Below are positions 1-64,000 of a stretch of 64,000 bases of DNA, one piece after another. The stretch lies in contig NZ_VFNP01000001.1 in assembly GCF_006715635.1 (NCBI RefSeq), positions 434,001-498,000 on the forward strand, in the 5' to 3' direction. The DNA comes from Streptomyces sp. SLBN-118. GTDB lineage: Bacteria; Actinomycetota; Actinomycetes; Streptomycetales; Streptomycetaceae. Position 1 is the stretch's first letter; each line of letters begins with the position of its first letter. The notes under the pieces were generated by a model. It was not told the origin of the DNA. It saw only the letters and a list, made by a program, of their open reading frames with translations, and ran no database searches. A program made the translations under genes and the position numbers.

Positions 1-235
1 CCACTGCCTCTCGCCCGGCTTCGGTGAGCTCGTAGATGCGCTTGTTCGGCCGACGGGACTGGGCGACTTCCTGTCCCTGGATCAGACCTGCATTCTCCAG
101 GCGACTGAGAGTGACATAAATCTGTCCGATGTTGGGCTGAGAGTAAGCTGCACCCATGAGCCTCTCAAGAGCTTGCTTGAGCTCATATCCATGAGCCGGC
201 CCCTTGGACAAGAGCACCAGCAGGGCGAGACGCAC
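1..235 (-). CDS. PadR-family transcriptional regulator (3' end beyond window)
   Basis: The visible part is the N-terminal winged helix of a PadR repressor. It reads LALLVLLSKGPAHGYELKQA, then a recognition region around YSQPNIGQIYVTLSRLE, then a wing containing RRPNKRIYELTEAG; the order and spacing are those of the PadR family. I chose the GTG at 235 because a GAGGGG ribosome-binding site lies about 11 bases upstream and the conserved domain begins at once. The gene diverges from the sugar-binding lipoprotein at 392, and an inverted repeat at 335-351 between them is a likely operator. PadR proteins usually repress neighbouring genes and themselves. The C-terminal dimerisation half is outside the window. 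Confidence 0.85.
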   Translation of the reverse strand, partial: MRLALLVLLSKGPAHGYELKQALERLMGAAYSQPNIGQIYVTLSRLENAGLIQGQEVAQSRRPNKRIYELTEAGREAV

Positions 236-328
236 TCCGCATCTTTCCCCTCGCCGCAGATCGCGGAGGCGATTGTGACTTCCTCCGGCTTTGCTTTCTT
301 TCCTGCCAGCTCTACGATCCGTAATGGC

Positions 329-351
329 TAACAGGTATGCATAGAGCATAC
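329..351. promoter_or_regulatory. Candidate PadR operator, site 1
   Basis: GTATGC at 335-340 and GCATAC at 346-351 form a perfect 6-bp inverted repeat around ATAGA. The stretch TAACAGGTATGCATA (329-343) recurs with one change, as TAACATGTATGCATA, at 1782-1796. It lies between the divergent padR gene and the lipoprotein gene at 392. Assigning it to this PadR protein is inference from position. Confidence 0.5.
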
Positions 352-391
352 GCCGGGAGAGCGACGAACGCGCCGTACGAAGGAGGCGTCT

Positions 392-1657
392 ATGCGGTGG
401 GCGCGAGCCGCTGCTGGAGGGCTCACCGTCACGGCCCTGCTCCTCGCAGGCTGCACGGGGGACGGGGGCAGCGCGCAACGGCCCTCTGAGACCGGTCCGA
501 TGACATTCGTGACTGGCGGTGACCTGACAGATTACCTGCGCAACGTGCTGAGCGAATGGAACCGCACGCATCCTGCCGAGAAGGTGAAGGTCATCGAGCT
601 GCCGGAAGCTGCGGACGAGGTGCGCGCACAAATGGCGACCGGCTTGCGTTCGGGCAGCGGCCGATTCGACGTGCTCAACATCGACGTCACGTGGACCTCG
701 GAATTCGCCGCCGCCGGCTGGATCAGCCCGCTCGACGCCGAACGGTTCCCGCTGGACGATTTCCTGCCTCCCGTTGTGGACACCGCCACCTTCCAGGGGG
801 AGCTCTATGCCGTCCCCTACGTCACCAATGCGGGGCTGCTCTACTACCGCAAGGATCTACTCCAGCGAGAGGGCCGGCAGCCACCGCGCACCTGGCGCGA
901 ACTCGAGAGTGAGGCGAAGTCGATCGCGCCGAAATACGGCCTTCACGGCTACGCCGGCCAATACCTTCCCTATGAAGGGCTCACCGTCAACATCGCAGAA
1001 GTCATCCAGTCCGCCGGGGGCCAGGTCCTCAGCGACGAGGGAACCCGGGTCACCGTCGACTCCCCCGCCGCCCGCGAAGGCCTGGACTTCCTCGCCCGCG
1101 GTGTTCGCGACGGCTGGATACCGAGGGACGCCCTCACCTTCAAGGAAGAAGAATCCCGGCGCGCCTTCCAGAATGGCGACCTGCTCTTCCTGCGCAACTG
1201 GCCATACGTGTACGACCTGGCCAACGAGAAAGGCTCCGAGATCGCCGGCAAGGTCGGCGCCATCCCGCTGCCCGGACCGAACGGCCAGGGCTCGAGCGTC
1301 CTCGGAGGCTCCAATCTCGCCGTCAACGCCGGCTCACGACATCAGAAGTCGGCAAACGAGCTGATCGCCTACCTCACCAGCGAGCGCGTCCAGCGCCAGG
1401 TGCTCACCCAGGGGTCACTGCCACCCGTGCGGGCTGCCCTGTACTCGGACCCCGCCCTGGTGCGCAGGTTCCCGTACCTGCCGACGCTCAAGCAGAGCGT
1501 CCTGACAGCCAAACCCCGCCCCAAGAGTCCGCGCTACGAGCAGGTGAGTCTGGCCGTCCAGGCAGTCGCACACGATGCCCTTGCAGGGCGCCAGACCTCC
1601 GACGCAGCCGTCGCCCGCCTGGCACGAGAGCTGCAGGCCATCGTCCGCCGCGGCTGA
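392..1657 (+). CDS. Sugar ABC transporter substrate-binding lipoprotein (family 1)
   Basis: This 421-residue protein is an extracytoplasmic solute-binding lipoprotein. The N-terminus is a lipoprotein signal peptide ending in the lipobox LLAGC (about residues 17-21). The body has family-1 (MalE/trehalose-maltose type) features, such as RFDVLNIDVTWTSEFAAAGW near residues 92-111 and PLPGPNGQGSSVLGGSNLAV near 293-312. The ATG at 392 follows a clear AAGGAGG ribosome-binding site. No permease or ATPase genes lie next to it, so it is an orphan binding protein that must share a transporter or act as a sensor. The divergent padR gene and the operator-like repeat at 329-351 suggest PadR control. The substrate cannot be told from sequence alone. 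Confidence 0.85.
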   Translation: MRWARAAAGGLTVTALLLAGCTGDGGSAQRPSETGPMTFVTGGDLTDYLRNVLSEWNRTHPAEKVKVIELPEAADEVRAQMATGLRSGSGRFDVLNIDVTWTSEFAAAGWISPLDAERFPLDDFLPPVVDTATFQGELYAVPYVTNAGLLYYRKDLLQREGRQPPRTWRELESEAKSIAPKYGLHGYAGQYLPYEGLTVNIAEVIQSAGGQVLSDEGTRVTVDSPAAREGLDFLARGVRDGWIPRDALTFKEEESRRAFQNGDLLFLRNWPYVYDLANEKGSEIAGKVGAIPLPGPNGQGSSVLGGSNLAVNAGSRHQKSANELIAYLTSERVQRQVLTQGSLPPVRAALYSDPALVRRFPYLPTLKQSVLTAKPRPKSPRYEQVSLAVQAVAHDALAGRQTSDAAVARLARELQAIVRRG

Positions 1658-1756
1658 GCCCGGGCTCCGGCGGCACACTCCGTCCCGCCGACAGCGCGGA
1701 CCGTTACAGTGCCCGACATTGCCGGACATAACACCGTGATCCTTCCTGTGAGGCCA

Positions 1757-1796
1757 TTGACACACCCCCCGCACCCCTACTTAACATGTATGCATA
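1757..1796 (+). promoter_or_regulatory. Promoter with candidate PadR operator, site 2
   Basis: A consensus -35 element TTGACA lies at 1757-1762. About 19 bases downstream, TAACAT (1782-1787) could serve as the -10. The sequence from 1782 to 1796, TAACATGTATGCATA, is almost the same as the candidate PadR operator at 329-343 and would overlap the -10, as expected for a repressor site. It lies upstream of the ATP-binding protein gene at 1929. Confidence 0.45.
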
Positions 1797-1928
1797 ACTC
1801 CAGCTGTCGGCGAAAAGGTGGCTCTCCACCGCCGACCCACGGCCTCAGCCTCGCTCCCTCTCCGCGGGACATCAGGTCGACCGCAGTCCATCTCTCCAGT
1901 CCGACACAAGTCAGGACGGTCACTGGCA

Positions 1929-2417
1929 ATGTATACAACCCAGGTTCAAAGTGGCCGCGCAGACGGTGCGATGGCACCTGAACCCCTGATCCAGGCCCTC
2001 GGCGCCCCCCGGTTCCGCTACGAAATGACGTTCCGGACCGACGCGTATTCGGTCCCCGCCACCCGTCGCGCGGCCAAAGCCATCCTCGTCGGGGGCACTC
2101 CGGACATGGAGGATGACTGCCTCGACCGCGCGCTGCTGATCATCACCGAACTGGTGGCCAACACCGTCAAGCACGCCGCCCGGCGCTCCCCCCGCGCCGA
2201 GCTGACGCTGGTGACCGACGACCGCTCTCTGACGATCGCCGTCCACGACACCGACCCGGGCCTTCCACGTGTGCTGCCCCCCTCGCACCCCGATGACACC
2301 GGCGGGCGGGGCCTGCGGCTGGTCCACGACCTCGCTTCCGAGGTCGATGGCACCCTCGAGGTGCGCTCCGATCCCGATCGGCGGGGCAAGGCCGTGCGGG
2401 TCTCGCTGCCTCTGTGA
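1929..2417 (+). CDS. RsbW-like ATP-binding protein (anti-sigma HATPase family)
   Basis: This 162-residue protein is a stand-alone GHKL ATPase domain of the type Streptomyces uses as anti-sigma factor or serine kinase in partner-switching networks. The N-box reads ITELVANTVKHAAR (about residues 74-87), the G1 region contains VHDTDPGLPRVL, and the G2 region contains GGRGLRLVHDLASEVDG. There is no HisKA domain or membrane segment. I chose the ATG at 1929; a second in-frame ATG is at 1971 and the reading frame is open upstream to 1818. The promoter region carries a site matching the candidate PadR operator near the window start, so it may be co-regulated with the lipoprotein gene at 392. Its sigma or anti-anti-sigma partner is not adjacent. 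Confidence 0.8.
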   Translation: MYTTQVQSGRADGAMAPEPLIQALGAPRFRYEMTFRTDAYSVPATRRAAKAILVGGTPDMEDDCLDRALLIITELVANTVKHAARRSPRAELTLVTDDRSLTIAVHDTDPGLPRVLPPSHPDDTGGRGLRLVHDLASEVDGTLEVRSDPDRRGKAVRVSLPL

Positions 2418-2486
2418 CCCGCCTGTTCTCGCAAGCCCCTGTCGTACCGAATGCGGTGGCGGCTGCGTGGGGACGCCGAGCGTCCC

Positions 2487-3431
2487 TCAAGGACTCGGCT
2501 TGTCACGGCAGGAACGGGCGTCGATCGAAGAGTCGCTCGGCTTATGGGTGCTGATCCAGCCGGGGTCCGCGATGGGCAACGCGGGCAGCGAGGTCACGAT
2601 GTCCCCCGTCCACTCGCTGGTGCCCACGAACTCCTTCAGCCAGCCGGCCAGTCTCCGGCAGTCCGCGCGATGCCCCTTGGGCAAGCCGATTCCGTAGAGC
2701 TGAGGCCCCCCGATGGTGACCCCCGGGAGGACGCGCAGGCCGTCAGCAGCGTGCTGTTGAGCGAATCCGTAAAGGATTGCCTGGTCGGTCGAGACAGCGG
2801 CGACCTGACCACCCACCAGAGCCTCGATGCAGTCGGAGGCGTCGTCGAGGACCTGCACGACCACACCCATTCCTTTGAGGTTGGCCAGCGCCTCCTGCGA
2901 GGTGGTGCCGTCCCAGGTGCAGACCCGCTTACCTCGTAGATCCTCGATTTTTGTGATGTCCCAGCCGTCAGGGCCCACGAGGAAGCCCTGACGAGTCTTG
3001 AAATAGGGACCGACGAAATCAATCTTGCGCATCCGTTCCGGCGTGATGGAGAACGATGCGATCACCATGTCCGCCGTTCCGCCCTCCAGTTGAGCGATGC
3101 GGTCCCCCGACGAAACATCGACCGGCTCACTGAACGGGACCCCCAATTCCTCCTTCACACGCTTGAAGAGCAGATAGTCCACGCCTGAACGGTCATAATT
3201 CTTGGTGTAGGAGATCCCCGGCAGATCGTTGTGCATCGCAACGGTGACTCTCCTGACGCCAAGGAACTGTGGGTCGTCGCCCGACAGCAGGCCGCAGGCC
3301 GTCAGAGCAGTGGTGATTGCGATGGCAAGCGCGGCCCTGCCGCAGGCTGATGACCGTCGCGGCGGTCGGCAACCCGGCCGCGTGGGTGGTGTGCGATTGA
3401 TGGTCTCCCCCTCAGTCGTGGAACGCCGCAC
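2487..3431 (-). CDS. Glutamate-type (family 3) substrate-binding lipoprotein
   Basis: The protein is a family-3 solute-binding (GluB-like) lipoprotein. A signal peptide with lipobox LTAC precedes a periplasmic-binding fold containing GVDYLLFKRVKEELG, IAQLEGGTADMVIASFSITPERM and IDFVGPYFKTRQGFLV, the canonical polar amino acid-binding motifs. The start is uncertain. The only usual start codon before the signal peptide is GTG at 3431, which overlaps the upstream gene by 20 bases and has no obvious ribosome-binding site. A strong GAGGGGG sequence instead lies just before an ATC codon near 3398. It is the last gene of a minus-strand operon after two unrecognised proteins and has no transporter genes beside it, so a sensing role is possible. 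Confidence 0.75.
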   Translation of the reverse strand: MRRSTTEGETINRTPPTRPGCRPPRRSSACGRAALAIAITTALTACGLLSGDDPQFLGVRRVTVAMHNDLPGISYTKNYDRSGVDYLLFKRVKEELGVPFSEPVDVSSGDRIAQLEGGTADMVIASFSITPERMRKIDFVGPYFKTRQGFLVGPDGWDITKIEDLRGKRVCTWDGTTSQEALANLKGMGVVVQVLDDASDCIEALVGGQVAAVSTDQAILYGFAQQHAADGLRVLPGVTIGGPQLYGIGLPKGHRADCRRLAGWLKEFVGTSEWTGDIVTSLPALPIADPGWISTHKPSDSSIDARSCRDKPSP

Positions 3432-4158
3432 TGGCGACGGAAACAGCAAGCAGACAGCCCTCTTCTGCCGACAGGGCGACCTGGACGCGAACCGCGGTGC
3501 GTGAGCCCCCGAGGCGGAGTTCGACGGGCGTCCCCGCGTGCACCCCGTCGACCCGGCCGGACTTGCTTCCCCCGACGAGTTGCAGCGCAATTTCGCTCTC
3601 GGGGGTGCAGGACTGCTCGCGCGGAGCGGCATCCTCAACCGCCAGCGTCAGACGGAGCCAGGAGCGTTGCGCGTCGCCGTCCACGACGATCTGCGCGGCG
3701 GACGTGCGCGTCATCGGACCCGGGGGCGACAGATGCGTGCGTCCGGTGACGTCGATCTCGCCGTGCTCGGCGAGATGGTCCATTCCCACCAGACCCAGGA
3801 CCGAGAGAAGCAGGGCGGAGCCTTGCATGAGCGCACGCGGTACGGGCGAGCGGCTCTCGCCCCCCACGCCCACGACCCGGCAGAAGGAGAGCCCCACGGC
3901 GAGGCCGATCGCAGCGTACACCCAGGCGAACTGACGAGTCGGTCCGGGCGGCCCCATGATCAGCGCTGTGGCGCCCAGTGCCAGTACGAGAAAGAAGGGT
4001 GGCCAGTTCCAGCCGCTCCAGCGCTTGGCCGTGCCGGAGAACTCGGTCACATCACCGGCGAAGAGGCTGAGCACCACCCGGCCGACCTTGCCGATCGTCA
4101 GCGATCCGGAGCCTGTTGAGTCCACATGGTAGGTGTCGGTGGAGCGAGGAGGAGTCAC
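3412..4158 (-). CDS. Hypothetical membrane protein with N-terminal Gly/Ile motif
   Basis: I do not recognise this 248-residue protein as a named family. The N-terminus carries GSGSLTIGKVGRVVLS (about residues 16-31). Three membrane segments follow at roughly 51-69, 77-97 and 108-128, and then an extracytoplasmic C-terminal region of about 115 residues with two cysteines that looks like a beta-rich ligand or adhesion domain. The GTG start at 4158 overlaps the upstream stop (GTGA), so it is translationally coupled to the gene at 4155-4601. That upstream protein ends in a similar motif, GENSPAIGQITHAEFHIG. The shared motif suggests the two proteins associate through it. Confidence 0.65.
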   Translation of the reverse strand: MTPPRSTDTYHVDSTGSGSLTIGKVGRVVLSLFAGDVTEFSGTAKRWSGWNWPPFFLVLALGATALIMGPPGPTRQFAWVYAAIGLAVGLSFCRVVGVGGESRSPVPRALMQGSALLLSVLGLVGMDHLAEHGEIDVTGRTHLSPPGPMTRTSAAQIVVDGDAQRSWLRLTLAVEDAAPREQSCTPESEIALQLVGGSKSGRVDGVHAGTPVELRLGGSRTAVRVQVALSAEEGCLLAVSVASAAFHD

Positions 4159-4601
4159 CGACGGGCTCCACCGTCAGGGCGGCGTCCGATGTGGAACTCA
4201 GCGTGGGTGATCTGGCCGATCGCCGGTGAGTTCTCACCATGGGACGTCACGGTGATGGTGTCACCGGGCCGGTTCGACTCCATGGTGCGTCGTACGTGGG
4301 TGAGCAGGGCTTCGCCCGTCAGCGAACCGCCCGCCAGCCACCGTCCGATCGCCGCCTCCAGTACCAGCCGGTCCTCTTCCGTCAGTTGGGCGACGGCTTC
4401 GACTGCAGCTGTTTCCTCAGGGCTCACCGCCGAGTTGTCGGCCTGCCTGCGCAGCAGTCCGCCGAGGAGGTGGCGTCCGCGCTCCACGGCACTGTCCGCG
4501 AGCCGGTTCTGCGCCGACTGGGCCAGCGTGCCCGCGAACCCCACCGCTGCCGCGCTCAGGAACGGGGTAACGGCGGCTGCAGCCGCAAGCAGATCAGACA
4601 T
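4155..4601 (-). CDS. Small helical protein with C-terminal amyloid-like motif
   Basis: This 148-residue protein starts at ATG 4601, preceded by a GGATGGGG ribosome-binding site; a longer in-frame start at 4691 lacks one. The first 20 residues are hydrophobic and alanine-rich. The middle is predicted helical (QLTEEDRLVLEAAIGRWL), and the C-terminus reads TVTSHGENSPAIGQITHAEF. That tail resembles the short Gly/Asn/Ile motifs (RHIM- or BASS-like) that some filamentous bacteria use for homotypic amyloid-type contacts. A matching motif is at the N-terminus of the coupled membrane protein downstream. The motif assignment is my inference; no enzymatic domain is visible. Confidence 0.6.
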   Translation of the reverse strand: MSDLLAAAAAVTPFLSAAAVGFAGTLAQSAQNRLADSAVERGRHLLGGLLRRQADNSAVSPEETAAVEAVAQLTEEDRLVLEAAIGRWLAGGSLTGEALLTHVRRTMESNRPGDTITVTSHGENSPAIGQITHAEFHIGRRPDGGARR

Positions 4602-4904
4602 GCATTCCCCATCCTCGGCAGCACTCGCAAAGGCCGCGCTCGTAGGCCTCACTCGGCGGGACCTCACTCGGACCGCTTTGCCCTCGTTCAACTGGCTTTG
4701 AGGCTACGGAAAGCGATGGCACCGCAGGCCGGATGCAATCTTCTGGCGTCTTTTCTCCGAAGTTGCCGGCTGCGAGTCCGAGTGTGTCCTGATCGGCGGG
4801 AAAGGCCGCGCCAGGAGTGGCGGGAGGGACCCATGGGATCAGCGGGCCAACACGTTGAGCGAACCACCAGCCAACTCACAACCTCCCAGGCCGTGGCGGA
4901 GCGC
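4602..4904. other. No gene seen
   Basis: This stretch lies between the start of the minus-strand operon at 4601 and the MMPL remnant. Every reading frame gives low-complexity Arg/Ser/Pro translations with no recognisable domain. It probably holds the operon promoter, but I cannot point to clear -35/-10 elements. Confidence 0.4.
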
Positions 4905-5087
4905 TCATCGCCGGCTCCCGGGCTCGGGCACCAGCACCGGCTCGGGGCGAGGCTCCCGGTCCGTGTCCTCGACGCCGATGCGGGGCAGCCGATGGTCGAG
5001 CCAGCGGGGCAGCCACCAACTCGCGTGCCCCATCAGCGCCATGGCCGCGGGCACCAGCACCATGCGGACGATCGTCGTGTCGAGGGC
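4905..5087 (-). pseudogene. MMPL/RND transporter, C-terminal remnant
   Basis: The minus strand encodes about 60 residues containing [20 protein letters not shown], then a [17 protein letters not shown] stretch. This is the conserved last membrane segment and tail of MMPL-family (MmpL) transporters. The stop at 4905 appears natural. The rest of a roughly 700-residue protein is absent: upstream of Asp/Thr at about 5081 the sequence switches to a sensor-kinase fragment on the other strand. No start codon or other MMPL segment is present, so this is a relic. Confidence 0.65.
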
Positions 5088-5349
5088 GGGTCTGGATGTC
5101 TCGGTGACCGGCGGTGTCGAGGCTGCTCTCCCGGCCCGCGTGGAGCTGTCGGCATACCGCATCGTCCAGGAGGCACTGACCAATGTGCTCAAGCACAGCG
5201 GACCGCGGACCCACACCGAGGTGCGCCTGAGCTGCGACAGTGGCAGCCTCACCATCGAGGTGCTCGACGACGGTCTCGGAACCGCGGTCCACTCCGTGTC
5301 GGCCGACGGCCAGGGCGGTGGGCTCTCCGCGACCGCATCCAGATCGTGA
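5086..5349 (+). pseudogene. NarL-type sensor histidine kinase, C-terminal remnant
   Basis: The plus strand encodes the HATPase part of a HisKA_3/NarL-type kinase: [20 protein letters not shown] (the N-box), then [20 protein letters not shown] (the G1 box), then GGGL. Everything before GLDVSVTGG is missing, including the phospho-accepting His region and sensor. The end is also broken, stopping after [11 protein letters not shown]. In the next frame just downstream, [17 protein letters not shown] weakly resembles the start of a LuxR-type response regulator, which would be the usual partner. The remnant abuts the MMPL remnant on the opposite strand. Confidence 0.65.
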
Positions 5350-5664
5350 TCTTCGCCTACGAGAGCGGACTCGTCGAAGGCGGGCGACCACGACATCGGT
5401 CACTGAGCCAACCGTCCCGCGGCTTGCAGCCATTCCGCCTGTCGACATCCCCGAGGACGCTCCACCGCCGCATCGTGACCGCCGAAGCGGCCCGATGAGG
5501 GGAAGTCCTCCTCCTCAGGAGCGCCATCACAAGAGAATCACAGCGGTTCGTCCCCCCTGCTCACTGCGGTGGACGCCATCTAGAGTCACGCCAGCCGCCG
5601 CGCCAGAGGACCGACCTTCGGTCCCGACCGCGCGGTCAAGCGCCTCGAAGGGGAAGGACCGATC

Positions 5665-6891
5665 GTGCGCAACCGTTCTCTCATAGCTGTCACCGCCGCG
5701 CTCGCCGCCGGAGCACTCTCGCTCACAGCGTGCGGCTCCCGCGACACAGGCAAGGCCAACGACGCCGCCGGCGACGGTTCCACCGTCGTCACCATCGGTT
5801 TCGACGCGCCGTTGACCGGGGAGCTCTCCGCTCTCGGCCTCGGCATGAAGAACTCGGTCGACCTCGCCGTCAAGCAGGCCAACAAGAACAAGGAGGTGCC
5901 CGGCGTCACCTTCAAGGTCGAGTCTCTCGACGACCAGGCACAGCCCTCCTCCGGCCAGCAGAACGCCACCAAGCTCGTCGCCGACAAGAGCGTCCTCGGA
6001 GTCGTCGGCCCGCTGAACTCTTCGGTGGCCCAGTCCATGCAGAAGGTCTTCGACGCAGCCCAGGTGGTCGAGGTCTCGGTCAACACCAACCCCGCCCTCA
6101 CCCAGGGTGACAAGTGGGACACGGGGAAGAAGGTCCGGCCGTTCAAGACGTACTTCCGGACCGCGACCACGGACGCCATCCAGGGCCCGTTCGCCGCCGA
6201 GTACCTGTACAACACGGCCAAGAAGAAGAAGGTCTTCGTCGTCGACGACAAGAAGACCTACGGCGCCGGCCTGGCCGCGACCTTCTCCGCCCACTTCAAG
6301 AAGCTCGGCGGCACGGTCGTCGGAACCGAGCACGTCAACCCGGAAGCCAAGGACTTCGGCTCCGTGGCCACCCAGATCAAGAACTCGGGCGCGGACGTCG
6401 TCTACTACGGCGGTGAGTACCCGGTGGCCGGCCCGCTCAGCGCGCAGGTCAAGAAGTCGGGCGCCACGATCCCGCTCATCGGCGGCGACGCGATCTACAG
6501 CGACGAGTACCTCAAGCTCACCGGCGCCCGCGGCGACGGCGACCTGGCCACCTCGGTCGGCGCGCCCGTCGAGGACCTGCCCTCCGCCAAGAAGTTCATC
6601 GAGGACTACAAGGCAGTCGGCTACAAGGAGGCGTACGGAGCCTACGGTGGCTTCTCCTACGACTCGGCCTGGGCGATCATCCAGGCGGTGAAGGCCGTGG
6701 CCAAGGACGGCAAGCTGCCCTCCGACGCCCGCGCCAAGGTCACCGAGGCCCTGCAGAAGGTCTCCTTCGACGGAGTCATGGGCAAGGTCTCCTTCGACGA
6801 ATACGGCGACGCCACCAACAAGCAGCTCACCGTCTACCAGGTCACGGGCGGTGCCTGGAAGGCGGAGACCACCGGTACGTTCGGGGGCTGA
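5665..6891 (+). CDS. Branched-chain amino acid ABC transporter substrate-binding lipoprotein
   Basis: This 408-residue protein is a LivK-type (family 4) periplasmic-binding lipoprotein. It has a signal peptide with lipobox SLTAC (Cys about residue 23), then VVTIGFDAPLTGELSALG, VLGVVGPLNSSVAQSMQKVF, VFVVDDKKTYGAGLAATF and GADVVYYGGEYPVAGPL, all typical of the Leu/Ile/Val-binding family. GTG 5665 is the start, with AAGGGGAAGGA upstream. It tethers to the outer face of the membrane and would deliver branched-chain amino acids to a LivHMGF permease, but no permease gene follows. A strong terminator at 6981-7029 closes it as a monocistron. Its lysine-rich codon choice differs slightly from its neighbours. 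Confidence 0.9.
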   Translation: MRNRSLIAVTAALAAGALSLTACGSRDTGKANDAAGDGSTVVTIGFDAPLTGELSALGLGMKNSVDLAVKQANKNKEVPGVTFKVESLDDQAQPSSGQQNATKLVADKSVLGVVGPLNSSVAQSMQKVFDAAQVVEVSVNTNPALTQGDKWDTGKKVRPFKTYFRTATTDAIQGPFAAEYLYNTAKKKKVFVVDDKKTYGAGLAATFSAHFKKLGGTVVGTEHVNPEAKDFGSVATQIKNSGADVVYYGGEYPVAGPLSAQVKKSGATIPLIGGDAIYSDEYLKLTGARGDGDLATSVGAPVEDLPSAKKFIEDYKAVGYKEAYGAYGGFSYDSAWAIIQAVKAVAKDGKLPSDARAKVTEALQKVSFDGVMGKVSFDEYGDATNKQLTVYQVTGGAWKAETTGTFGG

Positions 6892-6980
6892 CGGACCGGG
6901 CCAGTCGCCCATCGTCACGCCGCGGTCCGGCTGCGACTTCAGGTCTGGGCCGCCCGGTGATGAGCCACCGCAGCGGTGTT

Positions 6981-7029
6981 GCGAGGCCGGGCTGCTCCTT
7001 CTGTTACGGGGGGAGCAGCCCGGCCTCGC
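6981..7029 (+). terminator. Strong hairpin terminator after the livK-like gene
   Basis: A perfect 18-bp inverted repeat pairs 6981-6998 with 7012-7029 around a 13-base loop. It lies about 90 bases after the stop of the branched-chain binding protein and could also end transcription from the minus-strand acetyltransferase remnant. Confidence 0.8.
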
Positions 7030-7087
7030 CGCTGCTCCGTCCCTACGTGGGTCACCACCCGCCCCGGTCGAAACTCAGCCTGCAACC

Positions 7088-7580
7088 CTAGGATCGCGCG
7101 GGCTGGTTGGCGATCAGAAGGGTGCTGCCGGCAGGGCGGAAGCCCAGGCGTGCGTAGACGCGGGCGACGGCGTCGTCCGCATAAGCGAGGAAGACGGTGC
7201 TCAACCCATGGTCGCGAGCGTGGGTGACCAGGGCCGTGGTGACCGCGGCGGCCAGGCCCTGGCGGCGGGCGACGGGAAGCGTGCCGATGCCACCGATCTC
7301 ATTGGTGCCGTTCGCCGGGTGATACTGGCCGACGGCCAGCGGGGTGCCGTCAGAGGCGAACGCAGCGATGAGCGTTTTGTGCCCGGCACGGATCGTGAGG
7401 CGGACCGCCCGAACGGTGCCGTCCTCGGTCAGCTCCTCGGCCACCGCCGACAGCTCCGTACGGCCCGCCGCACCTCCTTCCGCACGAACAGACGCAGCGG
7501 ACCGAACTCTTCGGCGTCGGAGAACAGCTCGGCACGGTGGCGTAGTACTGCTCGATACGGTCACGCAGCAAGTCGCTCAT
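7088..7580 (-). pseudogene. GNAT acetyltransferase, broken in three frames
   Basis: The start MSDLLRDRIEQYYATVP (ATG 7580) is in one frame. The next segment, ELFSDAEEFGPLRLFVRK, is in a second. The C-terminal GNAT domain, containing NEIGGIGTLPVARRQGLAAA and VFLAYADDAVARVYARLGF, is in a third. Joined, they match the layout of a Streptomyces GNAT family that begins with the same Asp/Tyr-rich leader, but a central segment after FGPLRLFVR is also missing. The acetyl-CoA binding signature RRQGLA is intact. With two frameshifts and an internal deletion the full protein cannot be made; a 158-residue C-terminal piece from 7564 could be translated but lacks a good start. Confidence 0.7.
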
Positions 7581-7671
7581 GCGGCGCATCCCACCACGGG
7601 ACGCTGTGCATCGCATCCGGGATTTCCGCCGGAGCAGTCCGCTGCGCCATCGGCCCTTGCGCGCTACACGT

Positions 7672-7971
7672 TCATGGGCTGACGATCGGCGTCGTCGTGG
7701 GTGCTGAGGCGACCGGGCTGTGCGCGCCGGTGAAGATCGCTCCGGAGCCGGAGGGCGCTTGGTTGAGGACCCAGAGTCCGATCAGTACGGCGAGGGCGAA
7801 GACCACCGTGATGAGGACCGCGAGGACCAGGCGGCGCCTGCGTTCTCGGCGCAGCCAGTCACCGCGGGCGCTGCGATAGGCGTCGGGGGCGGGTTGCACC
7901 TGGTGGGCGAGGGCTTCAAGGGCCTCGCGGAGTTGCCTTTCGGTGCCGGGGGCGCCTGGAGTGGTGCTCAT
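7672..7971 (-). CDS. Small membrane protein coupled to sigma factor (putative anti-sigma)
   Basis: This 99-residue protein has a cytoplasmic N-terminal half (about 1-48) rich in Arg and Glu, one membrane segment (LVLAVLITVVFALAVLIGLW, about 49-68) and a short Ser/Thr/Pro-rich outside tail. Its ATG overlaps the sigma factor's stop by four bases (ATGA), so production is tied to the sigma factor. This topology and coupling fit a membrane anti-sigma factor, but no zinc-binding HxxxCxxC motif is present and the family is not recognised. The role is therefore inference from position. Confidence 0.65.
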   Translation of the reverse strand: MSTTPGAPGTERQLREALEALAHQVQPAPDAYRSARGDWLRRERRRRLVLAVLITVVFALAVLIGLWVLNQAPSGSGAIFTGAHSPVASAPTTTPIVSP

Positions 7972-8597
7972 CGCCGTGCCTCCATTGCCTGGGTGAGAGC
8001 GGCGAGGCCGCGCGCAGTGTGCGTCTTGACCGATCCTGCCGAAATGCCCATCGCCGCGGCTATCTCGCTTTCCTTGAGGCCGAGCCAGTGGCGCAGCACG
8101 AGGGCTTCGCGCTGCCGGGTGGGCAGTTGCTGGAGGGCGCCCACCAGCACCCGCTGATCGTCACGGAGCAGGGCCGAGCTCTCGGCCGAGGCGACCGGCT
8201 CGGCGGGGGAGACCTCGGCGTGCCGGCGGACCACCTGGAGATGGCGTATGCGCATGCGCGTCAGATTGCAGACGGTGGAGCGCAGATACGCCTCCGCGGA
8301 CTCGGCATCCCGAAGTTTCCGCCACTTCCGGTAGATCTGGTAGTAGGCCTCGGCCACGACGTTCTCGGGGTCGTCGGCGCCCAGCAGCACGGCGAGGCGG
8401 AGCATCGCGGCATAGTGCTGGTCGAAGAGCCGGGCGACGACCGCCTCCCGCTCCTGTCCGACCGGGTCGGCCGAGACCGGCACAGGAGCCGGTGAGGCCG
8501 TCCGCCCCGGCTGGGCCGTGTCGTCGGCCGCGCCGCCGTTTACGACCGGCTGCCCCGCAGGCTGCGGGACAGCCGTGGTTCTGATCGTGCGTCTCAT
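7968..8597 (-). CDS. SigE-family RNA polymerase sigma-70 factor
   Basis: The 209-residue protein has an unusual Pro/Ala-rich N-terminal extension of about 45 residues. Region 2 follows (LFDQHYAAMLRLAVLLGADD through AYYQIYRKWRKLRDAESAEA), and then region 4 (LQQLPTRQREALVLRHWLGL, and an HTH at ESEIAAAMGISAGSVKTHTA). This is the compact sigma-2/sigma-4 layout of ECF/SigE-family factors. It is the middle gene of a coupled trio: its ATG overlaps the symporter stop (ATGA) and its own stop overlaps the small membrane protein start. A sigma factor co-translated with a solute symporter is uncommon and suggests the sigma responds to the transported substrate or to membrane state. Confidence 0.88.
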   Translation of the reverse strand: MRRTIRTTAVPQPAGQPVVNGGAADDTAQPGRTASPAPVPVSADPVGQEREAVVARLFDQHYAAMLRLAVLLGADDPENVVAEAYYQIYRKWRKLRDAESAEAYLRSTVCNLTRMRIRHLQVVRRHAEVSPAEPVASAESSALLRDDQRVLVGALQQLPTRQREALVLRHWLGLKESEIAAAMGISAGSVKTHTARGLAALTQAMEARR

Positions 8598-10165
8598 GAG
8601 TTGTTCGCTCCCGTCCCGGGCCGGTGCCCGGCGCTCAGGCCAGAAGGCAGTGCGGTGGAGTCAGTGCCCCGGGGAATGCCCATCCGGTCCAGTACCACGG
8701 TGCCGGTCAGCGCGATCACCAGGTTGATGAACAGAGCGGCCAGTCCCGCGTAGATCTCCGGGAGATGGCCGGACAGGCCGGGCAGGCCAAGTGCTACGAC
8801 GGGCGAGAAGCCCTCTCGTACGACCATGACCGTGCCGAACACCATCCCGGCGGCCCATCCGGCGAGCAGTGCCCGGTGGTGCAGCCGGCGGGTGAACAGT
8901 CCGATGGCCACCGCGGGGAAGATCTGGAGGATCCAGACGCCACCGAGGAGCTGGAGGTTGATGGCGTCCTGGTCCCGCAGCCCGAAGACGAAGGCGACGG
9001 CTCCCGCCTTCGCGGTGAGGGAGACGGTCTTGGCGATCCGTACCTGCCGCTTGGGGGTGGCCGTGGGGTGGAAGTACTCGGTGTACACATTGCGTACGAA
9101 CGAGGTCGCGGCCGCGATCGACATGACGGCGGCCGGGACCAGCGCCCCTACGGTGATCGCGCCGAAGACCAGACCCGCCAGGGGCGATGGCATCAGGCGG
9201 TCCACCAGGATGGGGACAGCGGCCTCGGCGCCGCCCTCGGGGGCCTCGACGCCCGAGGCGAGCGCCGCAATGCCGAGCAGCCCGAACAGTGCGAGCACCG
9301 CGGTCCAGGCAGGCAGGGCTACGGCGACGCGGCGCAGGACGCGGGGGCCGGAGGCGGCGAAGGCGGCGGTGAGGACGTGTGGGTACATCAGCAGGGCAAG
9401 CGCTGAACCCAGGGCCAGGGTGGCGAAGGCCGGCTGCTGGTCCGGTGAGAGGACGAGGGAGGCGTGCCCGGCGTCCGGCCCGGAGAGCCGTCGGGCGGCC
9501 TGGTCGAAGACGGCACCGGGCCCGCCGAGGCGGGCCAGGACGAGCCAGCTGACGGCGAGCACCGAGCAGAAGACCGCCACGCCCTTGAGCGCCGATATGA
9601 CGGTGGGCGCGCGCAGACCGTGCCGGTAGGTGGCGACCGCGAGACCGGCGAAGATCGCGGCCATTGCCAGGTCGCCGGTGGCGGCACTCGGGGAGAGCCC
9701 GCCCGCGGTGAGTATGGCGCGGATGCCCAGTAGCTGCAGGGCGAGGTAGGGCATGGTGGCGAGGATGCCAGTGAGCGCGACCACCAGTGCCAGCGGCGCA
9801 GAACCGTAGCGTCCGCGTACGAAGTCGGCTGCGGTGACGTAGCCGTGGTCCCTCGCCGCGCTCCACATCCGGGGCAGCAGCACGAAAGCGAGCGGGCAGA
9901 CGATCACGGTGTAGGGCAGGGCGAAGAAGGCGGGTGCCCCGTTGCCGTAGATGAGGCCGGGTACGGCGGCGAAGGTGTAGGCGGTGAAGATGGTGCCGCC
10001 CAGCAGCAACCAGGTCCAGACGGTGCCGAGACTCCGGTCGGCCAGCGCCCAGCCTTCCAGGGAGGGCAGGTCGTCGTTGGCGTGGAGGCGGCGGGCGGTG
10101 ACGGCGAGCAGGGACGCACCGCCGATGACGGCGAGGAACGCCGCGGCCATGGGGCCATCGGTCAT
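8594..10165 (-). CDS. Sodium:solute symporter (SSS family)
   Basis: This 523-residue membrane protein has about 13 hydrophobic segments and SSS-family signatures, such as ADRSLGTVWTWLLLGGTIFT near residue 43 and YVTAADFVRGRYGSAPLALV near 109. The overall pattern resembles the MctP/PanF group, which takes up monocarboxylates or pantothenate with sodium; the substrate cannot be fixed from sequence. ATG 10165 follows AAGGACGG. Its stop overlaps the sigma factor start. The DUF3311 protein that usually sits directly before such symporters is present but points the other way, starting at 10336. Confidence 0.85.
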   Translation of the reverse strand: MTDGPMAAAFLAVIGGASLLAVTARRLHANDDLPSLEGWALADRSLGTVWTWLLLGGTIFTAYTFAAVPGLIYGNGAPAFFALPYTVIVCPLAFVLLPRMWSAARDHGYVTAADFVRGRYGSAPLALVVALTGILATMPYLALQLLGIRAILTAGGLSPSAATGDLAMAAIFAGLAVATYRHGLRAPTVISALKGVAVFCSVLAVSWLVLARLGGPGAVFDQAARRLSGPDAGHASLVLSPDQQPAFATLALGSALALLMYPHVLTAAFAASGPRVLRRVAVALPAWTAVLALFGLLGIAALASGVEAPEGGAEAAVPILVDRLMPSPLAGLVFGAITVGALVPAAVMSIAAATSFVRNVYTEYFHPTATPKRQVRIAKTVSLTAKAGAVAFVFGLRDQDAINLQLLGGVWILQIFPAVAIGLFTRRLHHRALLAGWAAGMVFGTVMVVREGFSPVVALGLPGLSGHLPEIYAGLAALFINLVIALTGTVVLDRMGIPRGTDSTALPSGLSAGHRPGTGANNS

Positions 10166-10253
10166 CGGTCACCGTCCTTGTGTCCTCGGGGGTGCGCGAC
10201 CCCTGTCGCATACGAGTTGCGCTGGGGGCCTGCTGCGATGACAGGACTCCCCG

Positions 10254-10275
10254 GGAAATCTCCTGGAAATCTGCT
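10254..10275. repeat. Tandem 11-bp repeat in divergent promoter region
   Basis: GGAAATCTCCT (10254-10264) is followed directly by GGAAATCTGCT (10265-10275), ten of eleven bases identical. The spacing is one DNA helical turn. It lies between the divergent symporter-sigma operon and the DUF3311-cstA genes, where an activator or the encoded sigma factor could bind. Confidence 0.45.
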
Positions 10276-10335
10276 GTCAACCGAATCGCGGACGTCGGCA
10301 ACTCTTGCACAGACCGACAGGAACGAGGAAGCGCT

Positions 10336-10560
10336 GTGGTACGGATCGCCCTCACACACCACGTCCGGCGCCGGATCGCGGCCGGCGTCTGCCTCGCCGC
10401 TCCCGTGGTCGCCCTGCTCTGGGTGCCCTGGTACGCGCAGGGCCGGCCGCAGCTGGCTGGGGTGCCGTTCTTCTACTGGTACCAACTCGCGTGGGTGCCG
10501 GGGTGCAGCCTCGCCCTCCTCGGGGCGTATCTGCTGACCCGGCGTGGGCCCAAGCCCTGA
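10336..10560 (+). CDS. DUF3311 small membrane protein
   Basis: This 74-residue protein has two membrane segments (about 15-30 and 51-68) joined by a short loop with GVPFFYWYQLAWVPGCSLAL, the hallmark of DUF3311. Such proteins normally sit next to SSS symporters and are thought to be accessory subunits. The GTG start at 10336 follows GAGGAAG. It is divergent from the symporter at 8594-10165 rather than co-transcribed, and 63 bases upstream of cstA, so it may be expressed with cstA. Confidence 0.75.
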   Translation: MVRIALTHHVRRRIAAGVCLAAPVVALLWVPWYAQGRPQLAGVPFFYWYQLAWVPGCSLALLGAYLLTRRGPKP

Positions 10561-10623
10561 CGCCTTCCGCGTTCTCCTTCACCTTCGCCCTTCACCCCTG
10601 CCCCGCCGAGCCGAGGATCCTCC

Positions 10624-12744
10624 ATGCCAAAAACCATCCAACTCCGTCCGAAATACATTGTTTTGTGGACTTTTGTCGCCCTGCTCGGCGCCTTCGCCTG
10701 GGGCATGGTGGCCCTGGCCCGGGGCGAGGAGATCTCCGCCATCTGGCTGGTGGTCGCGGCGCTGGGTTCGTATGCCATCGCGTACCGCTTCTACTCACGC
10801 TTCATCGCCCGGCGCGTGCTGAACCTCGACGACAGCCGGGCCACCCCCGCCGAGCGGCTGGAGGACGGGGTCGACTTCCAGCCGACCGACCGCCGGGTCC
10901 TGCTGGGCCACCATTTCGCGGCGATCGCCGGGGCCGGCCCCCTGGTCGGGCCGGTGCTCGCGGCCCAGATGGGGTACCTGCCGGGGACCATCTGGATCGT
11001 CGTCGGCGTGATCTTCGCCGGGGCGGTGCAGGACATGGTGGTGCTCTTCCTGTCCATGCGCCGTGACGGCAAGAGCCTGGGCCAGATGGCACGCGAGGAA
11101 GTCGGCAAGGTCGGCGGGGCGGCCGCGCTGATCGCGGTCTTCGTCATCATGATCATCCTGCTGGGTGTGCTGGCGCTGGTCGTCGTCAACGCCCTCGCCC
11201 ACTCCCCCTGGGGCACCTTCTCGGTCGCCATGACCATCCCCATCGCCCTCTTCATGGGCTTCTACATGCAATACCTGCGCCCCGGACGGGTCACCGAGAC
11301 CAGCCTGATCGGTGTCGCGCTGCTGCTCCTCGCCATCGTCGGCGGGGGCTGGATCGAGAACTCCTCACTCGCGGACGCCTTCACATGGAGCCCCACGACG
11401 CTCGTCTTCTGCCTGGCCGGCTACGGATTCGTCGCCTCCGTCCTGCCGGTGTGGATGCTGCTCGCGCCGCGCGACTACCTCTCCACCTTCATGAAGATCG
11501 GCACCATCGCGCTGCTGGCGGTCGGCGTGCTGGTGGCGGCGCCCACGCTGAAGGCTGACGCGGTGAGCGACTTCGCCACCTCCGGCACCGGACCGGTCTT
11601 CGCGGGCTCCCTCTTCCCGTTCCTGTTCATCACCATCGCCTGCGGCGCGCTGTCCGGCTTCCACGCCCTGGTCGCGTCCGGGACCACCCCGAAGCTGATC
11701 CAGAAGGAATCCCAGGTACGGATGATCGGCTACGGCGCGATGCTGATGGAGTCGTTCGTCGCCGTCATGGCCCTGATCGCCGCCTCAGTCCTCGACCCGG
11801 GGTTGTACTACGCGATGAACGCCCCCGCGGGACTGCTCGGAGCCACTGCCGAATCCGCCTCCCAGGCGGTGGCGGGCCTCGGCTTCACCGTCACTCCCGA
11901 CCAGTTGACCGCCGCCGCGAAGGCGGTGGAGGAGCAGACGCTGATAGCCCGCTCCGGCGGTGCGCCGACACTGGCTGTGGGAATGTCGGAGATCTTTTCC
12001 GGGATCTTCGGCGGGGCCGCGATGAAGGCCTTCTGGTACCACTTCGCGATCATGTTCGAGGCGCTGTTCATCCTCACCACGGTCGACGCGGGCACCCGGG
12101 TGGGCCGCTTCATGCTCCAGGACATGCTCGGCAACGTCTGGAAGCCGATCGGCCGCGTCAACTGGAAGCCGGGCATCTGGATCACCAGTGCACTGGTCGT
12201 GACCGCCTGGGGCTACTTCCTCTACACCGGCGCCACCGACCCGCTCGGCGGGATCAACCAGCTCTTCCCGCTCTTCGGCATCGCCAACCAACTCCTCGCC
12301 GCCGTCGCCCTCACCGTCTGCACCACCGTCCTGGTCAAGTCCGGACGGCGGCGCTGGGCCTGGGTCACGGCCGTCCCGCTGGCTTGGGTGGTCGCCGTCA
12401 CCTTCACCGCCGGCTGGCAGAAGATCTTCTCCGACGACCCACGCGTCGGCTTCTTCGCCCAGCGGCAGAAGTACGCCGACGGCATTGACGCCGGCACCGT
12501 CCTTCCTCCCGCCAAGACCATGGACGACATGCACACCGTGGTCACCAACTCAACCGTCGACGGTGTCCTCATCGCCGTCTTCCTCGTGCTGGTCGCGACC
12601 GTGATCGCCAACGCGGCCGTGGTGTGCGTCCGCGCCCTGCGCTCGCCCTCCCCGCTGCCGCTCACGGAGGCGCCGTATGTCGCCTCGCAGATCGAAGCAC
12701 CGGTGCCGGGGCCCCGCAAGGAGCTTGCCGGAGCCCGCGAATGA
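10624..12744 (+). CDS. cstA: Carbon starvation protein CstA
   Basis: The 706-residue protein is CstA, a multi-pass inner-membrane transporter that imports peptides and, in E. coli, pyruvate during carbon starvation. Hallmarks include YRFYSRFIARRVLNLDD (about residues 57-73), the motif HHFAAIAGAGPLVGPVLAAQ (about 96-115), CGALSGFHALVASGTTPKLI, and TTVDAGTRVGRFMLQDMLGN. The length matches the family. ATG 10624 follows a GAGGATC ribosome-binding site. Its stop overlaps the start of the small YbdD/DUF466 partner, as is usual. The C-terminal tail after the last membrane segment is Pro-rich. Confidence 0.95.
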   Translation: MPKTIQLRPKYIVLWTFVALLGAFAWGMVALARGEEISAIWLVVAALGSYAIAYRFYSRFIARRVLNLDDSRATPAERLEDGVDFQPTDRRVLLGHHFAAIAGAGPLVGPVLAAQMGYLPGTIWIVVGVIFAGAVQDMVVLFLSMRRDGKSLGQMAREEVGKVGGAAALIAVFVIMIILLGVLALVVVNALAHSPWGTFSVAMTIPIALFMGFYMQYLRPGRVTETSLIGVALLLLAIVGGGWIENSSLADAFTWSPTTLVFCLAGYGFVASVLPVWMLLAPRDYLSTFMKIGTIALLAVGVLVAAPTLKADAVSDFATSGTGPVFAGSLFPFLFITIACGALSGFHALVASGTTPKLIQKESQVRMIGYGAMLMESFVAVMALIAASVLDPGLYYAMNAPAGLLGATAESASQAVAGLGFTVTPDQLTAAAKAVEEQTLIARSGGAPTLAVGMSEIFSGIFGGAAMKAFWYHFAIMFEALFILTTVDAGTRVGRFMLQDMLGNVWKPIGRVNWKPGIWITSALVVTAWGYFLYTGATDPLGGINQLFPLFGIANQLLAAVALTVCTTVLVKSGRRRWAWVTAVPLAWVVAVTFTAGWQKIFSDDPRVGFFAQRQKYADGIDAGTVLPPAKTMDDMHTVVTNSTVDGVLIAVFLVLVATVIANAAVVCVRALRSPSPLPLTEAPYVASQIEAPVPGPRKELAGARE

Positions 12745-12929
12745 CGCTCCGCCAAGTGTTGGACGGACTGCGTTGGTACGTACGGGAGTTCACCGGCGAG
12801 GCCGCCTACGACCGCTACTGCGACCGTCACCGCCGCAACCGTCCAGGCGCCCCCGTCCCCACCCGCCGGGAGTACGAGCAGCTGCGCATCCAGCACCGGG
12901 AGACCCACCCGAGCAGCCGCTGCTGCTGA
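12741..12929 (+). CDS. YbdD/YjiX (DUF466) family small protein
   Basis: The 62-residue cytoplasmic protein begins MTLRQVLDGLRWYVREFTGE and has the conserved YDRYCDRHRRNRPG and PTRREYEQLRIQHRE segments of the YbdD/YjiX family, which is found coupled to CstA-type transporters. The ATG overlaps the cstA stop by four bases. A hairpin terminator follows at 12939-12968, so cstA and this gene end the unit. A Cys pair at the extreme C-terminus is not a family requirement. Confidence 0.85.
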   Translation: MTLRQVLDGLRWYVREFTGEAAYDRYCDRHRRNRPGAPVPTRREYEQLRIQHRETHPSSRCC

Positions 12930-12938
12930 CCGGGCAAT

Positions 12939-12968
12939 GGTGCCGCGCCGGGAAAACGGCGCGGCACC
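12939..12968 (+). terminator. Hairpin terminator after cstA operon
   Basis: GGTGCCGCGCC at 12939-12949 pairs perfectly with GGCGCGGCACC at 12958-12968 around an 8-base loop. It starts 10 bases after the stop of the YbdD-type gene and lies between convergent genes. Confidence 0.8.
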
Positions 12969-13023
12969 TGGCGGGTGTACCGCCGTTCGACGCATCCTCC
13001 GGGCTGCCGTGCCGGGTCGAGGC

Positions 13024-13290
13024 CTACGGCTCCGTATGCCGGGCGCCGTCCATGGATCGCGGCACGGCCGAGGGGGTGCCGGCCAAGGTCCGCAGGACTG
13101 TCGTGCCGGCGAGCACCAGCGCCGAGACCGGCAGACTGGCCCATCGCGTCAGGTCGCGCTGCAGGTCCGGGTCCACTTCGATGGTCATCCGGAGGTACCT
13201 GCTGTTGACTGTGAAGACCTTGGAGGACCGGGCAGCGACGTCCCCTCCGCGCTGCAATGCCGCGCGGTACCTGTCCTTGCGCTCTTTCAT
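13024..13290 (-). CDS. Small partition-partner-like protein downstream of ParA
   Basis: This 88-residue protein contains SRYLRMTIEVDPDLQRDLTRW (about residues 30-50), which resembles the beta-strand and first helix of ribbon-helix-helix proteins that bind centromeres beside small ParA ATPases. The C-terminal part lacks a clear second helix. The ATG overlaps the parA stop by four bases, so the pair is coupled. I infer a centromere- or operator-binding partner; homology is weak. Confidence 0.6.
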   Translation of the reverse strand: MKERKDRYRAALQRGGDVAARSSKVFTVNSRYLRMTIEVDPDLQRDLTRWASLPVSALVLAGTTVLRTLAGTPSAVPRSMDGARHTEP

Positions 13291-13922
13291 GCCTGTTCCT
13301 GACGCTTGATGAGTTCATCGGCGAGGTCCATGTACGCCGACCCCTCGGCCCGTACCGGACTTCCGAACGACTGGGCGTACAGCTCGAGCCGCGCGATCTG
13401 GGTGTCAAGCACCACGAACCCCAATTCGGTGAGCGCCTCACGGGCGTCGGCATCGGGGCCGGTGCGTGTGGCGTCGGGACGATTGGTCCGGTTCAGGAGG
13501 ACCGCACTGCGGGCCGGCTCGGCGCGCAGGGACTGGACGTCGTCCATCTCGGACCGGATTGGCGCCATCCGGTCCAGTTCGATGGGAGCGGGGGTCACCG
13601 GGACGATCCACTCGCCCGCGTACTTCATGATGCTGCGGGCGATGCGCGGATGGTCCTCCAGCTGCGGCGCATCGAGCACCACAGCCTGCCGATTGCCCAG
13701 GAAGTCGTTCACGCGGCGGTGCACGTCACCCACGGGCAGGGCGATGACGGGGAACGGAAAGCCGTCGGCCAGTTCGCTCCAGCGCAGTGCGGAGGAGGCC
13801 GGGTCGCCGTCGACCAGCAGCGGCGAGTAGCCCGACTCGTGAAGCGCGTGGGCGAGCCATACGGCGCTGGTCGTCTTGCCGACTCCAGGCTTGAGATTCA
13901 CAAAGGCACAGCTCAGCGGCAT
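13287..13922 (-). CDS. ParA/MinD-family ATPase
   Basis: The 211-residue protein has a deviant Walker A motif, LKPGVGKTT (Lys11 and Lys16), a Walker A' region DGDPASSALRWSEL, and a switch-like VVLDAPQLED near residue 84. This is the P-loop ATPase of plasmid and ICE partition systems (small type Ib-like ParA without an N-terminal HTH). It is coupled to the small RHH-like gene downstream. Chromosomal ParA sits with ParB near the origin, whereas this pair stands alone beside katG, which points to a remnant or captured module from a plasmid or integrative element. An inverted repeat at 13966-13994 just upstream could be its binding site. Confidence 0.85.
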   Translation of the reverse strand: MPLSCAFVNLKPGVGKTTSAVWLAHALHESGYSPLLVDGDPASSALRWSELADGFPFPVIALPVGDVHRRVNDFLGNRQAVVLDAPQLEDHPRIARSIMKYAGEWIVPVTPAPIELDRMAPIRSEMDDVQSLRAEPARSAVLLNRTNRPDATRTGPDADAREALTELGFVVLDTQIARLELYAQSFGSPVRAEGSAYMDLADELIKRQEQA

Positions 13923-16620
<2,698 letters not shown>

Positions 16621-16629
16621 GTCCGATGT

Positions 16630-16658
16630 CCGGGTCGGCCGCTCATCGGCCGACCCGG
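16630..16658 (+). terminator. Hairpin terminator after katG
   Basis: A perfect 12-bp stem pairs CCGGGTCGGCCG (16630-16641) with 16647-16658 around a CTCAT loop, nine bases after the katG stop. Confidence 0.85.
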
Positions 16659-16809
16659 TCGGTCGCGATCTGTTGCCGGACGGGTTGCGGTCGGGGCTGT
16701 TCGGGGCGGCCCGTAGGCGGCCTTGACCGGCCGCGGCGCGATGAGCTCCGGATGAGCGGGCCGGAATCGGGTAGCCGCAGGGGAGACCGAACGCCAAAGG
16801 CCCCTTGCT

Positions 16810-18426
16810 GTGGAACTCACCGACTGGCTGCTGACATCCGGCGAACGCGGTAACGCCGCGACCCGCCTGGACGACCGCCGACGGGACCGGGCTGCGTGGT
16901 CGGAGGGCAACCATGTCCGGCCGCTGGTCCACGGCGCGACGTACTTCAGGGCACTTCTCTCCGCGATCCGCTCGCAGCGGGCCGGTGACCTTCTGCTGTT
17001 CACCGACTGGCGCGGCGATCCCGGCGAACGGCTGGAGGGCGAGGGCAGCGAGATCGGCGCCGTGCTGGGGGAGGCTGCCGGGCGCGGTGTGATCGTCAAA
17101 GGGCTGGTCTGGCGCTCCCACCTGGACCGCTTCGATTTCAGCGAGACCGAGAACCGTCATCTCGGCGAAGAGATCGAGGCGGCGGGCGGCGAGTGCCTGC
17201 TGGACATGCGAGTACGCCCCGGCGGCTCACACCACCAGAAGCTGGTCGTGCTCAGACACCCCGGCCGCCCAGGACTCGACATCGCGTTCGTCGGCGGCAT
17301 CGACCTGTGCCACAACCGCAACGACGACGCCGCTCATCGCGGTGACAGCCAGTCGCAGCCCATGGCCGCGGCGTACGGACCGCACCCGCCGTGGCACGAC
17401 GTCCAGCTCGCGATACGTGGGCCGGCGGTCGGTGACCTCGAGGCCGGCTTCCGCGAACGCTGGGAGGACCCTGCCCCGCTCAGCCGCAGCCCGCTCACCC
17501 GCCTGCGCGAGCTCATACACCGCGAGGACACGGACGCGGATGCGCTGCCGCCCCAGTTGCCTGACCCCGAACCCTGCGGCACGCACACCGTCCAAGTGCT
17601 GCGCACGTACCCCAACCGCCTGCTGCGCGGCTACGCCTACGCCCCGGACGGTGAGCGCAGTATCGCGCGCAGCTACCTCAAGGCACTGAGGCGCGCCCGG
17701 GCACTGATCTACGTGGAGGACCAGTACCTGTGGTCCCCACACGTGGTGCAGTGCTTCGCCCGGGCCCTGGCGGACAACTCCGGTCTGCGCCTGATCGCGG
17801 TCGTCCCCTCCTTCCCCGAACAGGACGGCCGTCTCACACTGCCGATGAACCTGATCGGCCGGATATCGGCCCTGGAGAGACTTCGACGCGCGGGTGGCCC
17901 GCGCGTCGCCGTATACGGGCTGGAGAACCACGCCGGGACTCCGGTGTACGTGCACGCCAAGGTGTGTGTGATCGACGATGTGTGGACCTCGGTCGGATCC
18001 GACAACATCAACCTCCGCTCCTGGACCCACGACTCCGAACTCAACTGCGCCGTCCTGGACGGGACACGAGACCCCTGGGAGCCGCGTGACCCCGGAGGTC
18101 TCGGGGACGGCGCGCGCACCTTCGCCAGGAACCTGCGGCTGGAACTGTCCCGCGAGCACCTGGACCGGGGAGAAACAGACGCTGCGCACACGCCCGACGT
18201 TCTCTGCGACCCCGGGAGCGCCTTCGACGCCTTCGCGGAAACCGCAGCCGCGCTGGACTCCTGGTGCGACCGCGGGCAGCGCGGTCCAAGGCCACCCGGG
18301 CGCCTTCGCACCTACCACCCGCCGCGCCTCTCCCGGACGGTGAAGGCGCTCTCCCTGCCCTTGTACCGGCTTGTGGTCGACCCGGACGGCCGGCCCCTGC
18401 GGCTGCGTCGCCACAACTCGTACTGA
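16810..18426 (+). CDS. Phospholipase D-family protein
   Basis: This 538-residue protein has two PLD half-sites. The second, VHAKVCVIDDVWTSVGSDN, gives His382, Lys384 and Asp389 and is canonical. The first, GSHHQKLVVLRHPGRPG, has His142 and Lys144 but Arg149 where Asp is expected, with Asp further on; this variation is common in non-classical PLD members. No signal peptide, PX or PH domain is seen, so it is a cytoplasmic phosphodiesterase or transphosphatidylase. GTG 16810 is the start; the ribosome-binding site is weak. The gene is convergent with the DUF429 gene. Confidence 0.85.
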   Translation: MELTDWLLTSGERGNAATRLDDRRRDRAAWSEGNHVRPLVHGATYFRALLSAIRSQRAGDLLLFTDWRGDPGERLEGEGSEIGAVLGEAAGRGVIVKGLVWRSHLDRFDFSETENRHLGEEIEAAGGECLLDMRVRPGGSHHQKLVVLRHPGRPGLDIAFVGGIDLCHNRNDDAAHRGDSQSQPMAAAYGPHPPWHDVQLAIRGPAVGDLEAGFRERWEDPAPLSRSPLTRLRELIHREDTDADALPPQLPDPEPCGTHTVQVLRTYPNRLLRGYAYAPDGERSIARSYLKALRRARALIYVEDQYLWSPHVVQCFARALADNSGLRLIAVVPSFPEQDGRLTLPMNLIGRISALERLRRAGGPRVAVYGLENHAGTPVYVHAKVCVIDDVWTSVGSDNINLRSWTHDSELNCAVLDGTRDPWEPRDPGGLGDGARTFARNLRLELSREHLDRGETDAAHTPDVLCDPGSAFDAFAETAAALDSWCDRGQRGPRPPGRLRTYHPPRLSRTVKALSLPLYRLVVDPDGRPLRLRRHNSY

Positions 18427-18527
18427 CCCTGCGGACCAGGAGCCGGCCGGCGATGCCGCCTCGAACGTCGAGGTTCTCGACTCCGCCCACTCAGTGCCGT
18501 CGTCCAGTACCACGTCTTCCGCCGGTG

Positions 18528-19235
18528 TCAGTACCAGATCGCGATCGGCCGCCCCCTGCAGTCGTGTTGGGGCGGGTCCGGGAGGCTGTGCGCGCGGCGC
18601 TGGGCGATCCGGTGTGCGCTCCATGCCGCGGCGGCCGCGTCCAGCACGTCGTCCGGCGGCACACGTCCCGCGTCCCCCAGGTCGTCGGGGAGGACGATGC
18701 CGGCGGCCTTGAGGAGCGAGCGCCGAGCCATCTGCCCCGCCCAGCTCTTCTTGCGGTGCGGGAGCGGTGTACTCCCCGCCAGCGCCCAGAACGACACCTC
18801 GGGGTGCACTTCGAAGAGGCGGTCGCCACCGGCGTCCGCCAAAAAGCCGTTCGCCTCGCGGAGTTTGGCGGCCAGCCCCCAGGTCTGGCGGCTCAGGCCG
18901 GCACCGGTGAGTTCCCGGCACCGACGGTTCGCGCCCTCGTACTGCTCCTCCTGCCACACCGCGTGCGGCGGCACCCGAAAGACGCTGCCTCGCAGTTTGC
19001 CCAACAGGGCCGCCGCCTCCGTGTCCGCGAGCCGCCACCCCACGTCGAGCAGTCCCAGCGGGATGTCGACGCCCACGACCTCGATGCCGCTGCCGGCGCC
19101 GGTCCCGGGCTCGCCCGCCTCGCGCAGCAGCGAGCGAAGATCGGCGCCCAGACGTGCCCCCTCGAATCGACCGTCCCGGAGTTCGACCGCAACCCACCCG
19201 GCCGGGCACGCATCGACGCCGAGGACCGTCACCAT
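18528..19235 (-). CDS. DUF429 family protein
   Basis: The protein (235 residues from ATG 19235) starts MVTVLGVDACPAGWVAVELR, then has VVGVDIPLGLLDVGWRLADT and SVFRVPPHAVWQ, the RNase H-like-fold signature of DUF429, whose biochemical role is unknown to me. I chose ATG 19235 because the conserved strand begins there, it lies one base after the upstream stop, and GGGGATG provides a ribosome-binding site; longer in-frame starts exist up to 19286. It follows the isoaspartyl methyltransferase gene as a two-gene operon. Confidence 0.8.
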   Translation of the reverse strand: MVTVLGVDACPAGWVAVELRDGRFEGARLGADLRSLLREAGEPGTGAGSGIEVVGVDIPLGLLDVGWRLADTEAAALLGKLRGSVFRVPPHAVWQEEQYEGANRRCRELTGAGLSRQTWGLAAKLREANGFLADAGGDRLFEVHPEVSFWALAGSTPLPHRKKSWAGQMARRSLLKAAGIVLPDDLGDAGRVPPDDVLDAAAAAWSAHRIAQRRAHSLPDPPQHDCRGRPIAIWY

Positions 19236-19236
19236 G

Positions 19237-19911
19237 TCACTCAGCATCCCCGAAACGGGACGTCGGCGGATATCCGTAGCGCCCATATAGACGGACGAAG
19301 TGGGCCGCTGTCACGACCCGTCGGCGCACGAGGCCGTGGGCCGTCCGCTCGTACAGCTCGACCTCCTCCTGACCGCCCGGGCCGATCGGCTGGACCAGAC
19401 GGCCCCCGATCCGCAGCTGTTCGACAAGCGGCGGCGGCACCTTGGGGAAGGCGGCGCAGACGATGACGGCGTCGTAGGGGGCGTGGCCGGCCATGCCGAG
19501 GGTGCCGTCGCCGACGACGATTTCGACGTTCTGGACACCCTCGTCGGCGAGGTTGCCCCGGGCCTTCTCCGCCATGTCCGGCCACAGCTCGACGCTCACG
19601 ACGTACGTGGCGAGCCGGGCCAGCAGCGCGGTTTGGAAGCCGTATCCGGTACCGATTTCCAGGATGCGCTCGCTCCCGGCGAGGCCGAGGGCAGCGATCA
19701 TCATGGCCACGAGGGAGGGCTGAGTGGTCACCTGACCGTGGCTGATGGGAATCGGAACGTCCGCGTACGCCAGCGCGTGGTGGGAGGCGGGGACGAATGC
19801 CGAGCGCGGGGTGACGCGCATAACCTGCAACAGGCGCTCATCCACCACGCCGAGGGCACGGGCGGTACTGACCAGATCTTCAGGGGTGAGACCGGGGCTG
19901 GGCTGGGGCAT
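19237..19911 (-). CDS. pcm: Protein-L-isoaspartate O-methyltransferase
   Basis: The 224-residue protein matches PCMT, which repairs isoaspartyl residues in aged proteins with S-adenosylmethionine. Characteristic segments are FVPASHHALAYADVPIPI, GQVTTQPSLVAMMIAALGLA, the SAM-binding ILEIGTGYGFQTALLARLA (about residues 84-102) and YDAVIVCAAFPKVP. The closing GGRLVQPIGPGGQEEVELYE is also typical. It is the first gene of a pair with DUF429. The start ATG at 19911 precedes the conserved N-terminus by a few residues. Confidence 0.93.
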   Translation of the reverse strand: MPQPSPGLTPEDLVSTARALGVVDERLLQVMRVTPRSAFVPASHHALAYADVPIPISHGQVTTQPSLVAMMIAALGLAGSERILEIGTGYGFQTALLARLATYVVSVELWPDMAEKARGNLADEGVQNVEIVVGDGTLGMAGHAPYDAVIVCAAFPKVPPPLVEQLRIGGRLVQPIGPGGQEEVELYERTAHGLVRRRVVTAAHFVRLYGRYGYPPTSRFGDAE

Positions 19912-19980
19912 CGTGTCCGCCTCCGGTCAAGGTTACCGGGAGCGGCCTTTCAGCCACGCCGATGCCGAACCCCGAATTCC

Positions 19981-20015
19981 GGGCTGCGGGCTGCGGGCTG
20001 CGGGCTGCGGGCTGC
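19981..20015. repeat. Heptamer tandem repeat (GGGCTGC x5)
   Basis: Five perfect head-to-tail copies of GGGCTGC occupy 19981-20015, in the spacer between the pcm start and the end of the GNAT gene. Such arrays change length by slippage. No gene spans it convincingly. Confidence 0.8.
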
Positions 20016-20194
20016 CGGACAGAAGTTCATCCATGGGGCGCCATACCGTCCCCGTCCGCCGATGGTGATCGACACACTGGGGCCCACAGCCACCGGGTTG
20101 CCGGGTGCCGCCGGCGACGACCGATCCCAACAGGGAGCCGGTGCTGCTCGACGACGCCCACCCCGGCCCCTGCCGCTGCCGGCCCAGCCGGGCG

Positions 20195-20776
20195 TCACCA
20201 GAGCTTGTCCGTCTCTCCTGGATAGAGCTCGATGCGGCTGTGGTAGAACGATGTTTGGGCCTGCCTGGCCTTGGCCGAGAAGAAGGCGGCCATGGTGACC
20301 TTGTCGAAGCCGGGCAGATCGCTGGGGAAGGGAGCCTGCGGTGTTCCCCCGATGAGTACGGCCCCCGGTAGAAGGTGCCAGCCGGCGCTCTCGTAGAACG
20401 CCAGAAGCGGGCGGTCGCAGGTGAACACCCCCAGGTCCAGTCCCTGGGTGGCCATCGTCTCCCGGGCCACTGCCACCAGGCGCCGGCCATACCCGCGACC
20501 ACGAGCTTCCCGGCTCGTCACCACCGTGCTCAGCCCACCGGCGGCGTAGCGCCGACCGGCGTGGACGATCTCCTTGAACAGGATGTCCAGCGCGGCCAGC
20601 ACCGAGCCCTCCTCCACCAGCAGCATCGACAACGGCCGCAGCAGAGGATCGTGGGTGGACGCATCGGCAGGGGTCACCGAGACACGCGCGGACGGCCACG
20701 CCTGCTCCTGGATCTCCCGCACCTGGACGCGCAACTCGGATGGAGTGGCCTCTTCGGGGAACGACAGGATCTGCAC
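20195..20776 (-). CDS. GNAT N-acetyltransferase
   Basis: This 193-residue protein has a GNAT fold. It has YAAGGLSTVVTSREARGRGYGRRLV with the acetyl-CoA loop RGRGYG, and LDLGVFTCDRPLLAFYESAGWH for the C-terminal strands. I placed the start at GTG 20776, just before the first conserved strand; an open frame continues upstream without domain similarity and the ribosome-binding site is weak. The substrate cannot be told. It is transcribed toward the heptamer repeat and pcm. Confidence 0.8.
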   Translation of the reverse strand: MQILSFPEEATPSELRVQVREIQEQAWPSARVSVTPADASTHDPLLRPLSMLLVEEGSVLAALDILFKEIVHAGRRYAAGGLSTVVTSREARGRGYGRRLVAVARETMATQGLDLGVFTCDRPLLAFYESAGWHLLPGAVLIGGTPQAPFPSDLPGFDKVTMAAFFSAKARQAQTSFYHSRIELYPGETDKLW

Positions 20777-20914
20777 CCGCTGATTCTGTCCACACACCAC
20801 GCGAGCGCAAGCGGTTTTCGTGGCGGACACCAGCTGCGGCACGATCGCCGGGTTCCGGCGTTCCGGAATCTGTGACCAACCGTCGCGCGGCGCACCGAAA
20901 GTCGCAGCGAATTT

Positions 20915-21064
20915 GTGTTCAACCCGCCTTCGACGGTCCCCGGAGGCACTGGAGCCCCGGCGGGCGCCGTGCCGCAAGGTCCGGACGGGTTGAAGCCCTC
21001 GGTCAAGGCCGTGGCGGTCCTCGTCGCGGTCGTCGTGCTGATCATCCTGGTGGCGGTGCTGTGA
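20915..21064 (+). CDS. Small single-membrane-segment peptide (49 aa)
   Basis: A GTG start at 20915 opens a 49-residue reading frame: a Pro/Gly-rich N-terminus (PPSTVPGGTGAPAGAVPQG), then one strongly hydrophobic segment (VAVLVAVVVLIILVAVL) ending at the stop. It diverges from the GNAT gene. The ribosome-binding site is not clear and I know no family, so it may be a real small membrane protein or the tail of a lost gene. Confidence 0.35.
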   Translation: MFNPPSTVPGGTGAPAGAVPQGPDGLKPSVKAVAVLVAVVVLIILVAVL

Positions 21065-21579
21065 AGTAGCGCCCAAGCGCCCAGTCCGGAGCGAGCCGAG
21101 CCCGCGCGTCCGCGGCGACGCATGGGCGTCGACCCGGCTGCGGAGCAGGGTCGTGCGGGGCGTTACTGTGGCGGAGGAGCCCAGGGTGACTCGGGCGCAG
21201 TCTTGTGCCCTGTGTGGTCTGCAGCCCTGCGTTCAATCCGAGCCAATACTGGCAACCGCCCGCCAGACCTCTGAGGTTCTCCCGTTCGGGCCCCGTAATT
21301 CTCAGGAGCAACAGCAGCCCCTCCCCCATCGGCCAACGACCGCTGGCCGTAGGAGTTTGCGGAGACAAACGCAACGATCATTTCCGTGGACACGCACTCT
21401 TCTGGAGTTCGGTCCGGAATGCGGGCAGGACACACCGGGATGAGGATGCGTTCAAGATCAGCATGGGCGCGGGCATATGCCGGTGCGAAGTGGAATGGCG
21501 GAAGCCGCAGTTCAGGGGCAGCCGAACTCGCGTCGCGACCAGCGACTCCCGGCCCCGCCCGGGTAAGCGCCGAACCTGT

Positions 21580-21605
21580 CAGCCGTCCCTGTACAGGGAC
21601 GGCTG
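21580..21605. promoter_or_regulatory. Perfect 26-bp palindrome
   Basis: The half-site CAGCCGTCCCTGT is followed immediately by its exact reverse complement, with no spacer. It lies 170 bases before the exporter start. It could be a dimeric-regulator operator or a cruciform/hairpin terminator. Confidence 0.55.
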
Positions 21606-21690
21606 TCGGCCATTTCGCCACTGGTTCCAGCCTCTTCAGGACCCTTGTGGGTCGCGTTTCGGCGTGACTAGGCTCCGTTCGATTTCAATT

Positions 21691-21712
21691 CCCGCACATT
21701 TCCCGCACATTT
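21691..21712. repeat. Tandem 11-bp repeat upstream of exporter gene
   Basis: CCCGCACATTT occurs twice in direct succession (21691-21701, 21702-21712), about 63 bases before the start codon at 21775. One-turn spacing and position suggest an activator-binding site. Confidence 0.5.
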
Positions 21713-21774
21713 GAGTGCCGCTTAGGCATCTCTCCTGAACGGGTCTCTTGTGCGGCGGCTCGAAGGGGGCAGGC

Positions 21775-23115
21775 ATGGAGCAAGCCTCGGTGTCCGGCGA
21801 CCCGGACGGCGCAGGCTTACGCAAACCGCCGACGGCACCATCGGCGGAATGCAAGCTGCATTCTGCGACGCGGGACGTCCGGCTGCTGTGGTCCGCGAAC
21901 GCGGCCGACGCGCTCGGCACGCACATGTCGACCGTCGCCTTCCCCTTGCTGCTTCTAGGACTCGGCTACACACCTGCGACAGTCGGCCTCCTCGCCGGTG
22001 CGGGCCTGCTCGTGGCCCTGGTGTGCGGCCCAGTCGTGGCGGTTGCGGCCGACCGGGGCTTACGCAAGCCCGTGATGGTCACCTCCGCAGCCCTCGCGGC
22101 CACGGCCATGGCTGCGGTGGCCGCGTCCGTCGTCAGCGGGCAGCCACCACTCGGTCTGCTCCTCGGGGCCTTCTTGGCGGAACGCATCGCCACCGCATGC
22201 TTCGAGGCCGCGGCCCGCGGCACCATCGCGCTGGTCTCCGCGCCGCAGGACCTCCCGCGGGTGGTGGCGGGCCTCGAAGCGGGCGACCGTGCCGCGCTGG
22301 TGGCCGGCCCCGCCCTCGGCGGAATGCTCTACCAGATCTCCCGCACCATCCCTTTCGCGGCCGACGCCGCCTCCTACGTGGTGACCGCCCTGTGCGTGCG
22401 GTTCATGCGCTCCGACCTGCGAGCAACAAGCCCCACCACGCCCCCGCCCGCTACGGCCGAGGCGATGAGCACCGAAACTCCAGACCCCTGCAGCGGCAGC
22501 GCCTTGCGAGCGCTTCCCGCCTTCGCGCGGGAGGCGTTCGCCGGATTCGCCCTGCTGCGGAGCGCCCCTCGGCTGCGGCTGGTCATGGCCTGGACGACGA
22601 CCGTCAACGCCGCGCTGTCCGCCCTGTACTTCACCGCCGTCTTCACCCTCCAGGCCGGCGGGGGAGGCGCGGCCATGGGAGTGGTGCTGGCGCTGTCCGG
22701 AGCAGCCGGACTCGTCGGCTCCGTCATGGCACCGGCACTGGTGCGACGGCTCGGCGGCGCGCGAACGCTCGTCGGGGTCACCTGGCTGATGGTGCTGCCG
22801 TCAGGAGGACTGGCATTCGCCGAAGGGCCCTGGGCGTACGGGCTCTGCTTCGGCACCTTCTGCCTGATCCTCGCGCCGGCCACCGTGGTCATCCAGGCCG
22901 CCGCCATCGCCGACACCCCCTCCCATCTCCAGGCGAGAACCGGAGCGGTACTCGCCACGGCCGCCATCGGCGCCGCGGCAGTAAGCCCGGTGCTCGCCGG
23001 GGCGCTCGTCACTCATGACGGCCCTGCCCCCTCCGCGGTGGTCTGCGCCGCCGCCCTCGCACTCCTGGCGCTGTTCACCTCCGTGCGCGCCGGACGTCTG
23101 AAGACCGGAGGCTGA
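21775..23115 (+). CDS. MFS transporter, likely exporter of the RiPP product
   Basis: The 446-residue protein has about 12 membrane segments and the layout of the drug/peptide-efflux MFS group (for example LLWSANAADALGTHMSTVAF and a GLLAGAGLLVALVCGPVVAV helix pair). ATG 21775 follows GAAGGGGGCAGGC. Three bases separate its stop from the peptidase start, so the two are co-transcribed. Two leucines (codons 15 and 96) use the rare TTA codon in the same context, GGC TTA CGC AA, which in Streptomyces makes translation depend on the bldA tRNA. From position it probably exports the processed peptide. Confidence 0.8.
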   Translation: MEQASVSGDPDGAGLRKPPTAPSAECKLHSATRDVRLLWSANAADALGTHMSTVAFPLLLLGLGYTPATVGLLAGAGLLVALVCGPVVAVAADRGLRKPVMVTSAALAATAMAAVAASVVSGQPPLGLLLGAFLAERIATACFEAAARGTIALVSAPQDLPRVVAGLEAGDRAALVAGPALGGMLYQISRTIPFAADAASYVVTALCVRFMRSDLRATSPTTPPPATAEAMSTETPDPCSGSALRALPAFAREAFAGFALLRSAPRLRLVMAWTTTVNAALSALYFTAVFTLQAGGGGAAMGVVLALSGAAGLVGSVMAPALVRRLGGARTLVGVTWLMVLPSGGLAFAEGPWAYGLCFGTFCLILAPATVVIQAAAIADTPSHLQARTGAVLATAAIGAAAVSPVLAGALVTHDGPAPSAVVCAAALALLALFTSVRAGRLKTGG

Positions 23116-23118
23116 CCG

Positions 23119-24981
23119 GTGACCGAACCCCTCACAGCAGGCACGCCGCAGCCCCCCGCCCCGGACAACGCTGGGCGACCCGGCTCGCGCTACCAGACCT
23201 ACCGCAGCGAGCTGCCCGAGGTGTGCGCAACCGATCCCACCCGTATGGCATTCACCGCCGACGCCGACGGCCGGTGCGAGGTGTTCACCTGGAACGCAGC
23301 CACCGGCCGGGCCCGCCAGGTCACCGACCGCCCGCGCGGCACACTGCACACCGCCATCGACCGCGACGGACACGTGTGGTGGTTCGACGAGGACGCAAAC
23401 GGGCTCGGACGCTGGATGTTCCAGCCCTTCGACGGCGGGCCCGACCTGCCAGGCCTCAGAGGCGTCCCGCCCGGCGTCGCTCGCGGCCTGGGAGTCGCCG
23501 AAGACGCCACCGTCGCCATGGCTGTGGGCACGGGCACGGGCACGGAGACGGGCACCACCATCCACATCGGACCGCGCGGCGCACAGGCCCGGCCGGTGGC
23601 CCAGGTCGACGGTCACGCAGCCCTCGCGGGCATCTCACCCAACGGGCAGTACCTGGCGATCAGCGGGCCGGCAGGCGCCGCCCGCGCGGTGACCGTCATC
23701 TCGCCGAGCGGCACCGTCCAGGCGGTTCTGCCCGGCGGCCCCGGCGGCAGCCAACTGTGGGCGCTCGGTTTCTCCCCCATGGCGCAGCGCGAGCAACTTC
23801 TGCTCGTCCAGCAGCGCCACGACCGCTACGTGCTTGCCGGATGGCAGCCCGGCACCGGTCTGCGCATCTTCGACTGGTGCACCTTCGCCACGGAGATCAC
23901 CGCCTCCTGGTACCCCGATCGCGCCTGCGTGCTCATCCGCCAGGACCGCCACGGCCGCAGCCACCTGCACCACGCAGACCTCGACACCCGCACGGTCACC
24001 CCGGTCCCGACCCCTGCCGGCACCTTGCTGGCCGCCGCCGCGCGGCCCGGCAACGATGTGCACTATCTGTGGACCTCCACCGCGCAGCCGCCGCGTATGC
24101 AGTCGACCGCGGGCCTGCCGCTGCCCCGGCTCGGAACGGTGGACGGCCACGTTCCGGGCGAGCACAGTGAGCTGTGGACATCGGGCATCGACGGGCCCGT
24201 GCACACCCTCCTCAGCCTTCCCGAGGGCATCTCACCAGCGCCGGCCGTCTTCCTTGTGCACGGCGGCCCCGCCGATCACGACCGCGACGCCTACGACGGC
24301 GTCGTGCACTCCCTGGTGGGCTCCGGGTTCGCGGTCGTTCGCGTCAACTACCGTGGCTCCACCGGCTACGGGCCACGATGGCGGCGCGCCTACACGGCCG
24401 GCGTCGGACTCACCCAGGTACAGGACCTGGCCGCCGTCCGCGCCGATCTGATCCGCCGCGCGCTCGTACGCGACGACGCCATCGCCCTGTGGGGCACTTC
24501 CTGGGGCGGCTACCTGACGCTGCTCGCACTCGGCGTCGACCCCGAACTCTGGCAGGCCGCCGTCGCGGTCAAACCCGTCGCCGATTGCGCCGCCGCCTAC
24601 CGCACCACCACACCGGCGCTCCGCGCCCTCGACGAGCGCCTGTTCGGCGGCACACCCGACGAGGTGCCCGACGCCTACGCCCGCAGCTCCCCCATCCACT
24701 ACGCGGGACTCGTACGCGCCCCGCTGCTGGTCGTCGCCGCCGAACGCGACGACAAATGCCCACCGGGGCAAGTCCGCGACTACCTCACCGCGCTCAACGA
24801 CGCAGGCGTACGGCACGAGGAGATGTGGCTCGACACCGGCCACGACGGCTACGACGGCCAGGACCATGTCGCGGTTCTGCGCCGCGCCATCACCTTCCTC
24901 GACCACGAGCTGCGCGGAGCCCGTCGCACAACGAGCCGCAAGACTCCCGAGAGCCGCACTCGGACCACAGCGAACCCCTAG
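23119..24981 (+). CDS. S9-family (prolyl oligopeptidase-type) peptidase
   Basis: This 620-residue protein has an N-terminal beta-propeller region (about 30-370) and a C-terminal alpha/beta-hydrolase domain. The serine nucleophile is Ser461 in LWGTSWGGYL; Asp544 in VVAAERDDKCPPGQ and His575 in DTGHDGYDG complete the triad. The fold and the HGGPADHDRDAYDG oxyanion loop are those of S9 peptidases, which often cut after proline. No signal peptide is present. It lies between the exporter and the precursor peptide, so it probably removes the leader and may release or cyclise the core; that role is inference. Confidence 0.85.
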   Translation: MTEPLTAGTPQPPAPDNAGRPGSRYQTYRSELPEVCATDPTRMAFTADADGRCEVFTWNAATGRARQVTDRPRGTLHTAIDRDGHVWWFDEDANGLGRWMFQPFDGGPDLPGLRGVPPGVARGLGVAEDATVAMAVGTGTGTETGTTIHIGPRGAQARPVAQVDGHAALAGISPNGQYLAISGPAGAARAVTVISPSGTVQAVLPGGPGGSQLWALGFSPMAQREQLLLVQQRHDRYVLAGWQPGTGLRIFDWCTFATEITASWYPDRACVLIRQDRHGRSHLHHADLDTRTVTPVPTPAGTLLAAAARPGNDVHYLWTSTAQPPRMQSTAGLPLPRLGTVDGHVPGEHSELWTSGIDGPVHTLLSLPEGISPAPAVFLVHGGPADHDRDAYDGVVHSLVGSGFAVVRVNYRGSTGYGPRWRRAYTAGVGLTQVQDLAAVRADLIRRALVRDDAIALWGTSWGGYLTLLALGVDPELWQAAVAVKPVADCAAAYRTTTPALRALDERLFGGTPDEVPDAYARSSPIHYAGLVRAPLLVVAAERDDKCPPGQVRDYLTALNDAGVRHEEMWLDTGHDGYDGQDHVAVLRRAITFLDHELRGARRTTSRKTPESRTRTTANP

Positions 24982-25079
24982 ACGTCCCGCTCCGACCGGA
25001 GGGGGATCCCGGCCGCACCGCCGTCCGCGAGAACGCCGGGACAGGCACCAAGCCAGGCACCACGGAGAGGAGGCACACC

Positions 25080-25199
25080 GTGCAGAAGGACATCATCAAC
25101 AACGACCCGCTGGCGGGTGACGAGGAGAACCGCAAGCCGAGCGTCGGGATCACCATCACGATCCCGTTCCGCAACGCCGAAGACTCCGAAGAGGACTGA
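25080..25199 (+). CDS. RiPP precursor peptide (putative)
   Basis: A 39-residue peptide is encoded from GTG 25080, with a strong GAGAGGAGG ribosome-binding site. The leader is Asp/Asn/Glu-rich (KDIINNDPLAGDEENRK). A beta-strand-like core SVGITITIPF (residues 21-30) follows, then a short acidic tail ending EDSEED. There is no Cys, so it is not a lanthipeptide or sactipeptide substrate. Prolines at 10, 20 and 29 flank the core, matching proline-specific cleavage by the adjacent S9 enzyme. Alternative candidates for modification by the radical SAM enzyme are Val22, Ile24, Thr25, Ile26, Thr27, Ile28, Pro29 and Phe30. Confidence 0.75.
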   Translation: MQKDIINNDPLAGDEENRKPSVGITITIPFRNAEDSEED

Positions 25200-25206
25200 T
25201 CCGGAT

Positions 25207-25242
25207 ACCGGCCGGTCCGGCGTACCTGCCGGGCCGGCCGGT
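25207..25242 (+). terminator. Attenuator-like hairpin after precursor gene
   Basis: A 15-bp stem (25207-25221 with 25228-25242, one G-U pair) around a 6-base loop begins seven bases after the precursor stop and ends 67 bases before the radical SAM start. It could stop part of transcription or stabilise the precursor message. Confidence 0.6.
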
Positions 25243-25308
25243 GCCCCACCCATCAACCCGGGCACCTGCCTGCGACGCAGCTTCCGCTCATACCCTCAAG
25301 GAGCCGAC

Positions 25309-27279
25309 GTGCGAGTACTGCTGGTCAATATGCCGTGGTCCCCCATCGACCTGCCCTCACTCGCCCTCGGCATCCTCAAACGCAGCATCGACGAACGCGT
25401 CATAGGCGCCCGGGCCGAAGTGCTGCACGCCAACCTGGAATTCACCGACTGGATCACCAAGCGCACCGAATTCACCGCCGACGACTACGAGTACTACGCG
25501 CTTTCCTCCTACTTCATGGGATGCGGCGACTGGGTCTTCTCCTCCGCCCTCTACGACGACCCGGAGTGGAAGGAGGACGAGTTCACACAGGTGATGAGCA
25601 ACCGACTGCGCAAGTCCCGGATGCGGATGACCAAGAAACTGCACCGGCAGGTACCGCAGTTCGTGGAGGAAATCGCACAGCGCATCGTCGATCACGCCCC
25701 GGACGTCGTCGGATTCACCTCCACCTTCCAGCAGAACACCGCCGCACTGGCAGCCGCCAGGCACGTCAAACGACTCGCACCGCACATCGTGACCGTCATG
25801 GGCGGCGCCAACTGCGACGCGGAACAAGGAGCCGCCGTCCACCGCAACTTCCTCTTTGTGGACCACGTCATCCGGGGCGAAGGAGAAACGGCCTTCCCTC
25901 AACTCGTGACCAGTCTCTCCGAAGGGCAGACCGACCTGTCCGCGATCCCGGGCCTGTGCCACCGCAAGGCCGACGGCACGAGCGTCGCCAACGCCATGGC
26001 CACCGCTCCGCTGCCGCCCGCCCACATCCTTCCACCCGACTACAGCGGCTACTTCGAGTGCCTTGCCTCCTCCGTCGCCCGCAACTGGGTCGAACCGAAG
26101 CTCGTCGTCGAAGGCGCCCGCGGCTGCTGGTGGGGTGAGAAGCACCACTGCACCTTCTGCGGACTGAACGGCTCCTTCATGCAGTTCCGCAGCAAGAGCC
26201 CCGAGGTGTTCTACGAAGAGATCATGGACCTTGCCAGGCGGCACCGCGTCCTGGACATGTACGTCGTGGACAACATCCTCGACATGGGCTATCTCAACAC
26301 CGTGCTGCCACGCATCATCGAGAGCGGCTACGACCTGCGCCTGCACATCGAGATCAAGGCCAACATGCGCCGGTCCCAACTGCGCACCCTCTCCGACGCC
26401 GGACTGATCTACGTCCAGCCGGGCATCGAGAGCCTCAACAACCGGGTGCTGGACCTGATGGACAAGGGCGTCAGCGGCTGCCAGAACGTCCGCATGCTCC
26501 GCGACGGAGCCGAGACGGGCCTGTCGGTGTCATGGAACTACCTCCACGGATTCCCCGGTGAGAGCGCCGAGGACTACGCACCGATCATCGAACAGATCCC
26601 GGCCCTGGAACACCTCGATCCGCCCGTCGACATGTCCGCCCGTATCGCCATCGAACGGTTCAGCCCGTACTTCAACCGCCCCGAACTCGGCTTCACGGGC
26701 CTCAGGCCGGAGGCACACTACCGCTTCACCTACGACCTGCCCGAGCGGGAGCTGTACGACATGGCCTACGTCTTCGAGGCTCCCGCCCGCGGCATCGGCG
26801 AACCCACCGTCACCGCACTCAACGACGCGCTCGCCGGCTGGAAGAAGCACCACGTGGACGCCCGCCTCACCCACGCGGACCTCGGCGACCGCATCGTGCT
26901 GGTCAGTCGGCGCCGGGCGTTCGACTGGCGCGCGATCGAACTGACCGACCCCCTCGAAGTCGCGCTGTTCCGTCTCCTGGACCAGCCGCACGCACCGGCT
27001 GCCCTCACCCGCAAGGCAGCGGCACGTACTGCCGGGGACGCACATGGCCAGGACGAGGTACAGCACATCCTGGACCGCTGGACCGCCCTGGGGGTGCTCT
27101 TCACCGACGGAGGCCAGTACGTGCACATCGCCCCCGCCGCCGTCAACGAGGACCTGCTGCGCCTGGACTTCATGCGTCATCTGCACACGGCCGAGGCATT
27201 CACCACGCCCGAGAGCACGTCCGGCGGCGACATGTCCGCAACGGCGCTGCAGAGTGCCCAGCCGCCCCTGACGGTCTGA
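25309..27279 (+). CDS. B12-dependent radical SAM RiPP maturation enzyme
   Basis: The 656-residue enzyme starts at GTG 25309 after AAGGAG. Residues 1-200 are a cobalamin-binding-like domain (LLVNMPWSPIDLPSLALGIL, then PDVVGFTSTFQQNTAALAAA and IVTVMGGANCD). The radical SAM core carries the variant motif C273-X7-C281-X2-C284 in RGCWWGEKHHCTFCGLNG, typical of the RiPP C-methyltransferase group (TIGR03975-like). The last 90 residues (about 527-615) resemble a PqqD-like winged leader-binding domain. It probably methylates or otherwise modifies an unreactive carbon of the precursor core. Confidence 0.88.
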   Translation: MRVLLVNMPWSPIDLPSLALGILKRSIDERVIGARAEVLHANLEFTDWITKRTEFTADDYEYYALSSYFMGCGDWVFSSALYDDPEWKEDEFTQVMSNRLRKSRMRMTKKLHRQVPQFVEEIAQRIVDHAPDVVGFTSTFQQNTAALAAARHVKRLAPHIVTVMGGANCDAEQGAAVHRNFLFVDHVIRGEGETAFPQLVTSLSEGQTDLSAIPGLCHRKADGTSVANAMATAPLPPAHILPPDYSGYFECLASSVARNWVEPKLVVEGARGCWWGEKHHCTFCGLNGSFMQFRSKSPEVFYEEIMDLARRHRVLDMYVVDNILDMGYLNTVLPRIIESGYDLRLHIEIKANMRRSQLRTLSDAGLIYVQPGIESLNNRVLDLMDKGVSGCQNVRMLRDGAETGLSVSWNYLHGFPGESAEDYAPIIEQIPALEHLDPPVDMSARIAIERFSPYFNRPELGFTGLRPEAHYRFTYDLPERELYDMAYVFEAPARGIGEPTVTALNDALAGWKKHHVDARLTHADLGDRIVLVSRRRAFDWRAIELTDPLEVALFRLLDQPHAPAALTRKAAARTAGDAHGQDEVQHILDRWTALGVLFTDGGQYVHIAPAAVNEDLLRLDFMRHLHTAEAFTTPESTSGGDMSATALQSAQPPLTV

Positions 27280-27305
27280 CCCCCGATGTGCCCCCAGGAG
27301 GCTTC

Positions 27306-27998
27306 ATGAACACCGCGCTCCACGCGCCTGGCATCCGCGGCGAATCCCCTCTGACCGTCACCGCCTGGCGCGACTACGATCCGGCCGTCTGCGCCCTTTT
27401 GGGCATGTCACTCGGTGACCACGAACTCTCCCGGCCCATCGCCCAGGAGAGCGAGCACCTGTGGAACCTCGGCGCACGGCGCGTCGTCATGCCCCACCCC
27501 ATCGACCTCACCCGCGCCGCGACCGGCACGCGGGCGGCGGCGCAGCACACTGTGCGGTCCCTCAGCCTTGTACGGGACCTCACCGCCCGCGCCGTACTCG
27601 TCGAATGGCAGCTGCGCCTCGAACCCGACGACGACGAGACGTGGAAACTCCTGAGCCACCTCCAGCCGCCCCAGCACGTTGCCGGACCCCTGCAGGGGGA
27701 CGAGCAGTTGCTCACCTGGCGGCACACCCACTACCTGTGCAAGTGCCTGTGGCGACAGGGACCCGGCTTCATTCAGATTCGCGACCGCCGCTGGGGCGAC
27801 CTGCGCCGCTTCACGTCCGACGAAGCTCACTACCACCAGGCGATCGCACTGCTGGACTACGGCGCTGAGGCGGCGTCCGTTCCTCAGGACGTCCTGGCCG
27901 ATTTCACCGAGGAACATCTGGTCCTCACCGTCGGCGAGTTCGCCTGGTGGCTTCCCTACCGTGTCAAACGCTGGATCCAGGAAGCGATGGCCATCTGA
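27306..27998 (+). CDS. DUF5825-like protein of RiPP cluster
   Basis: This 230-residue soluble protein follows the radical SAM gene by 26 bases with an AGGAGG ribosome-binding site before ATG 27306. Conserved-looking segments are LTVTAWRDYDPAVCALLG, WNLGARRVVMPHPIDLTRAA, and HYLCKCLWRQGPGFIQIRDR. I recall this family (DUF5825) as a partner of B12-radical SAM RiPP enzymes, but its activity is not known to me. It may act as a chaperone or docking partner for the precursor or enzyme. It is the last gene of the operon. Confidence 0.75.
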   Translation: MNTALHAPGIRGESPLTVTAWRDYDPAVCALLGMSLGDHELSRPIAQESEHLWNLGARRVVMPHPIDLTRAATGTRAAAQHTVRSLSLVRDLTARAVLVEWQLRLEPDDDETWKLLSHLQPPQHVAGPLQGDEQLLTWRHTHYLCKCLWRQGPGFIQIRDRRWGDLRRFTSDEAHYHQAIALLDYGAEAASVPQDVLADFTEEHLVLTVGEFAWWLPYRVKRWIQEAMAI

Positions 27999-28026
27999 CG
28001 CGGGCGGTCGCAGGCGACGGGCAGGG

Positions 28027-28590
28027 TTACAGCATCACGTGCTTGGCCTGCGTGTAGTCCAACAGGCCCGCCAGGGACAGGCCGCTGCCGTAGCCCGAAT
28101 GCCTGACACCGCCGTGCGGCATCTCGGACACGGTGGTGCCGTGCGTGTTGACCCAGACGATGCCGGTACGAAGAGCCCTCATCGCCCGCATGGCCCGCTC
28201 GTGATGCGTGGTCCAGACGCCGGCTGCCGGACCGTACCGCACGTCGTTGGCGAGACGAAGGGCTTCGGACTCGTCGGCGAAGGGCTGGACGGTGACCACC
28301 GGGCCGAAGATTTCCTCCTGGACGATCTCGTCGCTCTGGCAGACGCCGGTGACGACGGTGGCCTCATGGTAGAAGCCGGGGCCCCGTGCCTCGTTGCCGC
28401 CCGTCGCGATCTTTGCGTGGCCGGGCAGGCGTTCCAGCAGGCCCTTCACGGCGGCGAGCTGGGAGGCGTTGTTGAGGGGACCGAAGTCGATGCCCGGGGT
28501 CAGGTCTGCCGCGCAGGCGGCGAAGGCGTCCACGAATGGCGTCATGGATACGGGCGTCAACGAGCAGGCGGGTGGGTGCCTGCGACCGCA
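28027..28590 (-). pseudogene. Aldehyde dehydrogenase, C-terminal remnant
   Basis: The minus strand encodes the ALDH C-terminal catalytic third: DFGPLNNASQLAAVKGLLER, IVQEEIFGPVVTVQPF (the NAD-dependent EIFGPV motif), TGIVWVNTHGTTVSEMPHGG and GYGSGLSLAGLLDYTQ. The upstream stretch SQAPTRLLVDARIHDA lies in a different frame; an extra base at about 28537 breaks the frame between it and FVDAFAACAADLTPG. Everything before that, including the Rossmann domain and catalytic Cys, is gone. It ends where an acyl-CoA dehydrogenase fragment begins on the other strand. Confidence 0.75.
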
Positions 28591-28595
28591 GGACA

Positions 28596-28838
28596 CTCCA
28601 CGCGAAGGCGGCCATCGCCAAACTGTCCGCGAGCGAGGCGGCGGGCCGGGTCATCGACCGGTGCGTGCAGATCTTCGGCGGCCGCGGCTACGACCGCTCC
28701 TACGCCGTCGACCGCCTCTACCGAGAACTGCGCGTCGACCGCATCTGGGAAGGCACCTCCGAAATCCAGCGCCTGATCATCGCGGGTGAACTGGTCAAGC
28801 GGGGCTCGGGCGTTCTGCAGATGCCGTCCCCCGCCTGA
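28596..28838 (+). pseudogene. Acyl-CoA dehydrogenase, C-terminal remnant
   Basis: The plus strand encodes about 80 residues of the acyl-CoA dehydrogenase C-terminus: AAIAKLSASEAAGRVIDRCVQIFGGRG and LYRELRVDRIWEGTSEIQ, then RLIIAGELVKRG and the stop. This covers the helix bundle that contacts FAD of a neighbouring subunit. The first 300 residues, with substrate and FAD binding, are missing. The 5' side abuts the ALDH remnant at about 28590. Confidence 0.8.
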
Positions 28839-28845
28839 GTCCGCC

Positions 28846-28881
28846 GGGCCCCGCCGCGGCCGTTCCGCCACGGCGGGGCCC
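28846..28881 (+). terminator. Hairpin between acyl-CoA dehydrogenase remnant and hydroxyacyl-CoA dehydrogenase gene
   Basis: GGGCCCCGCCG (28846-28856) pairs perfectly with CGGCGGGGCCC (28871-28881). It ends 33 bases before the next start, so it may have been a terminator for the former dehydrogenase gene or an intercistronic element. Confidence 0.6.
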
Positions 28882-28914
28882 CTCTCTCCCTCACACGCTG
28901 TCACAGGAGGACCC

Positions 28915-29775
28915 ATGGACGACATCGAGCGCATCGGGGTCGTGGGCTGCGGCCTGATGGGATCGGGCATCGCCGAGGTATGCGCCCGGGCAGGACGGGA
29001 CGTGGTGGTCCTCGAGACGAGCCGCGCCGCCGCGGAAGCCGGGCTCCGACGCATCGGCCGATCCCTCGCACGCGCCACCGCCGCCGGGAAGCTGTCCCCC
29101 GAGGACCGGGACGCCGCGCTGGGCCGTATCGAGACGGCCACGGACATGAATCGGCTGGCGGACCGGGACCTGGTCGTGGAGGCCGTCGCCGAGAACGAAG
29201 CAGCCAAGCTGGACGTCTTCGCACGCCTCGATGCGACGGTGAAGCGTCGGGACGCGATCCTGGCGACCAACACCTCCTCGATCCCCGTCATCCGCCTCGC
29301 CGCGGCCACCGGCCGACCCGAGCAGGTCATCGGTCTGCACTTCTTCAACCCCGTGCCGGTCCTGCCCCTGGTCGAACTGGTGCCGTCGCTGCTGGCCGAC
29401 GAGACCACGGAGCGGCGGGCAGAGGAGTTCGCCTCCGGAGTTCTGGGCAAGCAGGTGGTGCGCGCCCGGGACCGGGCCGGATTCATCGTGAACGCCCTGC
29501 TCGTGCCCTACCTGCTGGCCGCGGTCCGGATGGTCGAGTCCGGCACGGCGTCCGTGGAGGACATCGACCGCGGCATGGTCCTGGGCTGCGCCCACCCGCT
29601 CGGTCCGCTCGCCCTCATCGACCTGATAGGGCTGGACACCACCCAGGCGATCGCGGAGTCGATGTACGAGGAGTTCCGCGAGCCGCTGTACGCACCTCCG
29701 CCGCTGCTCGCCCGCATGGTCGACGCGGGCATGCTCGGGCGTAAGTCCGACCGCGGCTTTCACAGCTACCCGTGA
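28915..29775 (+). CDS. 3-hydroxyacyl-CoA dehydrogenase (3-hydroxybutyryl-CoA dehydrogenase type)
   Basis: This 286-residue NAD(P)-dependent enzyme oxidises 3-hydroxyacyl-CoA or runs in reverse. The Rossmann motif is GVVGCGLMGSGIAEVCARAG near the N-terminus; ILATNTSSIPVIRLAA and VIGLHFFNPVPVLPLVELVP carry the catalytic Ser/His region; GFIVNALLVPYLLAA and GCAHPLGPLALIDLIGLD mark the C-terminal dimer domain. ATG 28915 follows AGGAGG. It is the only intact member of a group that otherwise holds acyl-CoA and aldehyde dehydrogenase relics, so its former pathway context has been lost. Confidence 0.92.
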   Translation: MDDIERIGVVGCGLMGSGIAEVCARAGRDVVVLETSRAAAEAGLRRIGRSLARATAAGKLSPEDRDAALGRIETATDMNRLADRDLVVEAVAENEAAKLDVFARLDATVKRRDAILATNTSSIPVIRLAAATGRPEQVIGLHFFNPVPVLPLVELVPSLLADETTERRAEEFASGVLGKQVVRARDRAGFIVNALLVPYLLAAVRMVESGTASVEDIDRGMVLGCAHPLGPLALIDLIGLDTTQAIAESMYEEFREPLYAPPPLLARMVDAGMLGRKSDRGFHSYP

Positions 29776-30024
29776 GCGCCGCGGACGCCCGCCCGGAGCT
29801 GCCGGAGGCGGTGAGGGCGGGCGCTTCAGCGGGGCATCGACTCGGGAGAATTCGTACCCTGCGACGTCGATGCGACCACCACGCTCCTGCTCGCCCTGTG
29901 CGACGGGTTCGGAATCCGCCTGATGCTGGCCGACTCCCGGGTCAGCCTGGAGACGGCTCAGAATGCCATCTGGGGTGCGGTGGCCGGCACGCTCGGGGGG
30001 CCCGCGAAGTTCCCGGCTGTCTGA
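29776..30024 (+). pseudogene. TetR-family regulator, C-terminal remnant
   Basis: After the dehydrogenase stop the sequence reads ELPEAVRA, then in the next frame ALQRGIDSGEFVPCDVDATT, LLLALCDGFGIRLMLADSRV and a short tail. This matches the ligand-binding C-terminus of TetR proteins. A single extra base at about 29818 separates the two parts. The DNA-binding N-terminal domain is absent, so it cannot regulate. Confidence 0.65.
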
Positions 30025-30070
30025 CGCCACCAGCGTCGGCGCGCTGCGGCATGCCGGCTCTGCCCCTCGC

Positions 30071-31186
30071 CTACTGCTCTGGCCGGGCATGCCTCACGGC
30101 GAGGGCCGCGATGTCGTCGTCGAGCCCTCGGCCGCTGTAGTCGAGCAGGTCCCGGTGAAGCCGGTCGAGCAGTTCGCGGGGCGGCGCCGGGCTCTGCCGC
30201 CGCATCCAGTCCGGCAGGGGGAAGAACTCACCGTTGCGGTCCCGCGTCTCCGTTACGCCGTCGGTGTAGAGCAGCAGCTGGTCGCCCGGGGCGAAGGCCA
30301 CGGTGTCGACCCAGTAGCGGTCTCCGATGAGCGTCGCGAGGTTGAGGGGCGGTGAGGGGGCGGTGGGCTCCAGGACGCGGATCTCCCCGCCGTGCACGAG
30401 CAGCGGCGGGGGGTGCCCGCAATTGAGAAGTCTCACGTGGCCGCTGCCGAGCGGGATCTCGGCGAGCAGGGCGGTGGCAAAGCGCTCCGGCAGGTCCTGG
30501 GCGGGGAACGCGGCGCTGTGGCGGGTGATGCTGGTCTCCATGCGATGAACGATGCCCCTCAGGTCGGGCTCGTCGTACGCGACCTCCCTGAAGCAGCTGA
30601 TGACCGCCGCGGCCGTCCCCACCGCGGGCATGCCCTTGCCCCGCACGTCGCCGATGAGCAGCCGGACCCCGTACGGGGTGTCGGCCACCTCGTAGAAGTC
30701 CCCGCCGATCCGTGCCTGCTGCTGGGCCGCCAAGTACAGGGACTCGACCTCGACGTCCGCGATGCGGCGCGGCAGGGGGCGCAGCAGCACCTTCTGAGCC
30801 GTGTCGGCGACGAGCCGGACGTGGAAGAGCGTCTCCTCCCGCTGGAGTCGGACGTGGCTTGCGTATGCGGCCGCCAGGGTGACCGCGACGATCGCAGCCG
30901 CCGTGTAGGGCGTCCCCAGGTCGGTGTAGGCGAAGCTGAGGCCGATCATGACCAGCAGGCAGAACGTCCCCAGCAGGATCGTGGCGAGCACGGGCCACAT
31001 CGCGGCGGCGAGGGCGGGTGCGGCGGGCAGGAGGCGGCTGAACGCGATCTCCCTCGGCGTGGAGAACGCCAGGGCGGTGATGAGAACGGTGAGGATCAGC
31101 GGTGACAGCCGACCAGCGTCCCACCGGCCGCCGTACGGAGGACGACGGCGTCGGCGCCACCCGGACATGATCACAACATTCATCAT
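30071..31186 (-). CDS. Membrane SpoIIE/RsbU-type PP2C phosphatase
   Basis: This protein has two to three N-terminal membrane segments, a short linker and a SpoIIE/PP2C-type phosphatase domain. Domain motifs are ARIGGDFYEVADTPYGVRLL, IGDVRGKGMPAVGTAAAVIS, RFATALLAEIPLGSGHVRLL, NCGHPPPLLVHGG and LLLYTDGVTETRDRNGEF, which bear the metal-binding aspartates. Such phosphatases dephosphorylate anti-anti-sigma factors. Its ATG at 31186 overlaps the stop of the upstream remnant (ATGA); an ATG at 31168 is an alternative start. No anti-sigma partner is adjacent, although an RsbW-like ATPase lies at 1929. Confidence 0.82.
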   Translation of the reverse strand: MMNVVIMSGWRRRRRPPYGGRWDAGRLSPLILTVLITALAFSTPREIAFSRLLPAAPALAAAMWPVLATILLGTFCLLVMIGLSFAYTDLGTPYTAAAIVAVTLAAAYASHVRLQREETLFHVRLVADTAQKVLLRPLPRRIADVEVESLYLAAQQQARIGGDFYEVADTPYGVRLLIGDVRGKGMPAVGTAAAVISCFREVAYDEPDLRGIVHRMETSITRHSAAFPAQDLPERFATALLAEIPLGSGHVRLLNCGHPPPLLVHGGEIRVLEPTAPSPPLNLATLIGDRYWVDTVAFAPGDQLLLYTDGVTETRDRNGEFFPLPDWMRRQSPAPPRELLDRLHRDLLDYSGRGLDDDIAALAVRHARPEQ

Positions 31187-31800
31187 ATCGGTGCTAAATG
31201 GACATCGGGCCTCCAGGGAACATGCAGCCCCTCGGTGATCAGTGGTTTGAGCTGCGGATACGCGGTCCGTGCCCGGCCCGGCGACAGAGAGACAAACGAG
31301 GCTGCGCTCGCCCCTCCGTCGCGGATGTTGGCGTTGACGTCCGAGAGGAAGGAGGTCAGGAACGGTTGACGGCCGTGCCAGCGCCGGGCGTACCAGTCGG
31401 CCACGTCCTCGCGGCTCAGTAGTTGCGCCATCGGCCCGGAGGCGAGGACCAGGAGGTCGCCGGGGCACGTGCTGATCCGCTGCCAGGGAGGCGTCCGGGA
31501 CCAGGAGAGGCGTCCAGCAGGGCGTGCCCGCCTGGTCGTCCTCGATGCGCAGCCGCAGCAGCCCGGCATCGCCGACACCGAAGACGAGGTGCTGCCGTTC
31601 ACGACGGTCACCGAGCCGTGAGAGGAGTCCGTACAGCGACGTCGCCACCTGCGCGTCCTCGCCCGCGTTCACCACCCCGGCGGTGTTCGCCCGGCCCACC
31701 ACGCGCACCGAGTTGGCGACGCCCGCCAGGACGGTGCGCAGTGCGGAGGAAACCGATGCGTCGTCGCCCGGAACGAAGGGTCCGTCCGTGGCTCCACATT
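31183..31800 (-). pseudogene. PP2C-like protein, frameshifted remnant
   Basis: The minus strand reads DGPFVPGDDASVSSALRTVL, GEDAQVATSLYGLLSRLGD and LVFGVGDAGLLRLRIEDDQA in one frame, then, after a frame change at about 31475, GDLLVLASGPMAQLLSREDV and a further 75 residues in another. The arrangement (DG and GDA motifs, GDLLVLASGP) resembles actinobacterial protein phosphatase 2C domains, but the match is weak. It ends in an ATGA overlap with the SpoIIE-type gene, implying a former coupled pair. No start codon could be placed. Confidence 0.45.
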
Positions 31801-32035
31801 TATCACGGTGCCACAGACAATGCCACAGAGAGGCTGAGTCGTGGAGATGGAGCGGTGGAGCCTCACAGGCGCGGAAGTCCCCTAACTCTGGGGGCAGTTA
31901 CGGGACAGCCCGGCATGGTTCCCGTATGGGGCGGCCCAGTTGCCCAGCAATGGGATGTTGTCGGCACTGCGGCCTCGTCGCTACACCGTTCTCATTGACT
32001 CGCTTTGACGGTCCCGCGCAAGCCGCAGTGCTCCG

Positions 32036-32551
32036 CTACAGCGGTATGTCGACGTCAAGGACTGGCCCGGGGGTGCGGATGGGCCGCATTACCAGTCTCT
32101 TCAGGACGTGAAGCATCGGTGTGTTGACCGCGGCGACGGCGGCGGTCAGGGTGTGGTGGCCGGCGCGGCGAGCCACATCGGCCGCGTGTGCCGCCAGGGC
32201 GGTGCCCAGTCCCTTGGACTGCCACTCGTCCTCGACCAGCACGGCGAGTTCGCCCACCCCTGGCCGGTCGGTGCGCATGACGTTGGTCATGGCGATGATG
32301 TGGTCCCGGCGCTCGGCGGTGGTGGTCACCAAGGTGGTACCGCGCTCGGGGTCGGACAGCAGCCGCCAACCGGCCCAAGACAGCTGGGGCTTACCTGCGT
32401 GGTAGCGCAGGGCTCGGCTGCCGCGCGAGCAACGGCGGTGCAGCGCCTGCACCGGTCCGAGGTCATCGGGTGTCACCTCCCGGGTCCGAGTAGCGGTGCC
32501 GTCGGTCAGCGTGATCGGGTGTGCGGTGCCTAGAGGCCCGGCGTCGGGCAT
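32036..32551 (-). CDS. GNAT N-acetyltransferase
   Basis: The 171-residue protein has GNAT sequence features: VGELAVLVEDEWQSKGLGTAL with the acetyl-CoA loop QSKGLGTAL, followed by HAADVARRAGHHTLTAAVAA and a C-terminal strand. The N-terminal region ATRTREVTPDDLGPVQALHR is typical of regulatory-type GNATs that act on proteins. ATG 32551 is preceded by a strong GAGGAGG. The substrate is unknown. Confidence 0.82.
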   Translation of the reverse strand: MPDAGPLGTAHPITLTDGTATRTREVTPDDLGPVQALHRRCSRGSRALRYHAGKPQLSWAGWRLLSDPERGTTLVTTTAERRDHIIAMTNVMRTDRPGVGELAVLVEDEWQSKGLGTALAAHAADVARRAGHHTLTAAVAAVNTPMLHVLKRLVMRPIRTPGPVLDVDIPL

Positions 32552-32757
32552 TGGGCAGCCTCCTCAAGTCGCGATCCTGACTGATGTGCCACGGAGCCCA
32601 GAGGGAGCGCCGGTCCGCCGTTGGCACAGGGGAAGTCTTTTGCCACTCCCCCGCCGCCTCAAGTCGACTTCACGCCATCCTGGTCACGCATTGCACATCT
32701 TGCGTCACGGAACGCAGCGGAAGAGGAATCTCCGGACAGGGTTTGCATGTGGATGTC

Positions 32758-33187
32758 ATGCCGTTCACCGACGCAGAGATCGCCTACATGCGGTCGCAGC
32801 CGCTCGCCCGTGTCGCGACGCTGTCTCCCGACGGCCGGCAGCCCGATGTGGTCCCGCTCGCCTTCGAGTTCGACGGCACGTACTTCTGGGTCGGAGGGAC
32901 CGGCTCGGCGGTCGCCGGGACCCGCAGGTTCCGCAATGTCCGGGCCGGCAACCATGACGTGGCCCTCGTCATCGACGATCTGGTGTCCCTCGATCCGTTC
33001 ATCGCACGAGGAGTACGGGTCTACGGCCTTGCCGAAGACCCGGTCGAGCGCGTCGGGATGCGGTCCTGGCCTCTATATGCGCATCACGCCGACGCTCTCC
33101 TGGAGCTGAAACTTGGAGGGCCGCCCCGCGGGCAAGGAGTGGTATCCGTCGCGGCGGACGGTCCACCATGCCGCGCCTGCCGGCTAG
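32758..33187 (+). pseudogene. PPOX-class F420-dependent enzyme remnant
   Basis: The frame starting MPFTDAEIAYMRSQPLARVA and running through FRNVRAGNHDVALVIDDLVS is a pyridoxamine-oxidase-fold F420-binding family. It changes frame after VERVGM (about 33060). The conserved tail, GPGLYMRITPTLSWS then NLEGRPAGKEWYPSRRTVH, lies in another frame and carries a TGA where family members have Trp. Both lesions mean the C-terminus cannot be made. Confidence 0.7.
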
Positions 33188-33292
33188 GGACTGTGGGGTG
33201 AGTCGCGTGTGATGGCTTCGTACCCTGGTGGTGACAACACCAGGCTCAGTTCGCCCTCCCCTGCCGGAGCGCCATGCTGCCAGGGTGAGCGC

Positions 33293-34150
33293 ATGAACCA
33301 GCGCACCACGTTGATCACCGGCGCCACTCAGGGCCTGGGCCGCGCCATCGCACTCGACCTTGCCTCCCGAGGCCACAGTCTTCTGCTTCACGGCCGCGAC
33401 CACACCCGTCTGGAGACTGTCGCAGCCGAGATCCTGGCCACCGCCCCCGACACCACCATCCGCACATACCCCGCCGATCTGGCCGACCTGGACCAGGTAC
33501 ACGCGATGGCCACCCGGATCCGTACGGCCGAGCCCCGTCTCGACGGACTGGTCAACAACGCCGTGGCAGGCGGCGGAGCCGACCCGCTGCGGCGCGAGCT
33601 GAGCCGGCAGGGCCACGAGCTGCGCTTCGCGGTCAACCACCTTGCCCCCTATGCCCTGACCCGCGACCTGCTGCCGCTGCTCACCGCATCGGCCCCCGCC
33701 CGCGTGGTCAACGTCGCTTCTATCGGCCAGGAGGCCATCGACTTCCGCGACGTCATGCTGGAGCGGAACTACCAAGGCCTGCGCGCCTACTGCCGCAGCA
33801 AACTCGCGATGATCATGGCTACGTTCGAGCTGGCCGCCGAGCTGGACGGCACCGGCGTCACGGTGAACACCCTTCACCCGGCCCATCTGATGGACACCGA
33901 CGGGGTGCGCGAGTACGGCCTGACGCCGGTCACCAGCGTCGACGAGGGGGTGCGGCCCACCGTACGGCTGCTCATCGACCCCGATCTCGCGACCACCACA
34001 GGCCACTACTTCGACCAGTTCACCGACACCCGTGCACACGATCAGGCGTATGACACAGCCGCCCGGCGACGCCTGATGAAGCTGACCAACGGCCTCATCA
34101 GCCAGGCACCGGCCGCAGAGCGCATACAGCGCGTGGATGTCGGCAGGTGA
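33293..34150 (+). CDS. Short-chain dehydrogenase/reductase
   Basis: This 285-residue SDR has the Rossmann motif TLITGATQGLGRAIALDLA (TGxxxGxG), the NNA motif in DGLVNNAVAGGGAD, catalytic Ser in VVNVASIGQEAIDF, and Tyr/Lys in YCRSKLAMIMATFE. It resembles classical retinol-dehydrogenase/WWOX-like SDRs using NAD(P). ATG 33293 follows GGGTGAGC. The gene is monocistronic between the PPOX remnant and a hydrolase; the substrate is not known. Confidence 0.88.
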   Translation: MNQRTTLITGATQGLGRAIALDLASRGHSLLLHGRDHTRLETVAAEILATAPDTTIRTYPADLADLDQVHAMATRIRTAEPRLDGLVNNAVAGGGADPLRRELSRQGHELRFAVNHLAPYALTRDLLPLLTASAPARVVNVASIGQEAIDFRDVMLERNYQGLRAYCRSKLAMIMATFELAAELDGTGVTVNTLHPAHLMDTDGVREYGLTPVTSVDEGVRPTVRLLIDPDLATTTGHYFDQFTDTRAHDQAYDTAARRRLMKLTNGLISQAPAAERIQRVDVGR

Positions 34151-34329
34151 AACCCGACCGGTCCTGGCGCGGCCGGCAGCGTTGTTGGGGGAACATCGCC
34201 TACTGTCCCGATCCGTAACAATCCATCCCGACGAGCCGCTCCAGAGGTGATTCGGGCGGGTGCTGCGCGTGCATCGGTCCCGCCCGACAACGCTCCTGCT
34301 CTGACGCGGCCGAGGCGAGGCGCACGGCT

Positions 34330-35136
34330 ATGAGGCCAATGGGCAGGCATACGGTCAGGGAAGGCCGCTTCACACATCGACGGGCTCGGCTGGTCTACGA
34401 CGACGCCGGTGAGGGAGCGCTCGCTGTGTACGCGCACGGCGGGTACGTAAGTCAGGCTGTTGAGGACCGAATGGGCATGTTCGACTGGGCGCCGGTACTG
34501 GACGCGGGGCAGCGCCTGGTCCGCTACGACGCCCGGGCCCACGGGCGATCCACCGGTGACCCTGTCGACACCGACTACACCTATGCCGCGCTTGCCGACG
34601 ATCTGCTGGCCCTGCTCGACCACCTGGGCGCCGCTGAGCCCGTCAACGCGATGGGCGCGTCGATGGGATGCGGCACCGTGCTGCACGCCGCTGTCCAGGC
34701 GCCCGACCGGTTCTCCCGGCTGGTCCTGCTCATTCCACCCACCGCCTGGCAGACGCGGGATGCGCATGCACGGGCCAACCGGGAATCCGCTGACACCATC
34801 GAACGAGACGGAGTGGACGCCTGGCTCGCCGCCAAGGCACAACAGCCCCGCCCCGCAGTCGTGGCCGACATTCCCGAATTCCCACCCACACCCGCCGAGC
34901 AGGTACTGCCGTCCATCCTGCGCGGCCTGGCCCTGTCCGACCTGCCCTCCCCCAAGGCAATCGCCGCGCTGCGCCCGCCCGCCTTGATCCTGGCCTGGGC
35001 CGACGACCCCGGCCACCCACTGTCAACCGCTGTGGCTTTGGCCGATCTGCTGCCACAGGCCCACCTGCACGTGTCCCGGACACGCGCCGACATCCGGACA
35101 TGGGGAGAACGCATCGCGCGGTACCTGACCCGCTGA
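34330..35136 (+). CDS. Alpha/beta-fold hydrolase
   Basis: The 268-residue protein has the hydrolase nucleophile elbow GASMGCGTVLHAA (Ser about residue 110), an oxyanion HG motif in AVYAHGGYVSQAV and a conserved RYDARAHGRSTGDP loop. The usual late Asp is likely in ALILAWADDPGHPLS. The expected terminal catalytic His is not obvious: HLHVSRTRADIRTW lies where it would be. This may be a divergent or weak hydrolase. No signal peptide is present. Confidence 0.8.
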   Translation: MRPMGRHTVREGRFTHRRARLVYDDAGEGALAVYAHGGYVSQAVEDRMGMFDWAPVLDAGQRLVRYDARAHGRSTGDPVDTDYTYAALADDLLALLDHLGAAEPVNAMGASMGCGTVLHAAVQAPDRFSRLVLLIPPTAWQTRDAHARANRESADTIERDGVDAWLAAKAQQPRPAVVADIPEFPPTPAEQVLPSILRGLALSDLPSPKAIAALRPPALILAWADDPGHPLSTAVALADLLPQAHLHVSRTRADIRTWGERIARYLTR

Positions 35137-35213
35137 GATCCTTCGGATCGGCGGGATGTACAGCTCGTCGATCGGCCGATCGCAGGCGGTCCCGAGCGCG
35201 TCCTCGTATCCGT

Positions 35214-37166
35214 CTACATTCTGGTGACGGCGGGGAGGGAGGTCTCGCAGTGGATGTAGCGCGGCTGCGGGCGGTGGATGCTGATGCGGCCTTTTCCTGT
35301 GGCTTTGGCTTCGTACATGGCCAGGTCGGCATTGTGCAGAAGTTCGTCGGGCGTGATCCCGGGAGTGGCTACCGCGATTCCGATGGAAGCCGAGACCACC
35401 GCATCAGTGCTGCCGATGCGGTACGGATTCGCCAGGGCGGAGAGGATCCGCTCAGCTACCTCCCTGGTCCGGAACGGGCATGCTCCCGCCTCTCCCTCCA
35501 GCAGTGCGGCGAACTCGTCGCCGCCCAGACGGGCGACCGTGTCTCCAGCCCGTACGGATGCCTGAAGCCGACGGGCAGCCTGGACGAGCACTGCATCGCC
35601 TGCAGCGTGTCCGGCCGAGTCGTTGACTGCCTTGAAGCCGTCCAGGTCCAACAGAAGCAGCGCAGGCGGGGTCGTGTTCGCGGTCCTTTTCCTTAGTGCG
35701 TGTGTGACTCTGTCAGAGAACAACGCCCGGTTGGGCAGGCCGGTCAGCGCGTCATGGAATGCCAGGTGCTCAAGCTCTGCCTGCAGCGCGGCCCGCTCGG
35801 TCACGTCGCGACTGTTGAACATGAGCCCGTCGGAGTGGTGGCTGATCGTCGACTCGATGTGACGCCATCGCCCGTCAGCGGCCCGGACCCGACAGGACAC
35901 GTAGCGGCCGGGGCCACAGGTACCTGCCTCGGCCTCCTCGCGTAGCGTCTCGACGGCTTGCATCAGCTCGTCCAGGTCGTCGGGGTGGGTGTACAGGGGC
36001 AGGCGGGCGCCCACGAGATCCTCGGGCCGGTACCCGAAGACCTGCAGGACGGCCGGACTGATGTAGAGCACACGACCGTCCAGACTGACGATGGTGATCA
36101 CGTCGCTCGAACCATCGACCAGCGTGCGGTAGTGGGCTTCGCGTGCTGCGGCCTCGCGCGTGATACGCAGATGGTCGGCGTGGGTGACGCCCTGTCGGGT
36201 GCCGAGCCCAAGTAGCACTGAACCTGCCAGTATCACCATCACGACATCGGTGTGACCGCCGGCAAGAGTGTGTGCCGCCATGGCCAGTACGCAGACAACC
36301 ACGGGCACAAAGGCCGCCACTACCCCGACGACGGGCATCTCCCTCTGGTCCACTCCCACCGCACTGGCGCCGCCGGGCAGCCACGGCGCGGCTGCGACGA
36401 GGAACAATCCGGTCATCGAGCAGGTCGCTGCGAGAGGCATCCCGCTCCAAGTGCCCGGCGCGGGCAAGAGGATACGCAGCATGTCGCTGACGGCCACGAG
36501 GACGAGGGCCACGGCGGACACGGTGGTCGATGTGCGCTCGTCGCGTCTCAGGCTGAAGCGCAAGGCGACCAGGAGTCCCAGGACGAGGATGTCCGTCCCG
36601 ACACGACCGAGATCCAACAGCGACCCCGAGACATCACCGCCTTGATCGGCGCGATGCACGAGCAGGACCCAGCTCAGCGTGAGCAGCGATCCTGCGATCA
36701 TCCATCCGTCCAGGAGCCGCCGTAACCAGATAAGTGTCGTGCCGCTGTCCGCGGCTGCCACCACCAGTCCCGCGACACCCAGGCCAAGACAGACGGTGAG
36801 CCCTCCAACTGCCAGCAGGCCAACGACAGAAGAGGGAACGCCAGTGCCTCCTGGCGACGAAGCGAACTGCCCCAGCACCAGGTGGTGAACACCGCCCGCT
36901 GCCACCGAAGCAGCGAGCAGCATCAGGCGAGGACGCACCCTGCCCGTCGCCGTTCGGGTACGGGCAAGCAGTGAGAGGGTGGCTACCGCGTGCACTGCCG
37001 GCACACCGATACCGGCCCCCAGCAACGCCGCCGCCGTCACACCCGCTCCCCCGGCGGCGGTTACCGCAGACCCGACACACAGGGCCTTGCCCACCTCCGC
37101 CTCCTTCAGCCGGCCGACACAGGCCGCGTCAATCAAAACGGCCCGACCGGCCCATCCCTGCATCAT
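35214..37166 (-). CDS. Membrane diguanylate cyclase (PAS-GGDEF)
   Basis: This 650-residue protein has about eight to nine N-terminal membrane segments, a PAS domain (about 345-460, including YRTLVDGSSDVITIVSLDGR) and a GGDEF domain. The catalytic motif GGDEF is at residues 548-552. The product-inhibition RxxD I-site (RAGD) sits five residues upstream, so the enzyme is likely active and feedback-controlled. It makes c-di-GMP, which governs development in Streptomyces. One TTA codon (36723-36725) makes bldA-dependent translation plausible. There is no EAL domain. Confidence 0.9.
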   Translation of the reverse strand: MMQGWAGRAVLIDAACVGRLKEAEVGKALCVGSAVTAAGGAGVTAAALLGAGIGVPAVHAVATLSLLARTRTATGRVRPRLMLLAASVAAGGVHHLVLGQFASSPGGTGVPSSVVGLLAVGGLTVCLGLGVAGLVVAAADSGTTLIWLRRLLDGWMIAGSLLTLSWVLLVHRADQGGDVSGSLLDLGRVGTDILVLGLLVALRFSLRRDERTSTTVSAVALVLVAVSDMLRILLPAPGTWSGMPLAATCSMTGLFLVAAAPWLPGGASAVGVDQREMPVVGVVAAFVPVVVCVLAMAAHTLAGGHTDVVMVILAGSVLLGLGTRQGVTHADHLRITREAAAREAHYRTLVDGSSDVITIVSLDGRVLYISPAVLQVFGYRPEDLVGARLPLYTHPDDLDELMQAVETLREEAEAGTCGPGRYVSCRVRAADGRWRHIESTISHHSDGLMFNSRDVTERAALQAELEHLAFHDALTGLPNRALFSDRVTHALRKRTANTTPPALLLLDLDGFKAVNDSAGHAAGDAVLVQAARRLQASVRAGDTVARLGGDEFAALLEGEAGACPFRTREVAERILSALANPYRIGSTDAVVSASIGIAVATPGITPDELLHNADLAMYEAKATGKGRISIHRPQPRYIHCETSLPAVTRM

Positions 37167-37549
37167 GCGAACCCCCGAGGGTGATCGAGCTCAGAAGGGC
37201 AGACACAAACGCCCTGGACTGCTCGAGTGCGATTAGAGGGTAGAGGGATCACATGCCCGAGTCGTATGACAGCGTGGGGGGGGTCACCTGAAGTAACGAC
37301 AGCTCTGTGCGCCGAAGACGTCGGCGACGTCGAGGTGGTAAGACAGACCCTGCAGCGCCCCTTCCGCAAGTGCCGTGCCCTGCCGAATCGTTTCTGATTC
37401 CCGTGGGCGACGCTCGGGCGCTTCTGGCACCACCGCACGCGGTGACGCCCCTGTTGCCCCAGGACGCCGGCCACTGTGGGCGCACTTCTGCTCGTAGCAA
37501 CACCGCTCGTATGGTGAGCCGTCACCTGTGTCCGGCCAGAGGAGAACTG
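37167..37549. other. Divergent intergenic region
   Basis: This region separates the diguanylate cyclase from the secreted protease gene and should contain both promoters. I see no gene; open frames have no domain similarity. Confidence 0.5.
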
Positions 37550-38530
37550 ATGGCGCGTAGGATCACACTCATCCGAAACGCGGCAGCGTTCGCGGCAACC
37601 CTGCTGCTCTCCGCGGGGCCCGCCCCGGCAGCCTCCGCAAACGGGCTCCCGGCCGGGCCGAACCCGGTCGCCGTCAAGCTCGACACCTACTGGACGCACG
37701 CCCGGATGGCAGCCGCGCTGCCCGGCGACACCGGCAAGGGCCCGGAGGATGCGCTCGCACCCCGATCGATCTCCCCCACGGTGGACGGGCCTCGGCCGGG
37801 CGAGTACATCCCGCCGAGCCAGAGCTTCGACGGCTTACCCCAGGCAGGCACTTTCTTCTGGACCGATGCCACCGGAACCGGGCGCACCTGCAGCGGCTCG
37901 GTGGTGCGCAGCCCCGGCCACGACCTGGTACTCGGCGCCGGGCACTGCCTGATGGGCTATTCCGGCACCTCGCCCAAGCGCAATCTGGGCTTCGTGCCGC
38001 AGTACCACGACGGCCTAAAGCCCTTCGGTATCTTCCCGATCAGGAACAACGGCGTCTACGTTCCTCAGCAGTACTACGACCTGGGCACGCACGCGGGAGC
38101 CGCCTACGACTTCGGCTTCGCGCTCACCCAGCCCAACCAGGACGGGACACGGCTCCAGGACGCGGTCGGCGGAGTGCACCTGCTCACCGGGACGGGGTAC
38201 TACCACGTCCCGGTTCGGATGATCGGCTATCCGGCGAGGTCGCAGAAGCCGCTGGAGTGCTGGAGCTGGACCACCCAATGGGCCAGCGATGACCCGGCCG
38301 ACCCAGGTACCTTCCCGCGCATCGCGTGCGACGCGTTCACGGGCGGGACCAGCGGCGGGCCGATGCTGGTCCCGTGGCCTGGCGGCTGGGCGGTGATCGG
38401 CGTCATCGGCGGCTACCACACCGGCGGCAACACCCCCCAGGTCTCCTACAGCGCCTACTTCGGCGCCGCCACCAGGGTCCTCTACCGCGCCGCGATCACC
38501 GGCGCCCCGCCGGCAGGCCCGACTTCCTGA
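37550..38530 (+). CDS. Secreted trypsin-like serine protease
   Basis: The 326-residue protein has a signal peptide (about 1-30, ending in PAAASANG-like residues) and a pro-like segment. A chymotrypsin-fold domain follows: His in VLGAGHCLMG, Asp in AAYDFGFALT, and Ser in TGGTSGGPMLV. It fits the extracellular S1 protease group with glutamyl-endopeptidase-like features. ATG 37550 follows AGAGGAG. Residue 96 (Leu, in FDGLPQAG) is encoded by TTA, so its translation may be developmentally timed through bldA, as for many Streptomyces secreted proteases. Confidence 0.88.
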   Translation: MARRITLIRNAAAFAATLLLSAGPAPAASANGLPAGPNPVAVKLDTYWTHARMAAALPGDTGKGPEDALAPRSISPTVDGPRPGEYIPPSQSFDGLPQAGTFFWTDATGTGRTCSGSVVRSPGHDLVLGAGHCLMGYSGTSPKRNLGFVPQYHDGLKPFGIFPIRNNGVYVPQQYYDLGTHAGAAYDFGFALTQPNQDGTRLQDAVGGVHLLTGTGYYHVPVRMIGYPARSQKPLECWSWTTQWASDDPADPGTFPRIACDAFTGGTSGGPMLVPWPGGWAVIGVIGGYHTGGNTPQVSYSAYFGAATRVLYRAAITGAPPAGPTS

Positions 38531-38719
38531 GCCCGGCAACAAACGCTCCATCGCGAGGCGGAGGCCACCGGCCACGGCCACTTCATCCTCCTCAACCTCG
38601 CCGTCGGCGGCGGATTCCCCAACGCCCTCGCCGGGCACACCACACCCACCCCGAGAACCCGCCCCGGCAGCCCCATGCTCGTCGACCGCGTCGCAGTCTT
38701 CACCACCGGAACGGCCTGA
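38531..38719 (+). pseudogene. Glycoside hydrolase family 16 C-terminal remnant
   Basis: After the protease stop, the frame ending at 38719 reads HFILLNLAVGGGFPNALAG, then PRTRPGSPMLVDRVAVFTTG. This is the end of a GH16 glucanase domain (LNLAVGG is a hallmark; family members continue with AMRVDYVRVY). The catalytic ExDxxE region and the rest are absent, so it is a relic. Confidence 0.6.
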
Positions 38720-38749
38720 CGATTTGCGCGGTGTTCGCTCGACGAATCA

Positions 38750-40354
38750 TCAGGTTCTCTCAGGTCCTCTGCTCGGGATGACGCCCTCCTGCGCCTTGGA
38801 AAGGGAATGCTGCCGCGGCGATTCGAAGAACGCGGCCTGGTTCTTGCCTGCGGTTTTGGCTCTGTACAGGGCGGTGTCAGCGTCCCTCATCGCATCCGAG
38901 GGCGGGGTCGGCTTGGTGACGCTCCGTACTCCGATGCTTGTTGTCACGTGGACAGAATGACTGTGGGCAAGCATGAAGGGATCTTTGAAGGAGTCGAGGA
39001 TCCGTGAGGTATAGACGTGCAGTGTGCTCACATCCACGTCCTCCACGAGAAGCGCGAATTCGTCTCCGCCGAGCCTGGCCACCAGGTCCTGCTTGCGGAC
39101 CCTGCCCATCAGCCGCCGTGCGACGTCAACCAGCAGCTCGTCGCCCGCCGGGTGCCCCAACGTGTCGTTGACCTCCTTGAAGCCGTCGAGATCGAGTATC
39201 AGCAGTCCGGTGGTGGTCATGGCGGAGCACCGGCCGAGAGCGAATTCCAGGCGCTCGTTCAGCAGCGCTCGATTGGCCAGACCCGTCAGCGGGTCGTGGG
39301 TCGCCTGATAGCTCAGCTTCTCCTGGAGCTGTGCCTGCTCGCGCAGTGATGCCGCGAGGGCGTCGGCCTGCGTCCGTGCTTCGGTGGCCCGGCCTTGGGC
39401 GTATCGTGCCAGGAACACGATGCGCAGCACCAGAAGCAGCGACAGGCCCGCCATCAAGCCGACGATCACCGTGATGTTCACGGGTTGGTCCTGAATGCCA
39501 CCGACATTGGCCAGCACGATCAACGGCCCCATCAGGATGAGCGCGATCAGGATGGACAGTCTCTGGTGGGACAGCCTCTCCTGGTCTTCCGCCAACTGTG
39601 TCGGCCGGGCAACGGACGAGTGCAGCGCCGCTGTCCCCAGCAGGAGGGACGAGACCATCCAGCCCACTTCGGACACGTCCTCCGCGATCGCCGTCCCGGT
39701 CGTGGCCAGCGTTCCGTAGTAGAGGCCGTCGGCAGCGAGCAGGACCACCAGCCAACCGATGACCAGAAGGAACGACAGGGTCCGCGTACCCGTGGTGAGC
39801 ATCAGCCGCGCGGCAATGGACAACAGCACCAGGTCGGTTACGGGATAGACGATGGTCATCGCGAGCGGCCACGCGGTCAGCTCGCTGCGCAGGTACGGGG
39901 CGATAATGAACGCCCAGCACAGCATGCCGGCGCCCAACGTGACGATTCCGGCGTCCAGCAGGCCCGCCCAGTGCAGGTGGCCTGCCTGGTGTCTGGCCAG
40001 CATCACCAGGCCCGCCGTGAACAACAGATAGGTAGCCAGGTAAAGCCAGTCGGCCACACCTGGGAAGGGAACCTCGACGCCGCGGACCTGGTAGAGACCC
40101 CAGATCGTGTCCGCCGCCGCGAACGGTGCCATGGCCGCCGCGAACAGGTACCACGGAAGGGCCGACGGTGGCTTGTTCCTCGCCACTCCCACCACGATCG
40201 CGAGGGCCACGGAGGCAGAGATCACCACGGGCAGCATGTAGCGCGCTGTGGAGGAAGTGACCAGATAGGTGACGATCACAGCGATCCCGGCTGCCGCATA
40301 CGCCCAGGCCACCGCATCGTGGCGGGACACCAAGCGGACTTGAGCTTTGCTCAC
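38750..40354 (-). CDS. Membrane diguanylate cyclase (GGDEF)
   Basis: This 534-residue protein has nine to ten membrane segments (about 20-320) and a C-terminal GGDEF domain. GGDEF is at residues 429-433, preceded by the I-site RKQD, again five residues upstream. GTG 40354 follows GGAAGGAGG. It starts 59 bases after the hybrid kinase stop, so both are probably one operon, linking the kinase to c-di-GMP production. The C-terminal tail after the cyclase is short and disordered. Confidence 0.9.
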   Translation of the reverse strand: MSKAQVRLVSRHDAVAWAYAAAGIAVIVTYLVTSSTARYMLPVVISASVALAIVVGVARNKPPSALPWYLFAAAMAPFAAADTIWGLYQVRGVEVPFPGVADWLYLATYLLFTAGLVMLARHQAGHLHWAGLLDAGIVTLGAGMLCWAFIIAPYLRSELTAWPLAMTIVYPVTDLVLLSIAARLMLTTGTRTLSFLLVIGWLVVLLAADGLYYGTLATTGTAIAEDVSEVGWMVSSLLLGTAALHSSVARPTQLAEDQERLSHQRLSILIALILMGPLIVLANVGGIQDQPVNITVIVGLMAGLSLLLVLRIVFLARYAQGRATEARTQADALAASLREQAQLQEKLSYQATHDPLTGLANRALLNERLEFALGRCSAMTTTGLLILDLDGFKEVNDTLGHPAGDELLVDVARRLMGRVRKQDLVARLGGDEFALLVEDVDVSTLHVYTSRILDSFKDPFMLAHSHSVHVTTSIGVRSVTKPTPPSDAMRDADTALYRAKTAGKNQAAFFESPRQHSLSKAQEGVIPSRGPERT

Positions 40355-40413
40355 ATGCCCTCCTTCCCCGCTACAGCCCGCACGCGCCCATGCAGCCGCG
40401 TACCGGCGGGTCC

Positions 40414-43203
40414 TCATCCAGATCCCTGGCCGGGAGGTTGCGAGCGGAGCGTCTCGAGGATGCGGCAGGTGCGGTCGAGTTCGTCCTGGAGGCGGGGAGC
40501 GGCCTCGGCCAGCGGCGCTGATCCGGCCTTGGCGTACTGCTCCAGCTCCAGGCAGCAGGCAGCGAGACTGCTGGCTCCCATGTTGCCGGCAGCACCTTTG
40601 AGGCTGTGCGCCTGCTCTGCGATCTCGGAGGTGTCGTGCCGGTCCATCGCGTGGAAGAGCGCGCTGGTCATCTCGGGAGCCCGGACAAGGAAGTGGTCCA
40701 CCAGCCGGTTCACCAGTTCGTTCTCGGGCGGGGTGCAGGCGCCGCGCAGTTCGTTCAGCCGCTGCTCGATGGAGGCGTGCAGGTCCTCGTTGTCCGCCGG
40801 GGGCTGGGTGGGGTGGACCCAGCGGGTGAGGGCTTGTTCGAGCTCGTCGGCGGTGACGGGTTTGGTGATGTAGTCGTCCATACCGGCGGCAAGGCAGCGA
40901 TCCCGGTCCTCGGCGAGGGCGCCTGCGGTCATGGCGATCACCGGCAGGTGACGGTCGATGTCCCGTTCCCGGCGGCGAAGTTCTCGGGTGGTTCTGTAGC
41001 CGTCCATCTTGGGCATCTGGCAGTCCATCAGCACGGCCCGATAGCTGTTTTCCTCGATCATACGCAGAGCCTGGATGCCGTCGCCTGCGGTATCCGCGCT
41101 GTAGCCGAGCCGGGTGAGTATGCCCTCGGCCACCATCTGGTTGATGTCGTTGTCCTCGACCAGCAGGAGATGGCCGCGGTGGGCGGGCTGTGCGGGCTGT
41201 GCGGCGGCGGTCGCCGGTGTTGCCGCCGTGGTCACCGGCGTTGTCCGGGTGGTGAGTTCGACGAGGGCGTCCATGAGCTGGGACTGCTGTACGGGCTTGG
41301 ACAGGCTGTGCGCGATCCCGGCAGCCTGGAGTTCGGCGGCGGGCAGCGGGGTGCCGGAGGTGAGCATCAGCAGCCCAATCCGGCCGATGGTCTGGTCGGT
41401 GGTGATCCGGCGGGCGAGTTCCAGGCCGTCCATGTCGGGCATCTGCATGTCGAGGAGGGCCAGGTCGAAGGGGCGACCCGCGGCCACCGCCTCGTGCAGG
41501 CACACCATGGCCTCCGGGCCGCTGGCGACCAAGGTCGGCTGCATGTGCCACCGTTGCAGCTGGGCATCGAGGATCAGCCGGTTGGTCTCGTTGTCGTCGA
41601 CGACCAGGGCCCGCAGACCGCGAAGGGTGTCGGGGTGCGGCGGTGCCAGGGGCCGTTCGGGGGTGTCGGGGGTGCGCACGGGCACGGTGAAGAAGAAGGT
41701 GCTGCCCTGGCCGGGCCGGCTGTTGACGCCGATGGAGCCGCCCATGGCCTCGGTGAGCCTGCGGCAGATGGCCAGGCCGAGGCCGGTGCCGCCGTAGCGT
41801 CGGGTGGTGGAGGCATCCGCCTGGGAGAAGGCGTCGAACATCCGCCCCTGGTCGGCCTCGGCGATGCCGATGCCGGTGTCGACCACCTCGAAGTGCACCC
41901 AGGGCGCATGCTCTGCGGGTGGCTGGGACGGAGCCGGGCGCGCGCGCAGCACGACCTCGCCGGATTCGGTGAACTTCACGGCGTTGGACGCCAGGTTGAG
42001 CAGGATCTGCCGCAGGCGGGCCGCGTCCCCGAGCGCCATCACCGGCAGGTCGGGGTGGCAGTCGCCGAGCAGTTCAAGGCCCTCGGCCTGGGGGGTCTGC
42101 GCCACCAGCGAGACAACCTCCTCCACCAACTGCTGGGGGCTGAAGGCGACCTCGTCCAGTTCGAGCTTGCCCGCCTCCAGTTTGGAGAAGTCCAGGATGT
42201 CGTTGATCAGCGACAGGAGTGCCGTCCCGGCGGCCTGAATGCCCTCGGCGTAGCGGCGCTGTTCGGTGTCCAGCTCAGTGCCCAGCAGCAGGTTGCTCAG
42301 TCCGATGACGCCGTTCATGGGGGTACGGATCTCGTGGCTCACAGAGGCAACGAACTGGGACTTTGCCTGGGATGCGGCAATGGCCTGGTCGCGGGCCTCC
42401 GCCAGGGCGGCTTCGGCCTGCTTACGTTCTGTGATGTCGCGGACGAAGGCATTGAAGCAGCGCGCCTTCGCCGACTTCAGCCGCCACACCGCCAGTTCTA
42501 CCGGTATCTCGTGGCCGTCGCGGTGCAGCGCGGTGAGCTCTATCTGACGGCCCAGCACATGAGCCTCTCCGCCGGACAGGACCCTCTGCAGACCTGCCGT
42601 GTGCGCGGCGCGGTACCGCTCCGGAATGATCGTCTCCGTCAGCGGATGGCCCATGGCCTCGTGAGCGCTGAACCCGAACAACTTCTCGGCGCTCTGGTTC
42701 CAGTCGATGACCAGGCCGTCCTCGTCGATGGAGACGAACGCATCCCGGGCGGTCTCGATGACCGAACGTGCCTGCCCCTGCAACAGACGAAGCGCTTCCT
42801 CCCTGCGCCGCTGGCCCTCTGCCTCGCGGATGAATCCACGCACTTCGAGAGGGTCGCCTGCTTCGTCCCGCACCACCCAGGACGTCGTCTCGGTCCACAT
42901 CCAGTGCCTGTCGGCGCGCCGCAGACGCAGACAGACCGCCACCCGGCCATGGCGGAGCAGGTCCCGCTCAGCCCAGTCGAACTCCTCCACATCGCCGGGG
43001 TGCACCCAGGAGCCCACCGACGTCCCCACGATCTCGTCGACCGGGCGACCGAGCAATGCCGCCCCCGCTGCGGACACCTCTTGGTAGACGCCATCGACCG
43101 TCCGGCGGAAGACCATGTCCGGGGAGTTCTTCACCAGCAGCCGGAACCGCTCCTCGTCGTCTGCCGCGTACTGCCCGCTCGGTGGTCTGTGCTCCCGTTC
43201 CAT
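40414..43203 (-). CDS. Hybrid histidine kinase (PAS-PAS-HisKA-HATPase-REC-REC-HPt)
   Basis: The 929-residue soluble kinase has two PAS domains (about 15-130 and 140-260), a HisKA with His290 in [13 protein letters not shown], and HATPase (N-box near 403-407, [25 protein letters not shown]). Two receiver domains follow, with Asp585 ([13 protein letters not shown]) and Asp727 ([13 protein letters not shown]), and an HPt with His866 ([13 protein letters not shown]). A complete internal phosphorelay of this kind is uncommon in Streptomyces. ATG 43203 follows GTGGAGGCGG; the frame is open further upstream to 43719 but lacks domain content. It precedes a GGDEF gene. Confidence 0.93.
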
Positions 43204-43947
43204 TCCGCCTCCACATGTCAGGCACCGCCACAAGACGCGGCCGGGCCACTGACAGACCGGCCGCGACGGCTTCGGTGCGGCATCTTCGAACGACGGGTGA
43301 CCAGCAGCGTCCCCGGGCGGGAAACGGGAGCAGACGTCTGACGCATTCACACCCACGGGCAATGGGGTGCAAACGAAGATCAAGCGATCCCCTCCGGGTG
43401 CCAAACGGACACCTCCAGCCAAGAACGAACCGCTGAAGATCGCAAATCGAGCCACTGGCCACGCCCCAAGGCCCGCAGGCGAAGCGGCGTGGCCGCCCCG
43501 ACGGTGGTACCGGGGTGGCCCTCGTGGTCCACAAATGCGCAGGAATTTCCCGAACCGCAGCCTGGGGCGGCGCTGTTGCCGGCAGCGAGGGGTCGTCCTC
43601 CAGCTGTCCGGGGAAGCGCTGTTGATGGATCTCACTTCACCAACGCCGACAACGGCCGCGCAAGCCAGGAACCACCTTCTGGCCAAACCCTTGGGTGTCC
43701 AGTTCGAGACCCCGGTCAACGCCTTCGGTGGACACGTCCCTCTTTCGTTCGTCGGCAGCCCGACGACACGCTGTAACTCGGTACGCCTCTGCGTTTGAAA
43801 TTTCCAGCAAATATCCTGAGCTCAGCCTTGCCCGACACCACGGAGCGTCATCCTCGGCGCCATACCCGGTACGGTGACGGCACGGTCGCCCCCCTGATCA
43901 CAGTGGGGGGCTGTGGGTAGGGGAAGCATGACAACGGGGCAACGACC
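43204..43947. other. Divergent intergenic region, 744 bp
   Basis: No recognisable gene lies between the hybrid kinase and the first LAL regulator. An 8-bp inverted repeat (43237-43244 with 43257-43264) lies about 35 bases upstream of the kinase start. The stretch is unusually long for this window and I could not identify a decayed gene in it. Confidence 0.5.
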
Positions 43948-46683
43948 GTGCTGATTGGACGACAGCGAGAGCTCGCTACGCTGAGTGAGCTGACCAGGAA
44001 TGCCGCACGCGGAACGGCAGTGATCGTGCGAGGGGATAGCGGCGTGGGCAAGAGCGCCCTGCTCCGCAGGGTGCTGCGCCGAGCGAGAGCCGACGGGCAT
44101 CTCGTCCTCTGTGCCACGGCCGACGCTTTGGACACACCGATCGATTTCGGTGTCGTCCACCAGTTGTTGGACGACGTCGCCGAAGAGCAGCTGGACAAGA
44201 CCGTCCAGGCGGCCATCGCCGACCTCCACGCTCCGTACCGGGCCGCGGCCGCTCTCACCAGCCCGGACCGCAGGGTCGTGCTGGGGATTGACGACCTCCA
44301 CTGCGCCGACACGGCCTCGGTCATGTGGCTGGGGAAGCTGCTTCGCCGACTGGATGGCCTGCCGATCACGGTGATCGCCACGATGGGTCCCGGGGTCCCG
44401 TCCGGCGACGAGGACCACATCGGCACGCTGCTGCCGCTGTTCCGGCACCGCGTCTGGCTCACCCCGCTCGGCGACGCAGAAGTCGGTGAACTCGCCGAAT
44501 CGGTGCTCGGGGCTGAGCCCGAACCCGACTTCGTCACCGCCTGCCGCACGGCCACCGGCGGCATCCCCGCCCTGCTGCACGCCCTGCTCCGGTCCATACG
44601 CACCCATGGAGCGGCGCCGGACGCCGACACCGGCGCCGATCTCGCCGGCTACGTACCTGCCGAGGTAGGCCGAACTCTTCAGGCCACGCTGCGGGCCTAC
44701 GGACCCGAGGCGGTCGCAACCGCCGAGGCAGCCGCCGTACTGTCCGGGCCACCAGCACCGGCACCGGCAGCCGACCTGATCGCCTTCGCCGCCGACATGC
44801 CTCAGCCGGCCGTCGAAGACAGCCTGCACACGCTCACCGCCACCGGACTGATGATCCGGGCAGAGGCCGGCACCGCCTTCAGCAGCCCGGTCGTCTCCGT
44901 GGCCATTGCCAATGAAGTGCGGCCCAGCCGCCATCAGGAACTCCACGCCCGCGCGGCGCGGTTCCTGATCGACCAGGGAGCCGCCTGGGACTGTGTCGCC
45001 CCTCATCTGCTGAACGCCCCGCTGGGCCAGTCGTGGGTGGTCGACGCCCTGCTCCTCGCTGCCGACGAGGCAATGGCGGACGGAGACCGCGCCGCCGCAC
45101 TCGGCTGTCTGCGTCGTGCTCTTCGCGAACCCATGCCCGACCCGGTTCGAGCCCGGGCGCTTGCTTCCCTCGGTGAGGCCGAACTGGCCCACTGCGTGCC
45201 CAGCGCGGTGCACAGCCTCCGCCGAAGTCTGGATCTCGCCACCGCGCCCGGCGAACAGGCCGCGGCGGCGCGCTCGTTGTCCGCTGCCCTGTTCACCCTG
45301 GATCGCTACCCCGAGGGGCTCAGCGTGCTGGAGGACGTCTCCGAGCGGATCCGCGCGGCCGGACCGCTGGACGCCCTGCGTCTGGAGATCGACCTCGTCT
45401 ACGCCCGGGTCAGCCGCACCTCCACCGCCGCCTCGGGGATGCCCCGGCTGATGGCGATGGACCTGGCCGAGGCCGAGGGACCCGACGTACAACGGCCGCT
45501 CTCCGCATTGCTCTCACTCCGTTCGATCATGGACGGAGGCAACGCGGCGGACGCCGTCACCTATGCCCAGCAGGCCATGAGTGGCGGGGTCTGCCCGGCG
45601 GACGACGAATCCTTCGTCTACACCGCCCCCATCCTGGCACTGGCCGCGGCAGGCCGCTCCGATCTCGCACTGACCCACGTCAACGCGAGCCTGGACGCGG
45701 TCCGGGCGGGAGGGTCCACAATCCGCTCCGCTTACCTCGCAACGCTACGGGCCGGGGTCAACTACCGCGTCGGCAACGTCGCCGGATGCGAGGCCGACGC
45801 GCGCGCCGCCGTCGAGTCGCTGCGGGGTGTCGGCGCCGGACCGACCACCAGTCACAGCGTGGCCATGTGGACGGACGCACTGGTCAAGCAGGGCCGTACG
45901 GAGGAGGCCGAGCAACTGCTCGCCGACCACGGGCTGACCGGCCGGCTCAACCCCCACTGGGCCAATGACTTCACCGCGCTGGTCCGCGGCCGGCTGAGGA
46001 TGGTACAGGGCCGTGCCCAGGAGGGCCTTGCCGACTTCCTCCACGCCGGAGCCCGTGCCCGGACCCGCCTGATGGGCGGACCGGCCGTGCTGCCCTGGCG
46101 CTCCGAAGCCGCCCTGGCCCACGCCTCCCTCGGCGCATACGAAGAAGCTGCTGCACTGGTCGAGGAAGAGCTCACTCTTGCCCGGGCGTGGGGCGTACCG
46201 GAGGTCACCGCGGTGGCGCTGCGCGCTGGTGGACTCATCACCGGAGGCTCAGCGGGCGCGGAAATGCTCCGTGAGTCCGTCCGGCTGCTGGAGCCGTCCA
46301 CCGCGCGCTTCTCGTACGCGCAGTCGCTCGCCGACTACGGGGCGCTGGTGCGACAGAACGGGCAGCCTTCGGCCGCGCGGAACTGGTTGCAGCAGGCGGT
46401 GAGCGTAGCCGAGCAGTGCGGGGCGACCGCCGTGGCCGGCTTCGCCCAGGAGGAGCTGCGGGCCGGCGGTTACCGGCCGGAGCCCCGCGGTTCACACGGG
46501 GTGGGGGCGCTGACCCGCTCGGAGCGCCGGGTCGCGGACCTCGCTGCGGAGGGCCTGACGAACAAGGAGATCGCGGCGCGGCTCTTCGTCGGTCTGCGAA
46601 CCGTCGAGGTCCACCTCAGCAACGCGTATCACAAGCTCGGTATCAGTGGCCGGGCCGGACTGGCGGACGCTCTCGCCGCCTAG
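43948..46683 (+). CDS. LAL-type LuxR regulator (ATPase + HTH), copy 1
   Basis: This 911-residue regulator belongs to the large ATP-binding LuxR (LAL) class. The Walker A motif is RGDSGVGKSALL (about residues 28-39), Walker B is VVLGIDDLHCAD, and a long tetratricopeptide-like helical middle follows. The C-terminal LuxR HTH contains LTRSERRVADLAAEGLTNKE and RLFVGLRTVEVHLSNAYHKL. The GTG start at 43948 has GGGG upstream. It converges with acs across a shared terminator. It is a clear paralogue of the frameshifted copy at 51153 and probably controls the acetate genes or its own promoter. Confidence 0.9.
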   Translation: MLIGRQRELATLSELTRNAARGTAVIVRGDSGVGKSALLRRVLRRARADGHLVLCATADALDTPIDFGVVHQLLDDVAEEQLDKTVQAAIADLHAPYRAAAALTSPDRRVVLGIDDLHCADTASVMWLGKLLRRLDGLPITVIATMGPGVPSGDEDHIGTLLPLFRHRVWLTPLGDAEVGELAESVLGAEPEPDFVTACRTATGGIPALLHALLRSIRTHGAAPDADTGADLAGYVPAEVGRTLQATLRAYGPEAVATAEAAAVLSGPPAPAPAADLIAFAADMPQPAVEDSLHTLTATGLMIRAEAGTAFSSPVVSVAIANEVRPSRHQELHARAARFLIDQGAAWDCVAPHLLNAPLGQSWVVDALLLAADEAMADGDRAAALGCLRRALREPMPDPVRARALASLGEAELAHCVPSAVHSLRRSLDLATAPGEQAAAARSLSAALFTLDRYPEGLSVLEDVSERIRAAGPLDALRLEIDLVYARVSRTSTAASGMPRLMAMDLAEAEGPDVQRPLSALLSLRSIMDGGNAADAVTYAQQAMSGGVCPADDESFVYTAPILALAAAGRSDLALTHVNASLDAVRAGGSTIRSAYLATLRAGVNYRVGNVAGCEADARAAVESLRGVGAGPTTSHSVAMWTDALVKQGRTEEAEQLLADHGLTGRLNPHWANDFTALVRGRLRMVQGRAQEGLADFLHAGARARTRLMGGPAVLPWRSEAALAHASLGAYEEAAALVEEELTLARAWGVPEVTAVALRAGGLITGGSAGAEMLRESVRLLEPSTARFSYAQSLADYGALVRQNGQPSAARNWLQQAVSVAEQCGATAVAGFAQEELRAGGYRPEPRGSHGVGALTRSERRVADLAAEGLTNKEIAARLFVGLRTVEVHLSNAYHKLGISGRAGLADALAA

Positions 46684-46736
46684 CCCACGCCTAGCCCCAC
46701 CGAGCCACAGGCCGGGCCGGGCCACAAAAGCGCAAA

Positions 46737-46775
46737 GGGTGCCGGGCAGTGGGGGGAAATCACTGCCCGGCACCC
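46737..46775. terminator. Bidirectional terminator between LAL copy 1 and acs
   Basis: A perfect 15-bp stem (46737-46751 with 46761-46775) surrounds a 9-base loop between the two convergent genes. Confidence 0.85.
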
Positions 46776-46830
46776 GGTCTGTGCGGCGGCCCGTTTCTAC
46801 GGATCACCGCTGTGTGGTGGCGCGGTGGAC

Positions 46831-48786
46831 TCAGTCCCCGTCGGCTGCGGTCGGCAGCTTGGACTGGATGAGGTCCATCACGGAGGCGTCGGTGAGTGTT
46901 GTGACGTCACCGAGCTGTCGGTTCTCCGCGACGTCCCGCAGGAGCCGCCGCATGATCTTCCCGGAGCGGGTCTTGGGGAGTTCGGCGACCGGCAGGATCC
47001 GCTTGGGTTTGGCGATGGGGCCGAGTGCGGCACCCACGTGGTTGCGCAGTTCGGTGACCAGCCGCGCGTCCTCGTCGGCGGTGCCGCGCAGGATCACGAA
47101 GGCGACGATGGCCTGCGTGGTGGTGGTGTCGGTCGCGCCGACGACCGCCGCCTCGGCGACCTTGGGGTGGGAGACGAGGGCGGATTCGACCTCGGTGGTG
47201 GAGATGTTGTGCCCGGACACCAGCATCACGTCGTCGACCCGGCCGAGCAGCCAGACGTCGCCGTCGTCGTCCTTCTTGGCGCCGTCACCGGCGAAGTACT
47301 GGCCCTTGAATCGGGACCAGTAGGTCTTTATGTAACGCTGGTCGTCGCCCCAGATGGTGCGCAGCATCGACGGCCACGGCTTGGTCAGCACCAGGTACCC
47401 GCCGGAGCCGTCCGGCACTTCCTCGCCCTTGTCGTCGACGACGGTGGCCGCGATGCCAGGCAGCGCCCGGTGCGCCGAACCAGGCTTGGTCTCGGTGACG
47501 CCCGGCAGCGGCGAGATCATCATCGCGCCGGTCTCCGTCTGCCACCAGGTGTCCACGATCGGGCAGCGGTTGCCGCCTATGTGCTCGCGGTACCACATCC
47601 ACGCCTCGGGGTTGATCGGCTCACCGACCGAGCCGAGGATGCGCAGGGACGACAGGTCGAACTTGGCGGGGATGTCGTCACCCCACTTCATGAACGTACG
47701 GATGGCGGTCGGCGCCGTGTAGAGGATGGTGACCCCGTACTTCTGCACGATCTCCCAGAACCGGCCCTGGTGCGGAGTGTCGGGCGTGCCCTCGTACAAC
47801 ACCTGCGTCGCGCCGTTGGCGAGCGGCCCGTACACGATGTACGAGTGGCCGGTCACCCAGCCGACGTCCGCAGTGCACCAGTACACGTCCGTCTCCGGCT
47901 TGAGGTCGAAGACAGCGTGGTGGGTGTAGCTCGCTTGGGTGAGATAGCCACCTGAGGTGTGCAGGATGCCCTTCGGCTTACCTGTCGTACCCGAGGTGTA
48001 GAGGATGAACAGCGGGTGCTCCGCCTTGAACGCCTCGGGGGTGTGCTCCACGGACTGGCGCTCGACGAGTTCGTGCCACCAAACGTCCCTCACGTCGGTC
48101 CACGCGACGTCCTGGCCGGTGCGGCGAACCACCAGCACGTGCTCGACCTGCGGACACTTGGCGACCGCCTCGTCGACTGCGGGCTTGAGGGCCGAGGCCT
48201 TGCCGCGGCGATAGCCGCCGTCGGCAGTAATGACCAGCTTGGCGTCGGCGTCCTGGATACGGGCTGCGAGCGCGTCCGCGGAGAAGCCGCCGAACACCAC
48301 CGAGTGGACAGCGCCGATACGCGCGCAGGCCAGCATCGCGATGACCGTCTCGAGGATCATCGGCATGTAAACGGCGACCCGGTCGCCCTTGCGGACACCG
48401 AGCTCGGTCAGGGCATTCGCGGCGCGCGAGACCTCGTCCTTGAGTTCGGCGTAGGTGATCGAGCGACTGTCTCGGGGTTCACCCTGGAAGTGGATGGCCA
48501 CCCGTTCGCCATGGCCTGCTTCGACATGCCGGTCCACGCAGTTGTATGCCACGTTCAGCGTGCCGTCCGCGAACCACTTGGCGAACGGCGGGCTCGACCA
48601 GTCCAGCGTCTCGGTCGGCTCGGTCGCCCAGGTCAGGCGCCTGGCCTGCTCGGCCCAGAAACCCAGCCTGTCGGCCTCCGCCTCCTTGTACGCCTCTGCC
48701 CCGGTGTTGGAACGGGCGACCAGCTCGGCGGGCGGGGCGAACCGTCGTTCCTCCGTGAGCAGGTTGGCCAGGCTTTCGTTACTCAA
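46831..48786 (-). CDS. acs: Acetyl-CoA synthetase
   Basis: The 651-residue enzyme converts acetate, ATP and CoA to acetyl-CoA. It has the acyl-adenylate signature [11 protein letters not shown] (about residues 262-272), the [19 protein letters not shown] acetate-binding loop, and the C-terminal catalytic Lys610 in [10 protein letters not shown], the usual site of regulatory acetylation. The length matches the family. A TTG start at 48786 follows GAGGTACGAGAAA. It lies downstream of actP in the same direction (81-base gap), giving a uptake-and-activation unit for acetate. Confidence 0.95.
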
Positions 48787-48867
48787 TTTCTCGTACCTCG
48801 TGGTCTGTTGCAGATGGTCGAACGATGGAGGGCCTCGGCGGGGACGCCGGGAGGGCAGTGGGCGGGG

Positions 48868-50508
48868 TCAGTTCGCGCCGATGCCCGTCAGCGAGCGGAT
48901 CTCCAGCTCCGCGTGCTTTTCTGCGCCGCGTTCCTCGGGCCGGGACAGCATGGTGCCGAGCCACCCGAGCAGGAATCCGAGTGGAATGGAGATCAGTCCC
49001 GGGTTCTCCAGCGGGAAGAGATGGAAGTCGGCGCTCGGGAACATCGACGTCGGCTTGCCGGAGACCACCGGGGAAAAGATCACCAGCAGCAGGGAAGAAG
49101 CCAGGCCGCCGTAGATGCTGGACAGTGCGCCCGTGGTGGTGAAGCGCTTCCAGAAGAGGCTGTACACGATGGTCGGCACATTGGCGGACGCCGCGATCGC
49201 GAATGCCAGCGCCACCAGTGCCGCTGTGTTGAGCTTGTCCGCCTGCATGCTCAAGGCCACCGCGACAGCTCCGATGGCCACCGCCGACCAGCGGGCCACC
49301 CGCACTTCCTGCTTCTCGCCGGCCTGGCCCTTGCGGATGACATGGGCGTACAGGTCATGGGCGAAGGAAGCCGAGGATGCCAGGGTCAGTCCGGCCACGA
49401 CAGCCAGGATGGTCGCGAAGGCGACCGCCGAGATGACGGCGAGCAGCGCTGCTCCGGTGGTGGACGCCGGGCCGCCGCCCAGTTCCTCGGCGAGCATCAG
49501 CGCGGCGGTCGTACCCCCCGGGTTCGATGTCTTGATCGATTCCGGGCCGACCAGCGCCGCCGCGCCGAAACCGAGCGCGATGGTCATGAGATAGAAGATG
49601 CCGATGATCGCGATGGCCCAGTTCACGGAGGTTCGCGCGGCTCGGGCGGTGGGCACCGTGTAGAAGCGGACCAGGATGTGCGGAAGACCTGCCGTGCCCA
49701 GTACGAGGGCGAGGCCGAGGCTGATGAAGTCGAGCCGGGTCAGCGAGCTGATGCCGTACTTCAGCCCCGGTTCGAGGAACGCGTCACCCTTGCCGCTGGC
49801 ATCGGCCGCAGAGCCGAGTAGCGAGGAGAGGTTCCAGCCGAAGCGGTTCATCACCAGAACGGTCAACAGCAGCGCGCCTGCCATGAGCAGGCCCGCCTTG
49901 ATGATCTGCACCCAGGTGGTGCCCCTCATCCCGCCCATGGTGACGTAGAAGATCATCAGCGCACCGACGCCCAGGATGATCCACTTCTTGGCATCGTCGC
50001 CGGAGACCCCGAGCAACAGCGCGACCAGCGAGCCGGCGCCGACCATCTGGGCCAGCAGGTACACGATGGAAACCACGATGGTGGAGATACCGGCGGCTGT
50101 CCGGATCGGACGCTGCCGCAGCCGGAACGCGAGGATGTCCGCCATGGTGAACCGTCCGCTGTTGCGCAGCGGTTCGGCGACGAGCAGCAGGGCCACGAGC
50201 CAGGCGACCAGGAATCCGACCGAGTAGAGGAAGCCGTCGTAGCCGAAGAGGGCGATGGATCCGGTGATGCCGAGGAAGGAGGCGGCGGACATGTAGTCGC
50301 CCGAGATGGCGAGACCGTTCTGGAAGCCGCTGAACGACCGTCCTCCGGCGTAGAAGTCGGTGGCGCTCCTGTTGTTTCTGCCTGCCCAGACGGTGATGCC
50401 CAGGGTGATGGCCACGAAGAGCAGGAACAGCGCGATGATCATGGTGCGGTTCTGCGAGGCGCTGGACGCGGCGAGCGTGCCGTTCCCGAGAAGTCCAGGG
50501 CTGTTCAC
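48868..50508 (-). CDS. actP: Cation/acetate symporter ActP
   Basis: This 546-residue SSS-family protein has the actP signatures: ATDFYAGGRSFSGFQNGLAI, SGDYMSAASFLGITGSIALF, MGGMRGTTWVQIIKAGLLM and about 13 membrane segments. ActP imports acetate and related short acids with sodium or protons. The GTG start at 50508 overlaps the stop of the DUF485 gene. DUF485-actP pairs are conserved and the small protein is thought to be an accessory subunit. It is followed by acs. Confidence 0.93.
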   Translation of the reverse strand: MNSPGLLGNGTLAASSASQNRTMIIALFLLFVAITLGITVWAGRNNRSATDFYAGGRSFSGFQNGLAISGDYMSAASFLGITGSIALFGYDGFLYSVGFLVAWLVALLLVAEPLRNSGRFTMADILAFRLRQRPIRTAAGISTIVVSIVYLLAQMVGAGSLVALLLGVSGDDAKKWIILGVGALMIFYVTMGGMRGTTWVQIIKAGLLMAGALLLTVLVMNRFGWNLSSLLGSAADASGKGDAFLEPGLKYGISSLTRLDFISLGLALVLGTAGLPHILVRFYTVPTARAARTSVNWAIAIIGIFYLMTIALGFGAAALVGPESIKTSNPGGTTAALMLAEELGGGPASTTGAALLAVISAVAFATILAVVAGLTLASSASFAHDLYAHVIRKGQAGEKQEVRVARWSAVAIGAVAVALSMQADKLNTAALVALAFAIAASANVPTIVYSLFWKRFTTTGALSSIYGGLASSLLLVIFSPVVSGKPTSMFPSADFHLFPLENPGLISIPLGFLLGWLGTMLSRPEERGAEKHAELEIRSLTGIGAN

Positions 50509-50867
50509 ACCTCACCTCGGGCCGGGGCGAGAGGGGCGATGGCCGGCTGCGCGGCGAACCGCAGCGAATCGGCGAGCGGGTCCAGTCGCTTCTTCGCGTG
50601 ACGGGTGTAGAGCCAGGCGATGACGAAGGTGGAGGCGAACTGCGCCAGACCCAGCAGCAGGGCGATGTTCACATCCCCGATGACCTTGGTGGCCACCAGG
50701 TGCGGTGCATAGGTGCACAGGACGACGTAGAACACATAGAAGAGCAGAAACGCACCAGTCATCGAAAAGCTGAAACGCCTGAAGCGGCTGCGAAGTTCGG
50801 CGAAGCTCTTGGTGTCGCGTATGTCCGAGTACTGCGTTTCCTGAGGCGGTTCGGGCGGGCTGGACAT
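50505..50867 (-). CDS. DUF485 family small membrane protein
   Basis: The 120-residue protein contains FRRFSFSMTGAFLLFYVFYV and the second helix NIALLLGLAQFASTFVIAWL, then YTRHAKKRLDPLAD, the two-helix layout of DUF485, found directly upstream of actP. I chose ATG 50867 with GGAG upstream; an earlier in-frame ATG at 50915 extends the protein without conserved sequence. Its stop overlaps the actP GTG start (GTGA). Confidence 0.85.
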   Translation of the reverse strand: MSSPPEPPQETQYSDIRDTKSFAELRSRFRRFSFSMTGAFLLFYVFYVVLCTYAPHLVATKVIGDVNIALLLGLAQFASTFVIAWLYTRHAKKRLDPLADSLRFAAQPAIAPLAPARGEV

Positions 50868-51020
50868 GAATCTCCGTACGTGCTGATGAGTTGGGGACAG
50901 AGGGATGCCCGGCAAGTGCGCGGGGCGAAGCTCTCCACGGCCGGTGCCGGAGGCTTGTGACGTCGGCGTGCACCGAGGGTCGATCTGATCTCATCAGTGG
51001 CCGACGCGCTACGACCAGCG

Positions 51021-51080
51021 TTACGCACCGTAAGGTCTAGATCTTTCGGTGAGGCTGTGGTCTCTTTCGGTAGGTCCGCC
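51021..51080. repeat. Promoter element, copy 1 of a 60-bp repeat
   Basis: The core TTACGCACCGTAAGGTCTAG and onward to 51049 matches 54725-54753 at 27 of 29 bases. TTACG-CAC-CGTAA (51021-51033) is a perfect inverted repeat, and CTTTCGG occurs twice downstream at similar spacing in both copies. It lies between DUF485-actP and the LAL gene at 51153. Confidence 0.6.
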
Positions 51081-51152
51081 CGTGCCGCGGTGCAAGAATC
51101 TGTCAGCGGCATCCGAGCCACGGAGAGCCGTGAAGGGGGACAGGCGATATCC

Positions 51153-54013
51153 ATGCAGTACGCAGCACACATGACCACCACGCCCGGGCAGCGGGACACC
51201 GCGATTCCGGGTGCGCCTCCCAGCTCGCCCGGCATGGTCCCCGATCTGATCGGACGGGAGGCGGAACTCGCGGAACTTCGGTCCCTGTTGGGGATTGACG
51301 ACCCTGCGATCACGGACCGTGACCACATGTTCGTCCTTGTACGGGGCGGCTTCGGCAGTGGGAAGAGCGCCCTCCTGCGCGCCCTGCTCGATGAGGTGCG
51401 GGCCGACGGCAGGACAGTGCTCGAAGCCTGGGCCGATCCCGGCGACAGCCGCACCGACCACGCCGTGCTGCGGCAACTGCTCGAATCGGCCTCGCCCGCC
51501 CCCTGCGCTCGGGCCTCCGGCGAACCGCCCGAGGACAGCGCGTATCAACGGAGCCTGAACGCCGTGGTCGCCCGGCCGGCCGCCGACGGGCGCCGGCCTC
51601 TGATCTGCGTGGACGACCTGCAGTGGGCGGACGCGGCCTCGCTCCACCTGCTCCGGCGGTTGATGCGCCGGGCCGACGGCTCTCCGCCCGCCGTCATCGC
51701 CTCGCTGGGCCCTGGCACATCACCCGACGAGGACGCGCTCGGCGCCCTCCTGCCACTCTTCCGCGACCACGTCGGCCTTCCCCCGCTCACCCCGCACGTG
51801 ACAGGAGAACAGCTCGCCCGGACCCTTGGGCACGACGTCGGCCGGCCGTTCCTCGACGCATGCCAACAGGCAACGGACGGCAACCACTTTCTGCTGCGTT
51901 CCCTCCTTGGCGTCCTTGCCGCCGCACCCCCGCAGCAGAGGCCCGATCCTGCCGACGGTGAGCGGACCGCGTCTGTCGCCTTCGGCGCGCTGCTGCCCGA
52001 ACTCGCGCCCGCCGTCCGGTCGTTGCTCCGCGGCACCGGAGCCCACTGTGAAGCCGTGGCCGGTGCGGTGGCGGTCCTCGGGTCCCCTCAGCCGGTGGAA
52101 CTCATCGCCGAAGTCACCGCAGTGCCGCAGCCCGCCGCCGAGGACGCAGTGCACACCCTCGTACGTGCCGGGATCCTGCACCAGCGCGGGCAGGGCGTGG
52201 GCATCGCCGCCTCGCTGCTCTCGGACGCCGTTGAACAGTTCGTACCGCCCAGTCGACGCCAAGAACTCCACGCCGGCGCCGCCCGTTTCCTGCTCGGTCG
52301 AGTCGCCGCGCCCGAGCAGGTCGCCCGCCATCTGCTCCACTGCGCCCCCGGGCAGCCATATGCACCCGAGACCCTACGCAGGGCAGCGGTCGAGGCGAGT
52401 GACGCCGGGGCCCACGACCGTGCCGCCCTCTATCTGCGACGCGCCCTGCGTGAACCACTGACGGAGGAGGAGCGGGCGGCGGTTCTCTGTCTGCTCGGCG
52501 AGGCAGAGCTCGAATCAAGCGTCCCGTCCGCCATAGGCGAACTGCGCCGCAGCCTCCAGCTCAGCAAGGGCCCCAGCGAGCAGACGTCGGCCGCCCGCCG
52601 ACTGGCGGGCGCGCTGTTCGCCCTCGACCGCTATCTCGACGCCCTGAACGTCCTGGAACGAACCAGCGCCGCCCTACGCCCGCTCGACCCCTCGTACGCG
52701 CTGCGCCTGGAGATCGACTTCCTGTTCATCAGCCTGGTCGAGCTCGCCTCCGCCGCACGTGCCTATCCGCGGCTGATGGACCTGGCCATGACGGACGCGT
52801 CCGGAACCGCAGTCGAACGTCCCCTGGCCGCATTGCTCAGCCTGCGCGGAGCGATGGTGGGAGAAGACGCGGAGGAGGTGATCCGGCTGGCCCGCGTGGC
52901 GCTGGGCCACGGCTTGGCGCCGGCAGACGACGAGTCGGTCGTCTACCACTGCGCAATGCTCGCAATCGGTGCCGCCGGCCGCCCCGACCTTGCATTCGAT
53001 TACGCGGAGGCGGCCATCGACGAGGCGCGAGCCGGGGGCGCGGTCTTCCAGTACGCGCATGCCATCGCCATACGCGGCAACGCCAACGCGCGGCTGGGCC
53101 GCACTTTGGAATGCGAGGCCGACGCCGATGCCGCCCTGGAGGCGTTGCTGGAAGTGGGAGTGCCGCTCGGAGCCAGCCACACGGTGTTCGCCGTCGCGAC
53201 CCTCGTCGAGTCGCTGACCCGGCAGGGCCGCACCGAGGAGGCACAGTCCCTCCTGGAGCGCAGCGGCATGGACGGGCAGCTCCAGCCGTACTGGATCAAC
53301 GACTATCCGCTGCTCGCGCGTGGCTGGTTGCGCGTGGAGCAGGGCCGGCTGGAGGAGGGCGTCGCCGACTTCCTTGCCTGCGGTGCCCGCACGGTGGCCC
53401 GCAATATGCCGGCCCCCGGCTTCTACCCCTGGCGGTCCGAGGCAGCGCTGGTGCACGCGCGGCTTGGCCACGCCGAGGATGCCGTGCGTCTCGCCGAGGA
53501 GGAGGTGGCGCTCGCCCGGCGATGGGGCGTCCCGGAGATGACGGGGTCGCGCTGCGCGCCCTGGGAATCGTCACCGGCGGGCCCGAGGGCCTACAGATGC
53601 TCGACGAAGCGGTGGGCACGCTGGAGAGGTCACTTGCCCGCTTCCGGTACGCGCAGGCGCTGGCCGACCGCGGGGTCCTGGCCATACGCTGCGGCAGGAT
53701 TGCGGAGGGCCGCGCGGACCTCCAGGAGGCGGTGAGCCTCGCCCATGCGTGCAATGCCGGTGTGGTCGCGGAGGGCGCGCTTCGGGAGCTGCGCGCCCTC
53801 GGCGACCGGCCCCGTACGCGCACCTTCCACGGTGTGGACGCGCTCACTCCGACCGAACGCAGGGTGGCCGATCTCGCCGCGGGTGGAATGACCAACCGGG
53901 AGATCGCCCAGCATCTCTTCGTCGGCCTGCGCACGGTGGAGATTCATCTCACCCATGTCTACGGCAAGTTGGGAATCAAGGGCCGTCAGGGACTGGCGGA
54001 GGCACTGCTCTGA
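51153..54013 (+). pseudogene. LAL-type LuxR regulator, copy 2, frameshifted
   Basis: The frame from ATG 51153 has Walker A GGFGSGKSALLRALL, Walker B LICVDDLQWADAAS and a helical middle similar to copy 1 (for example LAALLSLRGAMVGEDAEEVI against LSALLSLRSIMDGGNAADAV). After PEMTG (about 53541) the reading frame is lost. In the +1 frame it resumes as VALRALGIVTGGPEGLQMLD and ends with a complete HTH (LTPTERRVADLAAGGMTNRE, RTVEIHLTHVYGKLGIKGRQ) at 54013. A single missing base in ACGGGGTC explains it; a sequencing error is possible. Confidence 0.85.
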
Positions 54014-54243
54014 ACCATCTCGTCCTTCGGGCGACGCGATCGCGGGCGAGTGGTGAGCCAGTGGATGATCGCCCACGGTGCAGCGATGACCACGATCGCC
54101 GCGACGAGTGGCGGACCGCCGCCCAGGGTGGAGACGGCCCAGATGACGACTCCGGTCACGGCTGTGAGAATTCCGGCGGAGACCAGGAGAAGGCCGCGAA
54201 CCAGCTTCTCTGCCGGGCGACGGGCTGCGCTGTTGGTCTTCAC
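53986..54243 (-). CDS. Small two-helix membrane protein
   Basis: This 85-residue protein has two membrane segments (GLLLVSAGILTAVTGVVIWA and LVAAIVVIAAPWAIIHWLTT). GTG 54243 overlaps the upstream stop (GTGA). Its end overlaps the LAL copy 2 end by 28 bases, convergently. I know no function. Confidence 0.6.
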   Translation of the reverse strand: MKTNSAARRPAEKLVRGLLLVSAGILTAVTGVVIWAVSTLGGGPPLVAAIVVIAAPWAIIHWLTTRPRSRRPKDEMVQSSASASP

Positions 54244-54599
54244 TTGCGGGTGCCGGGAGGGGTGCGGTGGAGCACGACTGAGTCCCAGGAGTCGAATTCC
54301 TGGTCGTCGAGGGGCGATTGGCACTCGCCCGAGTGCTCGGTAGCCGGCGTCCTCTCGGCGTACATGTTGTGCTGGACAGCGATGTAGAGGCTGCACAGGC
54401 TGAGCAACAGGGCGCAGGAGAGAACGACGATGACGGCGTTGTTGCCGTGCCGGTCGGCACGAGCGGGCACCGAGGGCGGCCACAGTACCTGTGGCGGCGC
54501 CGAACCGGTCGCGGTGACCGGCGCCTCGGCGGGTACCGGCGAAGTCCGGTGCACCACCGGCGGGTTCTCGGCGGTTGCGGGTTGTGGGGTGTGCGGCAT
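54240..54599 (-). CDS. Small single-pass membrane protein
   Basis: This 119-residue protein has a Pro-rich cytoplasmic N-terminus, one membrane segment (NNAVIVVLSCALLLSLCSLY, about 53-72) and an acidic outside tail with a single Cys. It is the first of a coupled pair. The repeated promoter-like element at 54725 lies 126 bases upstream of its ATG at 54599, so it may share regulation with the actP side. Family not recognised. Confidence 0.6.
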   Translation of the reverse strand: MPHTPQPATAENPPVVHRTSPVPAEAPVTATGSAPPQVLWPPSVPARADRHGNNAVIVVLSCALLLSLCSLYIAVQHNMYAERTPATEHSGECQSPLDDQEFDSWDSVVLHRTPPGTRK

Positions 54600-55041
54600 G
54601 GTGCTCTTCTCATCGTGCGTGGGTCACGGGCCCGTAGGGTTGCCCGTCGCCGCAGGGCTCTCCCGGGAGTCGGGGGCGCCTGCCTGGCTCGATCCCACCA
54701 GCGGGCGCCGGGCCATGGCCAGGATTACGCACCGTAAGATCCAGATCTTTCGGGCGAGGGTCCGGGGCTTTCGGTGGAGCCACTCGGCAGTGTGTACCTG
54801 CGGCGACGCCGGCCGCCGTGAACCCGATGTGGCCCGGCACCGTCCGGCTCTGCCTCGAGAACGGGGGCTGGGCTGAAACCTGCAATGCAAGATCTACCAA
54901 CAGCCTTGACTATTCAAGGGCGATGAGACCGTGGCAGGCCCCAGCCAACGCTGTTTCAACTGCCGAGCTGGTGGCTACTCACCTGGATCTGAGTAGCCAC
55001 CCCCACGCCACGCGCCTGACCAGCCCTCTAACCTCCGCACC
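54600..55041. other. Intergenic region with promoter element copy 2
   Basis: No gene is seen. The region lies between divergent small membrane genes and the lipoprotein-like gene at 55042 and contains the second copy of the element at 54725-54782. Confidence 0.5.
54725..54782. repeat. Promoter element, copy 2 of a 60-bp repeat
   Basis: This copy preserves TTACG-CAC-CGTAA and the two CTTTCGG words of the element at 51021. It lies upstream of the two small minus-strand membrane genes. The shared operator-like core suggests a common regulator, most likely one of the LAL proteins. Confidence 0.6.
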
Positions 55042-55608
55042 ATGAAATCTGTTCAGGTTCGTTCGATTGTGGCGCTCATGGGCGGCCTGCTCGTCGTGGC
55101 CATGTCCGTGGCCGGCTACCGCCTCTGGAACGGGGAGCCGTATCCGGCCGCCGATCCCGACCAGGTCGCCACGCGGCTCAAGCAGGAAGCCCAGCGGGTG
55201 TACAGCGAGCTGGCCCTCCCCGGGCAGCCCGACGTGAGCTCCAACGGCGTGGAAACAGGCACCTGTTATTACCGCGGACTGCGGTCCCTGGCCCATGTGG
55301 ACGAAGGCCGCAGCGACGTGAGCAGCTTCGGACTCCAGTGGCGTGTTACGGACGTCCCGAGGAACACCGCCCGCACCGGCCAGGAGCGCGTCCGCCGGCG
55401 CCTGGAACAGGAGGGTTGGAAGCTCACCAGCGAGAACGTCTCCGGTATGGGTTTCAGGTTCGAGCGCCCGGACACCGACGAGAAGGTCGCTGTGGACTGG
55501 CACCAGCCCACCGGAACGCTTGCCGTGAGCGTCTACGCCCCATGCGGGAAACTCCCGGACCACTTCGACCAGTACAGATGGCCTGAGTCCGAGTGGAGCC
55601 CCAAGTGA
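55042..55608 (+). CDS. Hypothetical membrane-anchored protein
   Basis: This 188-residue protein has an N-terminal membrane anchor (about 9-26). Its outside domain contains a Cys in GVETGTCYYRGLRSL and another in VYAPCGKLPDHF, which may form a disulphide. The QERVRRRLEQEGWKLTSENV stretch suggests a mixed alpha/beta domain. It resembles uncharacterised Streptomyces secreted proteins; no function is assigned. ATG 55042 is the start. Confidence 0.6.
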   Translation: MKSVQVRSIVALMGGLLVVAMSVAGYRLWNGEPYPAADPDQVATRLKQEAQRVYSELALPGQPDVSSNGVETGTCYYRGLRSLAHVDEGRSDVSSFGLQWRVTDVPRNTARTGQERVRRRLEQEGWKLTSENVSGMGFRFERPDTDEKVAVDWHQPTGTLAVSVYAPCGKLPDHFDQYRWPESEWSPK

Positions 55609-55775
55609 CGGCCCGACAGGGGCGCACCGGCCGTTCCTCCACAGGGCGGCGGGAGTGTAACGCGCGGATGCTCATGAAATACGAATACACCGCAGTTCTG
55701 TCGCTGACGGTTGCTCCAGGGATACGCTGAGTCAACGATCAACACTTCGGCTGCACCGTGCCGGGAGGAAAACGG

Positions 55776-58556
55776 GTGGTCACCGATCAGACCGACACTC
55801 AGCGGATGGTGACCCGGATGGCAACGGGGCAGCAGCGCAAGCGGGGTGTGCGCCCCGTACCGAGGACGCTGGAGCGAGACGCTGAACTGTCCGTCGCTCA
55901 GATCGCGCTGGACGCGGTGAGCGGGCGTTCGGTGACGACCACCACGAGCCCCTCCGAGCGCCGCGGCGGACTTCTGGCCTTCACCGGGCCGGCCGGAGTG
56001 GGCAAGACGACCCTTCTCAACGAGGTGCGCCGGCGCGCGGCCGAGCGGCAGTGCACCGGGCTCTTCGCCAAGGGCGCCGAGCAGGAGCAGAGCCTTGCCT
56101 TCCATGTGGTACGCCAGTTGTTCCAGCCGCTGCTCGCCTCGTACTCCGAAAGCGAGCGCCGGGAGGTCCTGGGCGACTGGTACGGCATCGTCGGTCCGTG
56201 TGTCGGGCTGTGCCCTCCCGCGCCGGAGGGCGCGGCACCGGATCCGCAGGGTGTACGGGACGGCCTGGACTGGGTTGTCACCCATGTGGCCGTCCAGCGC
56301 GGCCCGTTGATCCTCGCGGTGGACGACCTCCACTGGGCGGACGCGGAGTCCGTCGCGTGGCTCGCGTCCTTCGCAAAGCGGGTGGAAGGGCTTCCAGTGC
56401 TGATGGTCGTCGCCTACCGCCCGGACGAACTCGGCGAGGTGACACGTACGTTCACCGACATGGCCGAGCGGATCCGGGCGCGTCCCCTGGACCTGGCGCC
56501 GCTCAGCCCGAGCGCCGTCGCGGAACTGATGCGCGAAGGCCTGGACACCGAAGCCGACGACAGCTTCTGCCAGGAGGCCTGGCTGGTGACCGGCGGCAAC
56601 CCGTTCGAGACGGTTGAGCTGGTGGCGAAGGTGCGCGACCGCCGGCTTGTTCCCGTCCGGGACAACGCCTGCGCACTGCGGGACCTTGCCGCCGAGACCT
56701 GGCGCGGCGATCTGGTGGACCGGCTGAAGGAACTGGGCACCATCGCGATGCGGCTGTCCTGGGCAGTGGCCGTCCTCGGCTCCGAGGCAACCCCTCCCTT
56801 GGCCGCATCCATCGCGGCACTCGGCCGGGCCGAGTTCATTGACGCGGCGGACATGCTGCGAACGGAGCGGATCCTGACGTACGGGCCGCAGCTGGAATTC
56901 GTGCATCCGCTCATCGCGAGGGCGATCTACCGTGCCATTCCTTCCGCGACTCGCGTGGCTTTGCACGGCAAGGCCGCCTGGGAACTCGTCGAGCGGGGGC
57001 ACGGCCCGGCCGCGGCGGCGCGGCACCTGCTGGAGACGCAGCCGGAGGGTGACGCCTGGGCTGCGGAGCAACTGTGTGACGCCGCCCGGGAGTACGTGAG
57101 GCAGGGTGCTCCGGAGGCGGCCCGTCGCTGTCTGAGCCGCGCTCTGTGCGAGCCCCCACCCGCTTCGCTGCGGGCCACGGTCCTGTACGAACTCGGTTCT
57201 CCCGCACTGATGCAGGACCCTGCGGCGACGGTGAACCATCTGCGAGCCGCGCTGGACGAGCCGGGTCTGTCGTCGTCGCTGCGGCAGAGCATCGTGATCC
57301 GTCTCATGCGAGCGTTGGCGTACTGCGACCGGCTGGCCGAGGCGTCGAACGTGGCGACCGGGGAGGCCGGCATGGCCTCGGACTCACGCGTGCGCCTGCG
57401 CATGTTCATGGAGCACTTCTTGGTGGCAGGGGTCACCTCCAACAGCCAGGAGGCCACTGTTCTGTCGCGTCGGCTCACCCTGCTCACCGGGCGGCTGTCC
57501 GGCCGGAGCCAGACCGAGCGCTACCTGTTCGGACTGCGCGGGTGGAATGCGATGGTGCGCGGCGAACCGGCGGCGACCGCCCTGTCGTACGCGGAGCGGG
57601 CGCTGGGGCCCGAGGGCATGAGCTGGACGGACGAGGAGTGGGGCTTCGAGGTCCCGTCGCTGGTGGCCCTCACCTTCCTGTACTGCGACCGGCCCGACCG
57701 GGCCGAAGAGCTGTATGCGGCGGCCATCGCGGAGTACGAGCGCCAGGGCTGGCGCGGGGTCCACCTCTCGCTCGGCTACAGCCTGCTGGGCTACATCCGC
57801 TTCTGGAAGGGCCAACTCACCGACGCCGAGGACTTCGTCCGAGCGGGGCTGCAGCTGGCCGATCGGCTGGGACCCGGAGGCACCCATGCCCAGTGCTATG
57901 CGCTCGGGGGCCTGATCGAAATTCTGATGGCTCGGGGAGAAACTGCGGCCGCCCAGGAACTGGCCGCAAGCCGTCGGTTCGGCAAGCCGTTCCCGGCGGT
58001 CGTGACCCTTCCGGACGCCCAGACCGTCCACGGCGAACTGCTGCTGGCCCGCGGCCTGGACAAGGAAGCCTGCGAGGAGCTGACCGAGGTGGGCAACCGC
58101 CTCGACCTGCGCGGCATGCGTAATCCTGCCTGGTGTCCATGGCTGCCCCACCTGGCGCTCGCCTCGCGTACGGCGGACGCCGCCCGGGCGGTGGGACTCG
58201 CCCAGGATGCGCTGCGGCGCGCCGAGCGATTCGGTACGGCAACGGCGGTGGGGCGGGCCCTGCGTGTGCTCGCCCGAGTGACCGAGGGGCCGCAGGGCAT
58301 TGCTCTGCTACGGCGGGCCGTCCCTGTGCTGGAGACGGCGCCCTCGTCGTACGAGCTCGCGAGCGCACTGGTCGAGCTCGGAACCGCGCTGCGCCGTGCC
58401 GGACGCCTTGGCGAGGCCGCAAAGCCCCTGCACCGGGGAGTGGACCTGGCCGGCCGGTGCGGAGCCGGCGGTGTGGCGGCGCAGGCCCGCGACGAACTGG
58501 TCGCCGCGGGGCTGAGGCCGCGCCGCTTAGACGTGACACCGCCCGAATCGCCTTAG
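55776..58556 (+). CDS. LAL-type ATPase lacking the LuxR HTH
   Basis: This 926-residue protein starts at GTG 55776, after GGGAGG seven bases upstream; an earlier GTG at 55758 lacks one. It has Walker A FTGPAGVGKTTLLNEV (near residue 68), Walker B LILAVDDLHWADAESVAWLA and a helical repeat region, as in LAL regulators. It stops after GLRPRRLDVTPPESP, exactly where other LAL proteins enter the LuxR HTH. No HTH is found downstream in any frame. The last residues use a TTA codon (58527-58529). It may act as a dominant-negative partner, a sensor ATPase, or a degraded gene. Confidence 0.82.
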   Translation: MVTDQTDTQRMVTRMATGQQRKRGVRPVPRTLERDAELSVAQIALDAVSGRSVTTTTSPSERRGGLLAFTGPAGVGKTTLLNEVRRRAAERQCTGLFAKGAEQEQSLAFHVVRQLFQPLLASYSESERREVLGDWYGIVGPCVGLCPPAPEGAAPDPQGVRDGLDWVVTHVAVQRGPLILAVDDLHWADAESVAWLASFAKRVEGLPVLMVVAYRPDELGEVTRTFTDMAERIRARPLDLAPLSPSAVAELMREGLDTEADDSFCQEAWLVTGGNPFETVELVAKVRDRRLVPVRDNACALRDLAAETWRGDLVDRLKELGTIAMRLSWAVAVLGSEATPPLAASIAALGRAEFIDAADMLRTERILTYGPQLEFVHPLIARAIYRAIPSATRVALHGKAAWELVERGHGPAAAARHLLETQPEGDAWAAEQLCDAAREYVRQGAPEAARRCLSRALCEPPPASLRATVLYELGSPALMQDPAATVNHLRAALDEPGLSSSLRQSIVIRLMRALAYCDRLAEASNVATGEAGMASDSRVRLRMFMEHFLVAGVTSNSQEATVLSRRLTLLTGRLSGRSQTERYLFGLRGWNAMVRGEPAATALSYAERALGPEGMSWTDEEWGFEVPSLVALTFLYCDRPDRAEELYAAAIAEYERQGWRGVHLSLGYSLLGYIRFWKGQLTDAEDFVRAGLQLADRLGPGGTHAQCYALGGLIEILMARGETAAAQELAASRRFGKPFPAVVTLPDAQTVHGELLLARGLDKEACEELTEVGNRLDLRGMRNPAWCPWLPHLALASRTADAARAVGLAQDALRRAERFGTATAVGRALRVLARVTEGPQGIALLRRAVPVLETAPSSYELASALVELGTALRRAGRLGEAAKPLHRGVDLAGRCGAGGVAAQARDELVAAGLRPRRLDVTPPESP

Positions 58557-58753
58557 GGCGCGCCCTACAGGGAGTGAACGGCGCACGTGAGGACGCATGC
58601 GCGGGGCGTGCGCCACCTCGTGGGCGTGAGTGCGCCATGGGCCCGCATCTTCGGTTTCCGTCAGCGGTGTGCGGCGCAGGATCCATCACGGCGCGAAACG
58701 AGAGTTCATGTTCACCACCCCCTGTTCCTCGTCTCGCTCCGCTGGAGGGGGAA

Positions 58754-59911
58754 ATGCTCACTGCTGCGACGGGTGCCGAGGACCATTCCTTGACCGAGTT
58801 CTTCCTGCCCGAACTGCCCCGGCTTCTTCCGGTTGCCTACCACCCCAAGGCGGCACAGATCGAGTTCTGGTCCAACGGCTGGGTGCGCCGCCAACTCGGC
58901 GACTGCTTCGCACGCGAGGAGGACCTGCTGTCTTTCCTTCGCCAGCGGAACGGGCTGTACGGGCCGCTCACCGTGCCGGACGCCAACGAGCGGCGGACGC
59001 TCGACGTCACCGACTGGTACCAGTACGTCACCGTCATCGACAGCTCGGCTTCGGACCGCTCGGCGCTGGGAGCCGACGAGGCCGACGCCCGCGCGGTGTT
59101 CGCCGGAATCATGGCGGCGTTCCACGGCGGCCCGGGCGGGGACGAGGCCCACCCGTACGCTCGTGCAGGCAAAGACCTGTGGCGACGTATCAGCCCCGCA
59201 CTTTCGCCCGCGCAGACACGGCGGTTCACAGACGCGCTGGAGGCGTTCATGCGCGGGTGCGCCACCGAGATCGGTTACAAGCTCGCATCCCGCGTGCCGG
59301 ACTACGCGACCTGCATGGCCGTGCGCATGGACAGCTTCGGCTGCGGCTTCATCCGGCTGATGACCGAGTACGCGGCTGAGGTCGACATGACCGCAGACGA
59401 GCCGCTGCTCAGGGACGTGCACACATACGGCATGCGACAGATGATCACCGTCAACGACCTGCTGTCCTGGCGCAAGGAGCATGCCCAGGAGGACAAGATG
59501 ACCCTGGTCCGTGTCCTCATCGAGCGCGACGGGCTCGGTCTGCAGCAGTCGGTCGACCGGCTCTGTCGGCTGGTCGAGCACCATGAAAGGGCCTATCTCG
59601 AGGCACGGGACCGGCTGTTGCACGGGCCGCACGGCTCGCGCGCGGACATCCGCGCCTACCTGCGCGGGCTGGACCACCTCATCGGCGGCAGCCAGGAATT
59701 CGAGTACCTCACGCCTCGCTACTTCGGCGACGGCTATGTCTGGGACGGCTCCACATCGGGCTGGATCAGCCTCACCGCTCCCGTCGCCAGACTCCGGCCC
59801 CAGTCCCCGCCCCCGCCCCCGCCCCCGCCCGGTCGGGGGCCAGGCAATGATCCCGGCGCCTCACTCGCAAGCAGCACAGGCCGGCCCGAGCCTTCCATGA
59901 CAGGGATTTGA
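58754..59911 (+). CDS. Terpene synthase-like protein
   Basis: The 385-residue protein is a class I terpene synthase-like fold. The metal-binding NSE triad is intact: Asn234, Ser238, Glu242 in VNDLLSWRKEH. The conserved Arg-Tyr pair (322-323) follows. The first Asp-rich motif is degenerate: VIDSSASD (Asp96 and Asp101) replaces DDxxD. ATG 58754 has GGAGGGGG. The C-terminus has eight consecutive prolines (352-359). A P450 gene starts five bases later, so the pair likely makes and oxidises a terpene. Confidence 0.8.
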   Translation: MLTAATGAEDHSLTEFFLPELPRLLPVAYHPKAAQIEFWSNGWVRRQLGDCFAREEDLLSFLRQRNGLYGPLTVPDANERRTLDVTDWYQYVTVIDSSASDRSALGADEADARAVFAGIMAAFHGGPGGDEAHPYARAGKDLWRRISPALSPAQTRRFTDALEAFMRGCATEIGYKLASRVPDYATCMAVRMDSFGCGFIRLMTEYAAEVDMTADEPLLRDVHTYGMRQMITVNDLLSWRKEHAQEDKMTLVRVLIERDGLGLQQSVDRLCRLVEHHERAYLEARDRLLHGPHGSRADIRAYLRGLDHLIGGSQEFEYLTPRYFGDGYVWDGSTSGWISLTAPVARLRPQSPPPPPPPPGRGPGNDPGASLASSTGRPEPSMTGI

Positions 59912-59915
59912 AACC

Positions 59916-61400
59916 TTGGCACCCATACGACCCACATGGCTGAGGCCTCGTATGCCGGCACCGGTCGCTCCCCCGCGGACAGCGGCAGGCACCGCCCCCG
60001 GCAAGATCCCCGTCCTCGGCCACGCGATTGCCCTGCTACGGCAACCGCTGGAATTCCTCACCTCCCTGCCCGCTCACGGCGACCTGGTCGAGGTGCGCCT
60101 TGGCCCACGCCGGGCCTTCATGGTCTGTCGGCCCGAGCTCGCACAGCAGGTCCTGCTGAACCCGCGTACCTTCGACAAGGGCGGCCCGTTGTTCGAGGCG
60201 GCCCGGCTGCTGGTGGGTAACGGCCTGGTCACATCCGGCTGGGCCGAGAACCGGATCCAGCGCCGACTCGTACAGCCCGCCTTCCACCCCGGCCGGATGG
60301 CGGCGTACGTCGGCGTGATGCGCGAAGAGATCGACGACGCGCTCGCTGCATGGGAGACGGACCGGGCCTTCGACCTCAACGCCGCGCTGCACGCACTCAC
60401 GATCCGCGTCACCATGCGCACCCTTTTCTCAACCACCATAGGCAGCCGAGCCGTTGCCGAGGTGCAGCACTGCCTGCCTGTCGTCCTCGGCGGCATCTAC
60501 AGGCGGATGATCGCGCCGATAGGTCTGCTGCACCAACTCCCCACCCCGGGCAACAGGCAGTTCGACCAGGCGCGTGCGAGACTGCGCACCATCATCGACG
60601 CGACGGTCCAGGCCCGCCGGAGTTCCGGGTCGCACAACGAGGACCTGGTGTCGATCCTCATCGGTGCCCAGGACGAGGAGAACGGCAAGAGCTTCACCGA
60701 CGACGAGATCCGCGACCAGGTCATGACGCTGCTGATCGGCGGAACGGAGACGACCGCGAGTGCCCTCGCGTGGGCTCTCCACCTCCTGGGCCGGCACCCA
60801 GAGGCCGAACAGGAGTTGCAGACGGAAGTCGACGCCGTCCTCGGCGAACGTATGCTGCCCGACTTCCACGACCTGCCCGCGCTCGACTACACCCGCCGCA
60901 CCATCACCGAAGCGCTGCGCCTCTACCCGCCTGCCTGGATCCTCACCCGGACGACAACCGTCGCGACCGAGCTGGCGGGCAAGCCGCTGGCTCCCGGCAC
61001 GATCGTCCTGTTCAGCCCGTACGTCCTCGGCCGCGACCCCCATGTCTTCCCCGACCCCGAGCGCTTCGACCCTGACCGCTGGCTTCCCGGGCGCGTGTCG
61101 TCGGCACAGCGCGGCGCCATGGTTCCCTTCAGCGCAGGCAGCCGCAAATGCATCGGTGACAGCTTCGGCATGGCCGAAGCGACGCTTGCGCTCGCCGCCG
61201 TGAGCGCGCGCTGGCAGCTCCGGCCCGTGCCCGGCACGGTTGTCCGGCCGAAGCCGAAAGCTGCCCTGAACACCGGGCCCCTCCTCATGCTCCCCCGGCA
61301 GCGGGCCCGCCCAGCGCAGCCTGCCGCGTGTCCTGGCCGATGCGACGGTTGCAATGACCAGGGCGCGGGTCCGGCCAGGTTGCCGGGCCCATGCGTCTGA
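59916..61400 (+). CDS. Cytochrome P450 (CYP170-like)
   Basis: The P450 has an I-helix motif GGTETTASALAW, the ExxR motif ITEALRLYPPAWILTRTT, the haem-binding FSAGSRKCIGDSFG (Cys412 from the TTG start) and no membrane anchor. It resembles CYP170-type terpene oxidases, typically downstream of a sesquiterpene synthase. The start is uncertain: TTG 59916 or ATG 59952. The C-terminal 35 residues after LMLPRQRARPAQ include four Cys and are unlike the family, suggesting loss of an earlier stop codon. Confidence 0.88.
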   Translation: MAPIRPTWLRPRMPAPVAPPRTAAGTAPGKIPVLGHAIALLRQPLEFLTSLPAHGDLVEVRLGPRRAFMVCRPELAQQVLLNPRTFDKGGPLFEAARLLVGNGLVTSGWAENRIQRRLVQPAFHPGRMAAYVGVMREEIDDALAAWETDRAFDLNAALHALTIRVTMRTLFSTTIGSRAVAEVQHCLPVVLGGIYRRMIAPIGLLHQLPTPGNRQFDQARARLRTIIDATVQARRSSGSHNEDLVSILIGAQDEENGKSFTDDEIRDQVMTLLIGGTETTASALAWALHLLGRHPEAEQELQTEVDAVLGERMLPDFHDLPALDYTRRTITEALRLYPPAWILTRTTTVATELAGKPLAPGTIVLFSPYVLGRDPHVFPDPERFDPDRWLPGRVSSAQRGAMVPFSAGSRKCIGDSFGMAEATLALAAVSARWQLRPVPGTVVRPKPKAALNTGPLLMLPRQRARPAQPAACPGRCDGCNDQGAGPARLPGPCV

Positions 61401-61436
61401 AGGACGGCGGGACGTCAGGCGGTCCGTCCGCAGCGC

Positions 61437-62030
61437 CTACTCCGGGGATTGCCCGGCGTCGGGTGCCGGTTCCAGTTCAGTCACCTCGAACTCGATCCGA
61501 ACCTCGTCGGCCAACCGCAACGCGCCCAAGAACGCGCTGTAGGGCTTGATTCCCCAAACGGATTGCGTGACGGTTGCCCAGCCATGCAGCAGCGCACCGC
61601 CATTGGCGCCGCCGTGAACCGTCACCGGGTGAGTCGAGCCCTTGAGGGTGAGGTCCCCGGTGATCTCGAACGACCCAGGCGTTCCCGCGATCCGGGTGGA
61701 GCGGAAGGTGATCACGGGATGCCGGGCGGTGTGCAACAGGGCCTCGCCCCCCAGCGTCCGTTTGATCTCGGCCCGGTCGGAATCGGTGAGTGGCTTCAGC
61801 CCGCCCGTCCCCTCCCGGACGTCCAGCGAGCCCGTCTCGATCGTCACGGTCACCGACGACTTCTCTGGATCGCCGACGACTACCGTCGCGTCCCCGGACC
61901 ATCGGGTGGCCTCGATCGTAAGGTCGTGTCCCGCCCTGCGGCCGAGCCCGGTCCGGCTGGTCTTGATCAGCAGCCGGCCGGTCGACGGTCCGAGGCGGTA
62001 GTTTCCGTCGGTCAGTGTCACAGCGCTCAC
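61437..62030 (-). CDS. YceI-family protein
   Basis: This 197-residue protein matches YceI-fold (polyisoprenoid-binding lipocalin-like) proteins: NYRLGPSTGRLLIKTSRTG, GDPEKSSVTVTIETGSLDV and SFEITGDLTLKGSTHPVTV. It lacks an obvious signal peptide, so it is likely cytoplasmic. GTG 62030 begins the conserved sequence; the frame is open upstream to 62180. It converges with the P450 gene. The role is not established. Confidence 0.82.
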   Translation of the reverse strand: MSAVTLTDGNYRLGPSTGRLLIKTSRTGLGRRAGHDLTIEATRWSGDATVVVGDPEKSSVTVTIETGSLDVREGTGGLKPLTDSDRAEIKRTLGGEALLHTARHPVITFRSTRIAGTPGSFEITGDLTLKGSTHPVTVHGGANGGALLHGWATVTQSVWGIKPYSAFLGALRLADEVRIEFEVTELEPAPDAGQSPE

Positions 62031-62088
62031 TGTACGTGGCGGGTGCGGCCAGACTTTCGAGGCACCCGTTCCGGCGCGTCCGATCCGC

Positions 62089-62910
62089 TCAAGTCTGGCG
62101 CACCGGTTCGTACACCTCCTGGCCGAGCCCGAACGTCCAGGCCACGCCCTCCTTCGCGGTCCTTGTCGTGGGCGGCACACGCAGCCAGTACGTACGGTGC
62201 GTGCCGTCCGGCTCGGGGGTGGAGTTGACCACCTCGACCATCACCACGTCCTCGTCGCCCTCGAGGGCGATCCGCCAGAGGATGCCGGTCTCGTCGCGGT
62301 GCACCGGCCGGGCATCCGACTCGCTCAGATAGCGGTCGTAGCCGTAGAACTCCAGCATCACGCGGCGCAACTCCGCGTTCTCCTCGGCCCGTATGTGTGC
62401 GGGGGTCAGTGAAGCCAGCTCGTCGAGGAACGCGGCGGATACCGGCATGCCCCGCCACGCGTACAGCGCGAAGTCGTCCGGGAAGGCCAGGGCCGGGCCG
62501 TCGCCACGGTCGAGGCGTCCGTCCTCGTCGCGATGCAGCTCAACCGGTCGCTCGCTGATGACCACCACGTTTTCGTAAGGCCACCACCATCCGGCGTTCC
62601 TGGCCACTTGCGCCAGTCCCGAGAGCCGCTCGCCACGGCCGTCGAACGCCGCGAGCCAGGCCGCGTCGTGCTGGCCGAGCACCGCGTCGAGGAGACGCAA
62701 CCGCACGTCGGACTCGTCTTCCGGGCGCTCCACGAGCTCCGCGACGATTCCTGTACGTATCCGCTCGGCCAGTTCCCTCGTGGTGTCCCACAACTGCGCG
62801 CCGGTCGCCGACCACAGCGCGCACCAGCCCTGGGGACCCAACTCGTCGTGCAGACGGCGTCGCTCATCGGCCCATGGCCGGGTGCGGATCTCGTCGCGCA
62901 CTGCTCCAGT
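62089..62910 (-). pseudogene. DUF6745-family protein, 5'-truncated
   Basis: The minus strand encodes the C-terminal part of a family I recognise as DUF6745: DEIRTRPWADERRRLHDELG, QHDAAWLAAFDG, AGWWWPYENVVVISERPVEL, ALAFPDDFALYAWRGMPV, LEFYGYDRYLSESD and the typical end TFGLGQEVYEPVRQT. The N-terminal portion normally present before DEIRTRP is missing; upstream sequence switches to an unrelated frame near 62910. A GTG at 62900 could still start a shortened protein. Confidence 0.65.
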
Positions 62911-62970
62911 CGCTCCTCCAGGCCGAAGGCATGCCGCTGGCCGGCTACGCCGAGCGCTTCGGCACCGCGC

Positions 62971-63429
62971 CGCCTGCGGTCCTCCCACCCCGACATCTAC
63001 GCCGCCGGGGACGTCGCGAGCGCGTTCCACCCGCTGCTCGGCAAGCACATCCGCGTCGAACACTGGGCCAACGCCCTCAACCAGCCCCAGACCGCGGCCA
63101 GGGCCATGCTCGGCCAGGACGTGATCTACGACCGTATTCCGTACTTCTTCACCGACCAGTACGACCTGGGCATGGAGTATTCCGGCTCCGTCGAGCCCGG
63201 CGGCTGCGACCAGGTGGTCTTCCGCGGCAGGCCCGAGACCCGCGAGTTCGTCGCCTTCTGGCTCGGCGACCGGAGTCGGGTACTTGCGGGCATGAACGTC
63301 AACGTCTGGGACGTCATCGAGTCGATCCGCGCCCTCGTGACCTCCGGTCACCCGGTCGACCCCGCGCGGCTCGCCGACCCCGACGTACCTCTGACCGACC
63401 TTCTCGACCGCACCGATACCACTGGGTGA
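62971..63429 (+). pseudogene. FAD-dependent oxidoreductase (ferredoxin reductase type), C-terminal remnant
   Basis: From RLRSSHPDIYAAGDVASAFH on, the plus strand matches the end of a ferredoxin reductase-type FAD protein: the second FAD motif (AAGDVASAFHPLLG), VEHWANALNQPQTAARAMLG, and the C-terminal domain with FFTDQYDLGMEYSG. The first 260 or so residues (FAD- and NAD-binding) are absent. The 5' end abuts the truncated DUF6745 gene on the other strand. Confidence 0.75.
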
Positions 63430-63470
63430 CACCGGACAAGGTGGATCGGCCGGCCATGGTCGCGGGAGCG

Positions 63471-63510
63471 GGCGGGCGGCGATGGGAGAGCCATCCCACC
63501 GCCGCCCGCC
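63471..63510. terminator. Bidirectional hairpin before gap
   Basis: A 16-bp stem with one mismatch (63471-63486 with 63495-63510) and an 8-base loop lies between the reductase remnant and the GAPDH gene stop. Confidence 0.75.
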
Positions 63511-63543
63511 TGCCGGGACACCGGATTGGTGAGTCCGCCGAGA

Positions 63544-64000
63544 TCAGACCAGCGGGGCCGGGAACGTCGGGTACTCCACCCCGGAGACATGCTGGACGAC
63601 GCGGATGACCTGGCAGGAGTAGCCGAACTCGTTGTCGTACCACAGGTAGAGGATCGCGTTGTCACCGTCGACCTTGGTGGCGCCCGCGTCGACGATCGAG
63701 GCGTGGCGCGAACCGATGAAGTCGCTCGAAACCGCGTCGGGGGCGGTGGTGAAGTCGATCTGGCGCTTGAGCGGCGAGGTCAGCGACACATGGCGGAGGT
63801 AGTCGAGCACCTCTTCGCGGGTGGTCTCGCGGCCGAGCCGCAGACTGAGGATCGCGATCGAGACGTCCGGCACCGGCACGCGGATCGAACTGCCGGTGAT
63901 CGGCGCCTTGAGGTCGGGCAGCGCCTTGGCGACGGCGGAGGCGGCACCCGTCTCGGTGATGACCATATTCAGGGGCGCCGAGCGGCCGCGACGGTCGGCC
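63544..64000 (-). CDS. gap: Glyceraldehyde-3-phosphate dehydrogenase, C-terminal part (5' end beyond window)
   Basis: The visible 152 residues are the C-terminal catalytic half of GAPDH: SAPLNMVITETGAASAVAKAL, SIRVPVPDVSIAILSLRLGR, SDFIGSRHASIVDAGATKVD and ILYLWYDNEFGYSCQVIRVV, with the conserved WYDNEFGY. The frame is open to the window edge, so the start lies outside. This version resembles the longer actinobacterial form (about 480 residues). It converges with the reductase remnant. Confidence 0.92.
   Translation of the reverse strand, partial: ADRRGRSAPLNMVITETGAASAVAKALPDLKAPITGSSIRVPVPDVSIAILSLRLGRETTREEVLDYLRHVSLTSPLKRQIDFTTAPDAVSSDFIGSRHASIVDAGATKVDGDNAILYLWYDNEFGYSCQVIRVVQHVSGVEYPTFPAPLV

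Follow-up and report, generated by a model that had tools for sequence, protein, structure and literature searches.

The compact group of five co-directional genes at window positions 21775-27998 raises the question of what it makes, and whether the product belongs to a class already described. The window is the whole 64,000-nt stretch of DNA analysed, corresponding to contig positions 434001-498000 in a two-contig genome of 7.79 Mb. All five genes lie on the plus strand in the order MFS transporter, S9 peptidase, precursor peptide, radical SAM (rSAM) enzyme and DUF5825 protein; an earlier note on this DNA had read the same series, including a ribosome-binding site (RBS) before the peptide gene, and Pfam and TIGR03975 searches found it where the note had placed it. 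The genome holds a single DUF5825 match and a single TIGR03975 match, and each of the ORFs flanking the cassette is common to at most 6 of 81 related loci.

The putative precursor is a 39-aa ORF with a GTG start (25080..25199, plus strand), preceded by the RBS GGAGAGGAGG (25064..25073, plus strand), of which the portion GAGAGGAG is invariant in an 8-locus alignment. Its translation contains no cysteine, as the earlier note had said, and it gave no family match in Pfam or NCBIfam at E up to 1. To place it among relatives, we used a named set of 82 loci consisting of the best 80 of 516 relatives by rSAM, the window and the Streptomyces clavuligerus plasmid locus L031, a biased set in that the 80 relatives were picked by rSAM similarity and are all Streptomyces. 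A full precursor lay upstream of the rSAM gene in 78 of the 82 loci, which bears out the earlier reading of a RiPP cluster with an SVGITITIP-like core and the same gene order elsewhere, and is the opposite of the absence of neighbouring precursors that would have spoken against it. Among the four other loci, the contig starts within ~110 bases of the rSAM gene in two (L097 and L106) and runs of N occur in two (L086 and L112), one of which retains the precursor start.

The 78 loci carry 60 distinct precursor sequences which share, with few exceptions, the pattern MQKD(I/V)I-x-N-D-P-L ... E-(N/S)-R-x-P followed by a beta-branched core and an acidic tail. Over codons 2-33 the median dN was 0.071 against a median dS of 0.307 (75 usable of 77 pairs with the window), and the summed differences amounted to 467 for the first two codon positions combined against 442 for the third, so that differences per site are about twice as frequent at position 3. 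In addition, a precursor model built from 22 sequences and run on 80 genomes (G000-G079) matched 11 of them with a single hit apiece (E up to 0.01). Exactly these 11 genomes carry a DUF5825 match above 240 bits, a line set after the scores were known, with the next DUF5825 score at 214.9 (G014). Thus, in this sample, the precursor was not found without its enzymes, nor the >240-bit DUF5825 type without the precursor, contrary to an rSAM gene found mainly without a peptide gene, the other observation that the earlier note had named as counting against its reading. The ORF is short and without a family model, as would be expected if it had arisen by chance and the enzymes acted on something else, but given its homologues in 78 of 82 loci, a dN well below dS, the conserved RBS and its single copy in exactly those 11 genomes, we find this hardly credible; judged by its sequence conservation, the 39-aa precursor is more than a chance ORF.

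The other genes recur with it. Of the 82 named loci, 80 carry the S9 gene and 81 carry DUF5825, both S9 misses and the DUF5825 miss being contig ends; an MFS homologue precedes the S9 gene in 76. Four of the six loci without an MFS homologue (L076, L097, L106 and L116) offer only a short stretch upstream, while L094 and L136 extend 9 kb in that direction and show no MFS match. A less biased set was drawn from DUF5825 itself: scoring no more than 16 candidates in each genome, we found it in 36 of 199 relatives, own genome counted, at 39 places. Across the order, where no more than 8 candidates were scored in each genome, it was found in 86 genomes out of 391. An rSAM gene lies immediately upstream on the same strand at 37 of the 39 places (window and G019/L032 included), the other two (L071 and L072) being DUF5825 fragments, and an S9 gene is present at 20. 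From the side of the enzyme, TIGR03975 matched 22 places in the 80 genomes (E up to 1e-60), 19 of which coincide with DUF5825, while three are without a listed DUF5825 (G078, one of two in G038 and one of three in G016).

The rSAM protein (656 aa; 25309..27279, plus strand) matched TIGR03975 over its full length with 625.9 bits against a curated cut-off of 281.85, so the family named in the earlier note stands. A mechanical ORF list begins its frame at GTG 25117, within the precursor, but we favour the start at 25309, since an alignment of 41 rSAMs shows M1-R2-V3 to be invariant. The cobalamin-domain-like N-terminus and CX7CX2C motif noticed earlier correspond to a B12-binding domain (PF02310) at residues 114-199 and to C273/C281/C284, likewise invariant in the 41 rSAMs, with the radical SAM domain (PF04055) at residues 271-429. 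In a tree built by a quick method, the window enzyme groups with those of S. wuyuanensis, Streptomyces sp. I6 and S. bambusae (SH-aLRT 98).

The fold of this enzyme bears on what it may do to the peptide. The nearest folds to its predicted model were the B12-rSAM methyltransferases TokK and CysS, with TsrM also similar, all at 15-20% identity; further matches were OxsB, which is non-methylating, and the dehydratase AprD4. The last two matches would suit a cassette of the same gene order whose rSAM does not methylate but, for example, cross-links or epimerises its substrate, and the excerpted text of PMC12257519 describes a B12-rSAM, PbsB, capable of cross-linking. We consider such chemistry improbable here, given that the nearest folds are methyltransferases, that SVGITITIP offers no aromatic residue for cross-linking, and that, in the same excerpts, the B12-rSAM and DUF5825 pair of clavusporin biosynthesis C-methylates amino acids (PMC12257519). 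We expect methylation of the core from the rSAM family and from the clavusporins: of the earlier suggestion of C-methylation or another carbon-centred change, C-methylation appears the likeliest by analogy with the clavusporin pair, and that guess is probably right.

The C-terminal part of the rSAM (residues ~513-606; 26845..27126, plus strand) has predicted strands and helices over E520..E606, and hhalign scored it at 30.3 over 74 columns against the PqqD profile (PF05402), a score that none of 100 column shuffles attained (top shuffle 20.4). The predicted structure is consistent with a possible RRE/PqqD-like winged helix. The adjoining DUF5825 protein (230 aa; 27306..27998, plus strand; PF19142, 252.6 bits) was modelled by AlphaFold2 with a mean pLDDT of 90.9, and a Foldseek search of this model against the PDB gave no match with E up to 0.001. 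Its C-terminus, compared with RREs by profile and by fold, is at most a tentative candidate for an RRE-like domain.

We divide the precursor, by inference, into the leader MQKDIINNDPLAGDEENRKP, the core SVGITITIP and the acidic follower FRNAEDSEED. A proline stands immediately N-terminal to the core in 76 of the 78 precursors of the named set, the window included, which fits the requirement of a prolyl oligopeptidase (POP); two loci (L104 and L107) have valine at this border despite the presence of an S9 gene. In the less biased set, the border proline is found in 18 of 20 S9-bearing loci, the two without it being L048 and L054. The S9 prolyl-oligopeptidase-family serine peptidase of the cassette (620 aa; 23119..24981, plus strand; PF00326, 119.6 bits) keeps the GxSxGGY motif and is probably an MpcP-like leader peptidase; the solved structures closest by sequence to its residues 318-595 are acylaminoacyl-releasing enzymes, so its proline specificity is presumed. 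The 446-aa MFS transporter (21775..23115, plus strand; PF07690, 83.4 bits) is a probable peptide exporter. The core is identical in the window and S. wuyuanensis, and a four-locus clade carries GVGVV(V/I)YL with the second proline missing, which leaves the C-terminus of the product unsure. The computed [M+H]+ is 900.540 for the unmodified core and 2093.003 for SVGITITIPFRNAEDSEED, the peptide with the leader alone removed; each methyl group would add 14.016, which for the core gives 914.556, 928.571 and 942.587 with one, two and three of them.

Between the precursor and rSAM genes lies a hairpin with a 15-bp stem, including one G-U pair, and a 6-nt loop (25207..25242, plus strand), its stem beginning seven bases past the precursor stop. 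In 73 of the 78 loci no more than 2 out of 40 mononucleotide shuffles gave a stem as long, the loci failing this test being L119, L144, L147, L148 and L154. RNAalifold predicted 11 pairs from 77 distinct sequences, 9 of them with compensatory changes on both sides. In the controls, 94.8% of cells were paired against 81.6% in the shuffles, covariation was 0.303 against 0.090, and sliding the columns by 1-3 lowered pairing to 20.7-55.7%; these controls are tilted towards the structure, which was itself taken from this alignment, and also by the kinship of the sequences. The window hairpin has an MFE of -40.3 kcal/mol (z -5.6), and the genome has no second copy of its motif pattern; nothing in Rfam attained the gathering score over this region, and the window sequence has no T run downstream of it. 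A protein-bound DNA dyad would likewise covary. The G-U pairs (10 U-G cells at one pair) favour RNA only slightly, and the hairpin is probably an attenuator, a terminator or a stabiliser of the mRNA 3' end. Ahead of the precursor RBS lies a weak inverted repeat (24985..25006, plus strand) that related loci also show, 39 of 78 exceeding shuffles, but in the window its folding is no better than that of shuffles (z -0.01), and we do not claim it as functional. A literature search, with the primary clavusporin paper outside its scope, found no mention of the hairpin or of a winged-helix rSAM tail.

Taking these observations together, we consider it highly likely, by analogy, that the five genes form a clavusporin-type (mpc-like) RiPP operon in which methylation, S9 cleavage and MFS export would take place. 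The leader, with its MQKDII-NDPL...ENRKP pattern, would probably be bound by the winged-helix C-terminus of the rSAM, by DUF5825 or by both, and the rSAM/DUF5825 pair would pass the methyl group of SAM through methylcobalamin to unactivated carbons of the beta-branched core. The S9 peptidase may then cut after Pro20, removing the leader, and perhaps also after Pro29, and the MFS protein would export the short hydrophobic peptide. The hairpin past the precursor stop probably serves to keep the precursor transcript more abundant than that of the enzymes. In a more specific version, which we put forward tentatively with the balance somewhat against it, the hairpin is an RNA element that sets this precursor excess as an intrinsic attenuator or 3'-end stabiliser, and an RRE-like winged helix belongs to the rSAM itself; DUF5825 would then do something else, for example mould the active site so that methylation can be repeated.

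These assignments put the cassette within a class of Streptomyces peptides that is already described; its core, for which masses are predicted, is a variant by one residue, and the 60 natural precursor variants offer material for studying which residues the B12-rSAM/DUF5825 pair tolerates. The conserved hairpin and the possible leader-binding domain are points of note besides the clavusporin orthology.

The closest known system is that of S. clavuligerus, whose locus L031 we take, from the compound name, to be the published mpc cluster. There, NZ_CP065235.1 carries an MFS gene, an alpha/beta hydrolase, a RiPP maturation rSAM and DUF5825 in the order and strand of the window, and an unlisted 39-aa ORF at L031:9681-9800 is a precursor homologue of the same length as that of the window. 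Identities between the two loci are 52% for MFS, 65% for S9, 80% for rSAM, 58% for DUF5825 and 87% for the precursor, in which the core SVGITITIP is replaced by SVGITITVP and the remaining substitutions fall in leader and follower; the cassette lies on a 4-Mb contig in the window genome and on a linear plasmid in S. clavuligerus. With no Pfam or NCBIfam family for its precursor, the cassette might represent a RiPP class of its own without kinship to clavusporins, but the 87% identical precursor, the like arrangement of the remaining four genes in S. clavuligerus and dozens more orthologues of the cassette make this very improbable. The clavusporin (mpc) pathway was reportedly set out by Zhang, Li, Overton and Seyedsayamdost (Nat Chem Biol 2025, 21:1069); to judge by the title of that paper, clavusporin is a surface-active peptide promoting bacterial development.

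Other B12-rSAM systems stand further away. TokK, CysS and TsrM act on small molecules and not on a ribosomal peptide. The TIGR03975 family of RiPP maturation rSAM C-methyltransferases, above whose cut-off the window enzyme scores, also occurs at places without a listed DUF5825. Some biphenomycin-like (pbs/stg) clusters carry a second B12-rSAM adjacent to DUF5825, according to the excerpts of PMC12257519, and share this adjacency with the window; unlike in those clusters, a Pfam scan of 19 neighbouring ORFs in the window found neither an MNIO nor a second radical SAM domain, and the precursor is without the YHxYxY motif. The likeness to the clavusporin system, so far as the excerpted sources describe it, extends to the pairing of B12-rSAM with DUF5825 and to the S9/POP protease, MpcP, which takes part in leader removal (PMC12951456). 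The novelty of the core implied earlier does not hold, since clavusporins are already characterised in those sources (PMC12257519, PMC12951456) and the S. clavuligerus core is one residue apart. On the sequence evidence, the cassette is a close relative of the known clavusporin pathway and not an unknown class: it is an orthologue of low novelty with one core residue changed from S. clavuligerus, and by analogy its product is very probably a small greasy peptide of the clavusporin type bearing extra methyl groups.

In the clavusporin-type cassette, a conserved and covarying hairpin lies 7 bases 3′ of the precursor stop codon (window 25207-25242), and a search of the strain's own genome with the motif pattern returned this single occurrence. 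The cluster is flanked on the minus strand by an ORF (28027-28596) matching the aldehyde dehydrogenase family profile over positions 301-461 of 461, that is, the last third of the family only, which gives it the appearance of a truncated remnant.

Clavusporin-type clusters are also carried by large linear plasmids, at locus L031 (S. clavuligerus), L032 (Streptomyces sp. NBC_01237) and L033, a location that would fit a distribution that is patchy and perhaps mobile. The S. clavuligerus precursor ORF (L031:9681-9800) overlaps the end of an annotated hydrolase gene and is missing from the PLSDB gene table, which is itself incomplete.

A separate class of DUF5825/radical SAM loci (L063-L067, L069, and L070), with radical SAM enzymes 44-46% identical, had no S9 peptidase match within the fetched stretch. 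In this class, a short conserved ORF lies 2-89 bases ahead of the radical SAM gene, carrying EIKKxxV close to its start and EKRP close to its end, and may represent another precursor family; in L065, an MFS gene is located after DUF5825. No S9 match was found at the DUF5825/radical SAM loci L034 and L061, each of which contains two small precursor-like ORFs with the N-terminus (M/V)EKxVV.

No radical SAM match was found for two DUF5825 remnants, one on a Streptomyces plasmid close to an epsilon-poly-lysine synthase gene (L035:10001-10476) and the other interrupted by an internal TGA (L071, in genome G077). At three further DUF5825 loci (L057, L058, and L059), the upstream sequence holds a second radical SAM match, a distant one, which Pfam confirmed in L058; in this respect the three loci are reminiscent of the clusters with two radical SAM enzymes described in a paper on biphenomycin-like clusters (PMC12257519).
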